Source: Candidatus Avelusimicrobium intestinale (lineage in GTDB: Bacteria; Elusimicrobiota; Elusimicrobia; Elusimicrobiales; Elusimicrobiaceae). From it: a stretch of 64,000 nt of DNA. This document shows positions 1 to 64,000 of the stretch, one piece after another. A program made the translations under genes and the position numbers. A model generated the notes under the pieces. That model saw only the letters and a program-made list of their open reading frames with translations. It ran no database searches and was not told where the DNA came from. The stretch covers positions 128,697 through 192,696 of the forward strand of contig CACWYV010000002.1 of assembly GCA_902765225.1 (NCBI GenBank). The letters run 5' to 3'. Position 1 is the stretch's first letter, and each line of letters opens with the position of its first letter.

Positions 1-1271
1 GTGATTGGGTTTTTGCCCGCCAGCGGTATTGGGGCGAACCGATCCCCGTAGTCCATTGTGAAAAATGTGGCGTCGTACCGTTGCCGGAAAGCGAACTACC
101 GCTACGTTTACCGGAAGTAGAAAAATTTGAACCGTCCGGCACCGGGGAATCCCCGTTATCAACGGTGGAATCGTGGGTAAACACCACTTGTCCGCACTGC
201 GGCGGCCCCGCCAAACGCGAAACAAACACCATGCCCCAATGGGCCGGTTCGTGTTGGTATTACTTGCGCTATATGGACCCGCACAATACCGAAAAACTGG
301 TAGACCCGGCCATTGAAAAAGCCTACGGCCCGGTAGATTGTTATATCGGCGGAGCGGAGCACGCGGTACTGCACTTATTGTACGCACGTTTTTGGCACCG
401 GGTACTTTATGATTTGGGTATCGTTTCTTCCCCGGAGCCCTTCAAGAAATTACGTCACCAGGGTATGATTTTGGCGTTTTCGTACCGCGACAAAATGGGT
501 AACTACCACGGATATGACGAAATTGATTTCAAAGACGGAAAGGCCTTTTTGGCCACTACGGGGGAAGAACTCTCCCCGATGGTAGAAAAGATGTCTAAAT
601 CCAAAAAGAACGTTGTTAATCCCGACGATATTCTCAACCGTTACGGGGCGGATGCCTTCCGCATGTACGAAATGTTTATGGGCCCGTTTGAAGCCAGTAA
701 ACCGTGGGATATGAAAGGCATTGAAGGGGTATCGCGCTTTTTAAAACGGGTGTACGGTTGGAGCGAAACCGTTACCTTAACCGACGAACCTTGCCCTAAA
801 AAAAGTGAAATTTTGAAAAATCAAACCATCGTCAAGGTAGGGGACGATATTGAAAATTTCCGTTTTAATACGGCTATTTCTGCCTTGATGGTGTTGTTTA
901 ATGATTTAAGCAAACTGCCGCAAGTAAACCGCAAAACGTTTGAGACATTCTTGCAACTTTTGCACCCGTTTGCCCCACACATCACCGATGAAATTTGGCA
1001 ACAGCACGGGCATACGGAGTTTCTCTTGCAGACCGCTTGGCCGCAGGCAGACAGCAACCTGTTGCGGGAAGACAGCATAGAACTGGGCGTACAGGTCAAC
1101 GGCAAAGTGCGCGACCGCATTTCCGTTCCCGCCAACGCCACTCGCGAAGCGGTAGAAAAAGCGGCCCTGGCCAGCCCGAAAGTCCAACGCAGTTTGGAAG
1201 GGCTAGAGGTGAAAAAAATTATTGTGGTACCGGGCCGGATGGTCAGTCTGGTGGCCGCACCCCAAAAATAA
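1..1271 (+). CDS. leuS: Leucyl-tRNA synthetase, C-terminal part (cut by window start)
   Basis: Attaches leucine to tRNA-Leu in the cytoplasm. The reading frame is already open at the window edge (first full codon at 3) and reads through an RQRYWGEPIP segment typical of LeuRS. A TTG at position 81 is internal, not the start. The class I signature KMSKS lies at 588-602, preceded by a CPHC-type metal-binding stretch and the WYYLRYMDP segment of the catalytic core. The anticodon-binding domain and the C-terminal tRNA-binding domain follow, ending in a VPGRMVSLVA stretch typical of the LeuRS tail. The editing domain and HIGH motif lie upstream of the window. It is followed after 10 bp by lptE and holA, the same order as in Escherichia coli, so the three genes are probably one operon. 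Confidence 0.97.
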   Translation, partial: DWVFARQRYWGEPIPVVHCEKCGVVPLPESELPLRLPEVEKFEPSGTGESPLSTVESWVNTTCPHCGGPAKRETNTMPQWAGSCWYYLRYMDPHNTEKLVDPAIEKAYGPVDCYIGGAEHAVLHLLYARFWHRVLYDLGIVSSPEPFKKLRHQGMILAFSYRDKMGNYHGYDEIDFKDGKAFLATTGEELSPMVEKMSKSKKNVVNPDDILNRYGADAFRMYEMFMGPFEASKPWDMKGIEGVSRFLKRVYGWSETVTLTDEPCPKKSEILKNQTIVKVGDDIENFRFNTAISALMVLFNDLSKLPQVNRKTFETFLQLLHPFAPHITDEIWQQHGHTEFLLQTAWPQADSNLLREDSIELGVQVNGKVRDRISVPANATREAVEKAALASPKVQRSLEGLEVKKIIVVPGRMVSLVAAPQK

Positions 1272-1281
1272 CGGAGCCCGT

Positions 1282-1863
1282 ATGAAAAAGCTATTACTTA
1301 CCGGTTGTGTCGCCGCCATCTTGGCGGCCTGCGCCAGCGAAGGAACGGTTTACACACCACAGGCGCAAATTATGCCGCAACACATCAAAAAAATTGCGGT
1401 GCGGCAAATTCTTAACAAGACAGAAGTATTTGCCCTGGAAGATAAATTTTATAACGAACTGTATGATGAATTTCTACGCAACGGTTCCTACCAAATCGTA
1501 CCGGAAAACGACGGCGCGGAAGGCGTTGTCGTCACCACGATTTCGCGTTATTTAAACGTACCCGTCCAGTACGACAGCCAACTCATTCCTACCGTTTATA
1601 AGATGAACATTTGGCTGGACGTAGTGTTTATGGATAAAACCACCAACCAACCCGTTTGGCGCGAACCCGCTTTTATGGGCACGCAAATTTACGCCGCATC
1701 CACCTTGCCCGGCGGTATGACCGAAGTCCAAGCGCGCGACGAAGTGTTCGGGCAATTGGCACGGGATATTGTTAAACGGACGGTGGAAGGCTTTGGTTCC
1801 GTCTGGAGCGAAAATAAAAAGAAAGTAATGAATAATCCCCAATATACCACAATTACCGATTGA
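1282..1863 (+). CDS. lptE: LPS-assembly lipoprotein LptE
   Basis: Predicted 193-residue outer-membrane lipoprotein that would plug the LptD barrel and help place lipopolysaccharide in the outer leaflet. The start is the ATG at 1282, which gives a proper signal peptide (MKKLLLTG) with lipobox LAAC and the lipidated Cys at residue 17. An upstream in-frame extension overlapping leuS has no signal peptide and is rejected. The mature part has the LptE pattern: IAVRQILNKT early, a FYNELYDEFLRNGSY helix, then strands and a long final helix. The position between leuS and holA is the conserved site of lptE (formerly rlpB) in proteobacteria. lptF and lptG, from the same export machine, are at 57526-59711. 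The family assignment rests on pattern plus synteny. Confidence 0.82.
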   Translation: MKKLLLTGCVAAILAACASEGTVYTPQAQIMPQHIKKIAVRQILNKTEVFALEDKFYNELYDEFLRNGSYQIVPENDGAEGVVVTTISRYLNVPVQYDSQLIPTVYKMNIWLDVVFMDKTTNQPVWREPAFMGTQIYAASTLPGGMTEVQARDEVFGQLARDIVKRTVEGFGSVWSENKKKVMNNPQYTTITD

Positions 1864-1866
1864 CCC

Positions 1867-2874
1867 ATGCCCAAACTGACCGCGGAAAAATTACAGGCCC
1901 AATTGGCCGCCCAAAAAGTATCCCCCGTATATTTGCTGACGGGGGAAGACACCTACCGCAAGCAAGAAATCATCCAAAAAATCCGCGGGGTCTTGCAACC
2001 CGATGACTTTAATTTTTTTACTTCTCCCGCCGATAAGGCCGATTTGGGCGAAGTATTGGCTTTAGCCAATACGGCCCCGGTTTTTTCTACGGCGCGGATG
2101 ATTGTATTAACGGGTATAGAAAAACTGCGCAAAGAACCCAAGGCCGCGCTTATGCGCTACCTGACGGACCCGCTGCCCACAACTACGTTAGTACTGACGC
2201 ACAACGACGCTAAAAAAATTAAAACAGACCGAGCTTTAACCGACGTCTGTACGGCTAACGGACAAGTGGCAGAGTTTGCCGAACTGAAACAGGCCGAACT
2301 GAATTTGTGGGCCCAAAACAAACTCAAAGCCCGCGGACTAACGGCTGATTTTGAGGCAGTAAATTTACTATGCCAAAGCGTGGGAACCGAACTGGCCGCG
2401 TTGGAAAATGAAATTGAAAAATTGGCCCTTTACGCGTGGGACCGGACTGATAAAAAAATCACCCAAGAAGATGTTTTGGCGTGCATCGGGTTTAGCAAAG
2501 AGGAAAACCCCTTTGAACTGGCCAATGCTATTTTATCTTGTAACAAAACAAAAGCTCTTAAACTGGTAACCAAGTTATTGGATGACGGCGAAGAACCGGT
2601 GGCCGTCCTTTCCAAAATGACGTTCCCGATTCTCAAAATGGCCCGCATCAAACGCCTCAGCGAAGGCGGCGTTCCGTCCGGCGATATCATTCGCGCCGCA
2701 GGGCTCTTTCCCTGGGAAGGCCGGCTAGTCAGTGCCGCGCGTAGCTTCCCCAATCAAAAACAGTTCCTCACTACATTAAACCGATTGATTGAAGCCGATG
2801 CCGCGTTCAAATCGGGTACGGGAAGCGACCCCCAAATTACCCTCAAAGGTATTTTACTTACGTTGTTCAGATAA
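1867..2874 (+). CDS. holA: DNA polymerase III subunit delta
   Basis: Clamp-loader delta subunit, 335 residues, the usual length. It opens the beta sliding clamp for loading onto primed DNA. Visible family features are the N-terminal YLLTGEDTYRKQEII segment, the hydrophobic clamp-binding region near residues 60-80, the central AAA+-like fold without a functional ATPase motif, and the C-terminal collar with GTGSDPQITLKGILL. It starts 3 bp after lptE ends and probably shares a transcript with leuS and lptE. No terminator is visible before the next promoter at 2943. Confidence 0.93.
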   Translation: MPKLTAEKLQAQLAAQKVSPVYLLTGEDTYRKQEIIQKIRGVLQPDDFNFFTSPADKADLGEVLALANTAPVFSTARMIVLTGIEKLRKEPKAALMRYLTDPLPTTTLVLTHNDAKKIKTDRALTDVCTANGQVAEFAELKQAELNLWAQNKLKARGLTADFEAVNLLCQSVGTELAALENEIEKLALYAWDRTDKKITQEDVLACIGFSKEENPFELANAILSCNKTKALKLVTKLLDDGEEPVAVLSKMTFPILKMARIKRLSEGGVPSGDIIRAAGLFPWEGRLVSAARSFPNQKQFLTTLNRLIEADAAFKSGTGSDPQITLKGILLTLFR

Positions 2875-2942
2875 ACAGACACGGAGGTATCCTTTCCTGT
2901 TTCGGTACCGATGCCCACCGCCGGAGTTTTCTTACAGAGGTT

Positions 2943-2951
2943 TGCTATAAT
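2943..2951 (+). promoter_or_regulatory. Extended -10 promoter of dedA, possible leaderless start
   Basis: TGC followed by TATAAT (2946-2951) forms an extended -10 element. The dedA ATG at 2958 is only 6 bp further on, about where transcription would begin, and there is no Shine-Dalgarno between them. The mRNA would be leaderless. No convincing -35 is seen. Confidence 0.6.
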
Positions 2952-2957
2952 ATACCT

Positions 2958-3605
2958 ATGGAATTTTTAACACAACTGGTAGATATTTTTTTGCATTTGG
3001 ATGTTCATCTAAACGCTTGGGCCGGGTGGATGGGAATATGGTTGTATGTGGTCATATTCATCGTGATTTTTTGTGAAACTGGCCTAGTGGTGACTCCGTT
3101 TTTGCCGGGGGATTCGCTCCTGTTTGCGTGTGGGGCGCTGGCCGCTACGGCCGGGAGTGCCATTTCCTTATGGCTCGTGATACCCGTTGTACTGGTGGCG
3201 GCGGTATTGGGCGATTTTTGCAACTACGAAATCGGCAAGTGGTTAGGACCTAAAGTATTTACACGTTCGGACAGTATTTTCCTTAACAAAAATCACCTCT
3301 TAAAAGCCCATGCTTTTTACGAAAAATATGGCGGGAAAACAATCATTTTAGCACGGTTTATTCCCATTATCCGTACGTTTGCTCCGTTTGTAGCGGGCAT
3401 TGGCAAAATGACGTATTTTCACTTCGCTTTTTACAATGTGATTGGGGCCGGATTGTGGGTGTGTCTGTTTACGTTAGGAGGATATTTCTTTGCTGATTTG
3501 CCCCTTGTGCAAAACCATTTCCATTACGTAATTATGGCCATCATTGTTATTTCCGTCTTGCCGGCCATCTACGAATTTATAGCAGCACGCCGTTCCAAAA
3601 ATTAG
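2958..3605 (+). CDS. DedA-family (VTT domain) inner-membrane protein
   Basis: 215-residue polytopic membrane protein of the DedA/VTT superfamily, whose members act as scramblases or flippases for undecaprenyl phosphate or phospholipids. Visible are an N-terminal hydrophobic helix, the LPGDSLLFACGAL re-entrant segment, GDFCNYEIGKWLG, the conserved RFIPIIRTFAPFVAG motif with its key arginines, and a C-terminal membrane helix. Which family member it is cannot be told. Its end overlaps the convergent metallophosphoesterase gene by 4 bp, with no terminator between them. Confidence 0.9.
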   Translation: MEFLTQLVDIFLHLDVHLNAWAGWMGIWLYVVIFIVIFCETGLVVTPFLPGDSLLFACGALAATAGSAISLWLVIPVVLVAAVLGDFCNYEIGKWLGPKVFTRSDSIFLNKNHLLKAHAFYEKYGGKTIILARFIPIIRTFAPFVAGIGKMTYFHFAFYNVIGAGLWVCLFTLGGYFFADLPLVQNHFHYVIMAIIVISVLPAIYEFIAARRSKN

Positions 3606-4678
3606 CGGTTTACTTCAATGATTGGCAGTTCCGCCGGCGCGAAGAGCCGCAGCGGAATCCCCCAATAAAACATTCCCGACGTAATGTAAAACTTCATCCC
3701 GTTTACGTCAAAGAGTCCGTACACACGCGGAAACTGTAATTTAACTAAATAATTAAACGGCCAAATTTGCCCATTGTGAGTATGCCCGCTAAACATCAAT
3801 TTTACTCCGTTGGCGGCGGCCTCCTCGGCATAGAGCGGGGTATGGGAAAGCAAAATAAGCGGCTTGGCGGCGTCGGCAGAAGACAACAAGGCCACCGTTT
3901 CCTGCGGGGTGACACGCGCCGTATGAATATCCTTGAGTCCGGCAACCTGCATCCCCCCAACCGTTGCTATTTCATTTTGCAGTAATGAAATACGGGCTTT
4001 TTGATAAAAATCTACGGCTGCCGCAAAGTTGTTGTAATATTCGTGATTACCCAGTACTCCGTAGGTCCCCAGCGGTGTTTGGAAGGCGGCCAACCGCGCA
4101 GCGTATTTATCGGCATCCGCTCCGTATTCAAACACATCTCCCAACACTAACACCAGGTCCGGCTTTTCGCTCTCCAGACGGGCGAGTGCGTTATCCCACC
4201 GTCCGTACGAAACACCCATCCCCAAATGGGCATCAGAAATCAACGCAATTTTAAGCGGCTCCATACCGGGTATTTGTAAGGAAATGCGTTTGATAGCAGG
4301 CGCAGAAAATCCTCCCCAGACCGCGCACCCGAACAACACAACGGTTACCAACACACTGGTTATTCCCAAACAGGTACGCGCGGAAATGTGCAGCATTTTA
4401 CATACCCCCAGCAATACCGCACTTCCCGCCGTTACACAAAACGCAATAAACGCCAACCCAAACAAAATATAGGAAGTGTAATATAACACACTGGTAAACA
4501 CATTATAGTGCGTACGGGTAAATGCCAAGCCTGCCAGCACAATTCCCGTGCCTACAAGCGGCCATACGCCGGCGGGACTGAATTTACCCAAAGCCGGGAA
4601 ACACACCCATAACCACAACCCCGTAGCGGCAAACATTCCCCAAATAACAACCGTAGATAACATAAAAAAAGCAATCAT
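3602..4678 (-). CDS. Membrane-anchored calcineurin-like metallophosphoesterase (YkuE/YaeI-like)
   Basis: 358-residue protein with about four N-terminal membrane helices (residues 1-125) followed by a metallophosphoesterase domain. The metal-binding motifs run in order: ISDAHLG (D149, H151), GDVFEYGAD, GNHEY, SHTP and SGHTHNGQIWP. This architecture is seen in YkuE/YaeI-type enzymes, some of which act on lipid phosphates such as UDP-diacylglucosamine, but the substrate here is unknown. The ATG at 4678 is preceded by a good Shine-Dalgarno (AAGGAAGGA). It is divergent from gltX and convergent with dedA, so it is a single-gene unit. Confidence 0.9.
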   Translation of the reverse strand: MIAFFMLSTVVIWGMFAATGLWLWVCFPALGKFSPAGVWPLVGTGIVLAGLAFTRTHYNVFTSVLYYTSYILFGLAFIAFCVTAGSAVLLGVCKMLHISARTCLGITSVLVTVVLFGCAVWGGFSAPAIKRISLQIPGMEPLKIALISDAHLGMGVSYGRWDNALARLESEKPDLVLVLGDVFEYGADADKYAARLAAFQTPLGTYGVLGNHEYYNNFAAAVDFYQKARISLLQNEIATVGGMQVAGLKDIHTARVTPQETVALLSSADAAKPLILLSHTPLYAEEAAANGVKLMFSGHTHNGQIWPFNYLVKLQFPRVYGLFDVNGMKFYITSGMFYWGIPLRLFAPAELPIIEVNR

Positions 4679-4704
4679 ATATTCCTTCCTTAACCTAAGA
4701 ATAC

Positions 4705-4733
4705 TTATACTTTACCAAATAAAAAGTTATAAT
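4705..4733 (+). promoter_or_regulatory. Promoter of gltX
   Basis: -35 TTATAC (4705-4710), 17-bp spacer, -10 TATAAT (4728-4733). An AGAGGA ribosome-binding site follows at 4752-4757 before the ATG at 4768. Confidence 0.7.
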
Positions 4734-4767
4734 ATAGTATATTCATATTCAAGAGGAAAAAATTGCT

Positions 4768-6243
4768 ATGACTGTACGAGTTCGTTTTGCACCGTCTCCT
4801 ACCGGATTTTTACATATCGGCGGAGTACGCACTGCGTTATTTAACTATTTATTTGCCAAAAAGAACAAAGGGACGTTTCTGCTTCGCATTGAAGACACGG
4901 ACGAAGAACGCTCCACCCAGGCGTCCACCGACGCTATTTTTGAAGGAATGCAGTGGATGAATTTATTATGGGACGAAGGCCCGATGCCTGACGGCACGAA
5001 CAAAGGGCCCGATGCCCCGTATTACCAGGCCATCCGTGCCGACCAGGGAATTTATAAAAAATACATTGACCAGTTGCTTGCCGAAGGCAAAGCCTACAAG
5101 TGCTACTGCACGGAAGAAGAATTAGAAGCCAACCGCCAAAAATGTTTGGCAGAACACCGCCCACCGAAATACGACGGGAAATGCGCCCATTTAACTCCCG
5201 AACAACAAAAAGAACTGGAAGCCCAAGGGCGCAAATACGTCATCCGTTTCCGTATGCCGCAAGAAGGAGATGTGGAGTGGGATGATTTAATCCGCGGGCA
5301 TGTGAAATTTGCCAGCAAAGATTTATACGACCTCGTGATTCAAAAAACAAGCGGTTATCCCACCTATAACTTTGCAGTGGTGGTAGATGATCACTTGATG
5401 CGCATGACGCACGTCATCCGTGGCGACGACCATATTTCCAACACACCGGCGCAAATCCAACTTTACCGTGCACTGGGTTGGAAAGAACCTATCTTTGCCC
5501 ACCTGTCTATGATTCACGGACCGGACGGGAAAAAATTGTCTAAACGTCATGGGGCTACCAATGTGGTAGAATTTCGCAATATGGGTTATCTGCCCGAAGC
5601 CCTCAAAAACTATTTGGCCCTACTTGGATGGGCCACCAGCGATTCCCAACAACTTTTTGCTCCCGGCGAATTGGAAGAAAAATTTGATATTGCCGGTTGC
5701 CAACCCAGCCCCGCCGTCATGGACCCGGAAAAACTCAACTGGATGAATGGGGAATATATCCGCGCCACACCGCTACCGCGCTTAACAGACCTGGCTTTGC
5801 CGTTTATTCAAAAAGCCGGTATCAATGTGTCCGGCGTAAGCCGCGAAAAATTGGAAGGGATTATTTCTTTGGAGCAAGAAAAATATAAGCTCTTAACGGA
5901 AATCCCGGATTTAATACGTTTCTTCTTTGAAGACCCTGTTTTTGAACAAGAGGCCCTGGACAAAGTGTTCGGCAAGCCGGAAGCCAAACAAGCGTTGGAA
6001 CTCATCATAGACGCCTACGGGAAACTAACTGACTTTACCGAAACCCATTTGGAAACAGCGGCCCGCACCACCGCCAAAGAAAACGGCTTAAAAGCAGGGC
6101 AGATTTTTCACCCGATCCGGGTAGCTGTTTCCGGCCGTACCCATGGACCGACTTTGTTTAAGATGCTAGAATATATGGGCAAAGACACCGTACTGGAGCG
6201 ACTCAAAAAAGCGGTGACTTATTGCAAAACACCTGTTTGTTAA
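4768..6243 (+). CDS. gltX: Glutamyl-tRNA synthetase
   Basis: 491-residue class I aminoacyl-tRNA synthetase charging tRNA with glutamate. The HIGH-type motif reads FLHIGGVRTALFNYLF (residues 14-29) and the KMSKS-type motif reads KLSKRHG (from K256). The VRFAPSPTG opening and the GEYIRATPL and SGRTHGPTLFKMLEYMGKD segments are typical of bacterial GluRS. There is a zinc-site-like CYC pair near residue 112. The start has a clear AGAGGA ribosome-binding site. Whether the enzyme also makes Glu-tRNA-Gln cannot be told here. The next gene starts 14 bp downstream with its own GGGAG site. Confidence 0.97.
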   Translation: MTVRVRFAPSPTGFLHIGGVRTALFNYLFAKKNKGTFLLRIEDTDEERSTQASTDAIFEGMQWMNLLWDEGPMPDGTNKGPDAPYYQAIRADQGIYKKYIDQLLAEGKAYKCYCTEEELEANRQKCLAEHRPPKYDGKCAHLTPEQQKELEAQGRKYVIRFRMPQEGDVEWDDLIRGHVKFASKDLYDLVIQKTSGYPTYNFAVVVDDHLMRMTHVIRGDDHISNTPAQIQLYRALGWKEPIFAHLSMIHGPDGKKLSKRHGATNVVEFRNMGYLPEALKNYLALLGWATSDSQQLFAPGELEEKFDIAGCQPSPAVMDPEKLNWMNGEYIRATPLPRLTDLALPFIQKAGINVSGVSREKLEGIISLEQEKYKLLTEIPDLIRFFFEDPVFEQEALDKVFGKPEAKQALELIIDAYGKLTDFTETHLETAARTTAKENGLKAGQIFHPIRVAVSGRTHGPTLFKMLEYMGKDTVLERLKKAVTYCKTPVC

Positions 6244-6257
6244 CGGGAGTGTGTATT

Positions 6258-7358
6258 GTGAAATACTGGTTTTTTGACGGAAATGACGTAGTCGGACCGT
6301 TTACGCCACAGGAACTGGCGGCGCGAACGGATTTTTCCGCGGCCAGTATGATTTGCGCCGAGGGAACGAGCGAAGACTCGGCCGGTTGGCAGCCCGCTAC
6401 TTTCTTTAAGACGTTCCGTTTTAATTCCTACACAGGCCGCTTGGCGCGACTGTTGGAAAGTGAACCGGTAATGGCCCAAGTAGCCACCGCTCAACACGCC
6501 ATGGCTTCTTCCTCCGCAGGAACCGGAATCAATACTTCTTCCTCCTGCCAAATGCCTATGGTAGAAGTTTCACCAGAAGAATATACCCCCCCGGTGCTGC
6601 AAGCAGGTTCTATAAGTCCGGTATCAGCGCAAGACGGTGGAAAATCGGCCGCACTGCTCCAACAAATTTTACAAAAGAAACTGGGTCCACAGCCCTTACG
6701 GATTGCCCCACAGGCCTCCCGTTCTTCGGCTTCCGTACAGAGGGACCGACTGGCAGGCGCAGCGGCTATCTTACCGGCCCGTCCGGCTACGCAAGCCATC
6801 CTGCGGACCGCTCCCAGCCCGCTCCTAATGTCTACCCCGCGGGCCCTGCTGGCAGCGCAAGTGTTCGCTGATTTGGGAACGGCCGACCCAATCACTCCTC
6901 CGTTTACCCACTCCGCCGGGCACAAATGGATCCTTGCGGCAGGACTGAGTCTGGCTATCGGCGGCGGGTGTCTGTTATGGTATTTTATGCCGGCTTTGTT
7001 CCGCCCCGCGCAGGTTTCCGCTTCCTCGGCGGTAGCAGCCGCAACAACTGTACCCCCGGTTTCAGAAGGCCGACTGGCTCAACAAGCTATAGCCGCCGTG
7101 CAGAATTATCCCTTGAACGAAAACCGCCGCACGGTACGTGATTACTTCGCACAGGTCTATGCCACCCAGGCAGATTCGTCAGACCAGCAGCGTTGGTCTG
7201 CGCAACCTGCGCAGAACGGCTTATATATTGTAAAATACAAGGTAGAGCAACCGCCTGCTCCGCCGGCTATTTATCTCTTTGAAGTGGAAAGTTCCAGCGG
7301 GCGGGTAACGGGTGCACTGAACCAAGCAACGGCAGATTTGATGGGAAATAACTTGTAG
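6258..7358 (+). CDS. GYF_2-domain single-pass membrane protein
   Basis: Predicted 366-residue protein from a GTG start at 6258, preceded by GGGAG (6245-6249). Residues 1-55 match the GYF_2 (DUF4339) pattern: a WFFDGNDVVGPFTPQEL core with the hallmark GPF and a later W. GYF_2 is presumed to bind proline-rich or other peptides. A long Ala/Ser/Pro-rich, probably disordered region follows, then one membrane helix (about residues 222-245, WILAAGLSLAIGGGCLLWYF) and a compact C-terminal domain of about 100 residues with a YIVKYKVEQ strand pattern. There is no signal peptide, so the GYF domain should be cytoplasmic and the C-terminal domain periplasmic. It lies directly before pilT and may be co-transcribed, but a pilus role is only a guess. 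Confidence 0.7.
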   Translation: MKYWFFDGNDVVGPFTPQELAARTDFSAASMICAEGTSEDSAGWQPATFFKTFRFNSYTGRLARLLESEPVMAQVATAQHAMASSSAGTGINTSSSCQMPMVEVSPEEYTPPVLQAGSISPVSAQDGGKSAALLQQILQKKLGPQPLRIAPQASRSSASVQRDRLAGAAAILPARPATQAILRTAPSPLLMSTPRALLAAQVFADLGTADPITPPFTHSAGHKWILAAGLSLAIGGGCLLWYFMPALFRPAQVSASSAVAAATTVPPVSEGRLAQQAIAAVQNYPLNENRRTVRDYFAQVYATQADSSDQQRWSAQPAQNGLYIVKYKVEQPPAPPAIYLFEVESSSGRVTGALNQATADLMGNNL

Positions 7359-7394
7359 TGAAAGGAATATAAACTAGAACGAGAGAGGTCTTTT

Positions 7395-8504
7395 ATGGCA
7401 GAACCGACGACGCAAAATTTGCCTCAGGCAACGATGGACGATTTGTTCAAACTCATGAAAGCAAAAAATGCTTCCGATATTCACCTGACGGTCGGTGTAC
7501 CGCCTGTACTTCGTATTCAGGGCCGGCTGTATCAAACACCGTTTGAACCGCTCACCAAAGAAAGTGCCCAAATCTTGATTTATTCCATTTTGAACGACGA
7601 ACAACGTCAAGTGTTTGAAGATACCTGGGAGTTGGACTGCTCTATCGGGTTGCGTTCGTTGGGCCGGTTGCGCGTTAACGTCTATAAGCAACGCGGTAAT
7701 GTGGCCGCTGCCTTGCGTTCCATTCCCAATGAATTTAAATCGTTTGAAGAACTCAACTTGCCTCCGGTTGTTTACAACATCATGAAACTCAACAAGGGCT
7801 TGGTACTCGTTACCGGAGCCACCGGTTCAGGTAAATCTACCTCCTTGGCCAGTATGATTAACTACCTCAATATGAACGAAAGCAACCACATCTTGACGGT
7901 AGAAGATCCTATCGAGTTCGTTCATCCGCATAAACGCAGTATTATCAACCAGCGCGAAGTCGGCGCGGACACCAAATCGTTTGCCGCGGCCTTAAAACAC
8001 TTCCTGCGCGAAGACCCGGATATCATTCTAGTTGGCGAGTTGCGCGATATAGAAACCATGGAATCCTGCCTGACGCTGGCGGAAACGGGGCACTTGGTAT
8101 TTGCCACCCTGCACACCAATGATGCCGTGCAGTCTATCAACCGTATCATTGACGTCTTCCCGCCCACCCAACAACCGCAGATCCGCACGCAGTTGTCATT
8201 CGTGTTGGAGGCCATTATTTCCCAACAGTTAATCCCCACGTTAACCGGCGGGCGTGTCATGGCCGCGGAAGTGTTACTGGCCAACTCCGCCGTACGCAGT
8301 TTAATCCGTGATGGGAAGGCCGAACAGATCGTTTCCACCATGCAAACCAACGCCGGACTGGGAATGATCACCATGAACCAGGCCTTAGGTGACTTGTACA
8401 TCCAAAAGAAAATCAGTTACCAGGAAGCCTTGTCGCACACGGCGGACACGTCCGGTTTGAAAACCTACTTACAACAGAAGTTGGGAACTGCCAACTTTAA
8501 GTAA
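7395..8504 (+). CDS. pilT: Type IV pilus retraction ATPase PilT
   Basis: 369-residue hexameric secretion-superfamily ATPase that powers pilus retraction and twitching. It has an N-terminal PAS-like domain (SDIHLTVGVPPVLRIQGRL), Walker A GATGSGKST (141-149), the Asp box and Walker B region (DPDIILVGELRD), the His box (TGHLVFATLHT) and a C-terminal SAVRSLIRDGK segment. That last segment corresponds to the AIRNLIRE motif separating PilT from PilB. The ATG at 7395 has a GAGAGG site. pilB and pilC are not in this window. The pilin-like genes at 23468, 35256 and 47673 could be substrates of the same machine. Confidence 0.95.
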   Translation: MAEPTTQNLPQATMDDLFKLMKAKNASDIHLTVGVPPVLRIQGRLYQTPFEPLTKESAQILIYSILNDEQRQVFEDTWELDCSIGLRSLGRLRVNVYKQRGNVAAALRSIPNEFKSFEELNLPPVVYNIMKLNKGLVLVTGATGSGKSTSLASMINYLNMNESNHILTVEDPIEFVHPHKRSIINQREVGADTKSFAAALKHFLREDPDIILVGELRDIETMESCLTLAETGHLVFATLHTNDAVQSINRIIDVFPPTQQPQIRTQLSFVLEAIISQQLIPTLTGGRVMAAEVLLANSAVRSLIRDGKAEQIVSTMQTNAGLGMITMNQALGDLYIQKKISYQEALSHTADTSGLKTYLQQKLGTANFK

Positions 8505-8640
8505 GATTTCCGGTGTTTAGGTACCGAAGGGCCTAGATCCGTCTGGGTCCTTCGGAAAATGTAAAGCAGCATTTTTCCTCGTAGAGTTCATGGGTCCCCT
8601 TTTGAGATAAACGAAAATTCCCTCGTTTTTACTAAAAAAT
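8505..8640 (+). other. Intergenic region between pilT and the first paralogue's control region
   Basis: No gene is visible. It holds a strong 32-nt hairpin at 8524-8555 (separate entry) and a smaller AAACGA/TCGTTT hairpin with a T run at 8609-8630. The smaller one may be the pilT terminator. Confidence 0.5.
8524..8555 (+). repeat. 14-bp hairpin with a TCCG tetraloop
   Basis: Arms 8524-8537 and 8542-8555 pair over 14 positions (two G-T) around the loop TCCG. Its core, CCTAGATCCGTCTGGG, recurs in inverted orientation at 27370-27391, upstream of another secreted-protein gene. No T run follows, so it is not a standard terminator. Confidence 0.6.
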
Positions 8641-8702
8641 TAGACCAAAAGACCTAATTAACGATAGGTCCTTTTTCCTACGCCGATTAGGTCTTTGGAC
8701 CC
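8641..8702 (+). promoter_or_regulatory. Palindrome array (operator-like) upstream of the first secreted paralogue
   Basis: Three related blocks begin TAGACC (8641), TAGGTCC (8665) and TAGGTCT (8688), spaced 24 and 23 bp. The last is the palindrome GGTCTTTGGACCC (8690-8702), which ends exactly where the -35 hexamer begins. The same arrangement recurs at 10392, 12143 and 27361. Probably a regulator binding site; the regulator is not identified. Confidence 0.65.
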
Positions 8703-8731
8703 TTGCTGTGAATCTTTTTTATGTTCATAAT
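8703..8731 (+). promoter_or_regulatory. Promoter of the first secreted paralogue
   Basis: -35 TTGCTG (8703-8708), 17-bp spacer, -10 CATAAT (8726-8731). Spacing is identical to the promoters at 10453, 12181 and 27400. Confidence 0.65.
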
Positions 8732-8759
8732 GTAAGTGTAGGCAATATAAGGAGCGTGT

Positions 8760-10331
8760 ATGAAAAAAATATTCATGTGGGGACTAATGTTGTGCAGCAT
8801 GAGCACACTGACTTTTGGTTGGGGGTTGGACAAAGACGTTGTGGTTACCAACAACCTAGCCAGCCAAGAAGAAGGTTATCCGTTCTTAATTTATCCGGCC
8901 GTCCATGGGAAGCCCGTCCGGGTCTATTTGCAACGGTTGCGTTCCTACACTGCGGAAGATAAGCGGCCCTTCGTCAAAGCGCAAAGGGGCACGTACATAA
9001 ATGCCTATTTACACAGAGTAGGCGCACTGGAACCGTTGAATTCGCCCAAATTCTTTGCGGAACTGAAACAAGCTTATAACGATTGGTTTTCTCTTATCTA
9101 CAACCACTTTGAAGATTTCCCTTTCCTGTGGAGAGAATTCAAAGATATTGAATCCATTGTGAAGAGCGGTATAACTCTTCAACAAACCCAGGATCCTTCC
9201 GAGGCAGATGTATTTGTCGTCTTGGCGGATGATATGTCGGTCAGTAAACGCGCCTGCGAAACTCAATTCCGGGAAGATGCCTGTTTCCTGCAAGCCCAGG
9301 CTAACGATGAGCCACCGCATTTGGTGATAGTCAACAAATCGGCGGAGAAAACGAACCGCAACCTATTGTTAAGATATGCGGCCGGCATATCGCTCGGCTT
9401 GACCCCCCAAATTGCTCCGGGGAAAGACCAATTGGGCATGCAGTTATCGGACCCTATGCACAGTCTGCCCATCCTTCGCCAATCTTTGATGGGCGGTCAT
9501 CGGGAATTTACGTGTGATGATTTGGATGGAATCATTAACTTGATAGATGTCACCTTTTACGCCAGGCAGAGAGATCCCAACGTATTCCGGTGGTATCCTT
9601 ACGGATGGCGGAGTACATGCCATGACGGAATTTCCTACGTGTCCGGTATTCCCGTGGATAAAGGGCCTTATTTTATCAAAAATGATGCCGAAGAAGACGA
9701 AATCGGACATTATATTGTTACCACCGTCCGTTCCCGGGAAATCACAGACCGGACCTTTGAGCCGAGCGATACGGAAACGTATACACCTTTTCATGAGCCC
9801 GTATTTAATATAGATGAAAGGGATAACCAAGACCGTCCGGTACATGGTATCACGGCGGACGGAATAGAAGAATTTTTCATGTACCACTATGGATACACAG
9901 ACCGGTTGGTAGTACGGGGAGATAAATTCTTACTAAAAGAATCCAGAAAAACCATTCCTAACGGCCGCCTTAACCGCAAAGAATTTCTGCTAAACCATTC
10001 CGTCAAATATGTAGAAGATGGAAAGGTGAAAGCGTTGGTGATGACCCCTTCTTCTGCCAACGAACGGGAAGTCGTTTTCTATAATGACGTAAATGCATAT
10101 GCAGACCAGGCAGAAACGGTCATGGCCTCGTTAACTGTACGCTTGGCCAACGGAGAAACGAAAATCGTTGAGGAAAAACCGTTACGCACCCCCAGAGAAT
10201 CTGTAACACCCTTAAGCGACTCCGGATACAACCGAAGTATGAATATCACCATTGCCGTAGAGAAAAAACTACGCGCTATGAGTTGGGAAGAATTGCGCGA
10301 GCAAATGATTAAGTTTGCCACTGCCAAATAA
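8760..10331 (+). CDS. Secreted metzincin-like pseudoprotease, paralogue 1
   Basis: 523-residue exported protein of a family I do not recognise by name. It has an N-terminal signal peptide (about residues 1-20) and an AAGGAG ribosome-binding site. It aligns throughout with the next two genes: YPFLI and GKPVRVYLQRL near the N-terminus, FTCDDLDGIINLID in the middle, then ETYTPFHEPVF, DRPVHG and FFMYHYGY blocks. Where the third paralogue has HEIGHSLGLSDQ (206-217), this one has YAAGISLGLTPQ. Both zinc His, the catalytic Glu and the third ligand Asp become Y206, I210, A207 and P216, while S-L-G-L and the later SLM Met-turn remain. Catalysis by this site is therefore very unlikely; a binding, inhibitory or decoy role is possible. 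Flanked by its own promoter and terminator. Confidence 0.8.
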   Translation: MKKIFMWGLMLCSMSTLTFGWGLDKDVVVTNNLASQEEGYPFLIYPAVHGKPVRVYLQRLRSYTAEDKRPFVKAQRGTYINAYLHRVGALEPLNSPKFFAELKQAYNDWFSLIYNHFEDFPFLWREFKDIESIVKSGITLQQTQDPSEADVFVVLADDMSVSKRACETQFREDACFLQAQANDEPPHLVIVNKSAEKTNRNLLLRYAAGISLGLTPQIAPGKDQLGMQLSDPMHSLPILRQSLMGGHREFTCDDLDGIINLIDVTFYARQRDPNVFRWYPYGWRSTCHDGISYVSGIPVDKGPYFIKNDAEEDEIGHYIVTTVRSREITDRTFEPSDTETYTPFHEPVFNIDERDNQDRPVHGITADGIEEFFMYHYGYTDRLVVRGDKFLLKESRKTIPNGRLNRKEFLLNHSVKYVEDGKVKALVMTPSSANEREVVFYNDVNAYADQAETVMASLTVRLANGETKIVEEKPLRTPRESVTPLSDSGYNRSMNITIAVEKKLRAMSWEELREQMIKFATAK

Positions 10332-10347
10332 ATAGGTGATTTCCACA

Positions 10348-10375
10348 AGCCACGGATTTTATCCGTGGCTTTTTT
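10348..10375 (+). terminator. Rho-independent terminator after paralogue 1
   Basis: Perfect 10-bp stem AGCCACGGAT/ATCCGTGGCT with a TTT loop followed by five T. The same stem recurs after paralogue 2 at 12096, which suggests the whole gene unit was duplicated. Confidence 0.9.
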
Positions 10376-10391
10376 AGGGCCCAATTTTTCC

Positions 10392-10452
10392 TAGGACCTT
10401 TTGTCCCTTTTTTCTAGGTCCTTTTTCCAAATTCAATTAGGTCTTTAGACCC
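10392..10452 (+). promoter_or_regulatory. 23-bp repeat array with palindrome upstream of paralogue 2
   Basis: TAGGACC (10392), TAGGTCC (10415) and TAGGTCT (10438) are spaced exactly 23 bp apart. The last is the palindrome GGTCTTTAGACCC (10440-10452), abutting the -35. The spacing is close to two helical turns, as expected for a regulator occupying one DNA face. Confidence 0.7.
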
Positions 10453-10481
10453 TTGTACAGACACTATTTTATCTCCATAAT
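10453..10481 (+). promoter_or_regulatory. Promoter of paralogue 2
   Basis: -35 TTGTAC (10453-10458), 17-bp spacer, -10 CATAAT (10476-10481). Confidence 0.65.
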
Positions 10482-10512
10482 TTAATTATAAGTATATGAG
10501 AGAGGAATGTGT

Positions 10513-12078
10513 ATGAAAAAAATATTCGTGTGGGGACTTATGGTGTGCTGTATGAGCACACTGGCTTTCGGGTGGGGGTTGGACCAGAATGTCGTGGTTA
10601 CCAACCACCTCGCTAACCAAGGAAAGGCTTTTCCTTTTCTGGTTCATCCGGTTGTAAATTATCAACCTATTCGCATCTATTTGCAGCGTTTGCGGGCTTA
10701 CACGGCTGAGGACAGACGGTTCCTGGCCCAACCGGAAGAAATGACTGATTTAGATTTTTATCTGCGACAAAACGGCGTATTGGAATCGGTAAATTCGCCT
10801 AAGTTCTTTACAGAACTCAAGCAAGCTTATAACGATTGGTTTTCCTTTGCGACTCAAGAGCTTGATCTTCTTAATGAATTTGCAGACGTTATGGCCACCT
10901 TGGGTGCAGGTACAATCATTCAACGGACCGAAGATCCTTTCCAAGCCAATCTAATCGTCATTGTGGCAGATGACGTATCGGTAAGCAAACAAGCTTGCAG
11001 ACACCAATTCAGGGAAGATGCCTGCCTGCTGCAGACCAGTTCTTTTGATGAACTCCCTTACTTGGTAATTGCCGATAAACTGCCGGCAAAAACGAACCGG
11101 AAATGGTTGTTAAGATATGCGGCCGGGATATCACTGGGCTTGGCTCCCCAAATTGCTCCGAAAAGAACGGAGCTTGGTACTCAATTGCAAGACCCGCTGC
11201 ATAGCACGCCGGTTGTCCGCGAGTCCCTGATGGGAGGCAGCTTGGAATTTACCTGTGATGACTTGGATGGGCTCATTAACCTGATAGATATTACCCGTTA
11301 TGAACAGGCAGAATCATATCCATTCCGTTGGTATCCCTTCGGCTGGAACAGTTTCTGTCATGACAAAACTCACTATATGGCCGGTATTCCTACCGGGAAA
11401 GGCCCCTATTTTATCCTCAAGGATGCGGATCAACAGGAAGAAGGACATTATCTGCTAACTACCATTCGTGATCGGAAGAAAACGCAAAGAACTTTTGAGC
11501 CGAGCCGTACCGAAACGTACACCCCTTTCCAAAGTCACAAATTTCGTACTGTGGAAAAGGATAGTCAGGACCGCCCGGTGCATAGTGTTTCAAAAGACGG
11601 AGCAGAAGCGTTCTTTATGTATCACCACGGATTTGAGGAACGACTTATCGTACGGGGAGATGAGTTCTTGCTGATGCAAAGTATAAGGAGCACCCCCAAC
11701 GGCTCTTCTACGAACAAAACCTCTACCAGGGCAAGTTTTTACAAATATGTAGAAGGAGGTAAGGTAAAAACATTGCATGTATCGGTTGCTCCCAATTATG
11801 ACCGTCATGTGGTTTACTGTGATGATGCCGATGCCTGTGCAACTGGTGAAAGCCGTGTGACAGCGTCCTTAACGGTACGTCCGTTATCCGACGGGAAATA
11901 TGAAGTCATAGACGAACAACCGTTACCTACTCCCAATCTGGCTTCGGCACAACCGATGGATGCCAACTCCGGATATAATCAGAGTATGAATATCACCATC
12001 GCCTTGGAAAAAAAGACGCGCACTATGAACTGGGAAGAATTACGTGAGAAAATGCTCTTCGTCGCCGGAGTTAAATAA
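10513..12078 (+). CDS. Secreted metzincin-like pseudoprotease, paralogue 2
   Basis: 521-residue exported protein, the closest relative of paralogue 1 and sharing long blocks with it (KKIF, VWGL, LTFGWGL-like signal region, NDWFSF, DLDGLINLID, RWYPFGW). The start is taken at the ATG at 10513 because its spacing to the GAGAGG site matches paralogue 1; an ATG two codons earlier is too close. The metzincin motif is again dead: YAAGISLGLAPQ (Y202 to Q213) replaces HEIGHSLGLSDQ, so all ligands and the general base are missing while SLMGG of the Met-turn is kept. Several Cys residues (for example TCDD, CRHQF, CLLQ) could form disulfides after export. Function unknown; the conserved fold without catalysis suggests binding. 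Confidence 0.8.
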   Translation: MKKIFVWGLMVCCMSTLAFGWGLDQNVVVTNHLANQGKAFPFLVHPVVNYQPIRIYLQRLRAYTAEDRRFLAQPEEMTDLDFYLRQNGVLESVNSPKFFTELKQAYNDWFSFATQELDLLNEFADVMATLGAGTIIQRTEDPFQANLIVIVADDVSVSKQACRHQFREDACLLQTSSFDELPYLVIADKLPAKTNRKWLLRYAAGISLGLAPQIAPKRTELGTQLQDPLHSTPVVRESLMGGSLEFTCDDLDGLINLIDITRYEQAESYPFRWYPFGWNSFCHDKTHYMAGIPTGKGPYFILKDADQQEEGHYLLTTIRDRKKTQRTFEPSRTETYTPFQSHKFRTVEKDSQDRPVHSVSKDGAEAFFMYHHGFEERLIVRGDEFLLMQSIRSTPNGSSTNKTSTRASFYKYVEGGKVKTLHVSVAPNYDRHVVYCDDADACATGESRVTASLTVRPLSDGKYEVIDEQPLPTPNLASAQPMDANSGYNQSMNITIALEKKTRTMNWEELREKMLFVAGVK

Positions 12079-12095
12079 AGAACTGTCTTTCTAAA

Positions 12096-12123
12096 AGCCA
12101 CGGATAAAATCCGTGGCTTTTTT
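12096..12123 (+). terminator. Rho-independent terminator after paralogue 2
   Basis: 10-bp stem AGCCACGGAT/ATCCGTGGCT with an AAA loop and a run of five T. Stem sequence identical to the terminator at 10348. Confidence 0.9.
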
Positions 12124-12142
12124 ATGGGGGCCCAATTTCCCC

Positions 12143-12180
12143 TAGGACTTTTTACCCCTTTCCTCTAGGTCTTTTGGCCC
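12143..12180 (+). promoter_or_regulatory. Palindrome array upstream of paralogue 3
   Basis: TAGGACT (12143) and TAGGTCT (12166) are 23 bp apart. The second forms the imperfect palindrome GGTCTTTTGGCCC (12168-12180) directly before the -35. Confidence 0.65.
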
Positions 12181-12209
12181 TTGTTATGCAACCGTTTAGT
12201 GCCTATAAT
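12181..12209 (+). promoter_or_regulatory. Promoter of paralogue 3
   Basis: -35 TTGTTA (12181-12186), 17-bp spacer, -10 TATAAT (12204-12209); the strongest -10 of the three. GGAGG at 12228-12232 precedes the ATG. Confidence 0.7.
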
Positions 12210-12238
12210 ATGAGTATAGGTTCCGACGGAGGATATTG

Positions 12239-13792
12239 ATGAAAAAACTTTTTGCCTTTGTATGTTGTTTATTCAGTGTCAGTGCGTTGGCCAGCGAATG
12301 GGGCGTTTTGGGAAATTTCACACGACAAATGCAAGCTACCGCCCGTCAGGAAGAAGTCAAATATCCGTTTTTGATTTTCTCTATTTTGAAAGGGAAACCG
12401 GTGAAAATATACCTCTCCAAATTAGAGGAAGAAGAAAAAGAAGACGATCAGATTCTCGCCCAAGATTTAGCCAAGGCGTTGGCAAACAACCCCCAACCCT
12501 CTACCGAAAATACCCTGCAGGATACCAGTTCTTTTCGGCAGTTAGTAGCCCAATCCTATAACACTTGGTTTACCCATACTGCCCAAACAATCCGAAAATC
12601 CGGACGGGAAAATGAGTTCGCTGATATTCTTCCCCTCTTAGACCGCGGTATTCAAGTAGAATTTGTGAACGATTTGGCCCAGGCAGATATCCGTGTAATT
12701 ATTACAAAAAATTTAAAAATCTTACGGGAAAATTGCGGCCCCAACAACTTGGGTTGCTACGTGTATTCTCCTGATTTTTCCGAACAACCCATCCTGTTTC
12801 TTTCTGCCCACACGCCTTTTTATTTTCGCCGCGATTCCACTTCCTTCGCGTTGCATGAGATAGGCCACTCCTTGGGCTTATCTGACCAATATATTTCTTT
12901 TTTATCCGGCGGACGGAACAATTCCGACGCCGTTCACAGCACCCCTAATACGCCGGCCTCTATCATGAAAAGAGCGCGACGCCTGACGTGCGACGACGCA
13001 GACGGAATAATTAATCTGATTGATTTAGCCAAGGGAAAATTTCACGGCGGAAGCGACGGTTGGGAGAGTCTTTGTAAAAGAACCGGGCTGCGCTACATAC
13101 AAGGAATTCCGAACACTAAAGGCCCGTATTTTATAGATATGGCCGAAGAGGAATATCCTTTTGGAACAATAAAATTAACCACCGTAACCGCCCAACCGGA
13201 TCATTGGCAACAGACTGTAAAGGAGTTTTCCCCCAGTCAAACGGAAACGTATTCTCCGTTTAATGAACCCACTTTTACGGTTGACCAACGTGATACCCAG
13301 GGCCGACCCTTACACGCTACAGCCGAAGGCGGCCTGGAAGCGTTCTATATGTACCATTACGAAATGACCTGGCGCATTGTCACGCACGGCAACACCTTGC
13401 TTTTAAGCGACCGAAAAACCTCCTTCGATTTGCTGAATATTAGGCGGCTTAAAAAACAAAAACAGTTGGCTAATCGGGCTATTATTTTTTCCCGCGAAGG
13501 CAAGACCGGCGCCATTGTAATTGAACTGAACCGGCAGGATTTTCCCTGGCGCAACGTAGTCTACTTTCAGAATTACAATGAAGATAACAAAGACTTTAAG
13601 GAATATGGATTTATAAAGGTGTATAAAAATAGCATAGAATTAATCTCCGAAATTCCCTTGCACGTACAAAAGGAAAACGAACGGGAAGAACGGCAACTGT
13701 ATTTTCAGATGTTATTTGACAGGTCTTCCGACGTAGATACCAATTGGCCTACGTTGCGTGAACAGTTAGCTAAATTAGGATCGGAAGATTAA
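12239..13792 (+). CDS. Secreted metzincin-type zinc metalloprotease, paralogue 3
   Basis: 517-residue exported protein and the only one of the three paralogues with an intact catalytic motif. The start is the ATG at 12239, just after a GGAGG site, giving signal peptide MKKLFAFVCCLFSVSALA. The zinc motif HEIGHSLGLSDQ gives H206, E207, H210, G213 and D216, the metzincin HExxHxxGxxD form with Asp as third ligand. A SIMKR segment about 40 residues later fits the Met-turn. Conserved blocks shared with its paralogues continue to the C-terminus (TCDDADGIINLID, ETYSPFNEPTF, FYMYHYE). The substrate is unknown. Its own palindrome-linked promoter suggests co-regulation with the two pseudoproteases. No propeptide cysteine switch is recognised. 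Confidence 0.82.
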   Translation: MKKLFAFVCCLFSVSALASEWGVLGNFTRQMQATARQEEVKYPFLIFSILKGKPVKIYLSKLEEEEKEDDQILAQDLAKALANNPQPSTENTLQDTSSFRQLVAQSYNTWFTHTAQTIRKSGRENEFADILPLLDRGIQVEFVNDLAQADIRVIITKNLKILRENCGPNNLGCYVYSPDFSEQPILFLSAHTPFYFRRDSTSFALHEIGHSLGLSDQYISFLSGGRNNSDAVHSTPNTPASIMKRARRLTCDDADGIINLIDLAKGKFHGGSDGWESLCKRTGLRYIQGIPNTKGPYFIDMAEEEYPFGTIKLTTVTAQPDHWQQTVKEFSPSQTETYSPFNEPTFTVDQRDTQGRPLHATAEGGLEAFYMYHYEMTWRIVTHGNTLLLSDRKTSFDLLNIRRLKKQKQLANRAIIFSREGKTGAIVIELNRQDFPWRNVVYFQNYNEDNKDFKEYGFIKVYKNSIELISEIPLHVQKENEREERQLYFQMLFDRSSDVDTNWPTLREQLAKLGSED

Positions 13793-13810
13793 CCGCTCTT
13801 GCTCTCTGTA

Positions 13811-13840
13811 AAAATGCCCCGCTATACCGCGGGGCATTTT
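13811..13840. terminator. Bidirectional terminator between paralogue 3 and radA
   Basis: Perfect 12-bp stem AAAATGCCCCGC/GCGGGGCATTTT with a 6-nt loop. The A and T ends give a T run on both strands, serving the convergent genes on each side. Confidence 0.9.
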
Positions 13841-13865
13841 AGATTGGCAGCCAATATCGGAAAAC

Positions 13866-15233
13866 TTACCGCAACTGACGGGACAAATCATTTAAATCGC
13901 TTAATTCCATTAGCGTCATCCCTTTCAGTTTAGATTTTTCCGCCCGGCTGACTATCGCTGTATATGTTTTGGCAAATCCCAACCGACGCGCTTCTTCTAT
14001 ACGCCGTTCTACCAGCGGTATCTTGGCCACCTGGCCCAAAATACCTACTTCGGCCATAAACATACTGTCGTGCGCAATCGGTATATCCCGGCAGGAACTG
14101 ATTACGGCCGCGCAAATGGCTAAATCCAACGCCGGGTCTTTGAGTTTGACGCCTCCGGCCAAACTGACGAAAATATCTTTGTTATCCAGCGAAAGCCCGA
14201 TGTGTTTTTCCAGTGCGGCAAAAAGCATCAGACACCGATTTAAATCCACCCCCGTGGCTACCCGCCGCGGATACGGGAACCGTGTAGGCGAAACCAAGGC
14301 CTGCACTTCCGTTAGTAACGGGCGGGATCCTTCCAACGATAACGAATAGGCCCGGCCCTTCAAAGCCCGCTCGCGCGATGTTTCCGCAAAACATTCGCTG
14401 GCATTTTCCACCGACACCAAACCGGAAGACGTCATACGAAACAGTCCGATTTCATCGGTAGAACCAAAACGGTTTTTATGGGGGCGCAACAAACGTAGGA
14501 CGTTGTCTTTCTCGGTATCAAAATAGAGCACACAATCCACCATATGTTCTAAAATTTTCGGTCCGGCCAACTCCCCGTCCTTCGTTACGTGCCCTAACAC
14601 AAATGTCATAATACCTTTGGGTTTACACAACCGCACCAGTTCACTGGTACATTCCCGTACTTGCGCTACCGTTCCCGCAGAAGAAGTAAATTCAGGATGA
14701 TAAACCGTTTGAATAGAATCTAAAATCAGCACATCGGGATTCACATTGGATACAGACTCTACAATTTTTTGAATATCTGTTTCGCAATGCAAGAAGATAT
14801 TTTCCCCTTGGACGCCAAGCCGTTGGGCCCGTCCGGCAATCTGGCTGGTGCTTTCTTCGCCGGAAATATACAACACTTTATAATCTTTGGAAAGAGCCGC
14901 AGCCACCTGCAACATAAGCGTGGATTTGCCTATACCCGGTGCCCCGGCCAAAAGGGTCAACTGCCCTTTGACAAGTCCCCCGCCTAAAAGGCGGTCAAAC
15001 TCGCTAATGTGAGTGGGAATACGGACCTCTTGTTGCGATTTACTATCCGACAGTTTGACAATTTCCGACGAAAAATCCGTAAAACTGCGTGTACGCGCCG
15101 CGGTTTTTTTGGTTTCCTGCGCTTTTACTTCTTCCGTCAGGCAGTTCCACTCTCCACATTCGGGGCATCTACCCGCCCACTTAGGGGACTCATAACCACA
15201 TTTCTGGCAGACAAAAACCGTCCTAAACTTCAT
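13866..15233 (-). CDS. radA: DNA repair protein RadA
   Basis: 455-residue RecA-like ATPase and DnaB-type helicase acting in branch migration during recombinational repair. It has an N-terminal C4 zinc finger (C9, C12, C23, C26 in CQKCGY and CPECGEW), Walker A GAPGIGKST (97-105), the RadA-specific KNRFG motif in RPHKNRFGSTDEIG, and a C-terminal Lon-protease-like domain (VSLAGGVKLKDPALDLAI). Full family length. It is the last gene of a minus-strand operon from dnaB and ends at the bidirectional terminator at 13811. Confidence 0.97.
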   Translation of the reverse strand: MKFRTVFVCQKCGYESPKWAGRCPECGEWNCLTEEVKAQETKKTAARTRSFTDFSSEIVKLSDSKSQQEVRIPTHISEFDRLLGGGLVKGQLTLLAGAPGIGKSTLMLQVAAALSKDYKVLYISGEESTSQIAGRAQRLGVQGENIFLHCETDIQKIVESVSNVNPDVLILDSIQTVYHPEFTSSAGTVAQVRECTSELVRLCKPKGIMTFVLGHVTKDGELAGPKILEHMVDCVLYFDTEKDNVLRLLRPHKNRFGSTDEIGLFRMTSSGLVSVENASECFAETSRERALKGRAYSLSLEGSRPLLTEVQALVSPTRFPYPRRVATGVDLNRCLMLFAALEKHIGLSLDNKDIFVSLAGGVKLKDPALDLAICAAVISSCRDIPIAHDSMFMAEVGILGQVAKIPLVERRIEEARRLGFAKTYTAIVSRAEKSKLKGMTLMELSDLNDLSRQLR

Positions 15234-15244
15234 GACGCTCTCCG

Positions 15245-16540
15245 TTACCGGCTACCGGCCATGGCCGCCATTCCAAAGAAAGACGAGATATCCTGGTCAT
15301 TGAACGAAATATTGGCCTTGACCGCCACATCGTTGGTTTCCAAAGCATCACGTACCCAGGCTCCGGCGGTTACATACCGGTTGATGCGGAAGTCCACTCC
15401 GTAACTTAAATTGGGTTTATTAAAATTGCGCCCATTAATTACACGGTCCCGGCCCCAATCATACAACTCGCCGGCCAAGGTAAAGCGGTCAAAGAAATCC
15501 ATATCCTTAAACGGTTTGACTTCCAACGCCACACCGCCGCCACCGCGGATCAACCCTGCCGAGAATTTAGCCCAATCGTTGTAGAAGCCCAAGCGCACAT
15601 CCAGTTTGTTTTTTTCCAAATAATCCCGGCTATCCAAGCGGTCGTCTTCGTTGCCCATATTGGCCATTCCAACGCGGTAGAACGTATAACCGTTGCCCGG
15701 GAAAATCTCCAGTGCCAAATCGCTGGACGACAAGTGAGCCGTAGGCATATAGAAAAAGTCGTAATCCCAATAAACGCGGAAGCGGCTCATTTTACCCACA
15801 AAGGTTTTGACATCAGCCATCGTCTCTTTCAAATCGGTAACGCTTGCTTTGACTTCTTCCTTCATTTGCGGATCTTTGATTAAACTGCCAATAACTCCTT
15901 CTCCCTCGTTGATACTGGTAATCAACGCATCGGCCTTAGCCATTAGGTCATTAAGCCGCATACTGGCAGAATCTAAATTCCCCATCGTACGCATCATATA
16001 GGGACGTAAGGCTGCCGCCATTTGATTGAGTGAAGCCGACAACTGGCGTACTTCCACCATGGTGTCGTTGAGTTTGGCGCCGAACGCTCCCTGGTTATTG
16101 ATACTGTCTACAAAGTCTTTGATACTGTTCATGGTCTGGGTAATCATCACATCCATCGGTATTTCATCCACCCCGGTGATGTATGCCCCATCTTCATATA
16201 CAGAAGCAGAAGCAGGGCCCTGCACAATTTTCAGGTATTTTGTACCAATGATTCCGGTCATCACGACGGAAAACTGCGCGCCGCGGTGTATTTCCACCCC
16301 CTCTTGGATCTCCGTCACGACTACCACTTCGCCGTTTTCTATTTTAATTTGCTTGACTTTACCTATCTCCACCCCGGAGAGTTTAACCGGCGCTTTAACG
16401 GGCAAGCCCGAAACATCCGCGAATTTGACGTTGAGTTGGTATGTCCGCGTGACGGAAATACCCCCTAAAAAATAGAGCGAAAATCCAAATACGATTAACC
16501 CGACAACCGTAAAAATACCTAATTTCGTTTCTGGTTTCAT
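15245..16540 (-). CDS. mlaD: MCE-domain lipid transport protein (MlaD-like) with a strand-rich C-terminal domain
   Basis: 431-residue protein with an N-terminal membrane anchor (residues 7-27) and one MCE domain (about 37-115: VKFADVSGLPVKAPVKLSG, GTKYLKIV). A helical stretch (about 130-235) follows, then a C-terminal part of about 190 residues rich in short alternating strands (FRVYWDYDFFYM, LDVRLGFYNDW, LSYGVDFRINRYVTAGAWV). MlaD of Escherichia coli is about 180 residues and lacks the last part, which looks like an outer-membrane barrel or barrel-like domain. With mlaF and mlaE upstream it should form an ABC-type phospholipid transporter between the membranes. The direction of transport is not deducible. 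Confidence 0.88.
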   Translation of the reverse strand: MKPETKLGIFTVVGLIVFGFSLYFLGGISVTRTYQLNVKFADVSGLPVKAPVKLSGVEIGKVKQIKIENGEVVVVTEIQEGVEIHRGAQFSVVMTGIIGTKYLKIVQGPASASVYEDGAYITGVDEIPMDVMITQTMNSIKDFVDSINNQGAFGAKLNDTMVEVRQLSASLNQMAAALRPYMMRTMGNLDSASMRLNDLMAKADALITSINEGEGVIGSLIKDPQMKEEVKASVTDLKETMADVKTFVGKMSRFRVYWDYDFFYMPTAHLSSSDLALEIFPGNGYTFYRVGMANMGNEDDRLDSRDYLEKNKLDVRLGFYNDWAKFSAGLIRGGGGVALEVKPFKDMDFFDRFTLAGELYDWGRDRVINGRNFNKPNLSYGVDFRINRYVTAGAWVRDALETNDVAVKANISFNDQDISSFFGMAAMAGSR

Positions 16541-16575
16541 TGGCTATATCCTTTTACCCGTAAATTGCTCCGCGG

Positions 16576-17340
16576 TTATTCCCGCATGAGTTTCATTTGA
16601 ATTGGCCCATGGCTTGACCCGGTAACGAATTGCTTGACATACGGATTTTCCGTCTTGCGGAATTCATCCGGTGTACCATGAAGCAATATCTCGCCTTCGT
16701 ACAAAAAGGCGATGTAATCGGCAATTTTAAATGCCGAATGCATATCGTGCGTAATCACCACCGAGGTTACCCCCAGTTTGGCTTTTAAGTCCAATACCAA
16801 ATCGCTGATGATATCCGACATAATCGGATCCAAACCCGTCGTCGGTTCATCGTATAAAATGACCTTGGGAGATACGGCCAATACCCGTGCAAGCGACACC
16901 CGTTTCTTCATCCCGCCGGAAAGTTCGCTGGGGTTGAGAGCAGCCACGTCTTCGCGCAAACCGACAAGGGCTAATTTCTCGCGGATGATACGCGCGTACT
17001 GGCTGGGCGGAACATCCGTTAAATATTTTAATCCAAAGGCGACATTCTCTCCCACCGTCATAGAATCAAACAACGCCCCTTCCTGGAACAAATATCCAAA
17101 ATGGCGCCGGATAGCCGCCATCTTTACTTCGCTACGGATTTTGGTAATATCTTTTCCGTCCACTAAAATTTGGCCGCCGTTGGGATCAATGAGCCGTATC
17201 ATACACTTGATTAACGTGCTTTTCCCACAACCCGATCCCCCTAAAATACACGTCACTTTTCCTTCCGGAATGGTCAGGTTGACGTTTTTAAGTACTTTTT
17301 TCTCACCAAAATTTTTCCGTAAATTGCGTATCTCTATCAT
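16576..17340 (-). CDS. mlaF: Phospholipid ABC transporter ATP-binding protein MlaF
   Basis: 254-residue ABC ATPase. Walker A GGSGCGKST (34-42), Q-loop in GYLFQEGALFDSMTV, signature LSGGMKKRVSLARVLA and Walker B VILYDEPTTGLDP are all intact. The GALFDSMTVGENVAFGL segment is characteristic of the MlaF/Ttg2A branch. The gene lies 1 bp after mlaE and 35 bp before mlaD in one operon, so it should drive lipid movement by the MlaE permease and the MCE protein. Confidence 0.95.
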   Translation of the reverse strand: MIEIRNLRKNFGEKKVLKNVNLTIPEGKVTCILGGSGCGKSTLIKCMIRLIDPNGGQILVDGKDITKIRSEVKMAAIRRHFGYLFQEGALFDSMTVGENVAFGLKYLTDVPPSQYARIIREKLALVGLREDVAALNPSELSGGMKKRVSLARVLAVSPKVILYDEPTTGLDPIMSDIISDLVLDLKAKLGVTSVVITHDMHSAFKIADYIAFLYEGEILLHGTPDEFRKTENPYVKQFVTGSSHGPIQMKLMRE

Positions 17341-17341
17341 A

Positions 17342-18118
17342 TCAAATCCCGAACGCCGTCAAAATAGCGGTTAAGAAATAATCCAACACCAAAATAAGAA
17401 CAATCGTGGTGACCACTGCTCCTGTGGTGGATTTACCTACTCCTTCGGCCCCACCGCGCGTGCTGATGCCCTTGTAACAACACACCGTGGCAATCATGAA
17501 AGCAAAAATGAACGATTTAATAAATCCGTGCATAAAATCGCTCACACCCATAAAAGTAGTAATATCGGTAAAATATACTTCTCCGGGTACACCCAGCGCG
17601 TACACCGCTACCAAATAGCCGCCCAACACACCGAACACATTGGAAAATAACGTTAAAATAGGCATGGTGAGAATAAACCCAAACATCCGCGGAATCACCA
17701 AATAACGGATGGGGTTTGTTCCCAGGGTATATAAAGCATCAATTTGTTCAGTTACCGCCATCGTACCGATTTGCGCCGTTACCGCCGCCCCGGCCCGACC
17801 GGAAATTACCACCCCGGTTAACACAGGGCCTAGCTCGCGAATGAGCGAAAAAGCCACAATCGTTCCCACAAAAATAGGATCTCCAAAGATATTGCCAATG
17901 GTATTACCGGCTTGCAGGGCCAGTACCATCCCGGTAAACAAACTGGTCAGTGCCGTAACACCGAACGATTCCACTCCAATCGTTACGCTCTGTGCTACCG
18001 CTTGGCGGGTTTCAAACCGGGCATGTAACGTCCAAAATACGGCCGAACTCACCATCCGGGTGGCTCCGCCGACCTGGCTAAACAAATTAAACATATACTT
18101 CCCGATTGCCGTAAACAT
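17342..18118 (-). CDS. mlaE: Phospholipid ABC transporter permease MlaE
   Basis: 258-residue inner-membrane permease of the MlaE family with about five membrane helices. Family landmarks are TSLFTGMVLALQAG, LGPVLTGVVISGRAGAAVTAQIGTM (the EQ-loop-like coupling region), EQIDALYTLGTNPIRYLVIPR and the C-terminal YKGISTRGGAEGVGKSTTGAVV. The start codon overlaps the stop codon of alr by one base, so translation is coupled. Confidence 0.95.
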   Translation of the reverse strand: MFTAIGKYMFNLFSQVGGATRMVSSAVFWTLHARFETRQAVAQSVTIGVESFGVTALTSLFTGMVLALQAGNTIGNIFGDPIFVGTIVAFSLIRELGPVLTGVVISGRAGAAVTAQIGTMAVTEQIDALYTLGTNPIRYLVIPRMFGFILTMPILTLFSNVFGVLGGYLVAVYALGVPGEVYFTDITTFMGVSDFMHGFIKSFIFAFMIATVCCYKGISTRGGAEGVGKSTTGAVVTTIVLILVLDYFLTAILTAFGI

Positions 18119-19224
18119 TATTTCTTATATATCCTCGGCACACGCGCCGTAATCAACGTACATAATTCGTAATCAATCGTACCGGCTAAATTAGCCAGTT
18201 CTTTGAGCGTAATTTCTTCCAATCCTTGCCGCCCGACAACGACTACTTCTTCCCCCACTTGCACCGGAGAAACGTGCGTAATATCTACCATCATCATGTC
18301 CATGGTAATATTCCCCAGGACCCGGCAGCGTTTACCTTTGATCAGCACTTCGGCCTTATTAGAAAGAGCCCGCAAATAGCCGTCCCCATATCCTATCGGT
18401 AGGGTAGCCACTTTCATAGGTTTTTCTGCCCGGAAACTACGCCCGTAACTAATACTCCCCCCTGTGGAAACATCCTTGACATATACAACACGTGTTTTTA
18501 AAGATAACACCGGCTGGTATCCCGGCTCTAAGCCGTACACACTGTGGCCGGGACGAACCATATCGTAATGAATATCGGAACGGGCATCAATCGCCGCCGA
18601 AGCTGCCAAGTGCCGGTAATGAACCGTCATACCCCGCAATTGCATATTGGTTAACGTATCACGGTAATACCCAATTTGTTCCTCCGTAAAAGCCGGGTCC
18701 GTCTCCACGCTGGATAAATGAGAAAAAAATCCTTCCAACACAATGTGCGGTTTATTATGCAATCTCTCCAACACATCCATCACCTTACCGCGGCGCGTAC
18801 CGATACGCCCCATGCCCGTATCTTGTTTGACGTGGCAATGGGCGGTTTTTCCCAATTTTTCCGCAATACGGCAAACCGCGTTTGCTGCTTCCAAACTGGC
18901 AATCGTAACAGATAAGCGGTGTGTAATGGCCTGTTCAAATGCTTCAAACGGATATAGACTGCCCAATACGAGTATCGGCAATGTGATGCCGGCTTCGCGC
19001 AGTTCTATTCCCTCTTCTACCGATGCCACCCCCAAAAAGTCACCTAACTTTTCTTCTTGCACAAAACGGCTGACAGCCACGGCCCCATGTCCGTACGCAT
19101 TGGCCTTCACCAGCACCAACAACTTGACCTGCGGTCCTACCGTATGGCGTATCCGGGCCAAATTGGCCAACAAACGGGTAAGGTCAACCTCGGCAAATGT
19201 GGGACGCAAAAGCGGTAAAGTCAT
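18118..19224 (-). CDS. alr: Alanine racemase
   Basis: 368-residue PLP-dependent enzyme making D-alanine for peptidoglycan. The PLP lysine is K40 in LVKANAYGHGA. HYDMVRPGHSVYGL and the GYGDGYLRAL segment with the neighbouring catalytic Tyr region are present, and the C-terminal domain has GNITMDMMMVDIT. Length matches the family. It follows dnaB by 14 bp and overlaps mlaE by one base, placing wall precursor synthesis in the same unit as replication and lipid transport genes. Confidence 0.96.
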   Translation of the reverse strand: MTLPLLRPTFAEVDLTRLLANLARIRHTVGPQVKLLVLVKANAYGHGAVAVSRFVQEEKLGDFLGVASVEEGIELREAGITLPILVLGSLYPFEAFEQAITHRLSVTIASLEAANAVCRIAEKLGKTAHCHVKQDTGMGRIGTRRGKVMDVLERLHNKPHIVLEGFFSHLSSVETDPAFTEEQIGYYRDTLTNMQLRGMTVHYRHLAASAAIDARSDIHYDMVRPGHSVYGLEPGYQPVLSLKTRVVYVKDVSTGGSISYGRSFRAEKPMKVATLPIGYGDGYLRALSNKAEVLIKGKRCRVLGNITMDMMMVDITHVSPVQVGEEVVVVGRQGLEEITLKELANLAGTIDYELCTLITARVPRIYKK

Positions 19225-19238
19225 CCGTGACTCCTGTA

Positions 19239-20657
19239 TTATTCCGGCAAATCAAGCACTGTACTTCCGCCGGCATCCTGGGCGGTTTCCATGTGTTCGG
19301 GTGCGGGATTGGTAAATAAGGCATATTCACCAAAAAATGCCAAATCAATATCTCCCACCGGGCCATTGCGCTGTTTGGCAATAATCAGCGTGGCCTTATT
19401 TTTCAGCGATTCATCATCGCGTTTATAATACCAATCGCGGTGAATCAGGGCTACTACATCGGCATCCTGTTCAATAGAACCCGATTCACGCAAATCCGAC
19501 AGCAACGGCCGGTTATCGGTACGGGCTTTATCTTCGTTTTTACGACTCAACTGAGATAAGGCCATCACCGGTACATTGAGCGTACGTGCCAAATCTTTGA
19601 GCATACGGGAAATTTCCGACACTTCCTGCTGGCGGCTTTCTATACGCCGTTCTCCGCCGCGAATTAACTGCAGGTAGTCAATCACAATAAGCCCCAGTTC
19701 CTTGCCCTGTTTTTTCAGTTCGCTGGCCAACCGCCGCGAACGCATACGTAGTTCGGTAATGGAAATACCGGAAGTATCATCAATGTAAAACGGAGCGGCA
19801 GATAAACGGCCCAACTCGCGCGTCAAATCCGACCACTTGTTCCTGTCAAACCAACCCGTACGCAATTTATGGATTTCCACCATAGCAGCAGCCCCGAGCA
19901 TCCGCTCAAAAATGCTGTTACGCCCCATCTCTAGCGAGAAAAACGCCACCGGAATGCCGCATTCTACGCACGCATGGTGAGCAATATTTAACGCCAGTGC
20001 CGTCTTACCTTGGCTCGGGCGCGCGCCCAAAATAATTAAATCTGATTTACGTAGCCCCCCCGTTCGGTGGTCAAAATCATCCAGCCCCGTAGGAACCCCT
20101 TGGATGGCGTTTTTATTCTGGAAAGATCTTTCCAACTCCGTCATGACCTGCGGGGCCAAATCTTTGGCCGAAATAAAGCCGGACAATTTCTGTTTTTGAC
20201 TGAGTTTATAAATCTCATCCGCGGCGCTATCAATTAAAATTTGCGGGTCATCGTCTTCTTCTTTATAACAACGTTGCACCAGCGCGGTAGAAGTGCGGAT
20301 TAAATCCCGCACGACATATTTTTTATAAACAATTTCCGCATAGTGTTTCACGTGAGCCGCCGTGGCCACCTTATCTACTAACTGCGTCAAGTACACCTCG
20401 CCGCCTAACTGGGCCAGCAGGTTACGCTTTTTTAATTCTTCACTTAACGTAACAATATCCACCGCCTGGTTGCGCTCTACGAGCGACTGCATAGCGGCAA
20501 AAATCTTCTGGTGGGCCTCTTTATAAAAATGTTCCGGCCTCAAAATTTCCAAAGCGTCTTCCACGGCTTCGCTGTCCAGCAGCATCGCCCCCAACACGGC
20601 CATTTCCGCATCTAAGGCCTGCGGCGGAATTTTCTCTTCCAGCAAATTACGGCTCAT
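19239..20657 (-). CDS. dnaB: Replicative DNA helicase DnaB
   Basis: 472-residue hexameric helicase of the replication fork. It has the N-terminal primase-binding domain (PPQALDAEMAVLGAMLLD), the RecA-like C-terminal domain with Walker A GARPSQGKTAL, Walker B LIVIDYLQLI, and the LSQLSRKNE and RPLLSDLRESGSIEQDADVV motifs. No intein is visible. It is the first gene of the minus-strand operon running to radA; its probable promoter lies at 20713-20721. Confidence 0.97.
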   Translation of the reverse strand: MSRNLLEEKIPPQALDAEMAVLGAMLLDSEAVEDALEILRPEHFYKEAHQKIFAAMQSLVERNQAVDIVTLSEELKKRNLLAQLGGEVYLTQLVDKVATAAHVKHYAEIVYKKYVVRDLIRTSTALVQRCYKEEDDDPQILIDSAADEIYKLSQKQKLSGFISAKDLAPQVMTELERSFQNKNAIQGVPTGLDDFDHRTGGLRKSDLIILGARPSQGKTALALNIAHHACVECGIPVAFFSLEMGRNSIFERMLGAAAMVEIHKLRTGWFDRNKWSDLTRELGRLSAAPFYIDDTSGISITELRMRSRRLASELKKQGKELGLIVIDYLQLIRGGERRIESRQQEVSEISRMLKDLARTLNVPVMALSQLSRKNEDKARTDNRPLLSDLRESGSIEQDADVVALIHRDWYYKRDDESLKNKATLIIAKQRNGPVGDIDLAFFGEYALFTNPAPEHMETAQDAGGSTVLDLPE

Positions 20658-20712
20658 AACTACCTCATCCGATTACAAATCTGCCCTTTTCAGACAACAA
20701 GGGATTATAGGT

Positions 20713-20721
20713 ATTGTAGCA
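20713..20721 (-). promoter_or_regulatory. Extended -10 promoter of the dnaB operon
   Basis: Reads TGC then TACAAT on the minus strand, 55 bp before the dnaB ATG. A further TATAAT lies just downstream at 20704-20709. No clear -35 is seen. Confidence 0.5.
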
Positions 20722-20765
20722 ATTTAACAGCCGTTAGGGAACGGAAAAATAGAATAGAGACCCAC

Positions 20766-20794
20766 TAAAAACCCCTACCGTACAGGCAGGGGCT
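20766..20794 (-). terminator. Terminator of the marC-to-glycosyltransferase operon
   Basis: 8-bp stem CCCCTGCC/GGTAGGGG (minus strand, one G-T pair) with a 5-nt loop, followed by a T run at 20771-20766. It lies about 70 bp past the end of the glycosyltransferase gene at 20861. Confidence 0.75.
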
Positions 20795-20860
20795 TTTCTT
20801 ATTCCAAAACTAACGTCAGAAATTGGACCAAACGGCTTACGGAAAAATGTCGCAAGAAAG

Positions 20861-21805
20861 TTATTTATCAAAATTAATCCGTTCTTTCTCTATCACGAGC
20901 GGACGTTTCAAAACTTGGGTCAACACAGCCCCCACATATTCCCCCAACACTCCCAAAAACACCAACTGCACGGAAGCAAAGAACAACACCGCCAGCAAAA
21001 TAGGGGCTGTTCCCATAGGGAATTTCTCCCAAAAGCACAGTTTTAACGCCAAATAGATACACGCCAACAAAAAACTAACGGCCCCCAACACAAACCCGCC
21101 CAAGGCAGCCAAACGAAGCGGAACTTTGGAGTGGTTGGTAAAACCGATCATGGCGTTATCGTATAGGGTATAAAAATTATTCTTGGTAATCCCCCGTTTG
21201 CGAGCCGGTTGCACAAACGGAATGAGCGTTTTGGGGTATCCCAACTCACACACCAAGCCGCGCAAGTACGGATACGGGTCACTGAGCCGGCGTAATTCAT
21301 CCACCACTTGCTTATCGTACAAACCAAAGCCCGTACAGTTGGGCACCAGTTCGGCCCCGGAATCATTGACCCGATTGAGAAGCCAATAATAAAATTTACG
21401 CACGGCAAAAAACAGGCTGCTTTCCATACTTTGCTGTTTCTGCCCCAATACCACCAGGGCGCCTTTTTCCCACGCCTCCAAAAAGGAAGAAATCAACTCC
21501 GGCGGATCTTGCAAATCCGACGCCAAATAAATAACCGCGTCCCCCTGCGCCTGTAAGATGCCGTAATGCGGACTGCGGATGTGACCAAAGTTACGCATAT
21601 TGGCAATTACTTTGATGTGCTTATCCTTGGCGGCTATGGTGCGAAGTACGGCCAACGTATTATCCGTAGAGCAATTATCCAATATAATATGCTCATACGT
21701 GTATTTATCCGCCCACTTGGCCATTTCGGCCTTGACGGCCTCGTACAGAAGCGGAATATTTTCCTGTTCGTTATACGCACTGGAAACGAGAGAAATTTTT
21801 TTCAT
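20861..21805 (-). CDS. Family 2 glycosyltransferase, polyprenyl-phosphate type
   Basis: 314-residue GT-A enzyme with two C-terminal membrane helices, the architecture of GtrB/ArnC/DPM1-like enzymes that load a sugar onto undecaprenyl phosphate. Visible are LVSSAYNEQENIPLL, DNCSTDNT, the DXD-like ASDLQDPPEL, and the TKNNFYTLYDNAMIGFTNHSKVPLRL linker before the helices (about 232-256 and 266-290). Two bp upstream is a GT-C type gene that could use the lipid-linked sugar as donor. The sugar is unknown. It is the last gene before the terminator at 20766. Confidence 0.9.
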   Translation of the reverse strand: MKKISLVSSAYNEQENIPLLYEAVKAEMAKWADKYTYEHIILDNCSTDNTLAVLRTIAAKDKHIKVIANMRNFGHIRSPHYGILQAQGDAVIYLASDLQDPPELISSFLEAWEKGALVVLGQKQQSMESSLFFAVRKFYYWLLNRVNDSGAELVPNCTGFGLYDKQVVDELRRLSDPYPYLRGLVCELGYPKTLIPFVQPARKRGITKNNFYTLYDNAMIGFTNHSKVPLRLAALGGFVLGAVSFLLACIYLALKLCFWEKFPMGTAPILLAVLFFASVQLVFLGVLGEYVGAVLTQVLKRPLVIEKERINFDK

Positions 21806-21807
21806 AA

Positions 21808-23436
21808 TTAAAATCCGTGTCCGGACTTAACGGGCTCCGGTATTTCCCAATTCACGGATATATTGCCCGGCATATCGGAAGCTTCACTGGGATCTAGCTC
21901 TAATACTTTTTGTAAAGGCATGGGGCCTTTACCCTCCTTAAAGGCAACGGCTCGCCCCTTATAGGTGCACGTGGTGCTAAAAACGATGGGGATACCGTCT
22001 TCCTCCACGCCAGTTACCAACGAAGTGTAAACCAGATGCGTAGTCCCGCACACTGGCATCACAATATAGGGTCGCGGTTCCGTAAGCGCGTGTTCGGCCG
22101 TTTCCAAGGAAAGCGGCACCATTTTTAAGTCGTATCCCTTAGGTACATACATCGCAAACATATGCGGAATAGCGGCCTCCGGATAACCCATGTTAGAAGG
22201 ATCTATCATAATTTCATGTACCCGGTATTTGTTCGTCAACAAATTAAAAGTGCTGCGCATACCGGTATATTCTTTGGCGTGCAAATAGTCAAAGGTAAAG
22301 AAAAACAGAAACCACGAATAAAGCAATATCGGCCAAAGCGCCAAAAACGGCCAATGACGCGGCCGCGTGGCCAAGTGAAAAATACACGCAGTAATTAACA
22401 GATACAACGCCGGCATCAAAACCAAGAAATAGCGGTCCATCCAAAAATTATACCAACGCGAGATGACCAACACCACCGCAGCCAACAGAACAATTTGCAT
22501 GAACGGCAGCACCAACTCGGCCTGTTTGAAAATATCTTTTTTGTAATGGCTCACCAATGACACACCCGCTAAAATAAACACGATACCCAAAAAATATTGC
22601 ATCGGCAGAGAACCTACCAAGAACAGCATCATGTCCCACGTAGATTTCATCAGGGGCGTACTATACCACCAAGAACTGCCATGTTGCAACAGCAACACAT
22701 GCCACGTCCACGGCAGCCAAGCAAAAAATACGACTGCCGTACCGAAAAAAACCCACGCGCGGGCTATTTTGTAATACAAGGAGTAGAAAAACAGTCCCAA
22801 CGCCGTAATAAAAAATACGCCCGCACTAAAAAAATGGGTATAAGAAGCGGCTAATCCAACGATAAAAAATACAAGCCATTTCCACCCGGCAGGCGACCGG
22901 CCTTCTTCCATTTCATTCACAAACCGCAGTGCCATCAACGTAAACACCGTAGTTAATAATACAAACAAAGAATAAGCACGAATAATGGAACCGTATGCCA
23001 CCAAAATAAACGAACTGCACATCAGCGTTGTAAAGATACACCGTTTAAGCCACGGCCATTTTTTAGGAGCCAACCCCCACGCAGCCACCACTGCGCCAAC
23101 CCCCAAAAGGGCACTAAATAAATGCATGCTGAAAAAAGTGTATGGGAAAATCCGGTTCCAACCCCACAATAAAACGTTAAACAACGGTAAGTTGACATCT
23201 TTGAAGAGCATTTCCCGAAGGACATACGATAAGGAAAAAAGCGGGGAAGCCGTCACGGCTGAATACAGTTCATCGTACTGCAAATCGTTGTGCAAAAACG
23301 AAAAACGTTGCACCAACATATATAGTGCCACCAACACCGAAACCGCCACACACGCAGAGGTTAAAATGGCCGCTATCCGCCGCACCCGCCGACTGGGAGA
23401 AGATTGACCGGGCAAAACATCCATATTATTTTCCAT
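21808..23436 (-). CDS. GT-C type (family 39-like) membrane glycosyltransferase
   Basis: 542-residue protein with about ten or more membrane helices. The first external loop carries the acidic YDELYSAV motif (the D-E expected of PMT/ArnT-like GT-C enzymes), followed by a FKDVNLPLFNVLL segment like the HPPLY/F region of the family. A soluble C-terminal domain of about 150 residues follows the last helix. The ATG at 23436 has an AGAGGA site; a longer upstream frame has none. The preceding pseudopilin gene and the following lipid-linked-sugar synthase gene suggest it glycosylates an exported protein or glycolipid. That link is inference. Confidence 0.78.
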   Translation of the reverse strand: MENNMDVLPGQSSPSRRVRRIAAILTSACVAVSVLVALYMLVQRFSFLHNDLQYDELYSAVTASPLFSLSYVLREMLFKDVNLPLFNVLLWGWNRIFPYTFFSMHLFSALLGVGAVVAAWGLAPKKWPWLKRCIFTTLMCSSFILVAYGSIIRAYSLFVLLTTVFTLMALRFVNEMEEGRSPAGWKWLVFFIVGLAASYTHFFSAGVFFITALGLFFYSLYYKIARAWVFFGTAVVFFAWLPWTWHVLLLQHGSSWWYSTPLMKSTWDMMLFLVGSLPMQYFLGIVFILAGVSLVSHYKKDIFKQAELVLPFMQIVLLAAVVLVISRWYNFWMDRYFLVLMPALYLLITACIFHLATRPRHWPFLALWPILLYSWFLFFFTFDYLHAKEYTGMRSTFNLLTNKYRVHEIMIDPSNMGYPEAAIPHMFAMYVPKGYDLKMVPLSLETAEHALTEPRPYIVMPVCGTTHLVYTSLVTGVEEDGIPIVFSTTCTYKGRAVAFKEGKGPMPLQKVLELDPSEASDMPGNISVNWEIPEPVKSGHGF

Positions 23437-23467
23437 GGGATATCCTCTTTCCTTACACCAATTCAAA

Positions 23468-24016
23468 TTACCGCGGATCGGGGAGCAACTGATCTACAGA
23501 CTTAAGGTTCATTGTCTTCAAACAAGCCTTGATATTTTGTTCTTCCTGGTTGTTAGGTGTACAAAAAACTTGCATAGAATCAAACGGCCGCACCAACGTG
23601 TAGTCGTACTTACTACTGCCCACGCGTTCCGCTGTTACGAACCAACGGGTTCCGCGGTTTTCAAAGTAAACACGAAAGCCCGAAACAGGTGTTCCGTCCT
23701 CTCTCTTCCCCTTTGTGTAGAAAACGGTATTGGCTACGCCGTCGGAAAAACGATTATTGTCCGAAGGGTTGCGCATATGCACCGGTGTAGTATCCAATTT
23801 ATCCCACGCTTTGGTATATCCGTTACTACCAAGCCGGCGCCGTTCCTGGGCGGCAATTTCCGTATTCATCAACTTAATCACATCACTGCGGCGAATTTCC
23901 TCCAGTGCCTGTTCCGCGTACGAAAAGGCCTTAAACCCCACCAACACGGCAATAGGAAGAAGTATACACACCTCTAACCGCGTGAGCCCGCGCTTTGCTC
24001 CCTTAATACATCCCAC
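23468..24016 (-). CDS. Divergent type IV pilin-like (pseudopilin) protein
   Basis: 182-residue protein whose N-terminus, KRG then LTRLEVCILLPIAVLVG, follows the type III prepilin signal rule: short basic leader, Gly before the cut, Glu at mature position 5, then a hydrophobic helix. It departs from the usual FTLIE. The C-terminal domain has strands and two Cys (FCTPNN, IKACL) that could make the C-terminal disulfide loop found in pilins. It sits inside an operon with thiol-redox and glycosyltransferase genes, not pilus genes. It may be a minor pilin or a secretion pseudopilin. Confidence is high for the class, low for the role. Confidence 0.72.
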   Translation of the reverse strand: MGCIKGAKRGLTRLEVCILLPIAVLVGFKAFSYAEQALEEIRRSDVIKLMNTEIAAQERRRLGSNGYTKAWDKLDTTPVHMRNPSDNNRFSDGVANTVFYTKGKREDGTPVSGFRVYFENRGTRWFVTAERVGSSKYDYTLVRPFDSMQVFCTPNNQEEQNIKACLKTMNLKSVDQLLPDPR

Positions 24017-24027
24017 TTTGTGACCTC

Positions 24028-25197
24028 CTACATGTTACCCAGTAATAAAATAAACAATCCCAAGAACACCAAACACAAACAAATCTTCGCTATTCCCAAA
24101 TGTTTCTTTAAAAAGTCGTTGAACCCTTTGGATTCATACCCCAACAAAGCCAACACAAACACTGTGACCAGCGGAACAATGAACATCATGTTATACAACA
24201 CCAAATAGAAAATGGCCTGCGTCCGGAATTGCGGGTTTTGCATGATGAGCACGCACGTTGGCACGTATACTTGCCCGGTACATACGGCTTCCACCAACGA
24301 CACGCCAAACCCCACGGCCAACGCCGCCAACGTCAAACGCCAGGCACTTTGATTTTTATCGCGCAGAAAAAAACCGATAATTTTATGGATGCGTGTTTTG
24401 AGGGCCAGCGGTAACTGCAACAGCATACCATCCGTTTTTTTAGTTTTCCGGTACACCCACAAATCGTACAGAGCCAGAAAGAAAAACACCAAACAAAGTC
24501 CCGCCGTCAGGACATAAAACGTTTTTATCACGTATGAAAAGCCGCGCAAAGCATATAAGAACCGGAACACGCCGACCCCCAACAACAAATACGCACAAAA
24601 CACCGCCACACAGTACGAAACCCCCACCAAGATAATTTCCCGCCGTGTGTATTTGTAAACCGTTAAGAAAGAGATAAAAAACACAATCACCGCAAACGCG
24701 CACGGGTTAATCCCGTCCACGAGTCCCGCCCCGACAATCGCCCAAAATGTAATTTGTTCAAATGCTTTCTGGGCTTCCTGATCAGTGACGGCCTCCGTAC
24801 GCAAACGTGTCTTTTCGTGTAAGAGAAGGGCTTTCTCAATGGCGTTCTCGGCGTATGTTCCGATTTCCGTGGGATACCCCACCAAAAAGGAACTTCCCAC
24901 CGCAGCGGCCGGATAACCCAGTTTCTCAACGCCATAAGCTTTGGCTGTTTCCATAAAAATCAGATGATTGCCTTCTTGGGTAATATCATACATCGTAAAA
25001 TGAACGCGGTCTTTATATTTTTGCTGAAGTTTATCCCAATATTCCCGTTTCAATTTGTTGCAATGCACACATGTCGGACTGACAAAAAGAACAAACTCCA
25101 CTTTCTCAGCCGGCACAGCCGGTTGCGCCATAACCGGCGGCAAACTCAGCCACCCCACTAACCCAATACTTGCCAAAACACCTATTATCTTTTTCAT
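24028..25197 (-). CDS. Thioredoxin-fold and CcdA/DsbD-type membrane fusion protein
   Basis: 389-residue protein: signal peptide (1-24), a periplasmic thioredoxin-like domain with C43-VH-C46 in SPTCVHCNKL, then a membrane domain of about six to eight helices. The membrane domain resembles CcdA/DsbD, with NPCAFAV (C166) and EAVCTGQVYVPT (C306) as the likely redox pair inside the membrane. It would pass electrons from cytoplasmic thioredoxin to the periplasmic domain in one polypeptide. DsbD has a different order with an extra N-terminal domain. No Shine-Dalgarno is seen, and the start is 4 bp after marC ends, so translation is probably coupled. It could keep Cys-containing exported proteins in the right redox state. 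Confidence 0.8.
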   Translation of the reverse strand: MKKIIGVLASIGLVGWLSLPPVMAQPAVPAEKVEFVLFVSPTCVHCNKLKREYWDKLQQKYKDRVHFTMYDITQEGNHLIFMETAKAYGVEKLGYPAAAVGSSFLVGYPTEIGTYAENAIEKALLLHEKTRLRTEAVTDQEAQKAFEQITFWAIVGAGLVDGINPCAFAVIVFFISFLTVYKYTRREIILVGVSYCVAVFCAYLLLGVGVFRFLYALRGFSYVIKTFYVLTAGLCLVFFFLALYDLWVYRKTKKTDGMLLQLPLALKTRIHKIIGFFLRDKNQSAWRLTLAALAVGFGVSLVEAVCTGQVYVPTCVLIMQNPQFRTQAIFYLVLYNMMFIVPLVTVFVLALLGYESKGFNDFLKKHLGIAKICLCLVFLGLFILLLGNM

Positions 25198-25201
25198 ACG
25201 T

Positions 25202-25786
25202 TTATAGTTTTGTAAAAGCGGAGATTCCGCTCATCACCATATCTACCGACATAAGAATTAAAATCATCCCGGTCAACCGCTCAATGGCCGCCAACCCGCG
25301 TTTCCCCAACAAACGGCTCAACGGAAAAGAAAGCATTAAAATAACGGAATTGATAACCGAAGCCACAACAACAGCGCCCAAGGTAAGCATCTTCGTTTGT
25401 TGGGCGGCCGAAATCATAACAAGGGATAACGCGGCAGGACCTGCTACCAACGGTATTGCCAACGGCACAATAAACGGCTCATCTTCTTTGGGATCATTCT
25501 TAGGTTCTTCTTCGTTGCTGAAAACGAGTTTAACCGAAATGATGAATAAAATAATGCCTCCGGCAATACTCAGCGAATATTCATGGATGCCAAAAGCCTG
25601 CAAAAACCACTTACCCAAGAACAAAAAACCTACCATGATCAGTAGCGCAATCACTAACTCCCGGATGAGCACGATTTTACGACGTTCCGGCGCCACTTTT
25701 TTAAGTGCCGCAATAAACAAGGGGATATTACCAAAACCATCCATGACCAGGGCAATGGTAACAACCGTGGAAATAAATGAATTCAT
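25202..25786 (-). CDS. MarC-family integral membrane protein
   Basis: 194-residue protein with about six membrane helices. Family segments include MDGFGNIPLFI near the N-terminus, the AGGIILFIISVKLVF helix, and PLAIPLVAGPAAL followed by a MLSFPLSRLLGKRG-type region. The function of MarC proteins is not established; an early link to multiple antibiotic resistance was withdrawn. It is the first gene of a minus-strand operon, with a GAGAGG site and an extended -10 promoter at 25841. Confidence 0.9.
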   Translation of the reverse strand: MNSFISTVVTIALVMDGFGNIPLFIAALKKVAPERRKIVLIRELVIALLIMVGFLFLGKWFLQAFGIHEYSLSIAGGIILFIISVKLVFSNEEEPKNDPKEDEPFIVPLAIPLVAGPAALSLVMISAAQQTKMLTLGAVVVASVINSVILMLSFPLSRLLGKRGLAAIERLTGMILILMSVDMVMSGISAFTKL

Positions 25787-25840
25787 AGACCTCTCATTTT
25801 ACCGGTCCGTTAAACACCCACCGGCAATTCTCTTTAATAT

Positions 25841-25849
25841 AGTATAGCA
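25841..25849 (-). promoter_or_regulatory. Extended -10 promoter of the marC operon
   Basis: TGC then TATACT on the minus strand, about 55 bp before the marC ATG. The surrounding TTGCTATACT string also occurs before the genes at 37992 and 48200. Confidence 0.6.
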
Positions 25850-25927
25850 AAAAAATTGCCTACCCCGCTTGCACCGGCCTTCTAATCCTTTTTAAGGCCC
25901 CGCCGAGCCCACATCGCCATTATTTTT

Positions 25928-25936
25928 TGGTAAGAT
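25928..25936 (+). promoter_or_regulatory. Extended -10 promoter of the ClC gene, possible leaderless start
   Basis: TGG then TAAGAT (25931-25936). The ATG at 25946 is 9 bp further on, with no Shine-Dalgarno between them. Confidence 0.5.
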
Positions 25937-25945
25937 ATTTCTAGT

Positions 25946-27334
25946 ATGAAATTCTGGGATGAGCAAACATATAGCGTCATTAACATCATCAAATGGTTTT
26001 TTTTAGCCACAGTTACGGGAATCATTGTCGGCATATTGGATGCGGCCTTCTTAAAATTACTGGACAGCTCAATTTCTTGGCGAAACAACATTCCGTATTT
26101 TTACCTGGGATTACCACTATCTTTATACGTGGTAGCGCTATTATCGCGCCGAGTAGCCAGCCGCCACAAAGATTATTCTACCGATGCGGTACTCAAAAAG
26201 ATCAATCACTACCAACCGGTTTCGCTTATCTCGTGCGCGAAAGGATTTTTTCTCTCTATTCTTACTATGGCTACCGGCGGTTCTGCCGGGAAAGAAGCCC
26301 CCTGCGCCGATGTGGGGGCAGGCATGGCCTCTTGGTTGGCACGACGGTTTCATATGCGAATAGAGGACCAACGCAAGATGATGATTTGCGGGGTTAGTGC
26401 GGGGTTTGCCGGCGTATTTGGGGTACCGATATCGGGGGCCTTGTTCGGATTAGAAGTGTTGTGGGTGGGACATATTTTTTATGAAGTGATGTTCCCGGCG
26501 TTGGTGGCCGGGATAACGGCCTTCCAGGTAACTTCCCTATTGGGTGTAAATTACATCTATCATCCCTTGCATTTTGTTCCGGTATTTTCGGAACGGTTTT
26601 TCTTGAAAATGGTTATAGCCGGTATGTTTTTTGGTTTGATTTCACTTTTATTTATTGAAATTGCCAAGTTTATGCGTGTTTTGTTCCGGTATTTAACCCA
26701 GCGGACCAATTTGTTCATGACTTGCGTGTTGGGCGGGGTGTTGTTAATGGCCATCGGCTATGTTACCTCTCCGTTGTATTTGGGATTAGGGGCAGCCGGG
26801 ATTGACGGCCCCTTAAGCGGCCAAAGTCCCGAGGATCCGTTCGGCTTTTTGTACAAAATATTCACTACTTCCATTACGTTTGCGGCCGGTGGTATCGGCG
26901 GTATTGTAACCCCCATCTTTTTCGTTGGAGCGCAAGCCGGAGCCATGCTTTCTGACTTCTTACAAGTGGATTCGGCCACCTTGGCTGCGCTCGGATTGGT
27001 TTCCGTACTGGCAGGAACCACCAACACCCCGTTGGCAGCCAGCATCATGGCCATTGAATTGTTCGGCCCGAGCGTAGCTCCTTACGCCGCCGTATCGTGC
27101 GTCATCAGTTTTTTAATTACCGGCCAACAAAGTGTGTATCCCAGCCAGCGTATCTCGTGGGATAGCGGCAAAATGTTGCCCGCCCCCCTTCCCGCCGTTT
27201 CCCCCCATTTCGGCCGCCGGGCAACAGACCGGCGCACCACTTGCCGTTCCCGCAAGACATTTGTCAAACGCTTTTGGCGGGAAATGGAATCTCTTTCTCG
27301 CCCCGGTCCGTCCCAACGTAAAAAAAGAAAATAA
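25946..27334 (+). CDS. ClC-family chloride channel or proton-chloride antiporter
   Basis: 462-residue membrane protein of the ClC family. The anion pathway motifs are GKEAP (115-119, with the gating glutamate E117; the usual form is GKEGP), GVPISGALFGLEVL, and a GGIGGIVTPIFFVGAQAGA segment equivalent to the GxFxP motif. It has no CBS domains. It ends in a basic tail of about 45 residues (RRATDRRTTCRSRKTFVKRF and QRKKRK) that should lie in the cytoplasm. Whether it is a channel or exchanger cannot be decided from the sequence. It is divergent from marC. Confidence 0.9.
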   Translation: MKFWDEQTYSVINIIKWFFLATVTGIIVGILDAAFLKLLDSSISWRNNIPYFYLGLPLSLYVVALLSRRVASRHKDYSTDAVLKKINHYQPVSLISCAKGFFLSILTMATGGSAGKEAPCADVGAGMASWLARRFHMRIEDQRKMMICGVSAGFAGVFGVPISGALFGLEVLWVGHIFYEVMFPALVAGITAFQVTSLLGVNYIYHPLHFVPVFSERFFLKMVIAGMFFGLISLLFIEIAKFMRVLFRYLTQRTNLFMTCVLGGVLLMAIGYVTSPLYLGLGAAGIDGPLSGQSPEDPFGFLYKIFTTSITFAAGGIGGIVTPIFFVGAQAGAMLSDFLQVDSATLAALGLVSVLAGTTNTPLAASIMAIELFGPSVAPYAAVSCVISFLITGQQSVYPSQRISWDSGKMLPAPLPAVSPHFGRRATDRRTTCRSRKTFVKRFWREMESLSRPGPSQRKKRK

Positions 27335-27360
27335 ATCGTTGGTATTTTCCCCCCACGCCA

Positions 27361-27399
27361 TGGACCAAAAGACCTAGACGGATCTGGGTCTAAAGACCC
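27361..27399 (+). promoter_or_regulatory. Palindrome array upstream of the small secreted repeat protein
   Basis: TGGACCAAAAGACCTA (27361-27376) is followed 24 bp later by GGGTCTAAAGACCC (27386-27399), a perfect 14-bp palindrome that ends where the -35 begins. Same geometry as the arrays at 8641, 10392 and 12143, 15-19 kb away. A hairpin (arms 27370-27378 and 27383-27391, loop CGGA) overlaps the palindrome. Confidence 0.65.
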
Positions 27400-27428
27400 T
27401 GGTAGTGTCCCCAAAATTTAATTACAAT
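27400..27428 (+). promoter_or_regulatory. Promoter of the small secreted repeat protein
   Basis: -35 TGGTAG (27400-27405), 17-bp spacer, -10 TACAAT (27423-27428). The poor -35 suggests activator dependence if the palindrome binds an activator. Confidence 0.55.
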
Positions 27429-27467
27429 AATTAAAGAAGCAATTTATTTAACTTATAAGGATAAAAT

Positions 27468-27974
27468 ATGAAAAAACAACTTTTAGTTACCGCCTTATTG
27501 TTGGGTTGTATCGCTACCGTCCAGGCAGCAAACGAAAACAAAATGATGTCTCCGGTGCAACAGGCCATTTCTGTCGCCGTGCAAACGGCCCAAACGGATT
27601 CCCAGACAGAGGTAGATGAAGCGGATATACAAGGTTTTTTGATCCGTAATCCGGCTATGCAACGGATGGTCTTTCGGTATGAAAAAGCACGTTTACTGGT
27701 CAGAAATCCGCTGTTCTTTATCTTATTAGATCAAAATCAGAAAATGCAACAGCTAATATTGGATTGGCCGCAATTGTTGGACTTGATGTATGAGCAACCC
27801 CAAACCATGTATTTGCTGATTCAATGGCCGCAATTGTGTCAAAAGATACGCAATAATCCGTCGCTAATTCTCAGCATGCGGCAAAACCCGCAAAAAGTAG
27901 AAAAATTGGTGAACCGGGTCGCGCAAGTTACGTTGGAAATTGACCGGCAGATTCAAGACGATTTTCACCCGTAA
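27468..27974 (+). CDS. Small secreted protein with about ten-residue NP/WP repeats
   Basis: 168-residue exported protein (signal peptide about 1-20, MKKQLLVTALLLGCIATVQA). From about residue 59 to 148 it consists of back-to-back units of about ten residues, most with a Pro at the third or fourth place: RNPAMQRMV, RNPLFFILL, DWPQLLDLM, EQPQTMYLL, QWPQLCQKI, NNPSLILSM, QNPQKVEKL. The pattern resembles the NP-spaced helical STI1-type repeats of eukaryotic co-chaperones, which bind hydrophobic segments. That likeness is in pattern only. It shares promoter design with the pseudoprotease cluster at 8760-13792, so it may work with those proteins outside the cytoplasm. Function unknown. Confidence 0.7.
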   Translation: MKKQLLVTALLLGCIATVQAANENKMMSPVQQAISVAVQTAQTDSQTEVDEADIQGFLIRNPAMQRMVFRYEKARLLVRNPLFFILLDQNQKMQQLILDWPQLLDLMYEQPQTMYLLIQWPQLCQKIRNNPSLILSMRQNPQKVEKLVNRVAQVTLEIDRQIQDDFHP

Positions 27975-27994
27975 AGGGTTTGGTACTTCCCCGT

Positions 27995-28024
27995 AAAAAC
28001 GGCAGACGGATGTCTGCCGTTTTT
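27995..28024. terminator. Bidirectional terminator between the repeat protein and adenosine deaminase
   Basis: Stem AAAACGGCAGAC/GTCTGCCGTTTT with a 4-nt loop GGAT. A and T ends serve both convergent units. Confidence 0.9.
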
Positions 28025-28037
28025 GTTGGAATGTTCC

Positions 28038-29264
28038 TTAAAACAACGGAATATTGTATTCAGTTGCCAACGCGTTGTAACGATCAATCACCTGACGGAT
28101 GAAACGGTTTTTCTCCCGGTAATCACCGGGGAAAAAGCCGCTCTTAAATCCGGCAATGACCAGATTTTTGAGTTGTTTGGGGGTTAAATCCACTTGTTTC
28201 ACCAACAGTTCCATTTCATGAGTTACCGTCGTGTGAGACACCAACCGGTTGTCCGTACAGATAGTAACGGGCAACCCGCGTTGGATCATTTCACGCACCG
28301 GGTGATTTTTGATAGATTTGATTTCCGGCAAGGTTTGCAAGTTGCTGGTCAAACACACTTCTATGCCGATACGGGCACTGGCCAAGTAATTGGCGAGTGC
28401 TTCCACGTAACCGGGTTTGTCGGTCACCTTGCGGTCCTTAATATGTTCGGCAGAGAATAGGTATGTTCCGTGACCGATCCGATTGGCATGACACTCGGTA
28501 ATGGCCTGAAAGATAGATTCCGGCCCGTATGATTCCCCGGCGTGTAGCGTTTTGCGAATAAAATGCCGGTGTACATACTCGTATGCCGCCGCATGATCTA
28601 CCGCCGGATAACCGGCTTCTTCTCCGGCCAGATCAAACCCGACTACGGGCAATTTTTCTTCCTGTACCAACTGTACAATTACTTTGGCCAGTTCCAACGA
28701 AGCAATCCCCACCACTTCCGCTTTGGATAAGTGAGAAAGAGTAGCCATCAGGGCCGCATAGTAAGGGGACATCGCCCGGTTAAAATTGCGCATGGCGCAA
28801 GCAATCACACCAAAGTGAAATTCCAAATCCCGCCCGGAACGGACCAAAACTGAGGAGTTGTGTTCCCGCTGGGCCCGTTGCAACCCGCGTACAACCGCCC
28901 GAATGGATTCTTCCACACTCAGTAAACCGTTAGCGTGTAACTGCGGGGCAAAACGTACTTCCATATAGCGTACGTTTTCCGCGATAGCATCCTGCCCCAG
29001 TTCGTAGGCAATCCGCTCTACGCTTTCGCGGTCTTGCATCACGGCATCCGTATATGCAAATCCATTTAAATACTCCGCCAACGAAGCATACTTCTTTTTG
29101 AATACTTTCTGGCAGAGACCCTTCTCCGTATAAGCCGGCAACTTGACTCCTTGCTCCCGGGCCAGTTCAATGAGTGTACCTAACCGTAAGGAACCGTCCA
29201 AATGGACGTGTAAATCTGCTTTGGGAATCCGGTGTAAAAATTCAACAGGAACCGATAGTTTCAT
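28038..29264 (-). CDS. add: Adenosine deaminase
   Basis: Deaminates adenosine to inosine in purine salvage. 408 residues from the ATG at 29264, which has a GGAGA site inside the end of cysS; a longer frame reaching into cysS has no support. Zinc and catalytic motifs are intact: DLHVHLDGS (H19, H21), FDLAGEEAGYP, HAGESYGPESI, RIGHGTYLF and the TDN of ICTDNRLVS. It is somewhat longer than the usual 330-350 residues because of an insertion around residues 110-150 (QLHANGLLSVEESIRAVVRG region and after). A nucleoside:proton symporter-like gene at 39366 could supply its substrate. Last gene of the PIN-TRAM/ispDF/cysS operon. Confidence 0.93.
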   Translation of the reverse strand: MKLSVPVEFLHRIPKADLHVHLDGSLRLGTLIELAREQGVKLPAYTEKGLCQKVFKKKYASLAEYLNGFAYTDAVMQDRESVERIAYELGQDAIAENVRYMEVRFAPQLHANGLLSVEESIRAVVRGLQRAQREHNSSVLVRSGRDLEFHFGVIACAMRNFNRAMSPYYAALMATLSHLSKAEVVGIASLELAKVIVQLVQEEKLPVVGFDLAGEEAGYPAVDHAAAYEYVHRHFIRKTLHAGESYGPESIFQAITECHANRIGHGTYLFSAEHIKDRKVTDKPGYVEALANYLASARIGIEVCLTSNLQTLPEIKSIKNHPVREMIQRGLPVTICTDNRLVSHTTVTHEMELLVKQVDLTPKQLKNLVIAGFKSGFFPGDYREKNRFIRQVIDRYNALATEYNIPLF

Positions 29265-29265
29265 A

Positions 29266-30669
29266 TTATTTTTTCTCCGTTTCTTGACCGTGCGGCGTGT
29301 CCTTGACCAGATACCCCGCCCGGGCAATGGCATCCCGCAACTCGTCCGATTTTTTCCAATCCTTGGCTTGACGTGCCGCAGCTCGTTGGGCTAATAGGTC
29401 TTGCACCTCGGCCGGTAGTTCCGGTTGTTCTGGTTGCGAAACAACTTGCAACAAATCCAATGATAAAATATCTTCCGCCGTTTGTAAGAAGGCCCATTTT
29501 TCAGCGGCTGACAACTGCGTGCTGCGCACGGCTTCCCACGTCAACGCCAAGGCCTTGGGAGCATTCAGGTCGTCCTCCATGGCAGCCGTAAACTGTGCTT
29601 GCCACTCTTGCACCCGGGACGTGTTTTGCGGCGTTCGGGCACACGCCTCTGCGATTTGTCGCACTAACGTACGCAAGTTCTTTAAACTTTTACTCGCACT
29701 GTCCATGCTTTCGTATGAAAATTCCAATTGCGTCCGATAGTGCGCCCCCAAACATAAGTAACGGTATGCCAACGGTTCGTATCCTTTTTCTCTCAGCACA
29801 TCTAGGGTGACAAACGTACCGCCGGACTTAGACATCTTACCGGAACGTAAAATTAAGAATTCACCGTGTACCCAATAGTTGACGTATTTTTGCCCGGTAG
29901 CGGCTTCGCTTTGTGCAATTTCGTTGGTGTGGTGAATCATCACGTGGTCAATACCTCCGCAATGAATGTCCAATGTATTTCCCAAATATTTCATGGCCAT
30001 TGCCGAACACTCAATGTGCCATCCCGGGAATCCAACCCCCCACGGGCTATCCCATTCCATCTGGCGTTTTTTGTCGCGCGGGGAAAATTTCCACAAAGCA
30101 AAATCGGTCGGATTTCGTTTTTCACCGCTCATTTCTACGCGGGCCCCTTCTTGCAGCCCGGCCAAATGAGCCGAACCCACTAAGGCCCCGTAACGCGGAA
30201 ATTTAGATGTATCGTAATAAATACCGTCCGAAGTGCGATACGTATATCCTTTTTCTTCCAAGGTCTTTACCAGCGCAATCATTGGCTCAATATGTTCCGT
30301 AGCCCGGCTGACAATCGTCGGACGGGAGCAGTGTAAGGCATCATAATCTTGCCAAAATTTTTGTTCGTAAAATTTCGCAATATCCCACGCACTTTTTCCT
30401 TCCCGCGCGGCACCGAGTTCCATTTTATCTTCCCCGTCATCTGCATCGGAAACCAAGTGGCCCACATCTGTGACATTCATCACATGAACCAAGTTATACC
30501 GCTTGCGTAAGGTGCGCGCCAATAAATCTTCAAAAATATATGTGCGCAAATTTCCGATATGGGCAAAATTATAAACGGTCGGCCCGCAGCAATACATCGT
30601 TACGCGGGCCGGATCTTGGGCAACAAATTCGTCTTTTTTGCGGGAAGCCGTATTATAAAGCCGAAACAT
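29266..30669 (-). CDS. cysS: Cysteinyl-tRNA synthetase
   Basis: 467-residue class I synthetase. The start is the ATG at 30669 with a GAGGGG site. MYCCGPTVYNFAHIGNLRTY carries the zinc-binding Cys and the HIGH-type motif HIGN (37-40); GFPGWHIECSAMA carries the other zinc ligands, and GKMSKSGGTF is the KMSKS loop. Full length with the usual C-terminal anticodon domain. Its first 17 bases overlap the end of the lipoprotein gene, and adenosine deaminase starts 1 bp after its stop. Confidence 0.96.
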   Translation of the reverse strand: MFRLYNTASRKKDEFVAQDPARVTMYCCGPTVYNFAHIGNLRTYIFEDLLARTLRKRYNLVHVMNVTDVGHLVSDADDGEDKMELGAAREGKSAWDIAKFYEQKFWQDYDALHCSRPTIVSRATEHIEPMIALVKTLEEKGYTYRTSDGIYYDTSKFPRYGALVGSAHLAGLQEGARVEMSGEKRNPTDFALWKFSPRDKKRQMEWDSPWGVGFPGWHIECSAMAMKYLGNTLDIHCGGIDHVMIHHTNEIAQSEAATGQKYVNYWVHGEFLILRSGKMSKSGGTFVTLDVLREKGYEPLAYRYLCLGAHYRTQLEFSYESMDSASKSLKNLRTLVRQIAEACARTPQNTSRVQEWQAQFTAAMEDDLNAPKALALTWEAVRSTQLSAAEKWAFLQTAEDILSLDLLQVVSQPEQPELPAEVQDLLAQRAAARQAKDWKKSDELRDAIARAGYLVKDTPHGQETEKK

Positions 30670-31246
30670 CTTTCCCCTCTTTAAGTTGCAAGTACACAGT
30701 ACGGATTTCGTCAAACAACATCTTGCACGCTTCCTGACCGTTGTCATTGGCGGAACGCTCGCTCATACGGCAATTGACCCGCACATCAGACAGCGGGTTA
30801 GAGGCCCCCACACTGCTAACAGCATATGTAAATCCGCTGGGCTGATACACACGCAAGGCCCGGCCGTAAGCGGTTTCAATGGACTTCATCAAAATAGCCA
30901 TCTCTTTGCGGGTAGCCGAATTACCCAGTTCAAACTTACGCGAAGACACCGTAACAACGACGTCCCCGTATGTGCTATACGAACTGGCGGCATTTTCCGC
31001 TACAAAATCTTCATCCTCCGCGCCTGGTTGCGGCACGGATACGTCCTCGGTTCCGACTCCTTCTTGAGGAGCAAAGGATTCTTCCGCGATGACGGACGGC
31101 TGCGGAATAGCGGATGAGAATTCATACGTGACCCGGTTTTTGGTAGAGCGGGAATAGCTGATACCTTGGGTTACCTTTTTCCCTCCCGTGGCACACGCGC
31201 TGATTAAAACGGCTAACAAACAAACGATACTGATACGAACTTTCAT
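30653..31246 (-). CDS. Uncharacterised lipoprotein
   Basis: 197-residue protein with a lipoprotein signal (MKVRISIVCLLAVLISAC, Cys at residue 18). The middle is acidic and Pro-rich (AEESFAPQEGVGTEDVSVPQ), probably a flexible linker. The C-terminal half has a folded look (YGDVVVTVSSRKFELG, then a helix KEMAILMKSIETAYGRALRVY) and two Cys. I do not recognise a family. It lies between ispDF and cysS, overlapping cysS by 17 bases, so its translation is tied to that operon. Confidence 0.7.
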   Translation of the reverse strand: MKVRISIVCLLAVLISACATGGKKVTQGISYSRSTKNRVTYEFSSAIPQPSVIAEESFAPQEGVGTEDVSVPQPGAEDEDFVAENAASSYSTYGDVVVTVSSRKFELGNSATRKEMAILMKSIETAYGRALRVYQPSGFTYAVSSVGASNPLSDVRVNCRMSERSANDNGQEACKMLFDEIRTVYLQLKEGKDVSAL

Positions 31247-31255
31247 ACTGAACTC

Positions 31256-32404
31256 CTATTGTCTAATTTTGAGGGTGGCTACGGCTTGACACATCGCTGC
31301 TTCGCCACGGCCGATTTCACCCACTTTTTCGTGGCTTTTTGCTTTAAAACTAACACGCTCCAATGGCATTTCAAACACGCGCGCCAAACTACGGCGAACG
31401 GCTTCGTAATGCGGTTTAATTTTGGGTTCTTCCGTAATGAGTGTAGCATCTATATGGTCCAACGCTGCGCCGTGCTCACGCATCACCGCAAGCACCTTCT
31501 TGGCGATATCCACACTGCAAATACCCTTAATGGACGGATCTGTCGGCGGGAACAAAATGCCGATTTCCCCCGCGCACAAGGCCCCCAGGATGGCATCACA
31601 TATTGCATGCAACACCACATCCCCGTCGCTATGGCCCAAAAAACCTTTCGCATGCGGAATTTCCACTCCGCCAATCACTAATTTCCGCCCCGGTTCCAAC
31701 CGGTGCAAATCAAACCCCAGTCCTGTACGATACACAGTAGATGCTCCCACCCACGCCTCCGCACAAACCAAATCTTCCGGTGTGGTTATTTTGTTGTTTT
31801 TATAGTCCGAAGGAACCAACCGCACTTTTACTCCGGTTTTTTCTACCAATTGCGATTCATCGGTAGCCTCTTTCTCGCTACCAAATTGCGCCAACGCCCG
31901 CTCCAAAATATCCCGCTGATAGGTCTGCGGCGTCTGCGCCGCCCACAACGAGGAACGGTCCAACGTGCGGGTTACAAATCCGTCTGCCCCCGTTTTGACC
32001 GTATCTTTTACGGGAACGGCTAACACGGCGGCCCCATACGTCTTGGCAGCGTGCAAGCAATCGGTAATCTTTTGGGCAGAAACAAGCGGTCTGGCTCCGT
32101 CATGCACGGCAATCAAAACGGCTTTTTTATCCACACACGCCACACCGTTTTTAACGGACTCCAACCGCGTTTCTCCGGGTAGCGCAAAGACCAAATCCGA
32201 AAAGTATTTTTTCAATATTCCTTGATTTTCCGGCGGGGTAACTACCACAATTTGCCGCACGAAAGGCACCTGTTTAAATGCCTCTATCGTGTGCACTAAT
32301 ACGGGCTTACCGCCCAGCGGTAACAGTTGCTTCGGGCGGCCCATCCGGCGGCCGCTTCCCCCCGCAACAATCACTGCCGAAGAAAATCCAAGCGCATCTG
32401 CCAT
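31256..32404 (-). CDS. ispDF: Bifunctional IspD/IspF isoprenoid enzyme
   Basis: 382-residue fusion of two steps of the MEP isoprenoid pathway. The N-terminal IspD cytidylyltransferase has the nucleotide-binding VIVAGGSGRRMGRPKQLLPLGG region (given in parts) and HDGARPLVS. The C-terminal IspF cyclodiphosphate synthase (from about residue 225) has GLGFDLHRL with the metal-binding D-x-H, FLGHSDGDVVLHA and a closing SFKAKSHEKVGEIGRGE segment. The IspE step between them is not in the window. The ATG at 32404 starts 5 bp after the PIN-TRAM gene. Confidence 0.95.
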   Translation of the reverse strand: MADALGFSSAVIVAGGSGRRMGRPKQLLPLGGKPVLVHTIEAFKQVPFVRQIVVVTPPENQGILKKYFSDLVFALPGETRLESVKNGVACVDKKAVLIAVHDGARPLVSAQKITDCLHAAKTYGAAVLAVPVKDTVKTGADGFVTRTLDRSSLWAAQTPQTYQRDILERALAQFGSEKEATDESQLVEKTGVKVRLVPSDYKNNKITTPEDLVCAEAWVGASTVYRTGLGFDLHRLEPGRKLVIGGVEIPHAKGFLGHSDGDVVLHAICDAILGALCAGEIGILFPPTDPSIKGICSVDIAKKVLAVMREHGAALDHIDATLITEEPKIKPHYEAVRRSLARVFEMPLERVSFKAKSHEKVGEIGRGEAAMCQAVATLKIRQ

Positions 32405-32409
32405 ACGGT

Positions 32410-33357
32410 TTATTTCATCCGGGCAAAAATCATACGTCCCGATGACGTTTGCAAAATAGAATAAACGGATACTTCTACCCGTTTGCCGATACACTTGCGG
32501 CCGTCTTCCACGACCACCATTGTTCCGTCGTCCAAATATCCGATGCCTTGTTCTTTTTCTTTACCGTCTTTCATCACGAAGATAGACATCGTTTCCCCCG
32601 GCAGGACAACCGGTTTCAACGCCGTCGTCAAATCGGCAATGTTTAGGGCAATTACGTTTTGCAACAAAGCGGCTTTCGTTACATCAAAATCCAGTGTAAC
32701 CACTTCCGCATCCAAACTCTTGGCCAATTTAACAATCTGTTCCGCCCGGGTAGTGGCTTTCACGTTTTTGTTCGTAATGCGTACAGTAATTTCTTTCAGC
32801 TCTTGCAAGCGCGTGACTACGTCCAACCCGCGGCTGCCGCGGGCGCGTTCCAACGGATCGCTGGAAGCCGCCATCTGGTTCAGTTCATCCGTCACAAACA
32901 CCGGCAATACCAAGATACCCGACAGAAAGTTTATTTCACACAAATCCACGATACGTCCGTCCACCAAGGCCGACAAATCCACCACTTTCAAATGATGCCC
33001 CTTGTAAGAAAGTCCTTCCAAATCACGTGATTTCCAAACACTGGCTATCACCCCGAACAATAACAAGGCCACCTTAATATCGTAGGCATACATTTTCCAC
33101 CAATTCAAGGCCTCTTGGTGTTCAAAACGCACAACACCGTACGTCAGCAGGATAAATAGCATATATCCCAAAAGCAGCCCCGTGCAGGCAATCATGATTT
33201 TAATTAAACGCAAGCGTTTAAAAAGCACTTCACCGGCTACCACGATGGCCCCGCACAAAAGGCCACCCAAAGTAGTCCGGTAATCGCGGTTGATAAAAGT
33301 GTACGTCAACAACGGAAAAGCCGTTAAAGTAGCAATACGAAAAATCCAAATCGGCAT
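32410..33357 (-). CDS. PIN and TRAM domain membrane protein (YacL-like)
   Basis: 315-residue protein with about four N-terminal membrane helices (to about residue 110), a PIN nuclease-like domain (VDGRIVDLCEINFLSG, VTDELNQMAASSDPLERARGSRGLD given in parts, EVVTLDFDVTKAA) and a C-terminal TRAM RNA-binding domain (VLPGETMSIFVMKDGKEKEQGIG region). The acidic PIN residues (D of VDGRIVD, E of TDELN, D of TLDFD) are present, so RNase activity is plausible. The start at 33357 has a GGGAGGT site. In Bacillus the homologue YacL also neighbours ispD and ispF, consistent with this order. Confidence 0.92.
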   Translation of the reverse strand: MPIWIFRIATLTAFPLLTYTFINRDYRTTLGGLLCGAIVVAGEVLFKRLRLIKIMIACTGLLLGYMLFILLTYGVVRFEHQEALNWWKMYAYDIKVALLLFGVIASVWKSRDLEGLSYKGHHLKVVDLSALVDGRIVDLCEINFLSGILVLPVFVTDELNQMAASSDPLERARGSRGLDVVTRLQELKEITVRITNKNVKATTRAEQIVKLAKSLDAEVVTLDFDVTKAALLQNVIALNIADLTTALKPVVLPGETMSIFVMKDGKEKEQGIGYLDDGTMVVVEDGRKCIGKRVEVSVYSILQTSSGRMIFARMK

Positions 33358-33374
33358 ACAACCTCCCAAAAAAT

Positions 33375-33390
33375 TGAGGAATACTCCTCA
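33375..33390 (-). promoter_or_regulatory. Small inverted repeat in the PIN-TRAM leader
   Basis: TGAGGA and TCCTCA arms around ATAC, located just before the GGGAGGT ribosome-binding site and after the promoter at 33406. The hairpin could affect translation or RNA stability; its size (6 bp) leaves chance possible. Confidence 0.35.
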
Positions 33391-33405
33391 TATGTATTCT
33401 TCTAT

Positions 33406-33414
33406 ATTTTAGCA
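33406..33414 (-). promoter_or_regulatory. Extended -10 promoter of the PIN-TRAM/ispDF/cysS/add operon
   Basis: TGC then TAAAAT on the minus strand, about 50 bp before the ATG at 33357. Confidence 0.5.
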
Positions 33415-33469
33415 CTTTTTGACTACCTTTTGTCAGACTCCACGAAATGCCCCTTTTTGCCGCAAAAAC

Positions 33470-33478
33470 TGTTACAAT
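33470..33478 (+). promoter_or_regulatory. Extended -10 promoter of the FKBP gene
   Basis: TGT then TACAAT (33473-33478), followed by an AAAGGAG site at 33501 and ATG at 33514. Confidence 0.5.
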
Positions 33479-33513
33479 GTATTTGTCCCTTCGCGGGCCA
33501 AAAGGAGAACAAT

Positions 33514-33930
33514 ATGATTAAAGAAGGTTCCAAAGTAAAGTTTGATTACACCCTCACCGTGGACGGTAAGGTAACCGACACCTCGGCCGGGCGCGGCCCG
33601 TTGGAGTACACCCACGGCAGCGGGCAAATTATCCCCGGGTTAGAAAAAGAATTGGAAGGCATGAAGGTAGGCGATAAAAAAAGCGTGACCGTGTCGCCGG
33701 AAGAAGGATACGGTAAAGTGCAAGAGGAAGCCATCCGCCGCATTCCTACTTCGGCCGTAGGCGGAGCCGATAATTTAAAAATCGGCGATATGGTGGGGGC
33801 CAGCAATGCGGGCCACACCTTCCGCGCTATCGTCAAAGAAATTACGGACACGGAAGTCGTGTTGGATTTCAATCACCCGTTGGCCGGAAAAACACTTCAC
33901 TTTGACGTAGAGATTAAAGAAATCAATTAG
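33514..33930 (+). CDS. FKBP-type peptidyl-prolyl isomerase (SlyD-like)
   Basis: 138-residue cytoplasmic isomerase from the ATG at 33514; an in-frame extension further upstream crosses the promoter and is rejected. It has the SlyD layout: split FKBP fold (KVKFDYTLTVDGKVTDT, GPLEYTHGSGQIIPGLE) with an inserted flap domain (VSPEEGYGKVQEEAIRRIP, and on to NHPLAGKTLHFDVEI). It lacks the His-rich metal-binding tail of Escherichia coli SlyD. A folding helper with broad substrates; no signal peptide. Confidence 0.93.
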   Translation: MIKEGSKVKFDYTLTVDGKVTDTSAGRGPLEYTHGSGQIIPGLEKELEGMKVGDKKSVTVSPEEGYGKVQEEAIRRIPTSAVGGADNLKIGDMVGASNAGHTFRAIVKEITDTEVVLDFNHPLAGKTLHFDVEIKEIN

Positions 33931-33942
33931 CCTTTACGCATA

Positions 33943-33973
33943 CAAAAACCCCCGCTTGTGGAGCGGGGGTTTT
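33943..33973. terminator. Bidirectional terminator between FKBP and family 9 glycosyltransferase genes
   Basis: Stem AAAACCCCCGC/GCGGGGGTTTT with a 7-nt loop; T run on both strands. Confidence 0.92.
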
Positions 33974-33980
33974 GTTATGT

Positions 33981-35183
33981 TTATTTCCCAAACTTTTCCA
34001 AAAACCACTTCAGCACCCAATCCGGTTTGTAATTGACGATTTTACGGTTGAAATGCGTGTAACTTTCCGGCGGGGCCATAACTTGTTTTTCCCTCGGTAG
34101 AAATGGGTAATAATAGTTAGTCACCACTTCAATATTGGGGTACCACAAATTATGCACCTTTTTATCCACCCAATGCTGCAACCCTAAATTAGGCAAATCA
34201 AGCCCGGCACTGGCCGCCCAAAAAACAGAATTGACGGCAATTACATATAACGGAAATTCTTTTTTGAGCAAGGCCAACCATTGCCACGTTTGGTTAATCG
34301 TCAATTTTTTAATATCTAACTCCACATAATTCGGATTTTCCGTCGGTCCGCCTTTCGTTACACTTATAACGGTATATCCTTGCCCAATCAACCCTTCGGC
34401 CAACTCACGCACGTGTGGATAAATATAATTGGAACCACGCGAATCCAATTGCAAAAATACGATCCCTTTTTTCCCCTTCATTTTGGAACGCACCGTTTGC
34501 AATCCTTCGCTCACTACGGCAGCCGGCTCTGACGGAAAGTACATCACCGGAACAGGAGGTTCGGCCGGGACATCCAATCCAAAAGTTTCCAACAAATTGA
34601 TGACACGGTGCGTTACACGCCTGCTATACTCGTAATACACGGGGACTACTAAAAAGCCGGGCGGGATTTGTTGAAATACACTTTCGTAATCGTAATTTTT
34701 CCAAATCAGCGGGTGGCGCGTACCGTTAAAATACGATACTTTGTCAAAGTGGGGGTTTTCAGCCAACAGTTTACCAACTATCGGCGAATTATTTCTATCA
34801 AATTGAGCCCCTACATAGGCGTAAAACGGCAATTGGGGATATTTCTTCTTGAGGGCTTCCCATACAGGGGTGGTGTATAAATAGTCGCCAATGCCCATAA
34901 AAAAAACAAACGCAATCCCTTTCACGGCTCCGGGAGTACGGACAGCGTAATCTAAATTATAATGTACTTCCTCGTGGCGGTACAGTGGCCGCCGGATGCG
35001 GTAACCGCGCGAATCTGCCGGGGATAGGACACCGGGCCGAAAAGGCCGGGAACCCAACCGATACCACGGGGCCGTTTTTTCCGGCCACCAACCCGTGCAT
35101 TGATGCCAGGTCCAACGAAACATTTCATACGGCACACAAAAAAAACGTCTGGAACAAATTTTACGGTAGAGTGTGCGTTTCAT
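33981..35183 (-). CDS. Family 9 (heptosyltransferase-like) glycosyltransferase
   Basis: 400-residue GT-B protein. Heptosyltransferase-like features are VKGIAFVFFMGIGDYLYTTPVWEAL (given in parts) near residue 95, IVFLQLDSRGSNYIYP at the start of the second domain, then ISVTKGG and IAVNSVFWAASAGLDLP near the donor site. An unusual N-terminal stretch of about 60 residues is rich in Arg, Trp and Cys. The ATG at 35183 has a GGGA site; the longer upstream frame runs through a terminator. It stands alone, not in an LPS cluster, so the acceptor is unknown. An LPS core or pilin glycan are both possible. Confidence 0.78.
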   Translation of the reverse strand: MKRTLYRKICSRRFFCVPYEMFRWTWHQCTGWWPEKTAPWYRLGSRPFRPGVLSPADSRGYRIRRPLYRHEEVHYNLDYAVRTPGAVKGIAFVFFMGIGDYLYTTPVWEALKKKYPQLPFYAYVGAQFDRNNSPIVGKLLAENPHFDKVSYFNGTRHPLIWKNYDYESVFQQIPPGFLVVPVYYEYSRRVTHRVINLLETFGLDVPAEPPVPVMYFPSEPAAVVSEGLQTVRSKMKGKKGIVFLQLDSRGSNYIYPHVRELAEGLIGQGYTVISVTKGGPTENPNYVELDIKKLTINQTWQWLALLKKEFPLYVIAVNSVFWAASAGLDLPNLGLQHWVDKKVHNLWYPNIEVVTNYYYPFLPREKQVMAPPESYTHFNRKIVNYKPDWVLKWFLEKFGK

Positions 35184-35210
35184 ATCGTTTCCCTTTCGTC
35201 CGTTTTCCAT

Positions 35211-35237
35211 AAAAAATCCCCGCCTATACAAGCGGGG
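35211..35237 (-). terminator. Terminator after the pilin gene at 35256
   Basis: Minus-strand stem CCCCGC/GCGGGG with an 8-nt loop and a run of six T (35216-35211). It separates the pilin gene from the downstream glycosyltransferase gene. Confidence 0.85.
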
Positions 35238-35255
35238 AAAATTGGCGGCTGCCGC

Positions 35256-35768
35256 TCACTGATAGTACTCACTATTATCCAGTTGAACAACGCCTAAATC
35301 TATAAAGAATTCTTCGCAATCACCGCTCTGGCACACCCAGTACATATCTCCGCTAGCTAGTCCGCCAGGAATTTCCTCAGCAGTAGTTTTTTTGACCAAG
35401 ACGCGCCGGGCCACATAGGTCCCGTCGGCACTGTAACGCGGCGTAACATCCACGGCACAATTGCGTTCAGCCAAGCCCCCTACATTCGTAAGCGTAAACT
35501 TCCAATCCTTTCCCGTAGCGATTGAATTCGTCGTAGCAGAAACCCCGGCCACCGTTATATCCAATTCAGACAAATCGGTGGGGCATCTGCGGTATGTAGC
35601 CGAGTACACGGAAGTGGCATCCAAAATAGATTTGGTTGTCATCAAAACTTCCGCGGCACGGGCACGCGCCACACTCTTTTCGTACTGGGGTATAGCAATG
35701 GACGTCAAAATACCGATAATTAATACAACTACTAACAATTCAATAAGCGTGAAACCTGATTTACGCAT
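35256..35768 (-). CDS. Type IV pilin
   Basis: 170-residue prepilin: leader MRKSG, then FTLIELLVVVLIIGIL, the classical N-methylated helix with Glu5. The C-terminal domain has Cys residues in RRCPTDL, ERNCAVD, WVCQSG and GDCEEF, enough for two disulfides including the C-terminal D-loop. The ATG at 35768 has a perfect GGAGG site. It is a single-gene unit ended by its own terminator. It could be a major or minor pilin; the retraction ATPase is at 7395. Confidence 0.93.
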   Translation of the reverse strand: MRKSGFTLIELLVVVLIIGILTSIAIPQYEKSVARARAAEVLMTTKSILDATSVYSATYRRCPTDLSELDITVAGVSATTNSIATGKDWKFTLTNVGGLAERNCAVDVTPRYSADGTYVARRVLVKKTTAEEIPGGLASGDMYWVCQSGDCEEFFIDLGVVQLDNSEYYQ

Positions 35769-35929
35769 AACAGCCTCCTTTTTAAACCTACCTATAGTAT
35801 AACAAAAAAAGTCAAAAAAAACTCTTTGTTTTTTAGGATGCAACAATCAACAAATAACCATTTCAAGCAATGTTCGCGTGTAGCCCGCGTTCAAATCTCC
35901 TACAAACTGCTTACTAATACCACGTTCTT

Positions 35930-37858
35930 TTATAACTTTTCTATTTCTTCCAGCCACGCGGCGGACGAAGCATCACTGGGCATCTGCCAATCGCCCCGCG
36001 GCGATAATCCCACTGTTCCCACTTTCGGCCCGTCCGGTAAACAGGAACGTTTAAATTGTTGGGTAAAAAACCGGCGGAAAAATACGTGCAACCATTTTTT
36101 AATGACTGCCGCCGGGAATCTCCGCGCGAACGCCTGTTTGGCCAACTGATAAATCTTTTCCGGACTGAATCCGTACCGTACAAAATAATATAAGAAAAAA
36201 TCGTGCAACTCGTACGGACCGACCAAATCTTCCGTCTTTTGGGAAATACGCCCGTTCTTTGCCGGCAACAATTCCGGGCTGATAGGCGTAGCCAGTACAT
36301 CTTCCAGTACACGCTTTACTGTTGCTTTTGTCTCTTGAGCGCTGACCCACGCCACCAATGAGCGCACCAATGTTTTGGGCACATCCGCATTAACGCCGTA
36401 CATGGACATATGATCCCCGTTGTACGTAGCCCACCCGAGGGCTAATTCCGATAAATCTCCCGTCCCGACAACCAGCCCTCCCGTCTGATTGGCGATGTCC
36501 ATCAAAATCTGCGTACGCTCGCGCGCTTGCGAATTTTCATACGTGGCATTGTGTACTTTTTCAGAATGACCGATATCTTTAAAATGTTGCAAGCACGCTT
36601 TTTTAATATCTACCTCACGCCGGGTAATGCCCAGATTTTTCATCAGCAGTACCGCATTACGGTACGTCCGGTCTGTCGTACCAAAACCGGGCATGGTTAC
36701 CCCGATGATATTTTTACGCGGCCAACCTAACCGGTCAAACGCTTCCACCGTCACCAATAACGCCAACGTGGAATCTAACCCGCCGCTACAACCAATCACA
36801 GCCCGCGTCACACGCGCCGCCGTCAACCGCGTCGCTAATCCGGTAACTTGTGTATTAAAAACCTCGTAGCAGTGTTCGGCTAACTGTACCCCGTCCGGCA
36901 CAAACGGAGAAGGAGAAATTTTCCGCGTCAATACAAGCGGTTTTTTGGCAGCGGGCAACCCGCTTGATACCGTCCAATACGGCTCCTGGGTTTCGCAAGC
37001 ACTATCTACCCGGAAAGAAGTATGCATAGCCCGCTCCGCCCGCAAACGCGCCACGTCCACTTCCGTACAAACCCATTGGGCTTCCCACGCAAATCGTTTG
37101 GAACACGCGAGCAACGTGCCGTTTTCGTAAATTAACGCTTTGGCATCAAACGCAGCATCCGTGGTGGATTCCCCAAACCCGCACGACGCATACACATAGC
37201 CGCTTAAACACCGGGCGGATTGTTGGGCAACCAGTTGCTCTATGTAAGCCGACTTACCGACTAATGCTTGGCTCGCCGATAAATTGCAAATAATATCCGC
37301 ACCCGCTAAGGCAGCAACCGACGAAGGGGGCACCGTGGCCGTTAAATCGTCTCCGATTTCAACCCCGATTTTAGCCCCGCTTACTTCAAACAACAAATCT
37401 GTAGCGGCGGGAACTCGCTGAGCGCACAATGTTACTTCTTCCCCATTCCACTCCCGGGCGGAAACGAACCAACGCGCCTGATCTCCCGCACGGCAACCGG
37501 ACAAATAGGTTTTCGGCACAATACCCAAGATTTTTCCGCGGCAACAAACAACCGCCGCGTTGAGAAGAACCGCCCCCGCTTGCACCGGCATCCCTACCAT
37601 GAATACTACCGGCAAAGTGCGCGTACGCGCCAACAAACGGGCCAATTCTTCTTCGGCCCGGTGCAGTAATGTCGCTTGCAAAAACAAATCGCCGCACGTG
37701 TATCCGCTCACTCCTAATTCGGGCAAAACCATTACAGATACCTGCTCTTTAGCCGCCCGGCGCAACAACTTTTCCATTTCGGCAACGTTAAAGGTAGGAT
37801 TACCTACCTGTACCCGCGGCACTCCGGCCGCTACTTTGATAAAACCGTATTTGTCCAT
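35930..37858 (-). CDS. nadE: Glutamine-dependent NAD+ synthetase
   Basis: 642-residue two-domain enzyme making NAD from deamido-NAD. The N-terminal nitrilase-like glutaminase has the catalytic triad context (VLPELGVSGYTCGDL for Glu, VPKTYLSG for Lys, and a Cys further on in the SACETQ or YASCGFGES context). The C-terminal synthetase has the PP-loop VIGCSGGLDSTLALL, GDLSELALGWATYNGDHMSMYG and a C-terminal DLVGPYELHDFFLYY. Length matches glutamine-dependent NadE with fused amidase. GGAGGAAC precedes the start; the promoter TATAAT is at 37887-37892 on the minus strand. Confidence 0.96.
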   Translation of the reverse strand: MDKYGFIKVAAGVPRVQVGNPTFNVAEMEKLLRRAAKEQVSVMVLPELGVSGYTCGDLFLQATLLHRAEEELARLLARTRTLPVVFMVGMPVQAGAVLLNAAVVCCRGKILGIVPKTYLSGCRAGDQARWFVSAREWNGEEVTLCAQRVPAATDLLFEVSGAKIGVEIGDDLTATVPPSSVAALAGADIICNLSASQALVGKSAYIEQLVAQQSARCLSGYVYASCGFGESTTDAAFDAKALIYENGTLLACSKRFAWEAQWVCTEVDVARLRAERAMHTSFRVDSACETQEPYWTVSSGLPAAKKPLVLTRKISPSPFVPDGVQLAEHCYEVFNTQVTGLATRLTAARVTRAVIGCSGGLDSTLALLVTVEAFDRLGWPRKNIIGVTMPGFGTTDRTYRNAVLLMKNLGITRREVDIKKACLQHFKDIGHSEKVHNATYENSQARERTQILMDIANQTGGLVVGTGDLSELALGWATYNGDHMSMYGVNADVPKTLVRSLVAWVSAQETKATVKRVLEDVLATPISPELLPAKNGRISQKTEDLVGPYELHDFFLYYFVRYGFSPEKIYQLAKQAFARRFPAAVIKKWLHVFFRRFFTQQFKRSCLPDGPKVGTVGLSPRGDWQMPSDASSAAWLEEIEKL

Positions 37859-37973
37859 TTTTGTTCCTCCGGTCTGGCCCTTTTTAATTATAGTAATTCC
37901 GCCACCCTTTTGACTACTGGATAATTACGCCTTTCCATCGCCTGCGAGAGATTCGTCGGTTAAACCCAAAAAT

Positions 37974-37982
37974 TGCTATACT
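37974..37982 (+). promoter_or_regulatory. Extended -10 promoter of the CNNM/CorC gene, possible leaderless start
   Basis: TGC then TATACT (37977-37982). The ATG at 37992 is 9 bp further on and has no Shine-Dalgarno. Confidence 0.55.
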
Positions 37983-37991
37983 AATAATACC

Positions 37992-39287
37992 ATGGTAACC
38001 CTACTGATTATTTTAGTCATGCTGGCTGCCAACGCACTCTTGGCGGCCTATGAGATGGCACTTGCTTCTATCTCCCGTACGCGGTTGTCGTTACTCGTAC
38101 AAAGCCAACAAACCGGTGCCGAAGCCGCCCTCTATATGAAAGATCATATAGAAGGCAGTTTAGCGGTGGTACAAATCGGCATTACACTGGTGGGAGCCGT
38201 AGCGGCCGCGTTTGGCGGTTCGGACGCCGGAAGCCGGTTGGCCCCGTGGTTGCGGCAACATCTTTATTTATCCACGCACGTAGCCAATGCACTGGCCATG
38301 ATTTGCGTGGTATTTCCGCTCAGTTTCTTGACTATTGTATTTGCCGAATTAACCCCCAAAACCTTTGCGATCAAAAACAAAGAATTTGTGGTGTTACATT
38401 TATCGCCGTTTATGCGCGTTTTATATGTTTTGTTAGCCCCCATTGTGCGCGTTATGGAATCCATCGTGCGCACGTTGACACGCCATTTTTCCCGCACACC
38501 CGACCCCAAAGAAATACAGCGCGTCGCTCTGGAAGATTTGCGCACAGCGGCTGCCATTGCCTCCTCTTCCCGCCTATTTGGCAAAGCTGAAGAAAAAATG
38601 GTGCTCTCCAGCGCGCAGTTTTGCATTCGCAAAATACGCGAAATTCAAGTACCGCTGGAGCAAGTTTACACTTTAAATGCGGACGATTCTATTGCGGATA
38701 CATTTGTAAAAGCGCATTTGGATATGCATACCCGCTTCCCCGTGCGGGGTAACCCGGAAAATCCGCAAGATATTATCGGATATTTGAATTTTAAAGATAT
38801 GTTTCTCTCCACCAAAGTAGCCCAAGGCGGCCCAACCACCGCCCGCAATATCATTCGCCCCATTCTGCGCCTGGAGGCCGATACCATCATCTCTGCCGCG
38901 TTGGAAAAGATGATGAAAAACAAACAACACATTTGTCTGGTGACGGAAGGACAAAATATTACGGGTATCTTAACGCTGGAAGATATTTTTGAAGAAATGG
39001 TTGGCGAAATTGAAGACGAGTACGACTTTTTCCCTGCCTATATCCGTCCGTTCGGGCAAGCCCTGGTTGCCAGTGCGCCGGCCAAAATGAGCGATATTTT
39101 TGAGCGGTTGGATTTACCTGTACCGGCAGATGTTACCCCCACTACAACCGTAGAACAGTGGGTCAGCCAAAAACTGGGACATGAACCCACCAAAAACGAG
39201 AAAATCCGCCAAAGCGGTATTTTGTTGGAAACCCGCAAATTTCGCCGCCACAAAATGATGGAAGTACTCATCAATAAAGCCGCATAA
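37992..39287 (+). CDS. CNNM/CorC (HlyC/CorC) family membrane protein with CBS pair
   Basis: 431-residue protein: a DUF21 membrane domain of about four helices (AYEMALASISRTRL, VQIGITLVGAVAAAFGG, FAELTPKTFAIKN), a CBS pair (about 200-330; VPLEQVYTLNADDSI to ITGILTLEDIFEEMVGEIEDEYD given in parts) and a C-terminal CorC/HlyC transporter-associated domain. Members are linked to magnesium or other divalent-cation export and to envelope stress; the haemolysin label is historical. Single-gene unit between divergent nadE and the convergent transporter gene. Confidence 0.9.
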   Translation: MVTLLIILVMLAANALLAAYEMALASISRTRLSLLVQSQQTGAEAALYMKDHIEGSLAVVQIGITLVGAVAAAFGGSDAGSRLAPWLRQHLYLSTHVANALAMICVVFPLSFLTIVFAELTPKTFAIKNKEFVVLHLSPFMRVLYVLLAPIVRVMESIVRTLTRHFSRTPDPKEIQRVALEDLRTAAAIASSSRLFGKAEEKMVLSSAQFCIRKIREIQVPLEQVYTLNADDSIADTFVKAHLDMHTRFPVRGNPENPQDIIGYLNFKDMFLSTKVAQGGPTTARNIIRPILRLEADTIISAALEKMMKNKQHICLVTEGQNITGILTLEDIFEEMVGEIEDEYDFFPAYIRPFGQALVASAPAKMSDIFERLDLPVPADVTPTTTVEQWVSQKLGHEPTKNEKIRQSGILLETRKFRRHKMMEVLINKAA

Positions 39288-39312
39288 CCGAAACCTTTTA
39301 CCAAAAATAATT

Positions 39313-39344
39313 GCGGGCGTAAACTTACACAAGTTTACGCCCGC
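39313..39344. terminator. Strong hairpin between convergent CNNM and transporter genes
   Basis: Perfect 14-bp stem GCGGGCGTAAACTT/AAGTTTACGCCCGC with loop ACAC. No clear T run on either side, so its termination role is inferred from position. Confidence 0.6.
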
Positions 39345-39365
39345 CGCATAATAAGATATGTGTCT

Positions 39366-40664
39366 TTATGCCTGTTGCGTATGTTTGTATTTAAAACACA
39401 CCGCAAACAACACGCCCACCACAAACGCAAATCCCGCAAAGATAAACCAAGCGTTGCTCCACCCCGTCATAATCGTTTGTGAAAGTGCCTGCGGATACAC
39501 TCCGTCCACTAGTAGCGCCGGGTTTTGGTGAACAAACACCAACCGGGTAACTACGGCCTGCGCCGCCAAGGAACCAATCGTAGCCCCGAAACCGTTTGTC
39601 ATCAGCATAAAGACCCCTTGCGCGCTGGAGCGGATGGCCGGATCGGTTTCTTGGTCCACAAACAGCGAACCGGAAATATTGAAGAAGTCAAACGCCACCC
39701 CGTACACAATCATGGAGGCCACCAACAATACAATACCCAACGCAGTGGACGGATTGCCTAGGCCCAAGAAACCAAAGCGAAGTACCCAGGCGAACATACT
39801 GATTAACATCACTTTTTTAATACCGTAGCGTTTTAAGAAAAACGGAATCAACAAGATACACAACGTTTCCGACATCTGCGACAACGAAATAAGCGCGTTG
39901 GCATTGTTTGCTCCCCAAGAACCGGTAAATCCGGCCAAAGAATTAAACCCGCTGATAAACGGTCCGGCAAATCCGTTGGTAATCTGCAAGGACATTCCCA
40001 ATAACATAGAAAAGATAAAGAAAATCGCCATTCTTTTCTCTTTAAACAGGGCAAACGCTTTGAGACCCAATGCATCGGCCAAGGTTTTCGCTTCCCCTTG
40101 GGCAACCGGGCAGGCCGGCAACGTTAAACAATAAACGGCTAACATAATTCCCAACACGGCCGAAAAATACCACTGGGCGTAACTGCCTTGAAATTGGGCG
40201 AAATTGGTGGTCAACATGGCGCAAATGAAACCCACCGTACCGAATACACGAATCGGCGGGAATACCTTAACGGTATCCAATCCTTGCTGACGCAAAGCCG
40301 TGTACGCTACCGAGTTAGACAAGGCCAAGGTCGGCATATAAAAGGCCACACTTAACGTATAGCAGGTAAACAGACAACCGAACGCAATCACGTTTTGCGC
40401 CCCAAAGTAGGCCGCACCGGCCATAAATACAGCCGCTAACAAGTGGCAAAGAGCCAACATCTTTTGGGCCGGCACCCAACGGTCAGCCACGATGCCGATG
40501 ACTGCCGGCATAAATAGCGACACAAAACCTTGTACTGCATAAAACCAACCGATATGTTCCGCCAGTCCAGCTCCCGCCAGAAACGTGCCCATAGACGTCA
40601 AATAAGCACCCCAAACGGCAAACTGGAGGAAATTCATCACTGTTAAACGAGTTTTAATATACAT
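39366..40664 (-). CDS. Nucleoside:H+ symporter-like MFS transporter
   Basis: 432-residue, 12-helix transporter. The N-terminal TVMNFLQFAVWGAYLTSMGTFL matches the NupG/XapB (nucleoside:H+ symporter) branch, as do ADRWVPAQKMLALCHLL and FFNISGSLFVDQETDPAIRSSAQGVFMLM (given in parts). The ATG at 40664 has an AGGAAGGGAA site. It would import nucleosides, consistent with the adenosine deaminase at 28038. Single-gene unit. Confidence 0.88.
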   Translation of the reverse strand: MYIKTRLTVMNFLQFAVWGAYLTSMGTFLAGAGLAEHIGWFYAVQGFVSLFMPAVIGIVADRWVPAQKMLALCHLLAAVFMAGAAYFGAQNVIAFGCLFTCYTLSVAFYMPTLALSNSVAYTALRQQGLDTVKVFPPIRVFGTVGFICAMLTTNFAQFQGSYAQWYFSAVLGIMLAVYCLTLPACPVAQGEAKTLADALGLKAFALFKEKRMAIFFIFSMLLGMSLQITNGFAGPFISGFNSLAGFTGSWGANNANALISLSQMSETLCILLIPFFLKRYGIKKVMLISMFAWVLRFGFLGLGNPSTALGIVLLVASMIVYGVAFDFFNISGSLFVDQETDPAIRSSAQGVFMLMTNGFGATIGSLAAQAVVTRLVFVHQNPALLVDGVYPQALSQTIMTGWSNAWFIFAGFAFVVGVLFAVCFKYKHTQQA

Positions 40665-40750
40665 AGTTCCCTTCCTGCCGGCACAACCGCTCCGGCTTGT
40701 CACCACACAGGTTTCCTCCGTAAAAATAACGCCCCGCTAACCGGACCGTC

Positions 40751-40779
40751 TTACTTACATTATATAAAAAAGATATAAT
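40751..40779 (+). promoter_or_regulatory. Promoter of yajQ and the TPR protein gene
   Basis: -35 TTACTT (40751-40756), 17-bp spacer, -10 TATAAT (40774-40779). GAGGAGG follows at 40811 before the ATG at 40824. Confidence 0.65.
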
Positions 40780-40823
40780 ATTAGAAAGAGACCCCGGAAC
40801 GACCGGGCCCGAGGAGGAATAGT

Positions 40824-41318
40824 ATGGCTGATTACAGTTTTGACGTGGTATCCAAAGTGGATTTAAATGTGATTGCCGAAGCAGTATCCGCGGCCAATAA
40901 AGAAATTGCAAACCGCTATGATTTTAAAGGGACTTCGTCTTCTATTGAACTCAACAGCAAAGATAACGAATTAAAACTCGCTTCCAGCGATGAGTTCAAA
41001 GTAAATACATTGCGGGATATTATTTTCACCCGTATTGCCAAACGCGGCGTACCGCTTAAAAATATGCAAGCCCAAAAAATAGAAGCGGCTCTGGGAGGCA
41101 ATGCCAAACAAACCGTCAAAATACAACAGGGAATCCCGGCGGATAAGGCCAAACAGATTTCCAAAACTATAAAGGACGCCAAACTGAAAGTGAGTGCCTC
41201 TATCCAAGGGGATCAGCTGCGTGTGTCGTCCAAATCTAAAGACGAATTACAGAACACCATGGCTTTGCTGCGCGGGCAAGATTTTGGTGTAGAACTCCAA
41301 TTTACCAATTACCGGTAA
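40824..41318 (+). CDS. yajQ: YajQ family nucleotide-binding protein
   Basis: 164-residue protein of two ferredoxin-like folds. Family landmarks are SFDVVSKVDLNVIAEAVSAA, NRYDFKGTSS, AKQISKTIKDAKLKVSASIQGDQLRVS (given in parts) and LQNTMALLRGQDFGVELQFTNYR at the end (given in parts). Homologues bind RNA or cyclic di-GMP; whether this one senses cyclic di-GMP is not visible. It has a strong ribosome-binding site and is followed after 5 bp by the TPR protein gene. Confidence 0.95.
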   Translation: MADYSFDVVSKVDLNVIAEAVSAANKEIANRYDFKGTSSSIELNSKDNELKLASSDEFKVNTLRDIIFTRIAKRGVPLKNMQAQKIEAALGGNAKQTVKIQQGIPADKAKQISKTIKDAKLKVSASIQGDQLRVSSKSKDELQNTMALLRGQDFGVELQFTNYR

Positions 41319-41323
41319 CTCCT

Positions 41324-42586
41324 ATGCAAAAATACATCGTAACACTACTTGCTGTAACAACGCTGGGAACAGGCCTGTGGGCAGCTGATGCCCAGCAAAC
41401 GCTGAACTTTTATAAAAAAGAGTTGAGCAATTTTCCGACCCAATCCTCACGTGATACCCGGGCTTACGCCAAGACACTTGCCGAAGGATTGGAAACCTGG
41501 ACGCTGCAGAACATTCAACAACCCGCGGCGCAGGAAGCCCTGTTGTTTCAAACCCGGCTACTTTTGCGGGCAGAAGAAAACGGCGCCGCCGTTGTACCGC
41601 TGCTCCACTTGCAGCGCCTGTTTCCCCAAACAGATTCCGCTTTGCTTAACCCGTTAATCAGTGAGGCCGTATCCGGGTTAGATGCAGACGCCCAAGCCCC
41701 GGCCAAGACCGCGTTTACGCAAAAACCCGCGGCCTCACAAAATACCATTCAGCGGCAGGCCGATATTTTGTACGTTTTGTCCAAATTATCCGGCAAACAG
41801 TTTTATCCGACGGCCCGGCGGGCTTTTGAATCATTCTTCCAAAGGAATCCTACGTATCACAATTTAAATGAAGTAGAACTGTGGTACGGCGATTTACACC
41901 GCGCAAACGGCAATTATCTGGCGGCTATTTCCCAATACAAAAAAGCCGATGAGTTGTATCCGAATTCCCCGTATCAGGCAGCCAGTCTGCGCCTGATTGG
42001 GGACATTTATGCCGATAATTTACACGATACGGCCGCGGCCAAACAAACCTATACGCGTGTGTTAAAACAATTCCCCGATTCCAAGGAAATCGGCACTGTG
42101 TACAAACACTTGGCCATTTTGGATGAAAACAACAAACAATACGAAAGCGCCCTCTTGTATTACGACAAAGCCATTGAACACTTAGGGTCCGCTCCCTCCG
42201 CCTACGAAGCCTACCGCGGCAAGGCGGATGTATACATGAAAACCAAAAATTACCAAGAGGCCTATCAAATTTTGCACAAAGCAGCGTCTATTTTTCAAAA
42301 CGATAAAAATAAATCTTTTGATGCCTTGGTCCAAGCCGCTGATCTAGCCAAAATGAAATTGAAAGATACGAACAAGTACATCTTTTCACTGGATAAAGCG
42401 TTGGCTCTCAACACCCGGCACAAACAAGTACCGGAACTGATGTATGAGTTAGGTTTTACGTGCGAAATGAACGGTCAAACAGACCGCGCGCAAGAAGTCT
42501 ATAAGAAGTTAGTGCTTGAATATCCCACCAACCGACACGCCGGACGCGGCCACGCCCGCTTAATCCGGCTGGCTAACCCCAAATAA
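41324..42586 (+). CDS. Exported tetratricopeptide-repeat protein
   Basis: 420-residue protein with a signal peptide (about 1-20, ending GLWA). From about residue 145 on it is built of TPR-like helical pairs (YLAAISQYKKADELYPNSPYQ, AAKQTYTRVLKQFPDSKE, YESALLYYDKAIEHLGSAPS, YQEAYQILHKAASIF, QEVYKKLVLEYPTNRHAG; given in parts). The repeat content recalls YbgF/CpoB and other periplasmic scaffold proteins, but the Tol-Pal genes are absent here. It probably acts as a periplasmic adaptor; partner unknown. Co-transcribed with yajQ and ended by the terminator at 42611. Confidence 0.8.
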   Translation: MQKYIVTLLAVTTLGTGLWAADAQQTLNFYKKELSNFPTQSSRDTRAYAKTLAEGLETWTLQNIQQPAAQEALLFQTRLLLRAEENGAAVVPLLHLQRLFPQTDSALLNPLISEAVSGLDADAQAPAKTAFTQKPAASQNTIQRQADILYVLSKLSGKQFYPTARRAFESFFQRNPTYHNLNEVELWYGDLHRANGNYLAAISQYKKADELYPNSPYQAASLRLIGDIYADNLHDTAAAKQTYTRVLKQFPDSKEIGTVYKHLAILDENNKQYESALLYYDKAIEHLGSAPSAYEAYRGKADVYMKTKNYQEAYQILHKAASIFQNDKNKSFDALVQAADLAKMKLKDTNKYIFSLDKALALNTRHKQVPELMYELGFTCEMNGQTDRAQEVYKKLVLEYPTNRHAGRGHARLIRLANPK

Positions 42587-42610
42587 CCGGCTCAAATTAG
42601 ATAGAAAAAA

Positions 42611-42640
42611 GGCGCACCTTTTACCGGGTGCGCCTTTTTT
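42611..42640. terminator. Bidirectional terminator between TPR and SEC-C genes
   Basis: 8-bp stem GGCGCACC/GGTGCGCC, 8-nt loop, six T on the plus strand and an A run (T on the minus strand) on the other side. Confidence 0.92.
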
Positions 42641-42656
42641 AAGAGGGTAAACGGCT

Positions 42657-43082
42657 CTACCGACCACAGCACTTTTTATATTTCTTGCCACTGCCGCACG
42701 GGCACGGGTCATTGCGGCCAATCTTCGGCCCTTCGTTAACCACCGTTTCTACTTTTTGGGTAGTCTCCTCCACCGCCCCGCCGATGCCGCGCAATTCGCT
42801 TTCGTGTTCTTTAAGCCACTTCTTCATTTGGCGGATACTCTTCAAATTCACGCCGTCCCGTTCCATGCGTTTGGCAATTTCTACGAATTTTTGTTTTACA
42901 CCGGGTTCTTTGAGCTTTTCTTTAAACTGACCCGGCAACGATTCAAATTCCCGGTCAATACGTTGTTCAAGAGTTTCTTTCGTTTTTTCGGAGGCGGGTT
43001 TATCAGCCGCGACAGGGGTTTCCGTCCCGGTAGCAGGTTTTTGCTCCGCTTCCTCTTTTTTCTTAAATAAATTCCAAAACAT
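42657..43082 (-). CDS. Small SEC-C zinc-motif protein
   Basis: 141-residue, highly charged cytoplasmic protein ending in the SEC-C motif [17 protein letters not shown] (about 123-139), the zinc-binding tail also found at the end of SecA, where it contacts SecB and ribosomes. The rest is Lys/Glu-rich and helical ([20 protein letters not shown], given in part). It is too short to be SecA. It may be a stand-alone adaptor of the export pathway or another SEC-C protein. Last gene of the M23/P-loop operon, 11 bp after the second P-loop gene. Confidence 0.8.
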
Positions 43083-43093
43083 AACAATCTCCT

Positions 43094-43657
43094 TTATTTC
43101 GTAAGCATTTTTTCTACAAAATTTTTGATGATTTCTGCCTTTTCAAAATAATGTTTTTCACGCGCAATCACCAGGCGGTTAGGGTGCTTTTCCCATATTT
43201 TTAAGATTTTATCATCTATCTCAAAAGCCTGTTGCAAATTTTCCGTGCGCACGTTGGTCGCTTGATAAAAATCTTTTTGCGGCGGCGGGGACAAATGAAT
43301 CACCGCATCATACCGGGCCAGTTCGGCCTCTAACGTCGTACCCATTGCCGTAAAAAAATTTTCCGGCCCGTAAGGCCAATACACAGCCCCGTCAATGGAG
43401 CCACGATCGCACACCATTACAGCCGCGTCTGATGTACGCTCGGCCAACTGTTCCAACTGATGCACCGTATAGAAAATAATGTTCTGGGCGTGCTCAATAT
43501 GTACAGGACTGTTATCGGTACGCGGGAAACCGCCGCTATACACCAACGTAGCCGCTTCTTGTACCAACGCAATCCGGTTGCCAAACGTTTCCTTCAAAAT
43601 AGAAAGTGCTGTCGTTTTACCGCCGCTGGGACCACCCGTCAACACAATTTTTTTCAT
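43094..43657 (-). CDS. P-loop kinase-like protein (AAA_28 type), paralogue 2
   Basis: 187-residue P-loop NTPase with Walker [10 protein letters not shown] (8-16) and the AAA_28 order: NadR/kinase-like core with [15 protein letters not shown], an acidic [13 protein letters not shown] loop and a [19 protein letters not shown] lid. Proteins of this group are predicted small-molecule or nucleotide kinases; the substrate is unknown. It is a tandem copy of the next gene upstream, matching nearly block for block, and overlaps it by 4 bases (ATGA type), so the two are translationally coupled and may form a heterodimer. Confidence 0.85.
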
Positions 43658-44229
43658 AATGTATCCTTGAGCAGTTTTTCTACTAAATTCTTAATGGTTT
43701 CGGCTTTTTCCAAAAAATGTTCCGTACCGCCCACAACTACCCGGTGGGGGTGTTTTTCCCAAATGTGCAAAATTTTGCGGTCAATTTCAAAGGCCTGATC
43801 TAAATTTTCCGTGCGCACCTGCGTAGATTGGTAAAAAGCCGGATTATCAGGCGGGGACAAATGAAGCACCGCATCATACCGGGCCAATTCCTTCTCTAAA
43901 GAAGTATTCATCCGCCGGAAGAAATCTTCCGGGCCGGACGGCCAATAAACGGCCGCGTCCACGGTACCCCGGTCGCAAACGATAAGCGGCGCGGAGGACG
44001 ATTTTTCAGCCAATTCCTCCAGCTGTTGGGTGGTAAAAAAGATAATTTGCTGGGCGGCTTCTATATGAGGGATGCTGTTATCACGCCGCGGGAATCCGCC
44101 GCTGAACACCAACGTAGCGGCTTCCTGCACCAGTTCCACTTGCGGGCCGAATGTTTCCCGTAAGATAGACAACGCCGTCGTCTTGCCGCTGTTGGGTCCA
44201 CCGGTTAAAGCAATTTTTTTGCGTTTCAT
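43654..44229 (-). CDS. P-loop kinase-like protein (AAA_28 type), paralogue 1
   Basis: 191-residue partner of the preceding entry. Walker A is GGPNSGKTT (about 9-17); [35 protein letters not shown] and HLSPPDNPAFYQSTQVRTE follow in the same order. The two Walker A loops differ (PNSG against PSGG) and the C-termini diverge, which suggests they have separated in function after duplication. It starts 2 bp after the M23 peptidase gene. Confidence 0.85.
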   Translation of the reverse strand: MKRKKIALTGGPNSGKTTALSILRETFGPQVELVQEAATLVFSGGFPRRDNSIPHIEAAQQIIFFTTQQLEELAEKSSSAPLIVCDRGTVDAAVYWPSGPEDFFRRMNTSLEKELARYDAVLHLSPPDNPAFYQSTQVRTENLDQAFEIDRKILHIWEKHPHRVVVGGTEHFLEKAETIKNLVEKLLKDTL

Positions 44230-44231
44230 GG

Positions 44232-45497
44232 CTACTCCTTTGGAGCGGCCGGATGCTGGGCCTGTGTAGCCGCCTCCAATTCTTTTAAGTATAGCACTTT
44301 TAATTCTTCAAATTCTTGTTTTTTTTCAGTCGGGATATCCCGTACCGCCGAATTGCGGTTTTTCATCTTCAAAAAATCAATAAACTTATTGCGCTCTTTG
44401 ATACGGAAGTCCAAATGCGGCCCCGTGGACAGTCCTGTACTGCCAATATACCCCACCGTCTGCCCTTGCTTGACTTTGGCCCCTTCGCGGATGCCGCGGC
44501 CGTAATTTTTCAAGTGTCCGTACATCGTGGTGTAATTATTGGCGTGCTTGATTTCCACAAATTTGCCAAATCCCCCTTTCCAACCGGCGACCCGCACCGT
44601 TCCGTCGGCCACCGCTTGAACCGGTGTACCTATCGGCGCGGCATAATCAATACCTAAGTGCGGGCGGCGGATTTTTAAAATCGGGTGCAAACGTCCGTAT
44701 GAAAAACGCGAGGAAATGCGGTAATTGCGAAAACTAATAGGCGACTTTAAAAACATCTTTTTACTCATCTTCCCCGTTTCATCGTAAAATTCATTATCAA
44801 AATAGAACGCGTACGTGGTGTGGTGATTTTCTACCCCCGTATACGATGCCGCCAACAAATCTTGCCGGATAATTTCCCCCTGCGCAGTATATTGTTCTTC
44901 CCACAAGGCAGTGTAATGGTCGCCATTGCGGGTATCGGTATTAAAATCTATCGTCCACGAAAAAGCATCCGTAAAATCTAAGATAAGCGGCACTTGGAGT
45001 CCTTGTTTGGTCATAGCGTTAAACAAGGAATCTTGAATTTGCCCGGAAGCCGAACGGATACGAGTCTGAATTTCGGCCTCGCTTACCCCGGCCACTAACA
45101 TCCCGTCCACATTGGCAACAAAAAACCGCTTAAATCCTTGCGTAAGCAACAACATAATGAACTGTCCGTTTTCCACGGACAACACATACGTATCGTGCTT
45201 TTGTAACTTGCGGGTATTAATCACCGTACCTAATTTGCTGACAATCTGGGCCACTTCCTGCTTAGGCAGCCCCGACTCCAGCAAAGCCACATAGATGGGT
45301 TTTTGCCCAACGGAAAACTCCTGCGTGGGGATATCACGTGTCTGCAGGGCTTCCCGGTCCAATTCGTTTTTTTGGCGCGTAATTTGCAAGGCCATCAGCG
45401 TAGCCGCGGCAATCACCGCAAGCGAGGCAGAATAAAACAATACGTCGTGATAGCGGCGATAGTGGACAGCCAAAAATGCGAATATTTTTTCTTTCAT
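44232..45497 (-). CDS. M23-family (LytM-type) peptidase, membrane anchored
   Basis: 421-residue protein with a short cytoplasmic tail, one membrane helix (about residues 19-40) and a periplasmic part ending in an M23 domain: HLGIDYAAPIGTPVQAVADG (H and D zinc ligands), MYGHL, then TGPHLDFRI. The usual form of the last motif is HLHF; here the second His is Asp, so the third zinc ligand is changed. The preceding region (about 60-250) resembles the Nlp/opacity-type domain of cell-division-linked endopeptidases. It probably cuts peptidoglycan cross-links or regulates such cutting. No Shine-Dalgarno is seen before the ATG at 45497. Confidence 0.85.
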   Translation of the reverse strand: MKEKIFAFLAVHYRRYHDVLFYSASLAVIAAATLMALQITRQKNELDREALQTRDIPTQEFSVGQKPIYVALLESGLPKQEVAQIVSKLGTVINTRKLQKHDTYVLSVENGQFIMLLLTQGFKRFFVANVDGMLVAGVSEAEIQTRIRSASGQIQDSLFNAMTKQGLQVPLILDFTDAFSWTIDFNTDTRNGDHYTALWEEQYTAQGEIIRQDLLAASYTGVENHHTTYAFYFDNEFYDETGKMSKKMFLKSPISFRNYRISSRFSYGRLHPILKIRRPHLGIDYAAPIGTPVQAVADGTVRVAGWKGGFGKFVEIKHANNYTTMYGHLKNYGRGIREGAKVKQGQTVGYIGSTGLSTGPHLDFRIKERNKFIDFLKMKNRNSAVRDIPTEKKQEFEELKVLYLKELEAATQAQHPAAPKE

Positions 45498-45504
45498 AGT
45501 TAGG

Positions 45505-45530
45505 AAAAGGGGCGGCAACTGGGCCGCCCC
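45505..45530 (-). terminator. Terminator-like hairpin after ptb
   Basis: Minus-strand stem GGGGCGGC/GCCGCCCC with a 6-nt loop followed by four T. It lies between the ptb stop and the M23 start, only 8 bp before the latter, so it could also act as an attenuator for the M23 operon. Confidence 0.7.
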
Positions 45531-45537
45531 TTCCGGT

Positions 45538-46455
45538 TTATTTTTGATCTTTTAAGAAAGAACACAACGCAATCGCATTGAGTTTGACTTTGGGGTCATC
45601 GGCGCGGGAAGGCAAGATGACCGGGATTTTCGGCCCGACCAGTACCGCCGCGGCTTCCATACGGTCGCCAAAGAAAGCCAACGCTTTATAAAGCGGGTTA
45701 CCGGCATCCAAATCCGGCAACATCAAAACATCGGCGTCTCCGGGAACTACTTTATCCGTAATTCCTTTTTCTGCCGCTTTTTGGGCCGAAAGCGAAATAT
45801 ACAAATCGTACGGTCCTTCCACGGTGCAGCCGGTAATTTTACCTTCTTGGTTCATTTGAGCCAATGCGGCGGCATCTACGGTGCTGGGAATTTTTTCGTT
45901 CACTTTTTCCACCGGGCACACACAAGCGATTTTCGGGTTTTCCACTCCCAGCTTGTGCATGGTGTTGGCGGCATTTTGAATGATTTTTACTTTCTGTTCC
46001 AACGTCGGGGCGATTACGACGGCGGAATCTGTCACGGCAAACGGTTTTTTATATTTGGGCGTGCTGAAAAGAACAAAGTGCGACAGAAGCGCCCCTTCCG
46101 GCACCAGATGGGCTTCTTTATTTAAAATGGCTTTCATGTAATATTTGGTATCCACGAGCCCCTTAATTAAGAAATCGCCCTTACCGGCCAAGATTTGGTC
46201 CACAGCCAATTTACACATAGTGGGGACGTCTTCGCAGTCAATAAATTCAAATTTATCTTCTTTCAGTCCGACAGATGACACCATTTCTTTTACGGCGTTT
46301 ATCGGTCCAATCAAAATACCGTGGGAAATAAGGCCGTTTTCATCTGCCATTTTGATGGCTTCCAACGCCTCGCGGTTGTTGGCTCCGGGTACGACAACGC
46401 GGTTAGATTTGCCTTTTACTTGGGCAATCAAATCCGCAAAACTGTTAAACTTCAT
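45538..46455 (-). CDS. ptb: Phosphate butyryltransferase (phosphotransacylase)
   Basis: 305-residue enzyme converting an acyl-CoA to acyl phosphate, partner of the butyrate kinase gene just upstream. Family features are VVVPGANNREALEAI, LIKGLVDTKYYMKAIL, HFVLFSTPKYKKPFAVTDSAV (given in parts), VCPVEKVNEKIPSTVDAAAL (given in parts) and DVLMLPDLDAGNPLYKALAF. Length matches Ptb rather than the longer Pta. The acyl group may be butyryl or a branched-chain acid from amino-acid fermentation; the sequence does not decide. Confidence 0.92.
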   Translation of the reverse strand: MKFNSFADLIAQVKGKSNRVVVPGANNREALEAIKMADENGLISHGILIGPINAVKEMVSSVGLKEDKFEFIDCEDVPTMCKLAVDQILAGKGDFLIKGLVDTKYYMKAILNKEAHLVPEGALLSHFVLFSTPKYKKPFAVTDSAVVIAPTLEQKVKIIQNAANTMHKLGVENPKIACVCPVEKVNEKIPSTVDAAALAQMNQEGKITGCTVEGPYDLYISLSAQKAAEKGITDKVVPGDADVLMLPDLDAGNPLYKALAFFGDRMEAAAVLVGPKIPVILPSRADDPKVKLNAIALCSFLKDQK

Positions 46456-46486
46456 AGTTCACTCTCCTTAGTACTGAATTAAAATT

Positions 46487-47599
46487 TTATGTATACTGCT
46501 GTACAATAGACGGGTCTGCCAAAGCGCGTGTGGCGGCTACCCGCAAGGCATCTTTTTCTTCACTGCCGGGGAACACATACATTGGCGCAATCCACCCCAC
46601 ATACCGCCCGATTTCCTGCGGAATATACTTGCTGTACATCAGCCCGCCCGTCAAGGCAATAAAATCCACTTTCCCTTCCAGCACCACCGCCATAGAGCCG
46701 ATGTATTTAACCATTTGGTAAATCATGGCATCCAGTGCCTCTTGGGCTTGTTTGGCGGAACAGGTGATTAACGAGCCCGGCCGTTTTTTACCGGTGCGAA
46801 TAAACTCTTCCAATTCCTTCACATCCGAAGTACCGGTATAGGCCACAAGTCCGCCTTTGCCACGCATTTTAAGGCGGATTTCCCGTTCGCTGAACTCGCC
46901 CGAAAAACACATCTGCACCAGTTTAGCCCCCGGCACGCTACCGCTGCGCTGAGGTGTCATGGGGCCGTCACCCTCGTACCCGTTAGTAACGTCCACCACT
47001 TTCCCTTGGCGGTGTGCGCCGATGGATATACCACCCCCGCCGTGGCAAACAATGCAATTCATTTTTTCATACGGTTTACCCAACTTATCGGCAATCAACC
47101 GGGCCACCCGTTTTTGACTCAGCGCGTGAAAAATAGAAATACGCGGATTATCCGGCATGCCCGAATAACGCGCGAGCGGTTGCATTTCGTCAATCACCAC
47201 CGGGTTAGCAATAAAACTGGGGCACTTGGCATACCGGGCAATATCGCGTGCTAAAATTCCCCCCAAATTACTGGGATGGATACCGCCGTATTTCCCGGTT
47301 TCCAAATCGCGGACCATCTTATCGTTGACGGCATAAACTCCCCCCTGTACCGAACGGACAAATCCTCCCCGCCCGATAACGGCCTGAATTTCCGTCAGCG
47401 GTACTTTATGATCCAATAAATAATCTAAAATGAGTTTACGGCGAAGCGGTAACTGTTCGGTGACGTTTTTTCCTTCATAGGGCTCTAAATCGGCGATGGA
47501 GTAGCGCACAGTTACTTCAAAGACGGGTTTATCGCCCCGATAGTAACCGATATCATCCGAGGTGGACCCCGGATTGATGACAAGGATATTAAAGTCCAT
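46487..47599 (-). CDS. buk: Butyrate kinase
   Basis: 370-residue acetate/sugar kinase-fold enzyme that transfers phosphate from acyl phosphate to ADP, yielding ATP. It has the N-terminal VINPGSTSDD motif, GRGGFVRSVQGGVYAV, HPSNLGGILA, VCHGGGGISIGAHRQGKVVDV (given in parts) and ALTGGLMYSKY. A GGGGGA site precedes the ATG at 47599. With ptb it forms a two-gene operon for ATP formation by substrate-level phosphorylation, typical of fermenters. Confidence 0.95.
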   Translation of the reverse strand: MDFNILVINPGSTSDDIGYYRGDKPVFEVTVRYSIADLEPYEGKNVTEQLPLRRKLILDYLLDHKVPLTEIQAVIGRGGFVRSVQGGVYAVNDKMVRDLETGKYGGIHPSNLGGILARDIARYAKCPSFIANPVVIDEMQPLARYSGMPDNPRISIFHALSQKRVARLIADKLGKPYEKMNCIVCHGGGGISIGAHRQGKVVDVTNGYEGDGPMTPQRSGSVPGAKLVQMCFSGEFSEREIRLKMRGKGGLVAYTGTSDVKELEEFIRTGKKRPGSLITCSAKQAQEALDAMIYQMVKYIGSMAVVLEGKVDFIALTGGLMYSKYIPQEIGRYVGWIAPMYVFPGSEEKDALRVAATRALADPSIVQQYT

Positions 47600-47621
47600 A
47601 CGTCCCCCGTTTATCTTCTAT

Positions 47622-47656
47622 ATTTTAACAAAATATAAGGCAGTTTGACAGTCAAA
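47622..47656 (-). promoter_or_regulatory. buk-ptb promoter with a flanking 13-bp palindrome
   Basis: Minus strand TGT then TAAAAT (47627-47622) is an extended -10. The perfect palindrome TTTGACAGTCAAA lies at 47644-47656, where a -35 or regulator site would be. Confidence 0.4.
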
Positions 47657-47672
47657 ACGGGTTTTAAAAGGA

Positions 47673-48200
47673 CTATTGAATTAAATAACGTGCACCTGTG
47701 GAATCACTGGCATTAGTAATCTCGCGTCCCCCAAATGACTTACATAAACGAATTCCTTGATTGTTTGTACTGGAAGCCCAACAATAAGTTTGATCTTCCA
47801 CATTGCTAAAAGTTGCCCTACTACCTGTCGGTCCATAATACCGGATAATGACAATTCCGGTATTGTCATGTCGGGCTTGCACTTTATTAAGACGCTCCAC
47901 CCCATCAGTATCAGTTCCCACAGCACAAGTCCACCCCTCCGGGCATGTAAAATTCACGGATAATTCATCTATAGTCTGCGCGTACGTATTATTGGCCAAA
48001 AAATAAACTTTTTGTGCATCAGCCACGGCCCGGATAAACGGAAGCACTTGCATCACACGTGATTTCATAACGGCTTGCTGGTATTGTGGGACTGCAATGG
48101 CCGCCAAGATACCAATAATCAGCACTACCACCAACAGTTCAATCAGTGTAAAACCCACCGTCTGTTGGGCTTGCCAGGCAAGGTCCATTTTTTCTTTCAT
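47673..48200 (-). CDS. Type IV pilin with structured leader
   Basis: 175-residue prepilin from the ATG at 48200 (GGGAG site). The leader is 16 residues, ending VG, followed by FTLIELLVVVLIIGIL with Glu5. The C-terminal domain has four Cys (FTCPEGWTC, YCWASS, RLCKSF), consistent with two disulfides including a C-terminal loop. The leader peptide is longer than in the pilin at 35256. A longer in-frame extension reaches back through the leader region but lacks a prepilin signal at its start. The approximately 240-nt structured 5-prime leader sets this gene apart from the other two pilin-like genes. Confidence 0.92.
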   Translation of the reverse strand: MKEKMDLAWQAQQTVGFTLIELLVVVLIIGILAAIAVPQYQQAVMKSRVMQVLPFIRAVADAQKVYFLANNTYAQTIDELSVNFTCPEGWTCAVGTDTDGVERLNKVQARHDNTGIVIIRYYGPTGSRATFSNVEDQTYCWASSTNNQGIRLCKSFGGREITNASDSTGARYLIQ

Positions 48201-48226
48201 ACAAGCTCCCACATTTTTGGAAACGC

Positions 48227-48442
48227 GCATACAAAAACGGCTGTATGCCAGGATAGATAGAGCCCACCCAAATACACAACAGCCGTAGTTTCCCATTGAA
48301 AAAATGGGAAACATTAGACACATCCGGGTGGCCGCCCGGGCATGTCTTTTTATCGGCTGTTTTTGGGCTCTATCTATTGCCGAAGCAACGGACCGTAATG
48401 ATACGGTTCCAAAAACAGAAATAAATTTTAATACATCTTACA
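48227..48442 (-). ncRNA. Branched, switch-like RNA leader of the pilin gene
   Basis: In minus-strand RNA four stems form: P1 (48378-48364 with 48266-48252, 15 pairs), P2 (48361-48354 with 48285-48278, 8 pairs), P4 (48346-48341 and 48335 region, 4 plus 6 pairs around a small internal loop) and P3 (48312-48304 with 48296-48288, 9 pairs, 7-nt loop). P1 encloses P2, which encloses P3 and P4. The P2 3-prime strand CGGCTGT can instead pair with ACAGCCG at 48244-48238, which is followed by UUUUU, and a third hairpin (48248-48242 with 48233-48227) competes for that segment. Such exclusive pairings suggest attenuation or a riboswitch. No known class recognised. A TTGC/GCAA hairpin and a CCGTA/TACGG hairpin precede P1. 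Confidence 0.6.
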
Positions 48443-48449
48443 ACAAATC

Positions 48450-48458
48450 AGTATAGCA
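48450..48458 (-). promoter_or_regulatory. Extended -10 promoter of the pilin with structured leader
   Basis: TGC then TATACT on the minus strand. Transcription would start near 48443, giving a leader of about 240 nt before the pilin ATG at 48200. The 302-bp gap 48201-48502 is filled by this promoter and the leader; no other gene is seen in it. Confidence 0.6.
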
Positions 48459-48502
48459 AATTTAAATAACTTAAAATGCATGCAACCTTCCTTCGGCCCG
48501 GC

Positions 48503-49216
48503 TCACCGCATGCGTTGGGTAATACGTTGAACGAGCGATTTAGCAAAAAAGAGTTGCACTTCATTTAACGACAAATTCCCCACCAACCGCCGTAAAAACG
48601 CTTTGCGCTGGTCCGTAGTCAGGTCGGGACGCAAGTCGGCTTTTTCACACAAGGTGTAGAGATGCTCTACTAAAATCTCTTTTTGGGCATCGGTCGGCAC
48701 GTCAGCACGGAAACTGCCCGCGGTACGCAGCGGTGTAAAATCGGACCGGCGGGATAGTTCGTAACACGTTAAAATCACGGCTTGTGCCAAATTGATAGAC
48801 GGTTGTTTGGAAACAGTCGGGATATTTAACACGGCTACGCACCGTTCAATATCGTCACCGGACAGACCTGTTTTTTCGTTGCCGAAAACCAGCGCAATTT
48901 TCCCTTCCGGAGCCGTTTGCAAACGGGTATTTAATACCGGCAAAGTGACAATTTCCTGCTCCAAATGCCGGTTGCGAAGCGCCGTAGCCGCTAAAGAAAA
49001 AACGGTATCCGCCAACGCTTCATCCAATGTTTTGTATTGAACTGCGTTTCGCATAATATCTTCCGCTCCCACCGCGCTGACGGCTTCGCGCCAAGCCACG
49101 GCAAACGGATCTACTACGCGCAAATCGGACAACCCAAAATTAGCCATCGCCCGCGCAGCGGCTCCAATATTATTGGGGTCGCGTGGGCGCATAAGTACTA
49201 CACAAAATGAGTTCAT
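48503..49216 (-). CDS. trmJ: TrmJ-type tRNA 2-prime-O-methyltransferase (SpoU/TrmH family)
   Basis: 237-residue SPOUT methyltransferase. The N-terminal VLMRPRDPNNIGAAARAMANFG (given in parts) and the knot-forming LVFGNEKTGLSGDDIERC and PSINLAQAVILTCYEL motifs match TrmJ/LasT, which methylate position 32 of tRNA. The C-terminal helical extension (about 165-237) also fits TrmJ. It starts at the ATG at 49216, overlapping the lpdA stop by 4 bases; a longer frame inside lpdA has no support. Confidence 0.88.
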   Translation of the reverse strand: MNSFCVVLMRPRDPNNIGAAARAMANFGLSDLRVVDPFAVAWREAVSAVGAEDIMRNAVQYKTLDEALADTVFSLAATALRNRHLEQEIVTLPVLNTRLQTAPEGKIALVFGNEKTGLSGDDIERCVAVLNIPTVSKQPSINLAQAVILTCYELSRRSDFTPLRTAGSFRADVPTDAQKEILVEHLYTLCEKADLRPDLTTDQRKAFLRRLVGNLSLNEVQLFFAKSLVQRITQRMR

Positions 49217-50580
49217 CTTGCTAGCGCCTCCGACCAACTTTCGGCAAACGTGGGATGCGCAAAAACCACTTGCCGCATTTGTTCTACCGTCAGGCCGGCG
49301 GCCAATGCCACCGCCGCTACGTGAATTAATTCCGTGGCGTGCCCCCCCACGCCACATGCACCTACCAAACGGCCTGTTTTTACATCACTCAACCATTCCA
49401 CGTATCCGTCCGTTTGGCTTTGCGCCACCGCACGCCCATTAGCCAGAAAAAAGGCCTTGTGTGCCTTGACTTCTATTCCTTGCGTCTGGGCTTGTGCGCG
49501 CGATAAACCAACCGCCGCCACTTCCGGTTGCGTGTATACGGCACGCGGCACAAATTCATTATGATAGTCAGCGCAAACCCCGCACAAATTACTGGCGGCT
49601 ACTTCTCCTTGGCGCGTAGCAGCGTGGGCCAATTGCAAAAGGCCCGTCACATCTCCGGCGGCGTAGATGTGGTCTTTCACTTGCATTGTCTGCGGATTAA
49701 CCGCCACACCTTTGTGGTTCCATTCTATACCAATCCGTTCCAAATGCAAGGATGTTAAATCTACCGTGCGGCCGATAGCGGCTAACACGGTTTGGGTATG
49801 TATTTTCTCTCCGTTAGAAAGAGTCGTTTCAAAACCGTTCGCTTGTTGGACAACAGACGTAGCACCGGCCCCGGTATGTAACCCAATCCCGCGTTTGGTA
49901 AATGCTTGCGTAAGTACGCGCGAAACATTTTCATCTTCCAGCGGCAATAAACGCGGTTGCATTTCTATCACGTGCACTTCCACGCCAAAGGCCTGTAAGA
50001 AATCTGCCATTTCACACCCGATTACTCCCCCGCCGATAATGGCCATACTGGCGGGCAGTTCTTCCATATCAAAAAAAGTAGTATTATCGTAAATTTTCCC
50101 GCGCAGAGTATCCAACACCGGCGGATAAAACACTTGCGAACCCGTCGCGATAATCGCCGCATCAAACGAAACTTTCTGTTCCCCGTTAGATGTATGCACA
50201 CAAAGCGTATGGTCATCCGTAAATTCGGCTTCGCCCGTCATCACGTCCACGTGGGCTTTTTTGAGAAGTAGCGTGATTCCCTGGGTTAGTTTTTGGGTGG
50301 CCGCCCGTTGGCGGGCTTTCACTTGCCCAAAATCCCGCGCGTCAAACAGCGCTTGGGCGGCCGGACGGGCAGCTGTACTGCCCAAAGAAGCCGCTGTAAA
50401 AGCCCCTTGAAAACAGTGGGCTGCCTCCAAAAACGATTTGGACGGGATACATCCGCAATTCAAACACACCCCCCCTAATTTGTCTTTTTCAATCAAGGTT
50501 ACGTGCGCGCCCAACGAAGCGGCTTTCAGGGCGGCCGGATAACCTGCCGGACCTGCACCAATAACTGCAATATGTTTCAT
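49213..50580 (-). CDS. lpdA: Dihydrolipoamide dehydrogenase-family flavoprotein
   Basis: 455-residue FAD/NAD disulfide reductase. FAD motif VIGAGPAGYPAALKA, redox motif CLNCGCIPSKS (C39 and C44 as the disulfide, with an extra C42), NAD motif AIIGGGVIGCEMADFL, AAGDVTGLLQLAH and the C-terminal HPTFAES with the catalytic His. No lipoyl domain or 2-oxoacid dehydrogenase genes are nearby, so the partner complex (oxoacid dehydrogenase, glycine cleavage or other) is unknown. A GGGGGA site precedes the ATG; the promoter is at 50617. Forms an operon with trmJ. Confidence 0.9.
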   Translation of the reverse strand: MKHIAVIGAGPAGYPAALKAASLGAHVTLIEKDKLGGVCLNCGCIPSKSFLEAAHCFQGAFTAASLGSTAARPAAQALFDARDFGQVKARQRAATQKLTQGITLLLKKAHVDVMTGEAEFTDDHTLCVHTSNGEQKVSFDAAIIATGSQVFYPPVLDTLRGKIYDNTTFFDMEELPASMAIIGGGVIGCEMADFLQAFGVEVHVIEMQPRLLPLEDENVSRVLTQAFTKRGIGLHTGAGATSVVQQANGFETTLSNGEKIHTQTVLAAIGRTVDLTSLHLERIGIEWNHKGVAVNPQTMQVKDHIYAAGDVTGLLQLAHAATRQGEVAASNLCGVCADYHNEFVPRAVYTQPEVAAVGLSRAQAQTQGIEVKAHKAFFLANGRAVAQSQTDGYVEWLSDVKTGRLVGACGVGGHATELIHVAAVALAAGLTVEQMRQVVFAHPTFAESWSEALAR

Positions 50581-50616
50581 ATTTTCCCCCACAAACAAAT
50601 GTACATTCTCTTTACC

Positions 50617-50641
50617 ATTGTAGCATTAAAAGCGGTATAAT
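50617..50641. promoter_or_regulatory. Divergent promoters of lpdA-trmJ (minus) and radC (plus)
   Basis: Minus strand: TGC then TACAAT (50625-50617) for lpdA. Plus strand: TATAAT at 50636-50641 for radC, with a possible TTACCA -35. The radC ATG at 50652 follows the -10 by 10 bp without a Shine-Dalgarno, so that mRNA may be leaderless. Confidence 0.55.
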
Positions 50642-50651
50642 AATTACTGTG

Positions 50652-51341
50652 ATGAAGAAAACAAATTCTCCGGCCCATACCGGCCACCGCCAACGCTTGC
50701 GGCAACGAATTAATACAGCGGGTACGGACTCTCTGTTAGACCACGAAATGTTAGAGGCTCTGCTGACATATGCCATTCCCCGTAAAGACACCAAACCGCT
50801 GGCGTGGGCGTTGTTAAAACGCTTCGGCTCTGTGGCGCAAGTACTGGATGCCAGCAGTATCGCGTTAACCGCTCAACCCGGCATCGGCCCGCGGACGGTA
50901 CAATTACTCCGGTTGGTACGCAGTCTGTTTAAACGCTATGCCAAATCCAGCATACCCCGCCATGTGGATGTGCGTAACTCCCGCCAAGTAAGGGAATACT
51001 GTAAAATTTCGCTGGCTGGAAATCCGGAAGAATTGTTAGAACTGATTTTTGTTTCTTCCCGCTATACCATTCTGGGTACACGGGTTATTGCTTCCGGCAG
51101 TATTAACGCGCTACACATTACCCCGCGCCAAATCTTGGAATACGTCTTGCAAGAAAAGGCCTTCGGAATTATAGTCGTACATAATCATCCGTCCGGCAAC
51201 CCGGAACCGTCGTCGGATGATATTGCTTGGACACAACACCTTGAGCAAGCCGCCCGTTGGCTGGAAATCAAACTGATAGACCACGTCATTGTGGCGCGTA
51301 ACGGTTATTTTAGTTGTAAAGAGCAGGGGTATCTCAATTAG
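50652..51341 (+). CDS. radC: RadC-family (JAMM/MPN+) protein
   Basis: 229-residue protein with an N-terminal helix-hairpin-helix region (HEMLEALLTYAIPRKDTKPLA and QPGIGPRTVQLLRLV, given in parts) and a C-terminal JAMM metalloprotease-like domain with VVHNHPSGNPEPSSDD and the upstream Glu expected in the family. RadC was named for DNA repair but that role is disputed; it may be a DNA-linked peptidase or nuclease. A GTG lies one codon before the chosen ATG. It is convergent with comF, 12 bp away. Confidence 0.93.
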   Translation: MKKTNSPAHTGHRQRLRQRINTAGTDSLLDHEMLEALLTYAIPRKDTKPLAWALLKRFGSVAQVLDASSIALTAQPGIGPRTVQLLRLVRSLFKRYAKSSIPRHVDVRNSRQVREYCKISLAGNPEELLELIFVSSRYTILGTRVIASGSINALHITPRQILEYVLQEKAFGIIVVHNHPSGNPEPSSDDIAWTQHLEQAARWLEIKLIDHVIVARNGYFSCKEQGYLN

Positions 51342-51353
51342 GTTGTCCGGGAT

Positions 51354-52088
51354 TTAATTTTCCCGTGCGTATGTAAGCGCAAAAACGTATCGGGCCCCGG
51401 CCGCGCGCAAGGCCGCAGCACATCCCTCCAACGTAGCCCCGGTAGTTGCCACGTCATCCACCAGCAAAATAATTTTCCCGCGCACCCTTTGCGGTTGTAC
51501 ACAGGCAAAGGCCCCTGTCATATTGGCCTGCCGGGCCTTACGGCCCAAGTGGGTCTGGCTTTGCGTATCACGGGTGCGAACCAACGCGCCGGACGTCCAC
51601 GCCAACCCGGTATGATAAGCCAGACTGCGCGCCAACAGTTCGCTTTGATTGTACCCGCGTTTGCGCAGACGTTTGGCAAATAACGGAACCGGTATAATCA
51701 GTTCCGCAGCGGCCAATTCCGGCAGTTGCACAAACCGTTGGGCCAACTGACGGCCCATAAAATCGGCGGTATAATCGGCAAAATGATACTTAAGCCCGTG
51801 TACCAGTGCCCGGGAAACCGCATTAAATTCCCACGCCGAACGAATGAGCCGGCACGCATACCGGTTGGCCTTACTGCCCCGACACGCATAACAATGCGCA
51901 CCGCCCGATGGCAAATTAACCCCGCAACGCAAACAAATATGCGGCCCCGGACGTTTCAACAAAGCCGTACACGAGGTACATAAAAATCCGTCCTCATTCC
52001 ACGGTAGGTCGTTCCCGCACGACACACACGTGCGTGGAAAGAAAAAATGCAATAGCAATTTTTTGAGGGTATCTGCCGAAAATTTCAT
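51354..52088 (-). CDS. comF: ComF-family phosphoribosyltransferase-like protein
   Basis: 244-residue protein: N-terminal zinc-finger region with CVSCGNDL, CTSCTALL, CLRCGVNL and CYACRG (four Cys pairs) and a C-terminal PRTase domain with the PRPP loop IILLVDDVATTGATL. ComF-type proteins take part in uptake or processing of transforming DNA and in other type IV pilus-linked pathways. With pilT and pilins in the window, natural competence is a reasonable guess. It begins 1 bp after the end of the SprA-like gene and probably shares its transcript. Confidence 0.93.
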   Translation of the reverse strand: MKFSADTLKKLLLHFFFPRTCVSCGNDLPWNEDGFLCTSCTALLKRPGPHICLRCGVNLPSGGAHCYACRGSKANRYACRLIRSAWEFNAVSRALVHGLKYHFADYTADFMGRQLAQRFVQLPELAAAELIIPVPLFAKRLRKRGYNQSELLARSLAYHTGLAWTSGALVRTRDTQSQTHLGRKARQANMTGAFACVQPQRVRGKIILLVDDVATTGATLEGCAAALRAAGARYVFALTYAREN

Positions 52089-52089
52089 A

Positions 52090-55000
52090 TTAAAATTGAA
52101 CCGTCATATTGGCGGCGATGTTGTAAGCGGTATAATCTTCCGTTTCCACGTACGCATGATCCAAAACGGTTAATCTGCCCGATAACGTGAAACGCAAGTT
52201 TTTAGACAGTTCATAATCCAGCGAAGTCGTTGCGTCAAATTTACGGTAATTGTCTTTGACTTCTACTTCGGAACGTTTATCGGTAAAACTAAAGTTGGTA
52301 TTCCAAATAACCCGGTTACTGGTGGAATAAATCCGGTTCATAAAGGGCAGTTTAAGCCCATGCGGTAAATTGAAATCCCACCGTAAATTCACACTGGGAG
52401 TAGTTTCGGTAGTGTTTTGGCTGATCTGCCCGCCGACCAACCATTTTTCATATGTAGTGTGCGTAATTTTAGGCGTTACCCGCATGGACTTAATATAAAA
52501 GGATGTTTGGGCGGAAAGATTATTTTCCCGTTGGCGCTCCAACAAGGTATAGCGGCGTAAATCGTCTTTGTTGGATTCTTTATACTGGTAGTTAAGCACC
52601 GTATCAAAAAAGTTGAATAACATAAACCGCAAATCGGCCCCGTATTGAACCGTTTGTTGTTCATCGGTTCCTTGGTTCGTTTGTTCTATCCAGCTGTAAC
52701 GTAATTTTAAGTTACTGTTGGCTAACCAACGGCCGGCACAGAAAAACTGTTCCAGGTCGGATATAGAAAAAGTCAAGTCCGGCAGCGTCATACTGTTGGA
52801 ATTATACAACGTGCCGGTTTGGTCGTTTTCCTGCACGGTTCTACTGAAATTGTTAATAATAGATACCGTTTTAAGCGGGGCGGCTATACCGTTGAGTTCG
52901 TATTTAGAGAGCGGCATCCACCGCTGGGTGGAAGTAAAGGTATCGCGCAATGTCATACTTCGGCGGTAACCGTACGTTCCCACTTCCTTAAACGAACGGC
53001 GAATCCACAACTCTTTGCGGGCATCAAAATCGCTATCCACATCACTCCAAGCGTCAGCATCCTGAATGCGGTACCCCGATGATATCACCAATGTATTTAA
53101 CAATTTGCTGCGCGGGAATAATTCATTTCCGTTCAAAGTCAACGAAACGCCACCGTCGGCACTACGGGTAATTGATTTGACTTGCCCCACCCCCAAAGCA
53201 ACGGACGTACCGGCCGCCGTAGACATCTTTTCGGAGAGATTATTATTCTCTACCGTACTGATGTTGTAACTGGCAGACGGGGCTAACCAATTCGTGATTT
53301 TCCAGGTACTGTTAAACCCGGTACGCTGCGTAAGGGCCTTGGGGTAGTGGATATCTTCGGACGTGTAATGATTCGTTCTGTCCTCGGTACTTTTGCTTAA
53401 ACTGTACGAAGGCGTAACGCTGAAACGGGTCCCCGGTTGGTAGGTAAACTTCATGTTCATACTTTGCGTGTTTTCATCCGTATTGTAGTACGTATCGGAA
53501 TGGCGGAGCGGCTGATAATCCACTTTCGTGGCAGCCAGCGTATAACCCGCGGCTATATTTTTGAAAGAACCTGCCGAATGAGATAAAGTGGCCGCGTAGG
53601 TTTGATTATCATCCTTGCGTTGTAATAATTGATAATCTGTTTGATCGGCTGTATAGGTTAAACCGATTTTAGGGAATTTTTCTTTGATAAACTCTCCGCG
53701 TACCACCGCATTTTGCCGCTCCACTTTGCCTTTGTCCAAGAGTGAGATGGTATTGTAATTGGCGGTATCGGTTATGAGCGGCGTAACGACCTCACTGCGG
53801 CTGAGCGTAGCCGACATAGGGAACTCTTTCACGCGGTCTATTTTTAAGAAATATTCTTCTTCGCTCGTTTCTTGATTTTTAGCCACTGCCAACGGCGTTT
53901 CAAAATTACTATCCTGGTGTTTATATTTGGCTCCCGCACTCCCCCAACCGTCCCATTTTACTTCTACATCCCCTTTATAGGCATCTCCTCGTAAAATAAT
54001 GGCATCGGCCAAATGGATAACATTCAGCCACACTTCCCCGGCACTTCCCAACTGCCCTTGCGGCCGTTGTACCCCGGCCAAAATTAAACTGACCTCGCGG
54101 AAATTAAGCACCCCGCCCGGCGCACGATAATTAACTACCTGCACTTGATAAGCAACGTCCGATGCATTGACAAAAGAATCGGGAATCCCGTCTCCGTTCG
54201 TATCCTCCATCCGCACGGAAATCAGCCGCCAGCCCTCAAAGTTCATCGGCACGATAATTTTATCGTAATTGGTTTCCGTTCCCACCTTGAGGAAAAACTC
54301 CGACCCGGCATTGGCCATCGTACTGTGCAGAAGGAAACGAAACTGGCGGTGCTGGGAAAAATCCATATTCTTAAAATTCCGGTTGGCGTACCGCTCACCC
54401 GTGAGCACGGGGGAAAGCGGATCATCGGTTACTTCCGGCAAGGCCGTGGTATCAAACACCAAGCGCAAGGATTGGTCCAACACATTGGCCGAATGTTGCG
54501 TGGAACGGTAATTTTGGATAGAGCCGTACAGATAATCAAACACACGTTGACCATCGCCGCGGTCATTAAAAATCGGCTCATAATTCATATTATCCACGTT
54601 GTTAATGCCGGAAACGGCCAATTCGGCAGGGTCGGCTTCCGTATGCCAAGACGTGCCGGCCAGCGCCGCATTGGCAATTTTGATTTGCCCCCGAAGATTA
54701 GCCCCTTTCTTTAACGTAATACGCAGGTGGCGCACGGCCGTCCATTGAGGTTTTTCTGCCTCGGAAATTGTCAACGGAACGGAGTACGTTTGCCAGGTAG
54801 TGTTTTGCCCGGGAAGTTGCTGGCCGGGAGCGGTGGGGATCGTTGTCCCCGCAAAGCCGAAATTGCCTTGCGTGGGGATTTCCTCGTCGTCAAATCTACC
54901 GTTACCGTTTAAATCTTGCGTATCAATGCGTCCGTTGGGTTGGGATTCGGGGTTAAAAACGTTGTGCACAAACGGATTGTAGCGTTGTTCGCTACCGTCC

Positions 55001-57426
55001 GGGTTTGTATATAACCAACCGATATCCTCGTCAGGAGCCAAACTGTTGCGGCAAGAAACGTCTTCCGTCTTGGGTACTCCCGTACCGCATTGGGTATTCA
55101 TTCCCAGAGAATTATCGGAAATTTCGGAAATATTACCAAAGGCAAAGTTTACCTGCGGGCCGCCCGCTTCTCCCAACATGGTAAGTTCAAACGAGGTTTT
55201 GGAAGATAAATCCACCCCGCTTTGGCTGAGCGGATAAACAATAGATACCTCATCCCGGCCATCCCAATCCACTCCCCGTGAAAAATCGTAATTGATGACA
55301 AGAACCTGTTGTTTATCGTCGGAATTAGCAATAGCATGCGGATTAATTTCCAAGGAAGGAAGGTCCTGCGTGTCCCAATGAATAGCATCCAAAAAGTTAG
55401 GTTGCCCGCCGGGGTTGGAAGCAATGACCCAGTCTTTAAAAATCATAGACCCGCCCACTTGTTCCTTGGAGTCATCCATACTGTCCACCATCGCATAACC
55501 AAAGCGGTTTTGTGTCTTTTCGCTATGGGCCGCCTCCGCCGTGAAATTTACTCCTACTTTTTCCCCCAGTTTAATATCACGTCCTTTAATATCCGCCCCG
55601 TACACCAACAATTCTTTGCTGTACGCGCCGACTTGCGGCACCGTGGAAGGTTTCTCGCCTCCTTCTTGGATAGCCGTGGCCCCCATCACAATTTTGTCAA
55701 ACAGTTTATAATCCAACCGCCCCCCCAATACCGAATTATTGGAACTGCCCCCGGTGGTAGTATCGTATGTGATATCTATGACGGAATTTTCCGTGATTTC
55801 ATCTCCTTTGTAAAACGTAATGAAACCGGAAGTATAATCAATGTAATAATCGTTATTGCGCTGTAAGAAACGGCCGTTCAGTTTTACTTTTTCGGATTGC
55901 ACTACGATACCCGATTCAATAAAATACGTTTTAACCGTGGACTCATATTGAATTTTAAAGGTACGGTTGCGCGCGGAAACCGGCGTAACGTTGTACAATC
56001 CCAAATCATCCGTCATACGGCTGGCTAATTCAAAAATACCTTTATCAAAATCCATCGTGATCGTAGTAGGATACACTTGCGCCGGGGAAACCGCAGCCCC
56101 CACTTCTTGACCGTTGGCGTCCAACAGAACCAACATAAAATTGCCTTTACCGTCATCTTGCGTAATATTTTGGGCCCCCACACTATAAAAAGTTTTCATT
56201 TCCATTTTATGGGAGGTGGCATCCATACCGGTTTCTAACGGAAGGTCGTTTTCTGTCTTGATAAGTTTGAGTGTATTAGCGGTGGTACCGACGCTGCTTA
56301 ATTCCGTCGTGCCCGATAAGCTGCGGTAATTAACGGCCAGCACACTTTGCGGACTCACCGAACGTTTTAAGGTTAAAATGCCGCGCGCGTAATCCACCGT
56401 ATAATCCACCCCGCGTGTGAGAAGTTCCCACGGAGCGCTGTAGCGGGTCGTACCCAGATAGTCCGTTGCTTCCAACGTGTGCGGCACATAGGTATAAGAA
56501 GTCACGTTACTGTACAGATAAATTTCTTCACTACCGGGTGAAATACCCCCCATCACCGTAACCCAATCGTTGTGGGCCGTATCTTGCAACGTGGGGTCCC
56601 CGTGAATATTACCGCCGAACGTCAAATCGTAATACGTACGGCGGATGTACGCCGTATCGGCCAGAGAAACTATTTCCGACACGCTGGACCCGATAAATTG
56701 TTTCTGTTTACTGGTTCCTTTCGTTTGCGAACCGATTAAATACAAATTGGCGTTTTGATATTGCAGGTGCATTTTCGCACCGAACAACTGTTTTTGATAG
56801 GCAATCAGTTCCGTCTGCGGTAGTGATAAATCAATGTCGCCGAATTCCGCCAATTGAACCACTTCGCCGGGCTTGCCGCGGTACGCCACGGAAATAGTTT
56901 TTTCCTCTTCCCGCTGGTCATCGTAGTCAATATCCACGAATACCCGGTCCATAATTTTGCCCTGCATTTTTAACTGCATTTGTTGATTCATTTCTACGCT
57001 GTGCCCATTGGTATTGGAAGTGCTGCCGCTTTTGGAAGCCGTTTTGTACTTCTTCCCGGCCATTTTGACCCCCAATAAGTACCGCCCCGTTAGCGCAATG
57101 CTGGTTCCGTATAACGGTAGCGAAAGCGTGGGATTGAGTAAAGTTAAGTCCGGGATAGGTTCCGGTTCGTCGTCCAATTTATAAGCCCCCTCTACCGAAG
57201 TCACCGCTTGGCGCCAAAAAGACTGGGAATAATGCAACAATTCGGCATCATCCGGCGGGTCTTCCAAGGTCAAAGCGGCCTCCCGGGCGGCGGCTTGTTC
57301 TTCGGCAAAGATGGCGTATTGGTCCTTATCTACCAAGTGATAGGGCAATGTTTGTGCATTTGCCAGCGGCGCAAAACACACTTGCAGGGTACACACAAGG
57401 GCCAAGCCAAAACGTAGTATCTTCAT
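52090..57426 (-). CDS. Very large SprA-like outer-membrane protein
   Basis: 1778-residue exported protein (signal peptide about 1-24, ending ANA). The region of about residues 140-240 (MQGKIMDRVFVDIDYDDQR, VAYRGKPGEVVQLAEFGDI, LFGAKMHLQYQNANLYLIGS; given in parts) has the repeat-like pattern of the SprA family. SprA is the giant barrel that forms the type IX secretion pore in Bacteroidota. There are calcium-loop-like segments DLNGNGRFDDEE (near 835) and DTNGDGIPDS (near 1075). The last 500 residues are amphipathic strands ending in the aromatic NIAANMTVQF, as in outer-membrane barrels. No other type IX gene is seen nearby. An outer-membrane translocon or surface protein is plausible, and the family call is tentative. 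Confidence 0.75.
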   Translation of the reverse strand: MKILRFGLALVCTLQVCFAPLANAQTLPYHLVDKDQYAIFAEEQAAAREAALTLEDPPDDAELLHYSQSFWRQAVTSVEGAYKLDDEPEPIPDLTLLNPTLSLPLYGTSIALTGRYLLGVKMAGKKYKTASKSGSTSNTNGHSVEMNQQMQLKMQGKIMDRVFVDIDYDDQREEEKTISVAYRGKPGEVVQLAEFGDIDLSLPQTELIAYQKQLFGAKMHLQYQNANLYLIGSQTKGTSKQKQFIGSSVSEIVSLADTAYIRRTYYDLTFGGNIHGDPTLQDTAHNDWVTVMGGISPGSEEIYLYSNVTSYTYVPHTLEATDYLGTTRYSAPWELLTRGVDYTVDYARGILTLKRSVSPQSVLAVNYRSLSGTTELSSVGTTANTLKLIKTENDLPLETGMDATSHKMEMKTFYSVGAQNITQDDGKGNFMLVLLDANGQEVGAAVSPAQVYPTTITMDFDKGIFELASRMTDDLGLYNVTPVSARNRTFKIQYESTVKTYFIESGIVVQSEKVKLNGRFLQRNNDYYIDYTSGFITFYKGDEITENSVIDITYDTTTGGSSNNSVLGGRLDYKLFDKIVMGATAIQEGGEKPSTVPQVGAYSKELLVYGADIKGRDIKLGEKVGVNFTAEAAHSEKTQNRFGYAMVDSMDDSKEQVGGSMIFKDWVIASNPGGQPNFLDAIHWDTQDLPSLEINPHAIANSDDKQQVLVINYDFSRGVDWDGRDEVSIVYPLSQSGVDLSSKTSFELTMLGEAGGPQVNFAFGNISEISDNSLGMNTQCGTGVPKTEDVSCRNSLAPDEDIGWLYTNPDGSEQRYNPFVHNVFNPESQPNGRIDTQDLNGNGRFDDEEIPTQGNFGFAGTTIPTAPGQQLPGQNTTWQTYSVPLTISEAEKPQWTAVRHLRITLKKGANLRGQIKIANAALAGTSWHTEADPAELAVSGINNVDNMNYEPIFNDRGDGQRVFDYLYGSIQNYRSTQHSANVLDQSLRLVFDTTALPEVTDDPLSPVLTGERYANRNFKNMDFSQHRQFRFLLHSTMANAGSEFFLKVGTETNYDKIIVPMNFEGWRLISVRMEDTNGDGIPDSFVNASDVAYQVQVVNYRAPGGVLNFREVSLILAGVQRPQGQLGSAGEVWLNVIHLADAIILRGDAYKGDVEVKWDGWGSAGAKYKHQDSNFETPLAVAKNQETSEEEYFLKIDRVKEFPMSATLSRSEVVTPLITDTANYNTISLLDKGKVERQNAVVRGEFIKEKFPKIGLTYTADQTDYQLLQRKDDNQTYAATLSHSAGSFKNIAAGYTLAATKVDYQPLRHSDTYYNTDENTQSMNMKFTYQPGTRFSVTPSYSLSKSTEDRTNHYTSEDIHYPKALTQRTGFNSTWKITNWLAPSASYNISTVENNNLSEKMSTAAGTSVALGVGQVKSITRSADGGVSLTLNGNELFPRSKLLNTLVISSGYRIQDADAWSDVDSDFDARKELWIRRSFKEVGTYGYRRSMTLRDTFTSTQRWMPLSKYELNGIAAPLKTVSIINNFSRTVQENDQTGTLYNSNSMTLPDLTFSISDLEQFFCAGRWLANSNLKLRYSWIEQTNQGTDEQQTVQYGADLRFMLFNFFDTVLNYQYKESNKDDLRRYTLLERQRENNLSAQTSFYIKSMRVTPKITHTTYEKWLVGGQISQNTTETTPSVNLRWDFNLPHGLKLPFMNRIYSTSNRVIWNTNFSFTDKRSEVEVKDNYRKFDATTSLDYELSKNLRFTLSGRLTVLDHAYVETEDYTAYNIAANMTVQF

Positions 57427-57510
57427 AAGACGGAAAAATACCTCATTATTTCATTTTATAATATTTCTCCGCACCCGTTGGAGATGAAATACCCCCGACA
57501 AGCGGATATT

Positions 57511-57519
57511 TGGTAAAAT
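57511..57519 (+). promoter_or_regulatory. Extended -10 promoter of lptF-lptG, possible leaderless start
   Basis: TGG then TAAAAT (57514-57519). The ATG at 57526 is 6 bp away, with no room for a Shine-Dalgarno. Confidence 0.55.
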
Positions 57520-57525
57520 GAAATC

Positions 57526-58620
57526 ATGCGTATCAGCATCTTCAACCGGTATATCGCCAAAAGTCTGCTGACCTTCTTTGCGGGGGTCGTGGGGGTATTA
57601 ACGTTTGTTATCTTTATGAACCACTTTATCCGGGTGCTGAATATGGCCATGACTTATGGCACCAGTTTCGGGTGGATCGTATCTTCTTTGCTCAACATTT
57701 TGCCGGATGTATTTTGCCTTAGCGCCCCCATGGCCTTTCAAATCGCTATTTTACTTACCCTAACCAACATGAGTGAACAAGGGGAACTGATTGCCCTACG
57801 TTCGGCCGGATTTTCCTTTCGGGAAATTGTACGCCCGTTGTTGGTATGTGCGTTGGTACTATCGGTCATCTTGGTGATTATGGGTAACTGGCTGACCCCA
57901 CGCAGTTACAAAAAATTTATCAATAAGCGCGAAGAAGCGTACAGTAAAATCACCAAAGTTACGTTGGAACCCAAGACCTTTATAGATTTGGGAGATTGGG
58001 ATTTGTATTTGGAAAATTTAGACAAAGTAACCAATACCGCCCAGTTAATTCACCTGGTAAACAAAAATGATTCCGGTGCCTTAAGCACTAAAGTCAATGC
58101 ATCCTCGGGCCGCATTGTACTGGGAGAAACGGCTATCGGGCTAGAACTTAAGGACGGTCAAATGCAACGCGTGAGCAAGAAAGACCCTTCTGCCGTTATT
58201 GCCGCCAATTTTGACGAATACACGATGAGTATTTCCTTGGTTAAAGCACACAACCGCCGGCTGCGGGTAGGCGAAATGACCACCACCAAGTTGCTACGCA
58301 CGTTGCGCAACGACCCGCTGACACCTAAACTGGCGAATGAATTTCGCACCGCCATCAGCATGCGCAATGTGTTAGCTCTTTCCCCGTTGATTTTATTATT
58401 TGTCAGTTGCCCGATCGGTTTTTCGTTAGGCAAACGTACCAACAAAGGGTGGGGAATGCTGTTTAGTGTGGTCATCATATTTTCGTTTTATTTGCTGATG
58501 ACGCTGGGACTTTCCCTCGGTAAAAAATACACGTGGATTTCTTACCCGGGGCCCTGGTTACCGGTGGTAATTGGTCTGATAGCTGGATATTATTTATGGA
58601 AAAAAAGGTTAAACATCTAA
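57526..58620 (+). CDS. lptF: LPS export permease LptF
   Basis: 364-residue inner-membrane permease (YjgP/YjgQ family) of the LptBFG exporter. Two blocks of about three helices flank a periplasmic beta-jellyroll domain (about 130-255). Landmarks are IFNRYIAKSLLTFF at the start, APMAFQIAILLTLTNMSEQGELIALRSAG (given in parts) in the coupling region, and LSPLILLFVSCPIGFSLGKR in the second helix block. Its stop overlaps the lptG start (TAATG), so the pair is translationally coupled. lptE is at 1282; lptB is outside the window. Confidence 0.92.
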   Translation: MRISIFNRYIAKSLLTFFAGVVGVLTFVIFMNHFIRVLNMAMTYGTSFGWIVSSLLNILPDVFCLSAPMAFQIAILLTLTNMSEQGELIALRSAGFSFREIVRPLLVCALVLSVILVIMGNWLTPRSYKKFINKREEAYSKITKVTLEPKTFIDLGDWDLYLENLDKVTNTAQLIHLVNKNDSGALSTKVNASSGRIVLGETAIGLELKDGQMQRVSKKDPSAVIAANFDEYTMSISLVKAHNRRLRVGEMTTTKLLRTLRNDPLTPKLANEFRTAISMRNVLALSPLILLFVSCPIGFSLGKRTNKGWGMLFSVVIIFSFYLLMTLGLSLGKKYTWISYPGPWLPVVIGLIAGYYLWKKRLNI

Positions 58621-59711
58621 TGCCGCCGCGGTTAATTTTCCGTTATATTGCCCGGAAATTCTGGGGGCCGTTTTTCTTTGCTATGGGTGTCTTTGCCACA
58701 CTGGTCGTGCTGGGAGATACCTTTGAAAAAATGAAAAATCTGGGTAACGGCATTACCACCTTAGGGGATGTACTTTCGTACTCGTTGGTTACGTTTCCCA
58801 ATTGGCTGGCTACCATTATGCCTGTGGCGTGTTTGTTGGGGGCCATTTCCGTCATTTCGGAAATGGTATCCAACGGAGAGTGGACCGCTTGTGTAGCGGG
58901 CGGATTTGCCCCGCGCCAACTGTTCAAGCCCATTGTGGCGTGCATCTTACTCGTTTGTGCGGGTACGATGCTGATGCAGGAATTTATCGTTCCCCCGCTC
59001 AATGTTAAAGCCAACTATATTTATTATACCCGCATGAAGCCGCGTCCCAATTACAACCAATATCTGGAAACCAATGTGCTGATTAAGATTTCCCCCTCCC
59101 AAATGCTCTATGCCAAAGAAGTGGATTTAACAAAAGGAGCCATGAGCGATGTGTCTTTAGACACCTATGATGATAAGTGGAATATTTCCCAACAAATCAT
59201 TGCCAAACAAATGGTATGGGACAGCCAACGGCAACAGTGGCTATTTGTGGACGGACTCCAACGTACGTTTACCGGGCAGACCCAAACGGCTGAAAAATCC
59301 TTTCAGGAATTGGCTTCTCCGGTTACTATCCGCCCGGACCAAATGTCTATCGGCCGTGTATATGAAGAATTGATGGGCATACGGGGGCTGACCAAACGGA
59401 TTCGTTTTCATAAACAAACGGGGATTGCGTCCTACTCGGCAGAAACGTTACGCCAGACGAAACTAGCAACTCCGTTTGTTACGTTAATTATGTGTTTGCT
59501 AGGCATGCCGTTTGCCATCAGCACCCGGCGAAAAAGCAAGATCTTGAACATCATTGCTTCTATGGTAATTGCCTTTACGTTCTGGTGGTTACTGTCCATG
59601 TGTTCTTCCATTGGGCAGAACGGATATATTAATCCGTTTGTGGCGGGGTGGGGCCCAGTCGTATTGTTTGGGGCGGTCGTATTTTTTGAATTTAAGTGGC
59701 TTAAGTTGTAG
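58620..59711 (+). CDS. lptG: LPS export permease LptG
   Basis: 363-residue partner of LptF with the same layout: RYIARKFWGPFFFAMGVFATLVVL at the start (given in part), PVACLLGAISVISEMVSNGEWTAC in the coupling helix (given in part), a periplasmic jellyroll, then TPFVTLIMCLLGMPFAIS and final helices. The ATG at 58620 overlaps the lptF stop by one base; another in-frame ATG at 58596 would add eight residues and cannot be excluded. With LptF it should lift lipopolysaccharide out of the inner membrane. Confidence 0.9.
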   Translation: MPPRLIFRYIARKFWGPFFFAMGVFATLVVLGDTFEKMKNLGNGITTLGDVLSYSLVTFPNWLATIMPVACLLGAISVISEMVSNGEWTACVAGGFAPRQLFKPIVACILLVCAGTMLMQEFIVPPLNVKANYIYYTRMKPRPNYNQYLETNVLIKISPSQMLYAKEVDLTKGAMSDVSLDTYDDKWNISQQIIAKQMVWDSQRQQWLFVDGLQRTFTGQTQTAEKSFQELASPVTIRPDQMSIGRVYEELMGIRGLTKRIRFHKQTGIASYSAETLRQTKLATPFVTLIMCLLGMPFAISTRRKSKILNIIASMVIAFTFWWLLSMCSSIGQNGYINPFVAGWGPVVLFGAVVFFEFKWLKL

Positions 59712-59728
59712 ATTTGTTAATTGTAGCA

Positions 59729-59761
59729 ATGCGCGGATACTCTACGTGAGTATCCGCGCAT
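59729..59761. terminator. Strong hairpin between convergent lptG and pssA
   Basis: Perfect 14-bp stem ATGCGCGGATACTC/GAGTATCCGCGCAT with a 5-nt loop. No long T run; termination is inferred from the position. Confidence 0.65.
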
Positions 59762-59782
59762 CATAATCCCAACAAAATTATT

Positions 59783-60568
59783 TTACCGAATTTTTCTAAA
59801 AGCCCGCCACAACACAGCCAACATTCCCACCAATACGTACAGGGAAAATACAATGAATACTACGTCTTGCGGGAACTTAATCAGCATCACTACCAAGAAC
59901 ACGATAAACAACAAAAACCACGGACGGTGGGCTTTTTCGCGCTTAGCTTTAAAGGCGGCATACGGCACATTGGACACCATTAATAACGACAGCACCAACA
60001 TGGCAAACCACACAAAATTATAAAGATGCGGTAAATAAGCCGTTAATAAATGTATGTTTCGTCCGCCGGCTGTTCCTTCCATAATACTGTACGAGATAGC
60101 AAACGACGCTAAAATGCCGGCTGCGGCCGGAGTAGGAAGTCCGCAAAAATATTTTTTGGAACCTTCCCCCGCATAAGCCATGGCATTAAATTTAGCCAAT
60201 CGCAATACACCAAAACATACGTACACACACGCAATCGGCGCGCCCCACGTGGGCTGTGTGTGCAACACAAAAAAGTACATCAGCATGGCCGGGGCCGTAC
60301 AAAAGGAAACAGCATCTGCCAATGAATCCATCTCTATCCCAAAATTGCTTTCTGTCCCCAATAGCCGCGCCATGCGTCCGTCAAACATATCAAAAACCAT
60401 GGCGAACAAAATCAGCCACCCGGCTTGGGCAAAATTTCCCTTGGCCGAAGCCAAAATAGAGAAAAATCCACACGCCAAGTTGCCTAGCGTAAATAGCGAA
60501 GGAACCGTTACTGCGCCGGTCCGTTTGAGTCTGGTTACTACCTTTTTTTCTTGGTTTTCACTCGCCAT
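59783..60568 (-). CDS. pssA: CDP-diacylglycerol-serine O-phosphatidyltransferase
   Basis: 261-residue membrane enzyme making phosphatidylserine. The CDP-alcohol phosphotransferase motif is complete: DGRMARLLGTESNFG followed by MDSLADAV, with all Asp and Gly residues in place. About six to eight membrane helices. The ATG at 60568 is chosen because it falls directly after the psd stop; a GTG four codons earlier is possible. It works with psd, just upstream, to make phosphatidylethanolamine. Confidence 0.93.
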   Translation of the reverse strand: MASENQEKKVVTRLKRTGAVTVPSLFTLGNLACGFFSILASAKGNFAQAGWLILFAMVFDMFDGRMARLLGTESNFGIEMDSLADAVSFCTAPAMLMYFFVLHTQPTWGAPIACVYVCFGVLRLAKFNAMAYAGEGSKKYFCGLPTPAAAGILASFAISYSIMEGTAGGRNIHLLTAYLPHLYNFVWFAMLVLSLLMVSNVPYAAFKAKREKAHRPWFLLFIVFLVVMLIKFPQDVVFIVFSLYVLVGMLAVLWRAFRKIR

Positions 60569-60570
60569 AT

Positions 60571-61239
60571 TTATTTCCACAGTGCCAATACGGTCAACCC
60601 GCCCTGCACTTTTTGGCCCTCTCTCACCAGTACACGTACTTTGTCTTTAGGTAAATATACAGCCACTTGCGACCCGAAACGCACAAGCCCAATGTGGTCC
60701 CCTGCTTTCACTTCTTCCCCGGGGCGCACCCAACATTCAATGCGCCGCGCAATGGCCCCTGTAATTTGCTCTACATGGGCAAAACGGTCATTTTTCCCGT
60801 CTTGAAAAATCTGAATTAAGTTTCGTTCGTTTTGATTGGCACGCGGGTTATTGGCAAACAAAAACGTGCCGGGGTGGTAAAAAATATCCCCCACTTTACC
60901 GGAAACGGTAGCCCGTTGGATGTGTACATCAAAAATAGATAGGAAAATACGTACTACTACCGAGTTGGGGTCTTCTTCCGTTTGAATAGATAAAACCGTG
61001 CCATCCGCCGGGCAAGCAATTTCATCTTCCGCAAAGGCAACCTCCCGGTGCGGGTCACGGAAGAAATACGCACAAAAACTGGCCGCCGCCAATGCGACGA
61101 TTCCACACGCACGCCAACCGAGCAGCAAACACACCACCGCTACCACCAAGGCCACGACTGCAAAACGGACGCCGATGGGTAACACGGTAAACACCCAACC
61201 AAAAGTTTTTAAAAGGGTACGTTTGATATCTTCTAACAT
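60571..61239 (-). CDS. psd: Phosphatidylserine decarboxylase proenzyme (short type)
   Basis: 222-residue proenzyme converting phosphatidylserine to phosphatidylethanolamine. The self-cleavage site is the GS of VRFGSQVAVYLPKDK, which makes the pyruvoyl cofactor at the new N-terminus. PADGTVLSI, FLSIFDVHIQRATVSGKV (given in parts) and HPGTFLFANNPRA are other family segments. Two N-terminal membrane helices (about 12-55). The start is the ATG at 61239; an open frame continuing upstream would run into tRNA-Leu and is rejected. It follows the tRNA gene by 49 bp and may share its promoter. Confidence 0.93.
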   Translation of the reverse strand: MLEDIKRTLLKTFGWVFTVLPIGVRFAVVALVVAVVCLLLGWRACGIVALAAASFCAYFFRDPHREVAFAEDEIACPADGTVLSIQTEEDPNSVVVRIFLSIFDVHIQRATVSGKVGDIFYHPGTFLFANNPRANQNERNLIQIFQDGKNDRFAHVEQITGAIARRIECWVRPGEEVKAGDHIGLVRFGSQVAVYLPKDKVRVLVREGQKVQGGLTVLALWK

Positions 61240-61288
61240 AAATCTTACAAATGCCGGTGGGATAATTTGAATGGCAGATTTAAAAGAG

Positions 61289-61371
61289 TGGGCAGGGGGG
61301 GACTTGAACCCCCACGACCTTGCGGTCAACAGATTTTAAGTCTGTCGCGTCTGCCATTCCGCCACCAGCCC
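61289..61371 (-). tRNA. tRNA-Leu (anticodon UAA)
   Basis: 83-nt type II tRNA with a long variable arm. Anticodon loop CUUAAAA (anticodon UAA, stem ACAGA/TCTGT), T-loop GGTTCAAGTCC, and acceptor stem GGGCTGG/CCTGCCC with one T-T mismatch. The 3-prime CCA is not encoded. An extended -10 promoter (TGC then TACAAT, minus strand) lies just upstream at 61391-61383. Placed directly before psd-pssA. Confidence 0.95.
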
Positions 61372-61382
61372 TCTATATATGT

Positions 61383-61391
61383 ATTGTAGCA
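61383..61391 (-). promoter_or_regulatory. Extended -10 promoter of tRNA-Leu (and perhaps psd-pssA)
   Basis: TGC then TACAAT on the minus strand, 11 bp before the first base of the tRNA. No terminator is visible between the tRNA and psd, so the tRNA transcript may continue into psd-pssA. Confidence 0.6.
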
Positions 61392-61432
61392 AAAAATTAC
61401 GGCTCTTGTACAAATTTCAACCCGAAAGAGGA

Positions 61433-61843
61433 TTATTTCCCAGGTAAGTGTAAACTAGTATAAAATTTGCGGCAAAATAAACTTTTGACCCCCAGTTCCT
61501 TTAAGGTTTCCTGCAACTGGCGGTCATCCGTAACGGCAATTACGCGCTGCCCCGTTTGCGCCAAGTAGTCTGCGCGTTCGCAAATAATTTGGTCAGCCGT
61601 ATCTTCTTCCGTAAACGAAATATGCACTCCGCCGCGGTAAGTCGGTCCTACCGGGCGGTATGACCCGTCAAAAATGACCTCGTAAGTGTTCATAGCGTAA
61701 CGTTCGGAAACGGAAACTTCTTCCAAAAAATCAAGGAAATCAGCGGTTACTTCTTCCTCGCTGCGGGCAAACTCGTACAAAAAACTACGTACTAAATTTA
61801 ATCCGTCAATCAGGTAAATCGTCGGTTTGGTGCTGGTGTACAT
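61433..61843 (-). CDS. YacP-like NYN-domain (putative RNase) protein
   Basis: 136-residue protein of the NYN/DUF901 group. IYLIDGLNLVRSF carries the first Asp, then EVIFDGSYRP, a SFTEEDTADQIICERADY segment and the closing IAVTDDRQLQE with its Asp pair, all typical of PIN-like nucleases. Bacillus YacP (Rae1) is a ribosome-associated mRNA endonuclease; whether this protein acts on ribosomes is unknown. It is divergent from tmRNA, which is of interest because tmRNA also clears stalled ribosomes. Confidence 0.85.
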   Translation of the reverse strand: MYTSTKPTIYLIDGLNLVRSFLYEFARSEEEVTADFLDFLEEVSVSERYAMNTYEVIFDGSYRPVGPTYRGGVHISFTEEDTADQIICERADYLAQTGQRVIAVTDDRQLQETLKELGVKSLFCRKFYTSLHLPGK

Positions 61844-61871
61844 AAATTCGGGTTGCCTTAGGCCGTAAAAA

Positions 61872-61899
61872 TTGTTATAAGAAAATGATACAATATAAT
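61872..61899 (+). promoter_or_regulatory. Promoter of tmRNA
   Basis: -35 TTGTTA (61872-61877), 16-bp spacer, -10 TATAAT (61894-61899). The transcript would need 5-prime trimming by RNase P to position 61941. Confidence 0.5.
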
Positions 61900-61940
61900 A
61901 CCGTTTGTTTTAAAGCGGTCTTTGACAATTTCTGTATTGC

Positions 61941-62281
61941 GGGGGTGTAATAGATTCGACGGGTATCTGTTGCCACCCGGGAGCAAGTGCCGGTTGGCCA
62001 GGCCGGCTAAAATAGGGCCAAAAAAATAAGCAACAACAATCAAGTTGCCTGGGCTAACGCTTAGTCCACGGTGCCTTTGGTGTTTTCCATGCGCTAAAGG
62101 AGCACCGTCAAACCATGGAATGCTGCCAAGTAGGCGCGGTTCGTCCGCCTTGGCTTAAGACAAACGAACTAAACCGCCGTCGTGCTGTCTTGCGCTTAGA
62201 CGGCGGTAACCAGCAAGACTAAACTTGTAGCGTCCGGGAGGAAAAGATGTTCGGACGGGGGTGCGAATCCCCCCACCTCCA
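61941..62281 (+). ncRNA. ssrA: Transfer-messenger RNA (tmRNA)
   Basis: About 341-nt tmRNA that rescues stalled ribosomes. The 5-prime end GGGGGTGTAATAGATTCGACGGG is the hallmark start (given in part). It pairs with the 3-prime CACCTCC (62274-62280, one G-T), with A62281 as discriminator and no encoded CCA. The T-arm is GGACGGGGGTGCGAATCC. The best tag reading frame runs 62029-62064 and ends TAG, giving SNNNQVAWANA, which ends in a small hydrophobic stretch as tags do. The resume codon (AGC at 62029) is inferred. Several pseudoknot-type inverted repeats follow the tag (for example GCGCTAAAGGAGC region and ACGGCGG/CCGCCGT). Confidence 0.93.
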
Positions 62282-62354
62282 CTTTCTATAATAAAGCAGG
62301 GCTATCCATACAGAAATTAGTGAAATAGATTTACCTAACTTACAGGGAGAATAT

Positions 62355-63764
62355 ATGGCATCGGAAATTAAATTTGGTACCGACGGTTGGAGAGGCATTA
62401 TCGCCTGGGATTTTACCTTTGAAAACGTGCGCCGCGCCGCACAGGCCCTGGCCGATTACATCAACGAAAACGCCCCCGCGGAGGAAAAAGGAAAATCCCC
62501 CAAAATTTTCGTCGGTTTTGACCGCCGCTTTATGTCCGACATGTTCGCAGCGGAAATTGCCCGTATTTTCCGTTCCAATAAATTGGATGTCACCTTGTCC
62601 GACAAACCGGTTACCAGCCCCGTGGCCGCGTGTTTAAGTTTACATAAATTTTGGATGAGCATAATGGTAACGGCTTCCCATAATCCGGCCCAATACAACG
62701 GCATCAAAATTAAATTGGCCGGGGGATCGGCACCGGAACGCGTCACACGGGACGTAGAGGAACTGCTAGGCAAAAGCCCCGTGTTGTCACTATATGGCCA
62801 ACAAGCCGAACAAAAAGATTTAACGGATATCTATTTAAAATATGTATCCGGGCACGTCAATCTTAAAAAGATTAAAACATTTAAAGGCAAAGTGGCGGTA
62901 GATTATATGTACGGGGCCGCCGCAGGATATATGGAAAAAATCCTCGGAGCCAAGCAAATAATTGCTTTGCACGATACACGCGACATTACTTTTGGCGGCG
63001 GACAACCGGAACCGGTAGAAAAAAACTTAAGCGAACTGAAAAAAACAGTCACCGCTAAAAAAGCCGCCTTGGGAGTGGCTTTTGACGGCGACGGAGACCG
63101 CTTGGCTTTGGTGGATGAAAAAGGAAATTATTTAACTCCCTGCTTAATTGCCGCAGTGCTGTGTCATTATTTCATCCGCAATAAAAAACTCAAGGGTAAA
63201 ATCGTACAAACCGTATCTATGGGATATCTACTCAAGCGTATTGCCCGCAAATACGGCCTGTTGTTTGAAGAAGTCAGCGTGGGCTTTAAACACGTTGCCG
63301 AACTGATGGCCTTGGAAGACATTGCTTTTGGGGTGGAAGAATCCGGTGGGTTTGCCTGGAAGGGCAACCTGCCCGACCGCGATGGTCTGATTGTGGCGTT
63401 GGCCTTCCTGGAAGTAATGGCCGCCACCGGCAAAAAAGCCAGCGAGTTATGCGCCCAAATTGCCCAAGAGTACGGCTCGTCCGTCTATCTGCGGCGGGAT
63501 GTGGCGTTAAACAAACCGCTCGTTAAAGAAACGTTTACCGACAAAATCCGCAAAAAATTACCCAAAAAAATCGGTACGCACAAAGTAGCCGAGATCCTAA
63601 CATTGGACGGATTGAAAATTTTGTTTGATAATGATGAATGGTTATTGTTACGTCCGTCAGGCACGGAACCGGTTTTGCGCATTTATGCGGAAACCAGCAC
63701 CAAAAAAGAAACCTTGGCACTCTTGGATTTTGGAGCCAAGTTGGCCGCACCGTTTTTGAAATAA
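62355..63764 (+). CDS. Phosphoglucomutase/phosphomannomutase family enzyme
   Basis: 469-residue alpha-D-phosphohexomutase moving phosphate between the 1 and 6 positions of a hexose. The phosphoserine loop is VTASHNPAQYNG, the metal loop FDGDGDRLALVDE, the sugar-binding loop GVEESGGFAW and the phosphate-binding loop RPSGTEPVLRIYAE. The closest class by features is the PGM/PMM type with GGQPEPVEKNLSELK rather than GlmM. It may supply glucose-1-phosphate or mannose-1-phosphate for envelope glycans. Start at 62355 with an AGGGAGA site. Confidence 0.92.
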   Translation: MASEIKFGTDGWRGIIAWDFTFENVRRAAQALADYINENAPAEEKGKSPKIFVGFDRRFMSDMFAAEIARIFRSNKLDVTLSDKPVTSPVAACLSLHKFWMSIMVTASHNPAQYNGIKIKLAGGSAPERVTRDVEELLGKSPVLSLYGQQAEQKDLTDIYLKYVSGHVNLKKIKTFKGKVAVDYMYGAAAGYMEKILGAKQIIALHDTRDITFGGGQPEPVEKNLSELKKTVTAKKAALGVAFDGDGDRLALVDEKGNYLTPCLIAAVLCHYFIRNKKLKGKIVQTVSMGYLLKRIARKYGLLFEEVSVGFKHVAELMALEDIAFGVEESGGFAWKGNLPDRDGLIVALAFLEVMAATGKKASELCAQIAQEYGSSVYLRRDVALNKPLVKETFTDKIRKKLPKKIGTHKVAEILTLDGLKILFDNDEWLLLRPSGTEPVLRIYAETSTKKETLALLDFGAKLAAPFLK

Positions 63765-63767
63765 GCT

Positions 63768-64000
63768 ATGTTGACATTGGCCTTGGTAGATGATTCCGGC
63801 ATTTTGCGTTCTGCCCTGAAGAATGTATTAGAAGCAGACGGTTACCGTGTAGCGGTAGAGGCGGAAAATTCGCAAGAACTTTTTGAACGGTTGGAAAAAA
63901 CGTCCGTAGATGCGGTGCTGTTAGATGTATTTTTCCCCGGAGAGAGCGGCTTGGATATTTTGACACGCCTCAAACAGCGCTATCCGCACATCAAAGTGCT
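63768..64000 (+). CDS. Response regulator receiver domain (cut by window end)
   Basis: First 77 residues of a response regulator, starting at the ATG at 63768. The acidic pair is D8 D9 (LALVDDSG), and the phospho-acceptor is the Asp of AVLLDVFFPGESGLDIL (near residue 53). The output domain is outside the window. It begins 3 bp after the phosphohexomutase stop, so the two are probably co-transcribed; no histidine kinase is visible. Confidence 0.85.
   Translation, partial: MLTLALVDDSGILRSALKNVLEADGYRVAVEAENSQELFERLEKTSVDAVLLDVFFPGESGLDILTRLKQRYPHIKV

Follow-up and report, generated by a model that had tools for sequence, protein, structure and literature searches.

Metzincin-clan pseudoproteases have been described in animals: a review (PMC11266112) names ADAM2, 11, 18, 22, 23, and 32 as pseudopeptidases of MEROPS family M12. 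Having lost the zinc ligands and the general base and retained the Met-turn methionine, as in ADAM2 (QLLSLSMGITYD), inactive ADAMs act by binding rather than by cutting, and they have live paralogues in the same genome (PMC11266112). Our limited literature search, which took in passages of that review, found no bacterial metzincin pseudoprotease. By analogy, the inactive ADAMs are the closest known parallel to P1 and P2, the first two members of a tandem trio in the 64,000-nucleotide stretch of DNA analyzed here (the window). P1 and P2 likewise lack the zinc ligands and general base, keep the Met-turn methionine, and have live paralogues in the genome. However, ADAMs are membrane proteins of animals and carry further domains, disintegrin among them, whereas P1 and P2 are bacterial and predicted to be exported; their C-terminal beta domain differs, and no sequence kinship was detected beyond the motif region.

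Dead and live metallopeptidase paralogues also go together in alpha/beta MPP and in bacterial M16B heterodimers, as they do in the trio, but those enzymes belong to another clan, with an inverted zinc motif, and their dead subunit belongs to the active enzyme. Among live metzincins, snapalysin (M7), a small single-domain Streptomyces enzyme, has the motif HExxHxxGxxD with Asp as the third ligand. P3, the third member of the trio, shares this motif and ligand but scores far below the M7 family cutoffs, and its assignment to snapalysin was rejected (12.7 bits against a cutoff of 25 in Pfam and 13.4 against 300 in NCBIfam). AMUC_1438 and OgpA are exported, metzincin-type O-glycopeptidases of Akkermansia, a gut mucus bacterium (PMC9513282, PMC7518263). 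AMUC_1438, however, has His as the third ligand, there was no sequence match, and as the top Foldseek match of P1 it was nonsignificant (E 0.024, probability 0.14).

Gene organization and promoters

P1, P2, and P3 are three neighboring plus-strand open reading frames (ORFs) of 523, 523, and 518 codons, with pilT (7395-8504) on one side and convergent radA (13866-15233) on the other. Counted from TTG, the P3 ORF spans 12236-13792; ATG 12239, preceded six bases upstream by GGAGG, is the likelier start and sets the residue numbers used below, to which the TTG would add one. Each protein has a charged N terminus and a hydrophobic stretch that together resemble a Sec signal peptide (judged by eye). 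The ORF calls and these signals bear out the claim of an earlier note on this DNA that three full-length, signal-peptide-bearing paralogues lie side by side. P1 and P2 are 56% identical, and each is about 31% identical to P3. The source genome (1.41 Mb, 99% complete) has six family genes, these three included. The features of the locus are as follows.

8689..8731, + strand: predicted P1 promoter, AGGTCTTTGGACCCTTG element with -35 TTG, then CATAAT
8760..10331, + strand: P1, putative pseudo-metzincin, predicted to be exported, 523 aa, active site YAAGISLGLTPQ, SLM Met-turn retained
10347..10375, + strand: intrinsic terminator 3' of P1, AAGCCACGGATTTTATCCGTGGCTTTTTT, identified by eye, near-identical to the P2 terminator
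10439..10481, + strand: predicted P2 promoter, AGGTCTTTAGACCCTTG element with -35 TTG, then CATAAT
10507..12078, + strand: P2, putative pseudo-metzincin, predicted to be exported, 521 to 523 aa depending on the start (10507 or 10513), active site YAAGISLGLAPQ, SLM retained
12095..12123, + strand: intrinsic terminator 3' of P2, AAGCCACGGATAAAATCCGTGGCTTTTTT, identified by eye
12167..12209, + strand: predicted P3 promoter, AGGTCTTTTGGCCCTTG element with -35 TTG, then TATAAT
12239..13792, + strand: P3, intact metzincin-like protease, predicted to be exported, 517 aa, HEIGHSLGLSDQ (H206, E207, H210, D216), M243
13813..13841, + strand: hairpin with T-rich tail 3' of P3, AATGCCCCGCTATACCGCGGGGCATTTTA, identified by eye, possibly common to convergent radA

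The predicted promoter consensus, AGGTCTTTnGrCCCTTG followed at a fixed distance by (C/T)ATAAT, occurs at 19 sites genome-wide with at most one mismatch, and its reversed control at none. It lies upstream of all six family genes in the source genome, and nearly all remaining sites precede genes with a signal-peptide-like start. Terminators and separate promoters speak against an operon, and the trio looks like three transcription units. Though apparently not an operon, the three genes are probably coregulated.

Active sites

The zinc motif of P3, HEIGHSLGLSDQ (HEIGHSLGLSD), contains H206, E207, H210, and D216 and matches HExxHxxGxx(H/D). At the aligned site, P1 has YAAGISLGLTPQI and P2 has YAAGISLGLAPQI (YAAGISLGL(T/A)P), neither of which matches. 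Y218, a fifth near-invariant position by the motif, is also changed, to I in both. The methionine of the SxM motif is common to all three proteins (SLM in P1 and P2, SIM in P3); in P3 it is M243, a Met-turn residue that is near-invariant across the family and aligns with the serralysin Met-turn. The alignment and the ATG start thus agree with the earlier note both on the four catalytic residues of P3 and on their replacement in P1 and P2 beside a retained Met-turn-like SxM.

Live members are at least 85% conserved at 25 columns. Seventeen of these are intact in P1, and likewise 17 in P2; H206, E207, H210, D216, and Y218 make up five of the eight that have changed. This motif loss is not a chance observation, because HExxH is absent from only five of the 129 distinct full-length members. 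Homologous to live members and bereft of their catalytic residues, P1 and P2 fall within the definition of pseudopeptidases, and they are most likely unable to cut by the metzincin mechanism.

Family assignment and predicted fold

The trio belongs to an uncatalogued, multicopy family, predicted to be exported, that is likely metzincin-like. Neither Pfam nor NCBIfam holds a model of this family, and searches of both with P1 and P2 returned no matches; P3 gave weak metzincin matches, such as Reprolysin_3 at E 0.0045. A profile built from 52 family members matched serralysin (E 0.002) in an alignment that covers the zinc motif and the Met-turn, and 16 of the 52 members matched the Matrixin model weakly (best single member, E 3e-5). 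Serralysins (M10B) and matrixins (M10A) are the best profile match among solved proteins, but their third ligand is His and that of the family is Asp, no RTX repeat model was found, and overall similarity is weak. Membership of P3 in M10B was rejected on the same grounds, Asp rather than His at position 216 and the absence of any RTX model among Pfam matches as weak as E 10.

AlphaFold models of P3 (pLDDT 83, pTM 0.84) and P1 (pLDDT 85.5, pTM 0.85) have confident cores and share an order of elements: long helix A, strands, an active-site helix at 200-212, the Met loop, helix C (251-265 in P3), and a large beta domain. Foldseek searches of the PDB with the full-length P3 and P1 models gave no match under E 0.001, and cleft and surface positions therefore rest on the profile and the secondary structure. 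The structural comparison that the earlier note had proposed thus yielded the expected order of elements and no significant full-length match, whereas the sensitive profile search proposed with it reached serralysin across zinc motif and Met-turn. Profile and element order together support the view that P3 is a metzincin: it likely looks like one, in that the predicted order suits the fold, and it is most likely an exported zinc metalloprotease, an activity that we infer from its sequence.

Distribution and repeated loss of the zinc motif

Of 248 genomes drawn from across the phylum, 57 had family members, all of them Elusimicrobiaceae, and none were found in the rest of the phylum within that draw. 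The named relatives with family matches, among them UBA1202 and Candidatus Avelusimicrobium, are Elusimicrobiaceae, and many come from the guts of animals. HExxH is kept by 124 of the 129 distinct full-length members. The complete HExxHxxGxxD motif is present in 106; in five, Glu takes the final position, and 13 combine HExxH with a substitution of the Gly or the Asp. We excluded these five and 13 variants from the count of dead members, which comprises P1, P2, and three other full-length proteins, in addition to two shorter ones. The count derives mainly from genome searches with whole-protein queries. A contig search with an alignment query found family members where a single-sequence scan of the genome contigs found none, but one of its two patterns holds the zinc motif, so dead members are undersampled by it.

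In a quick tree of 131 rows, built with the motif columns left out, three changes are needed to account for the dead rows, and three are also forced by starred branches. As read from this tree, loss of the motif arose three times independently, that is, at least twice more in relatives of P1 and P2. P1 and P2 form one dead lineage. Another comprises four species (L182, L194, L205, and L220) with R(Q/E)TGYTLGLA at the motif site. The remaining one is a UBA1174 gene (L129:572-2203) with YMLGNDLGLVP at the site, the first of four tandem genes of which the other three are intact; its row has a long branch and is placed less surely than the other two lineages. An element similar to the promoter consensus precedes this UBA1174 gene (by eye), and the four-species clade lacks one.

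The earlier note had suggested asking whether dead and intact copies co-occur in related genomes. Live members are present in all genomes that have a dead one, but adjacency fails in the four-species clade, around each of whose genes the 2.9 to 3.3 kb fetched held no other family gene. A linked live partner is therefore not a general requirement.

Origin of the trio

No orthologues of P1 and P2 were found in 65 other genomes of the genus; their best match within it is a single gene of UBA1202 (G005). That gene is intact and directly follows pilT, in a conserved order of gltX, a GYF-domain gene, and pilT. Among the 30 nearest pilT loci, only the source genome and UBA1202 have a family gene at this site. 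The trio groups with the UBA1202 gene in a single starred clade (99), in which the P1/P2 stem is long, at 1.19 changes per column. The single intact gene at the same site in UBA1202 implies that P1 and P2 are lineage-specific tandem copies, and the simplest history would place one intact gene first at the site and the P1 and P2 copies later. Since both carry the same replacements, the catalytic site would have been lost before P1 and P2 split.

Selection and regional constraint

Between P1 and P2, dN/dS is 0.25 at a dS of 1.32, a paralogue comparison that averages over time and has a high dS. Live pairs range from 0.15 to 0.29, and dead pairs of the four-species clade range from 0.15 to 0.25. 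With full-length reading frames, this ratio, their own terminators, and the promoter element, P1 and P2 look maintained by selection, without sign of decay, and to the extent that a paralogue comparison can speak to it, the same evidence supports the earlier note in calling them maintained pseudoproteases.

Constraint is distributed unevenly along the proteins. Over helix A and the strands, identity to P3 is 20% for P1 and 23% for P2, against 46% between P3 and the UBA1202 protein (p 5e-5 and 6e-4). Over the lower subdomain, linker, and first beta part, it is 45% for P1 and 39% for P2, against 46% for P3 and UBA1202 (p 0.91 and 0.25). The resulting upper/lower ratios are 0.44 for P1 and 0.59 for P2; P3 against 33 live relatives gives 0.77 to 1.35, and the lowest 1% of all live pairs reach down to 0.62. 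On sequence and models together, we take this pattern to mean that the proteins abandoned cutting and retained a surface located on the lower half and the beta domain. Within the dead helix, 17 of 21 positions are conserved between P1 and P2 (p 0.015), there are few synonymous changes, and 6% of windows are equally conserved; this local conservation is too weak to serve as proof of selection.

Proposed function and alternatives

We propose, tentatively and at a little under an even chance, that P3 is an exported zinc protease of a metzincin family restricted to the Elusimicrobiaceae and that P1 and P2 are non-cutting, exported binding proteins of the same ancestry. A family gene would have duplicated, and the first dead copy would have lost the general base along with every zinc ligand; that copy would then have duplicated again, promoter and terminator included, to give P1 and P2. 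Their lower catalytic subdomain, linker, and first C-terminal beta part would together present a conserved surface on which a target is held, a protein or glycoprotein like those that the family processes, and the upper subdomain that completes the cleft would have drifted. The loss of zinc from P1 and P2 is something we infer, as are the binding role and the target. That mucin-type glycoproteins are the targets is only a guess, taken from the nonsignificant AMUC_1438 fold match. Running against a binding role are the lack of P1 and P2 orthologues in the 65 other genus genomes and the long stem, which is as would be seen with relaxed early selection.

P1 and P2 might instead be partners or regulators of P3 that set its activity, either by joining it in an assembly or by capturing its substrate, in the manner of alpha-MPP/beta-MPP. 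The adjacent genes with the same promoter element, the UBA1174 locus with its dead copy in tandem with three live ones, and the well-conserved lower subdomain and first beta part would all suit a partnership, but the separate transcription units, the four-species dead clade without a family neighbor, and the drifted upper rim of the cleft make it rather unlikely. Two dead copies adjoining one live copy, in a gut-dwelling lineage and predicted to be exported, could also act as decoys for antibodies, or for protease inhibitors of host or microbial origin, that would otherwise hit P3. We give this a slim chance: an inhibitor decoy should retain the cleft rim, yet helix A and the strands have drifted and the zinc-facing residues are all changed. 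Drift in the upper subdomain, with constraint in the lower subdomain and the start of the beta domain, means that a binding role fits better than a cleft-based decoy.

The long stem branch, together with the restriction of P1 and P2 to one species within the data searched, is what decaying duplicates under relaxed selection, still unbroken, might leave. That explanation is improbable, however, given a dN/dS of 0.25, ORFs intact and promoters and terminators retained after a P1-P2 dS of 1.3, and the four-species clade (dN/dS 0.15-0.25), which shows that dead members can last. Very doubtful, too, is the acquisition of a different catalytic activity at another site; P1 and P2 do have common changes in otherwise conserved columns, but Pfam and NCBIfam revealed no other enzyme family in them and there was no significant fold match.

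We put at about even the chance that this expanded family of exported metzincins, confined to one bacterial lineage, gives rise again and again to selected, non-cutting members with binding or regulatory roles beside live relatives, a bacterial counterpart of the ADAM pseudoproteases. Three independent losses, one of them retained in four species, would offer a direct test of what a protease fold does after cutting is gone, in proteins small enough for purification. An uncatalogued family of exported proteases may also shape how the Elusimicrobiaceae interact with gut proteins.

Family variation in relatives

Several relatives carry members of the exported metzincin-like family as tandem arrays, with six genes at locus L130, four each at L129 and L144, and three each at L133 and L139. 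In two L133 members (HEAGHSIGFAE and HEVGHSLGLDE) the third zinc ligand is Glu in place of Asp. Two replacements are common to the independent dead lineages represented by the window's pseudo-metzincins P1 and P2 and by the UBA1174 member L129:572-2203: in all three proteins, the first zinc His is replaced by Tyr and the third ligand Asp by Pro. Decay within the family, or else assembly error, also occurs, since a stop or frameshift splits members L017, L119, and L138 in three relatives (G059, G008, and G060).

A shared promoter element and its putative regulon

An AGGTCTTTnGRCCCTTG element precedes P1, P2, and the intact gene P3.

Copies of the element in the window
8689-8705, before P1
10439-10455, before P2
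12167-12183, before P3

The element is promoter-proximal, sitting at -35, and a palindrome is often seen upstream of it (e.g., TAGGTCTAAAGACCTA). Elsewhere in the window, a more divergent version of this element, GGGTCTAAAGACCCTGG with TACAAT, lies ahead of 27468-27974, which encodes a small exported protein that matches no Pfam family.

Two genes of the putative regulon in the window's own genome, L302:3905-4855 (C2) and L300:3355-4671 (C4), encode products that begin like signal-peptide-bearing proteins and weakly match the response-regulator receiver domain (E values of 1e-5 and 9e-4, respectively, below the Pfam cut-off), which is odd for exported proteins.

Motif scans allowing at most one mismatch located 19 sites in this genome, and the element was found by motif scan in 64 of the 66 genus genomes; reversed-motif controls gave near-zero counts. 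Genes downstream of about 18 of the 19 sites have a signal-peptide-like start, as read by eye, and together the genes behind the element look like a regulon of exported proteins.
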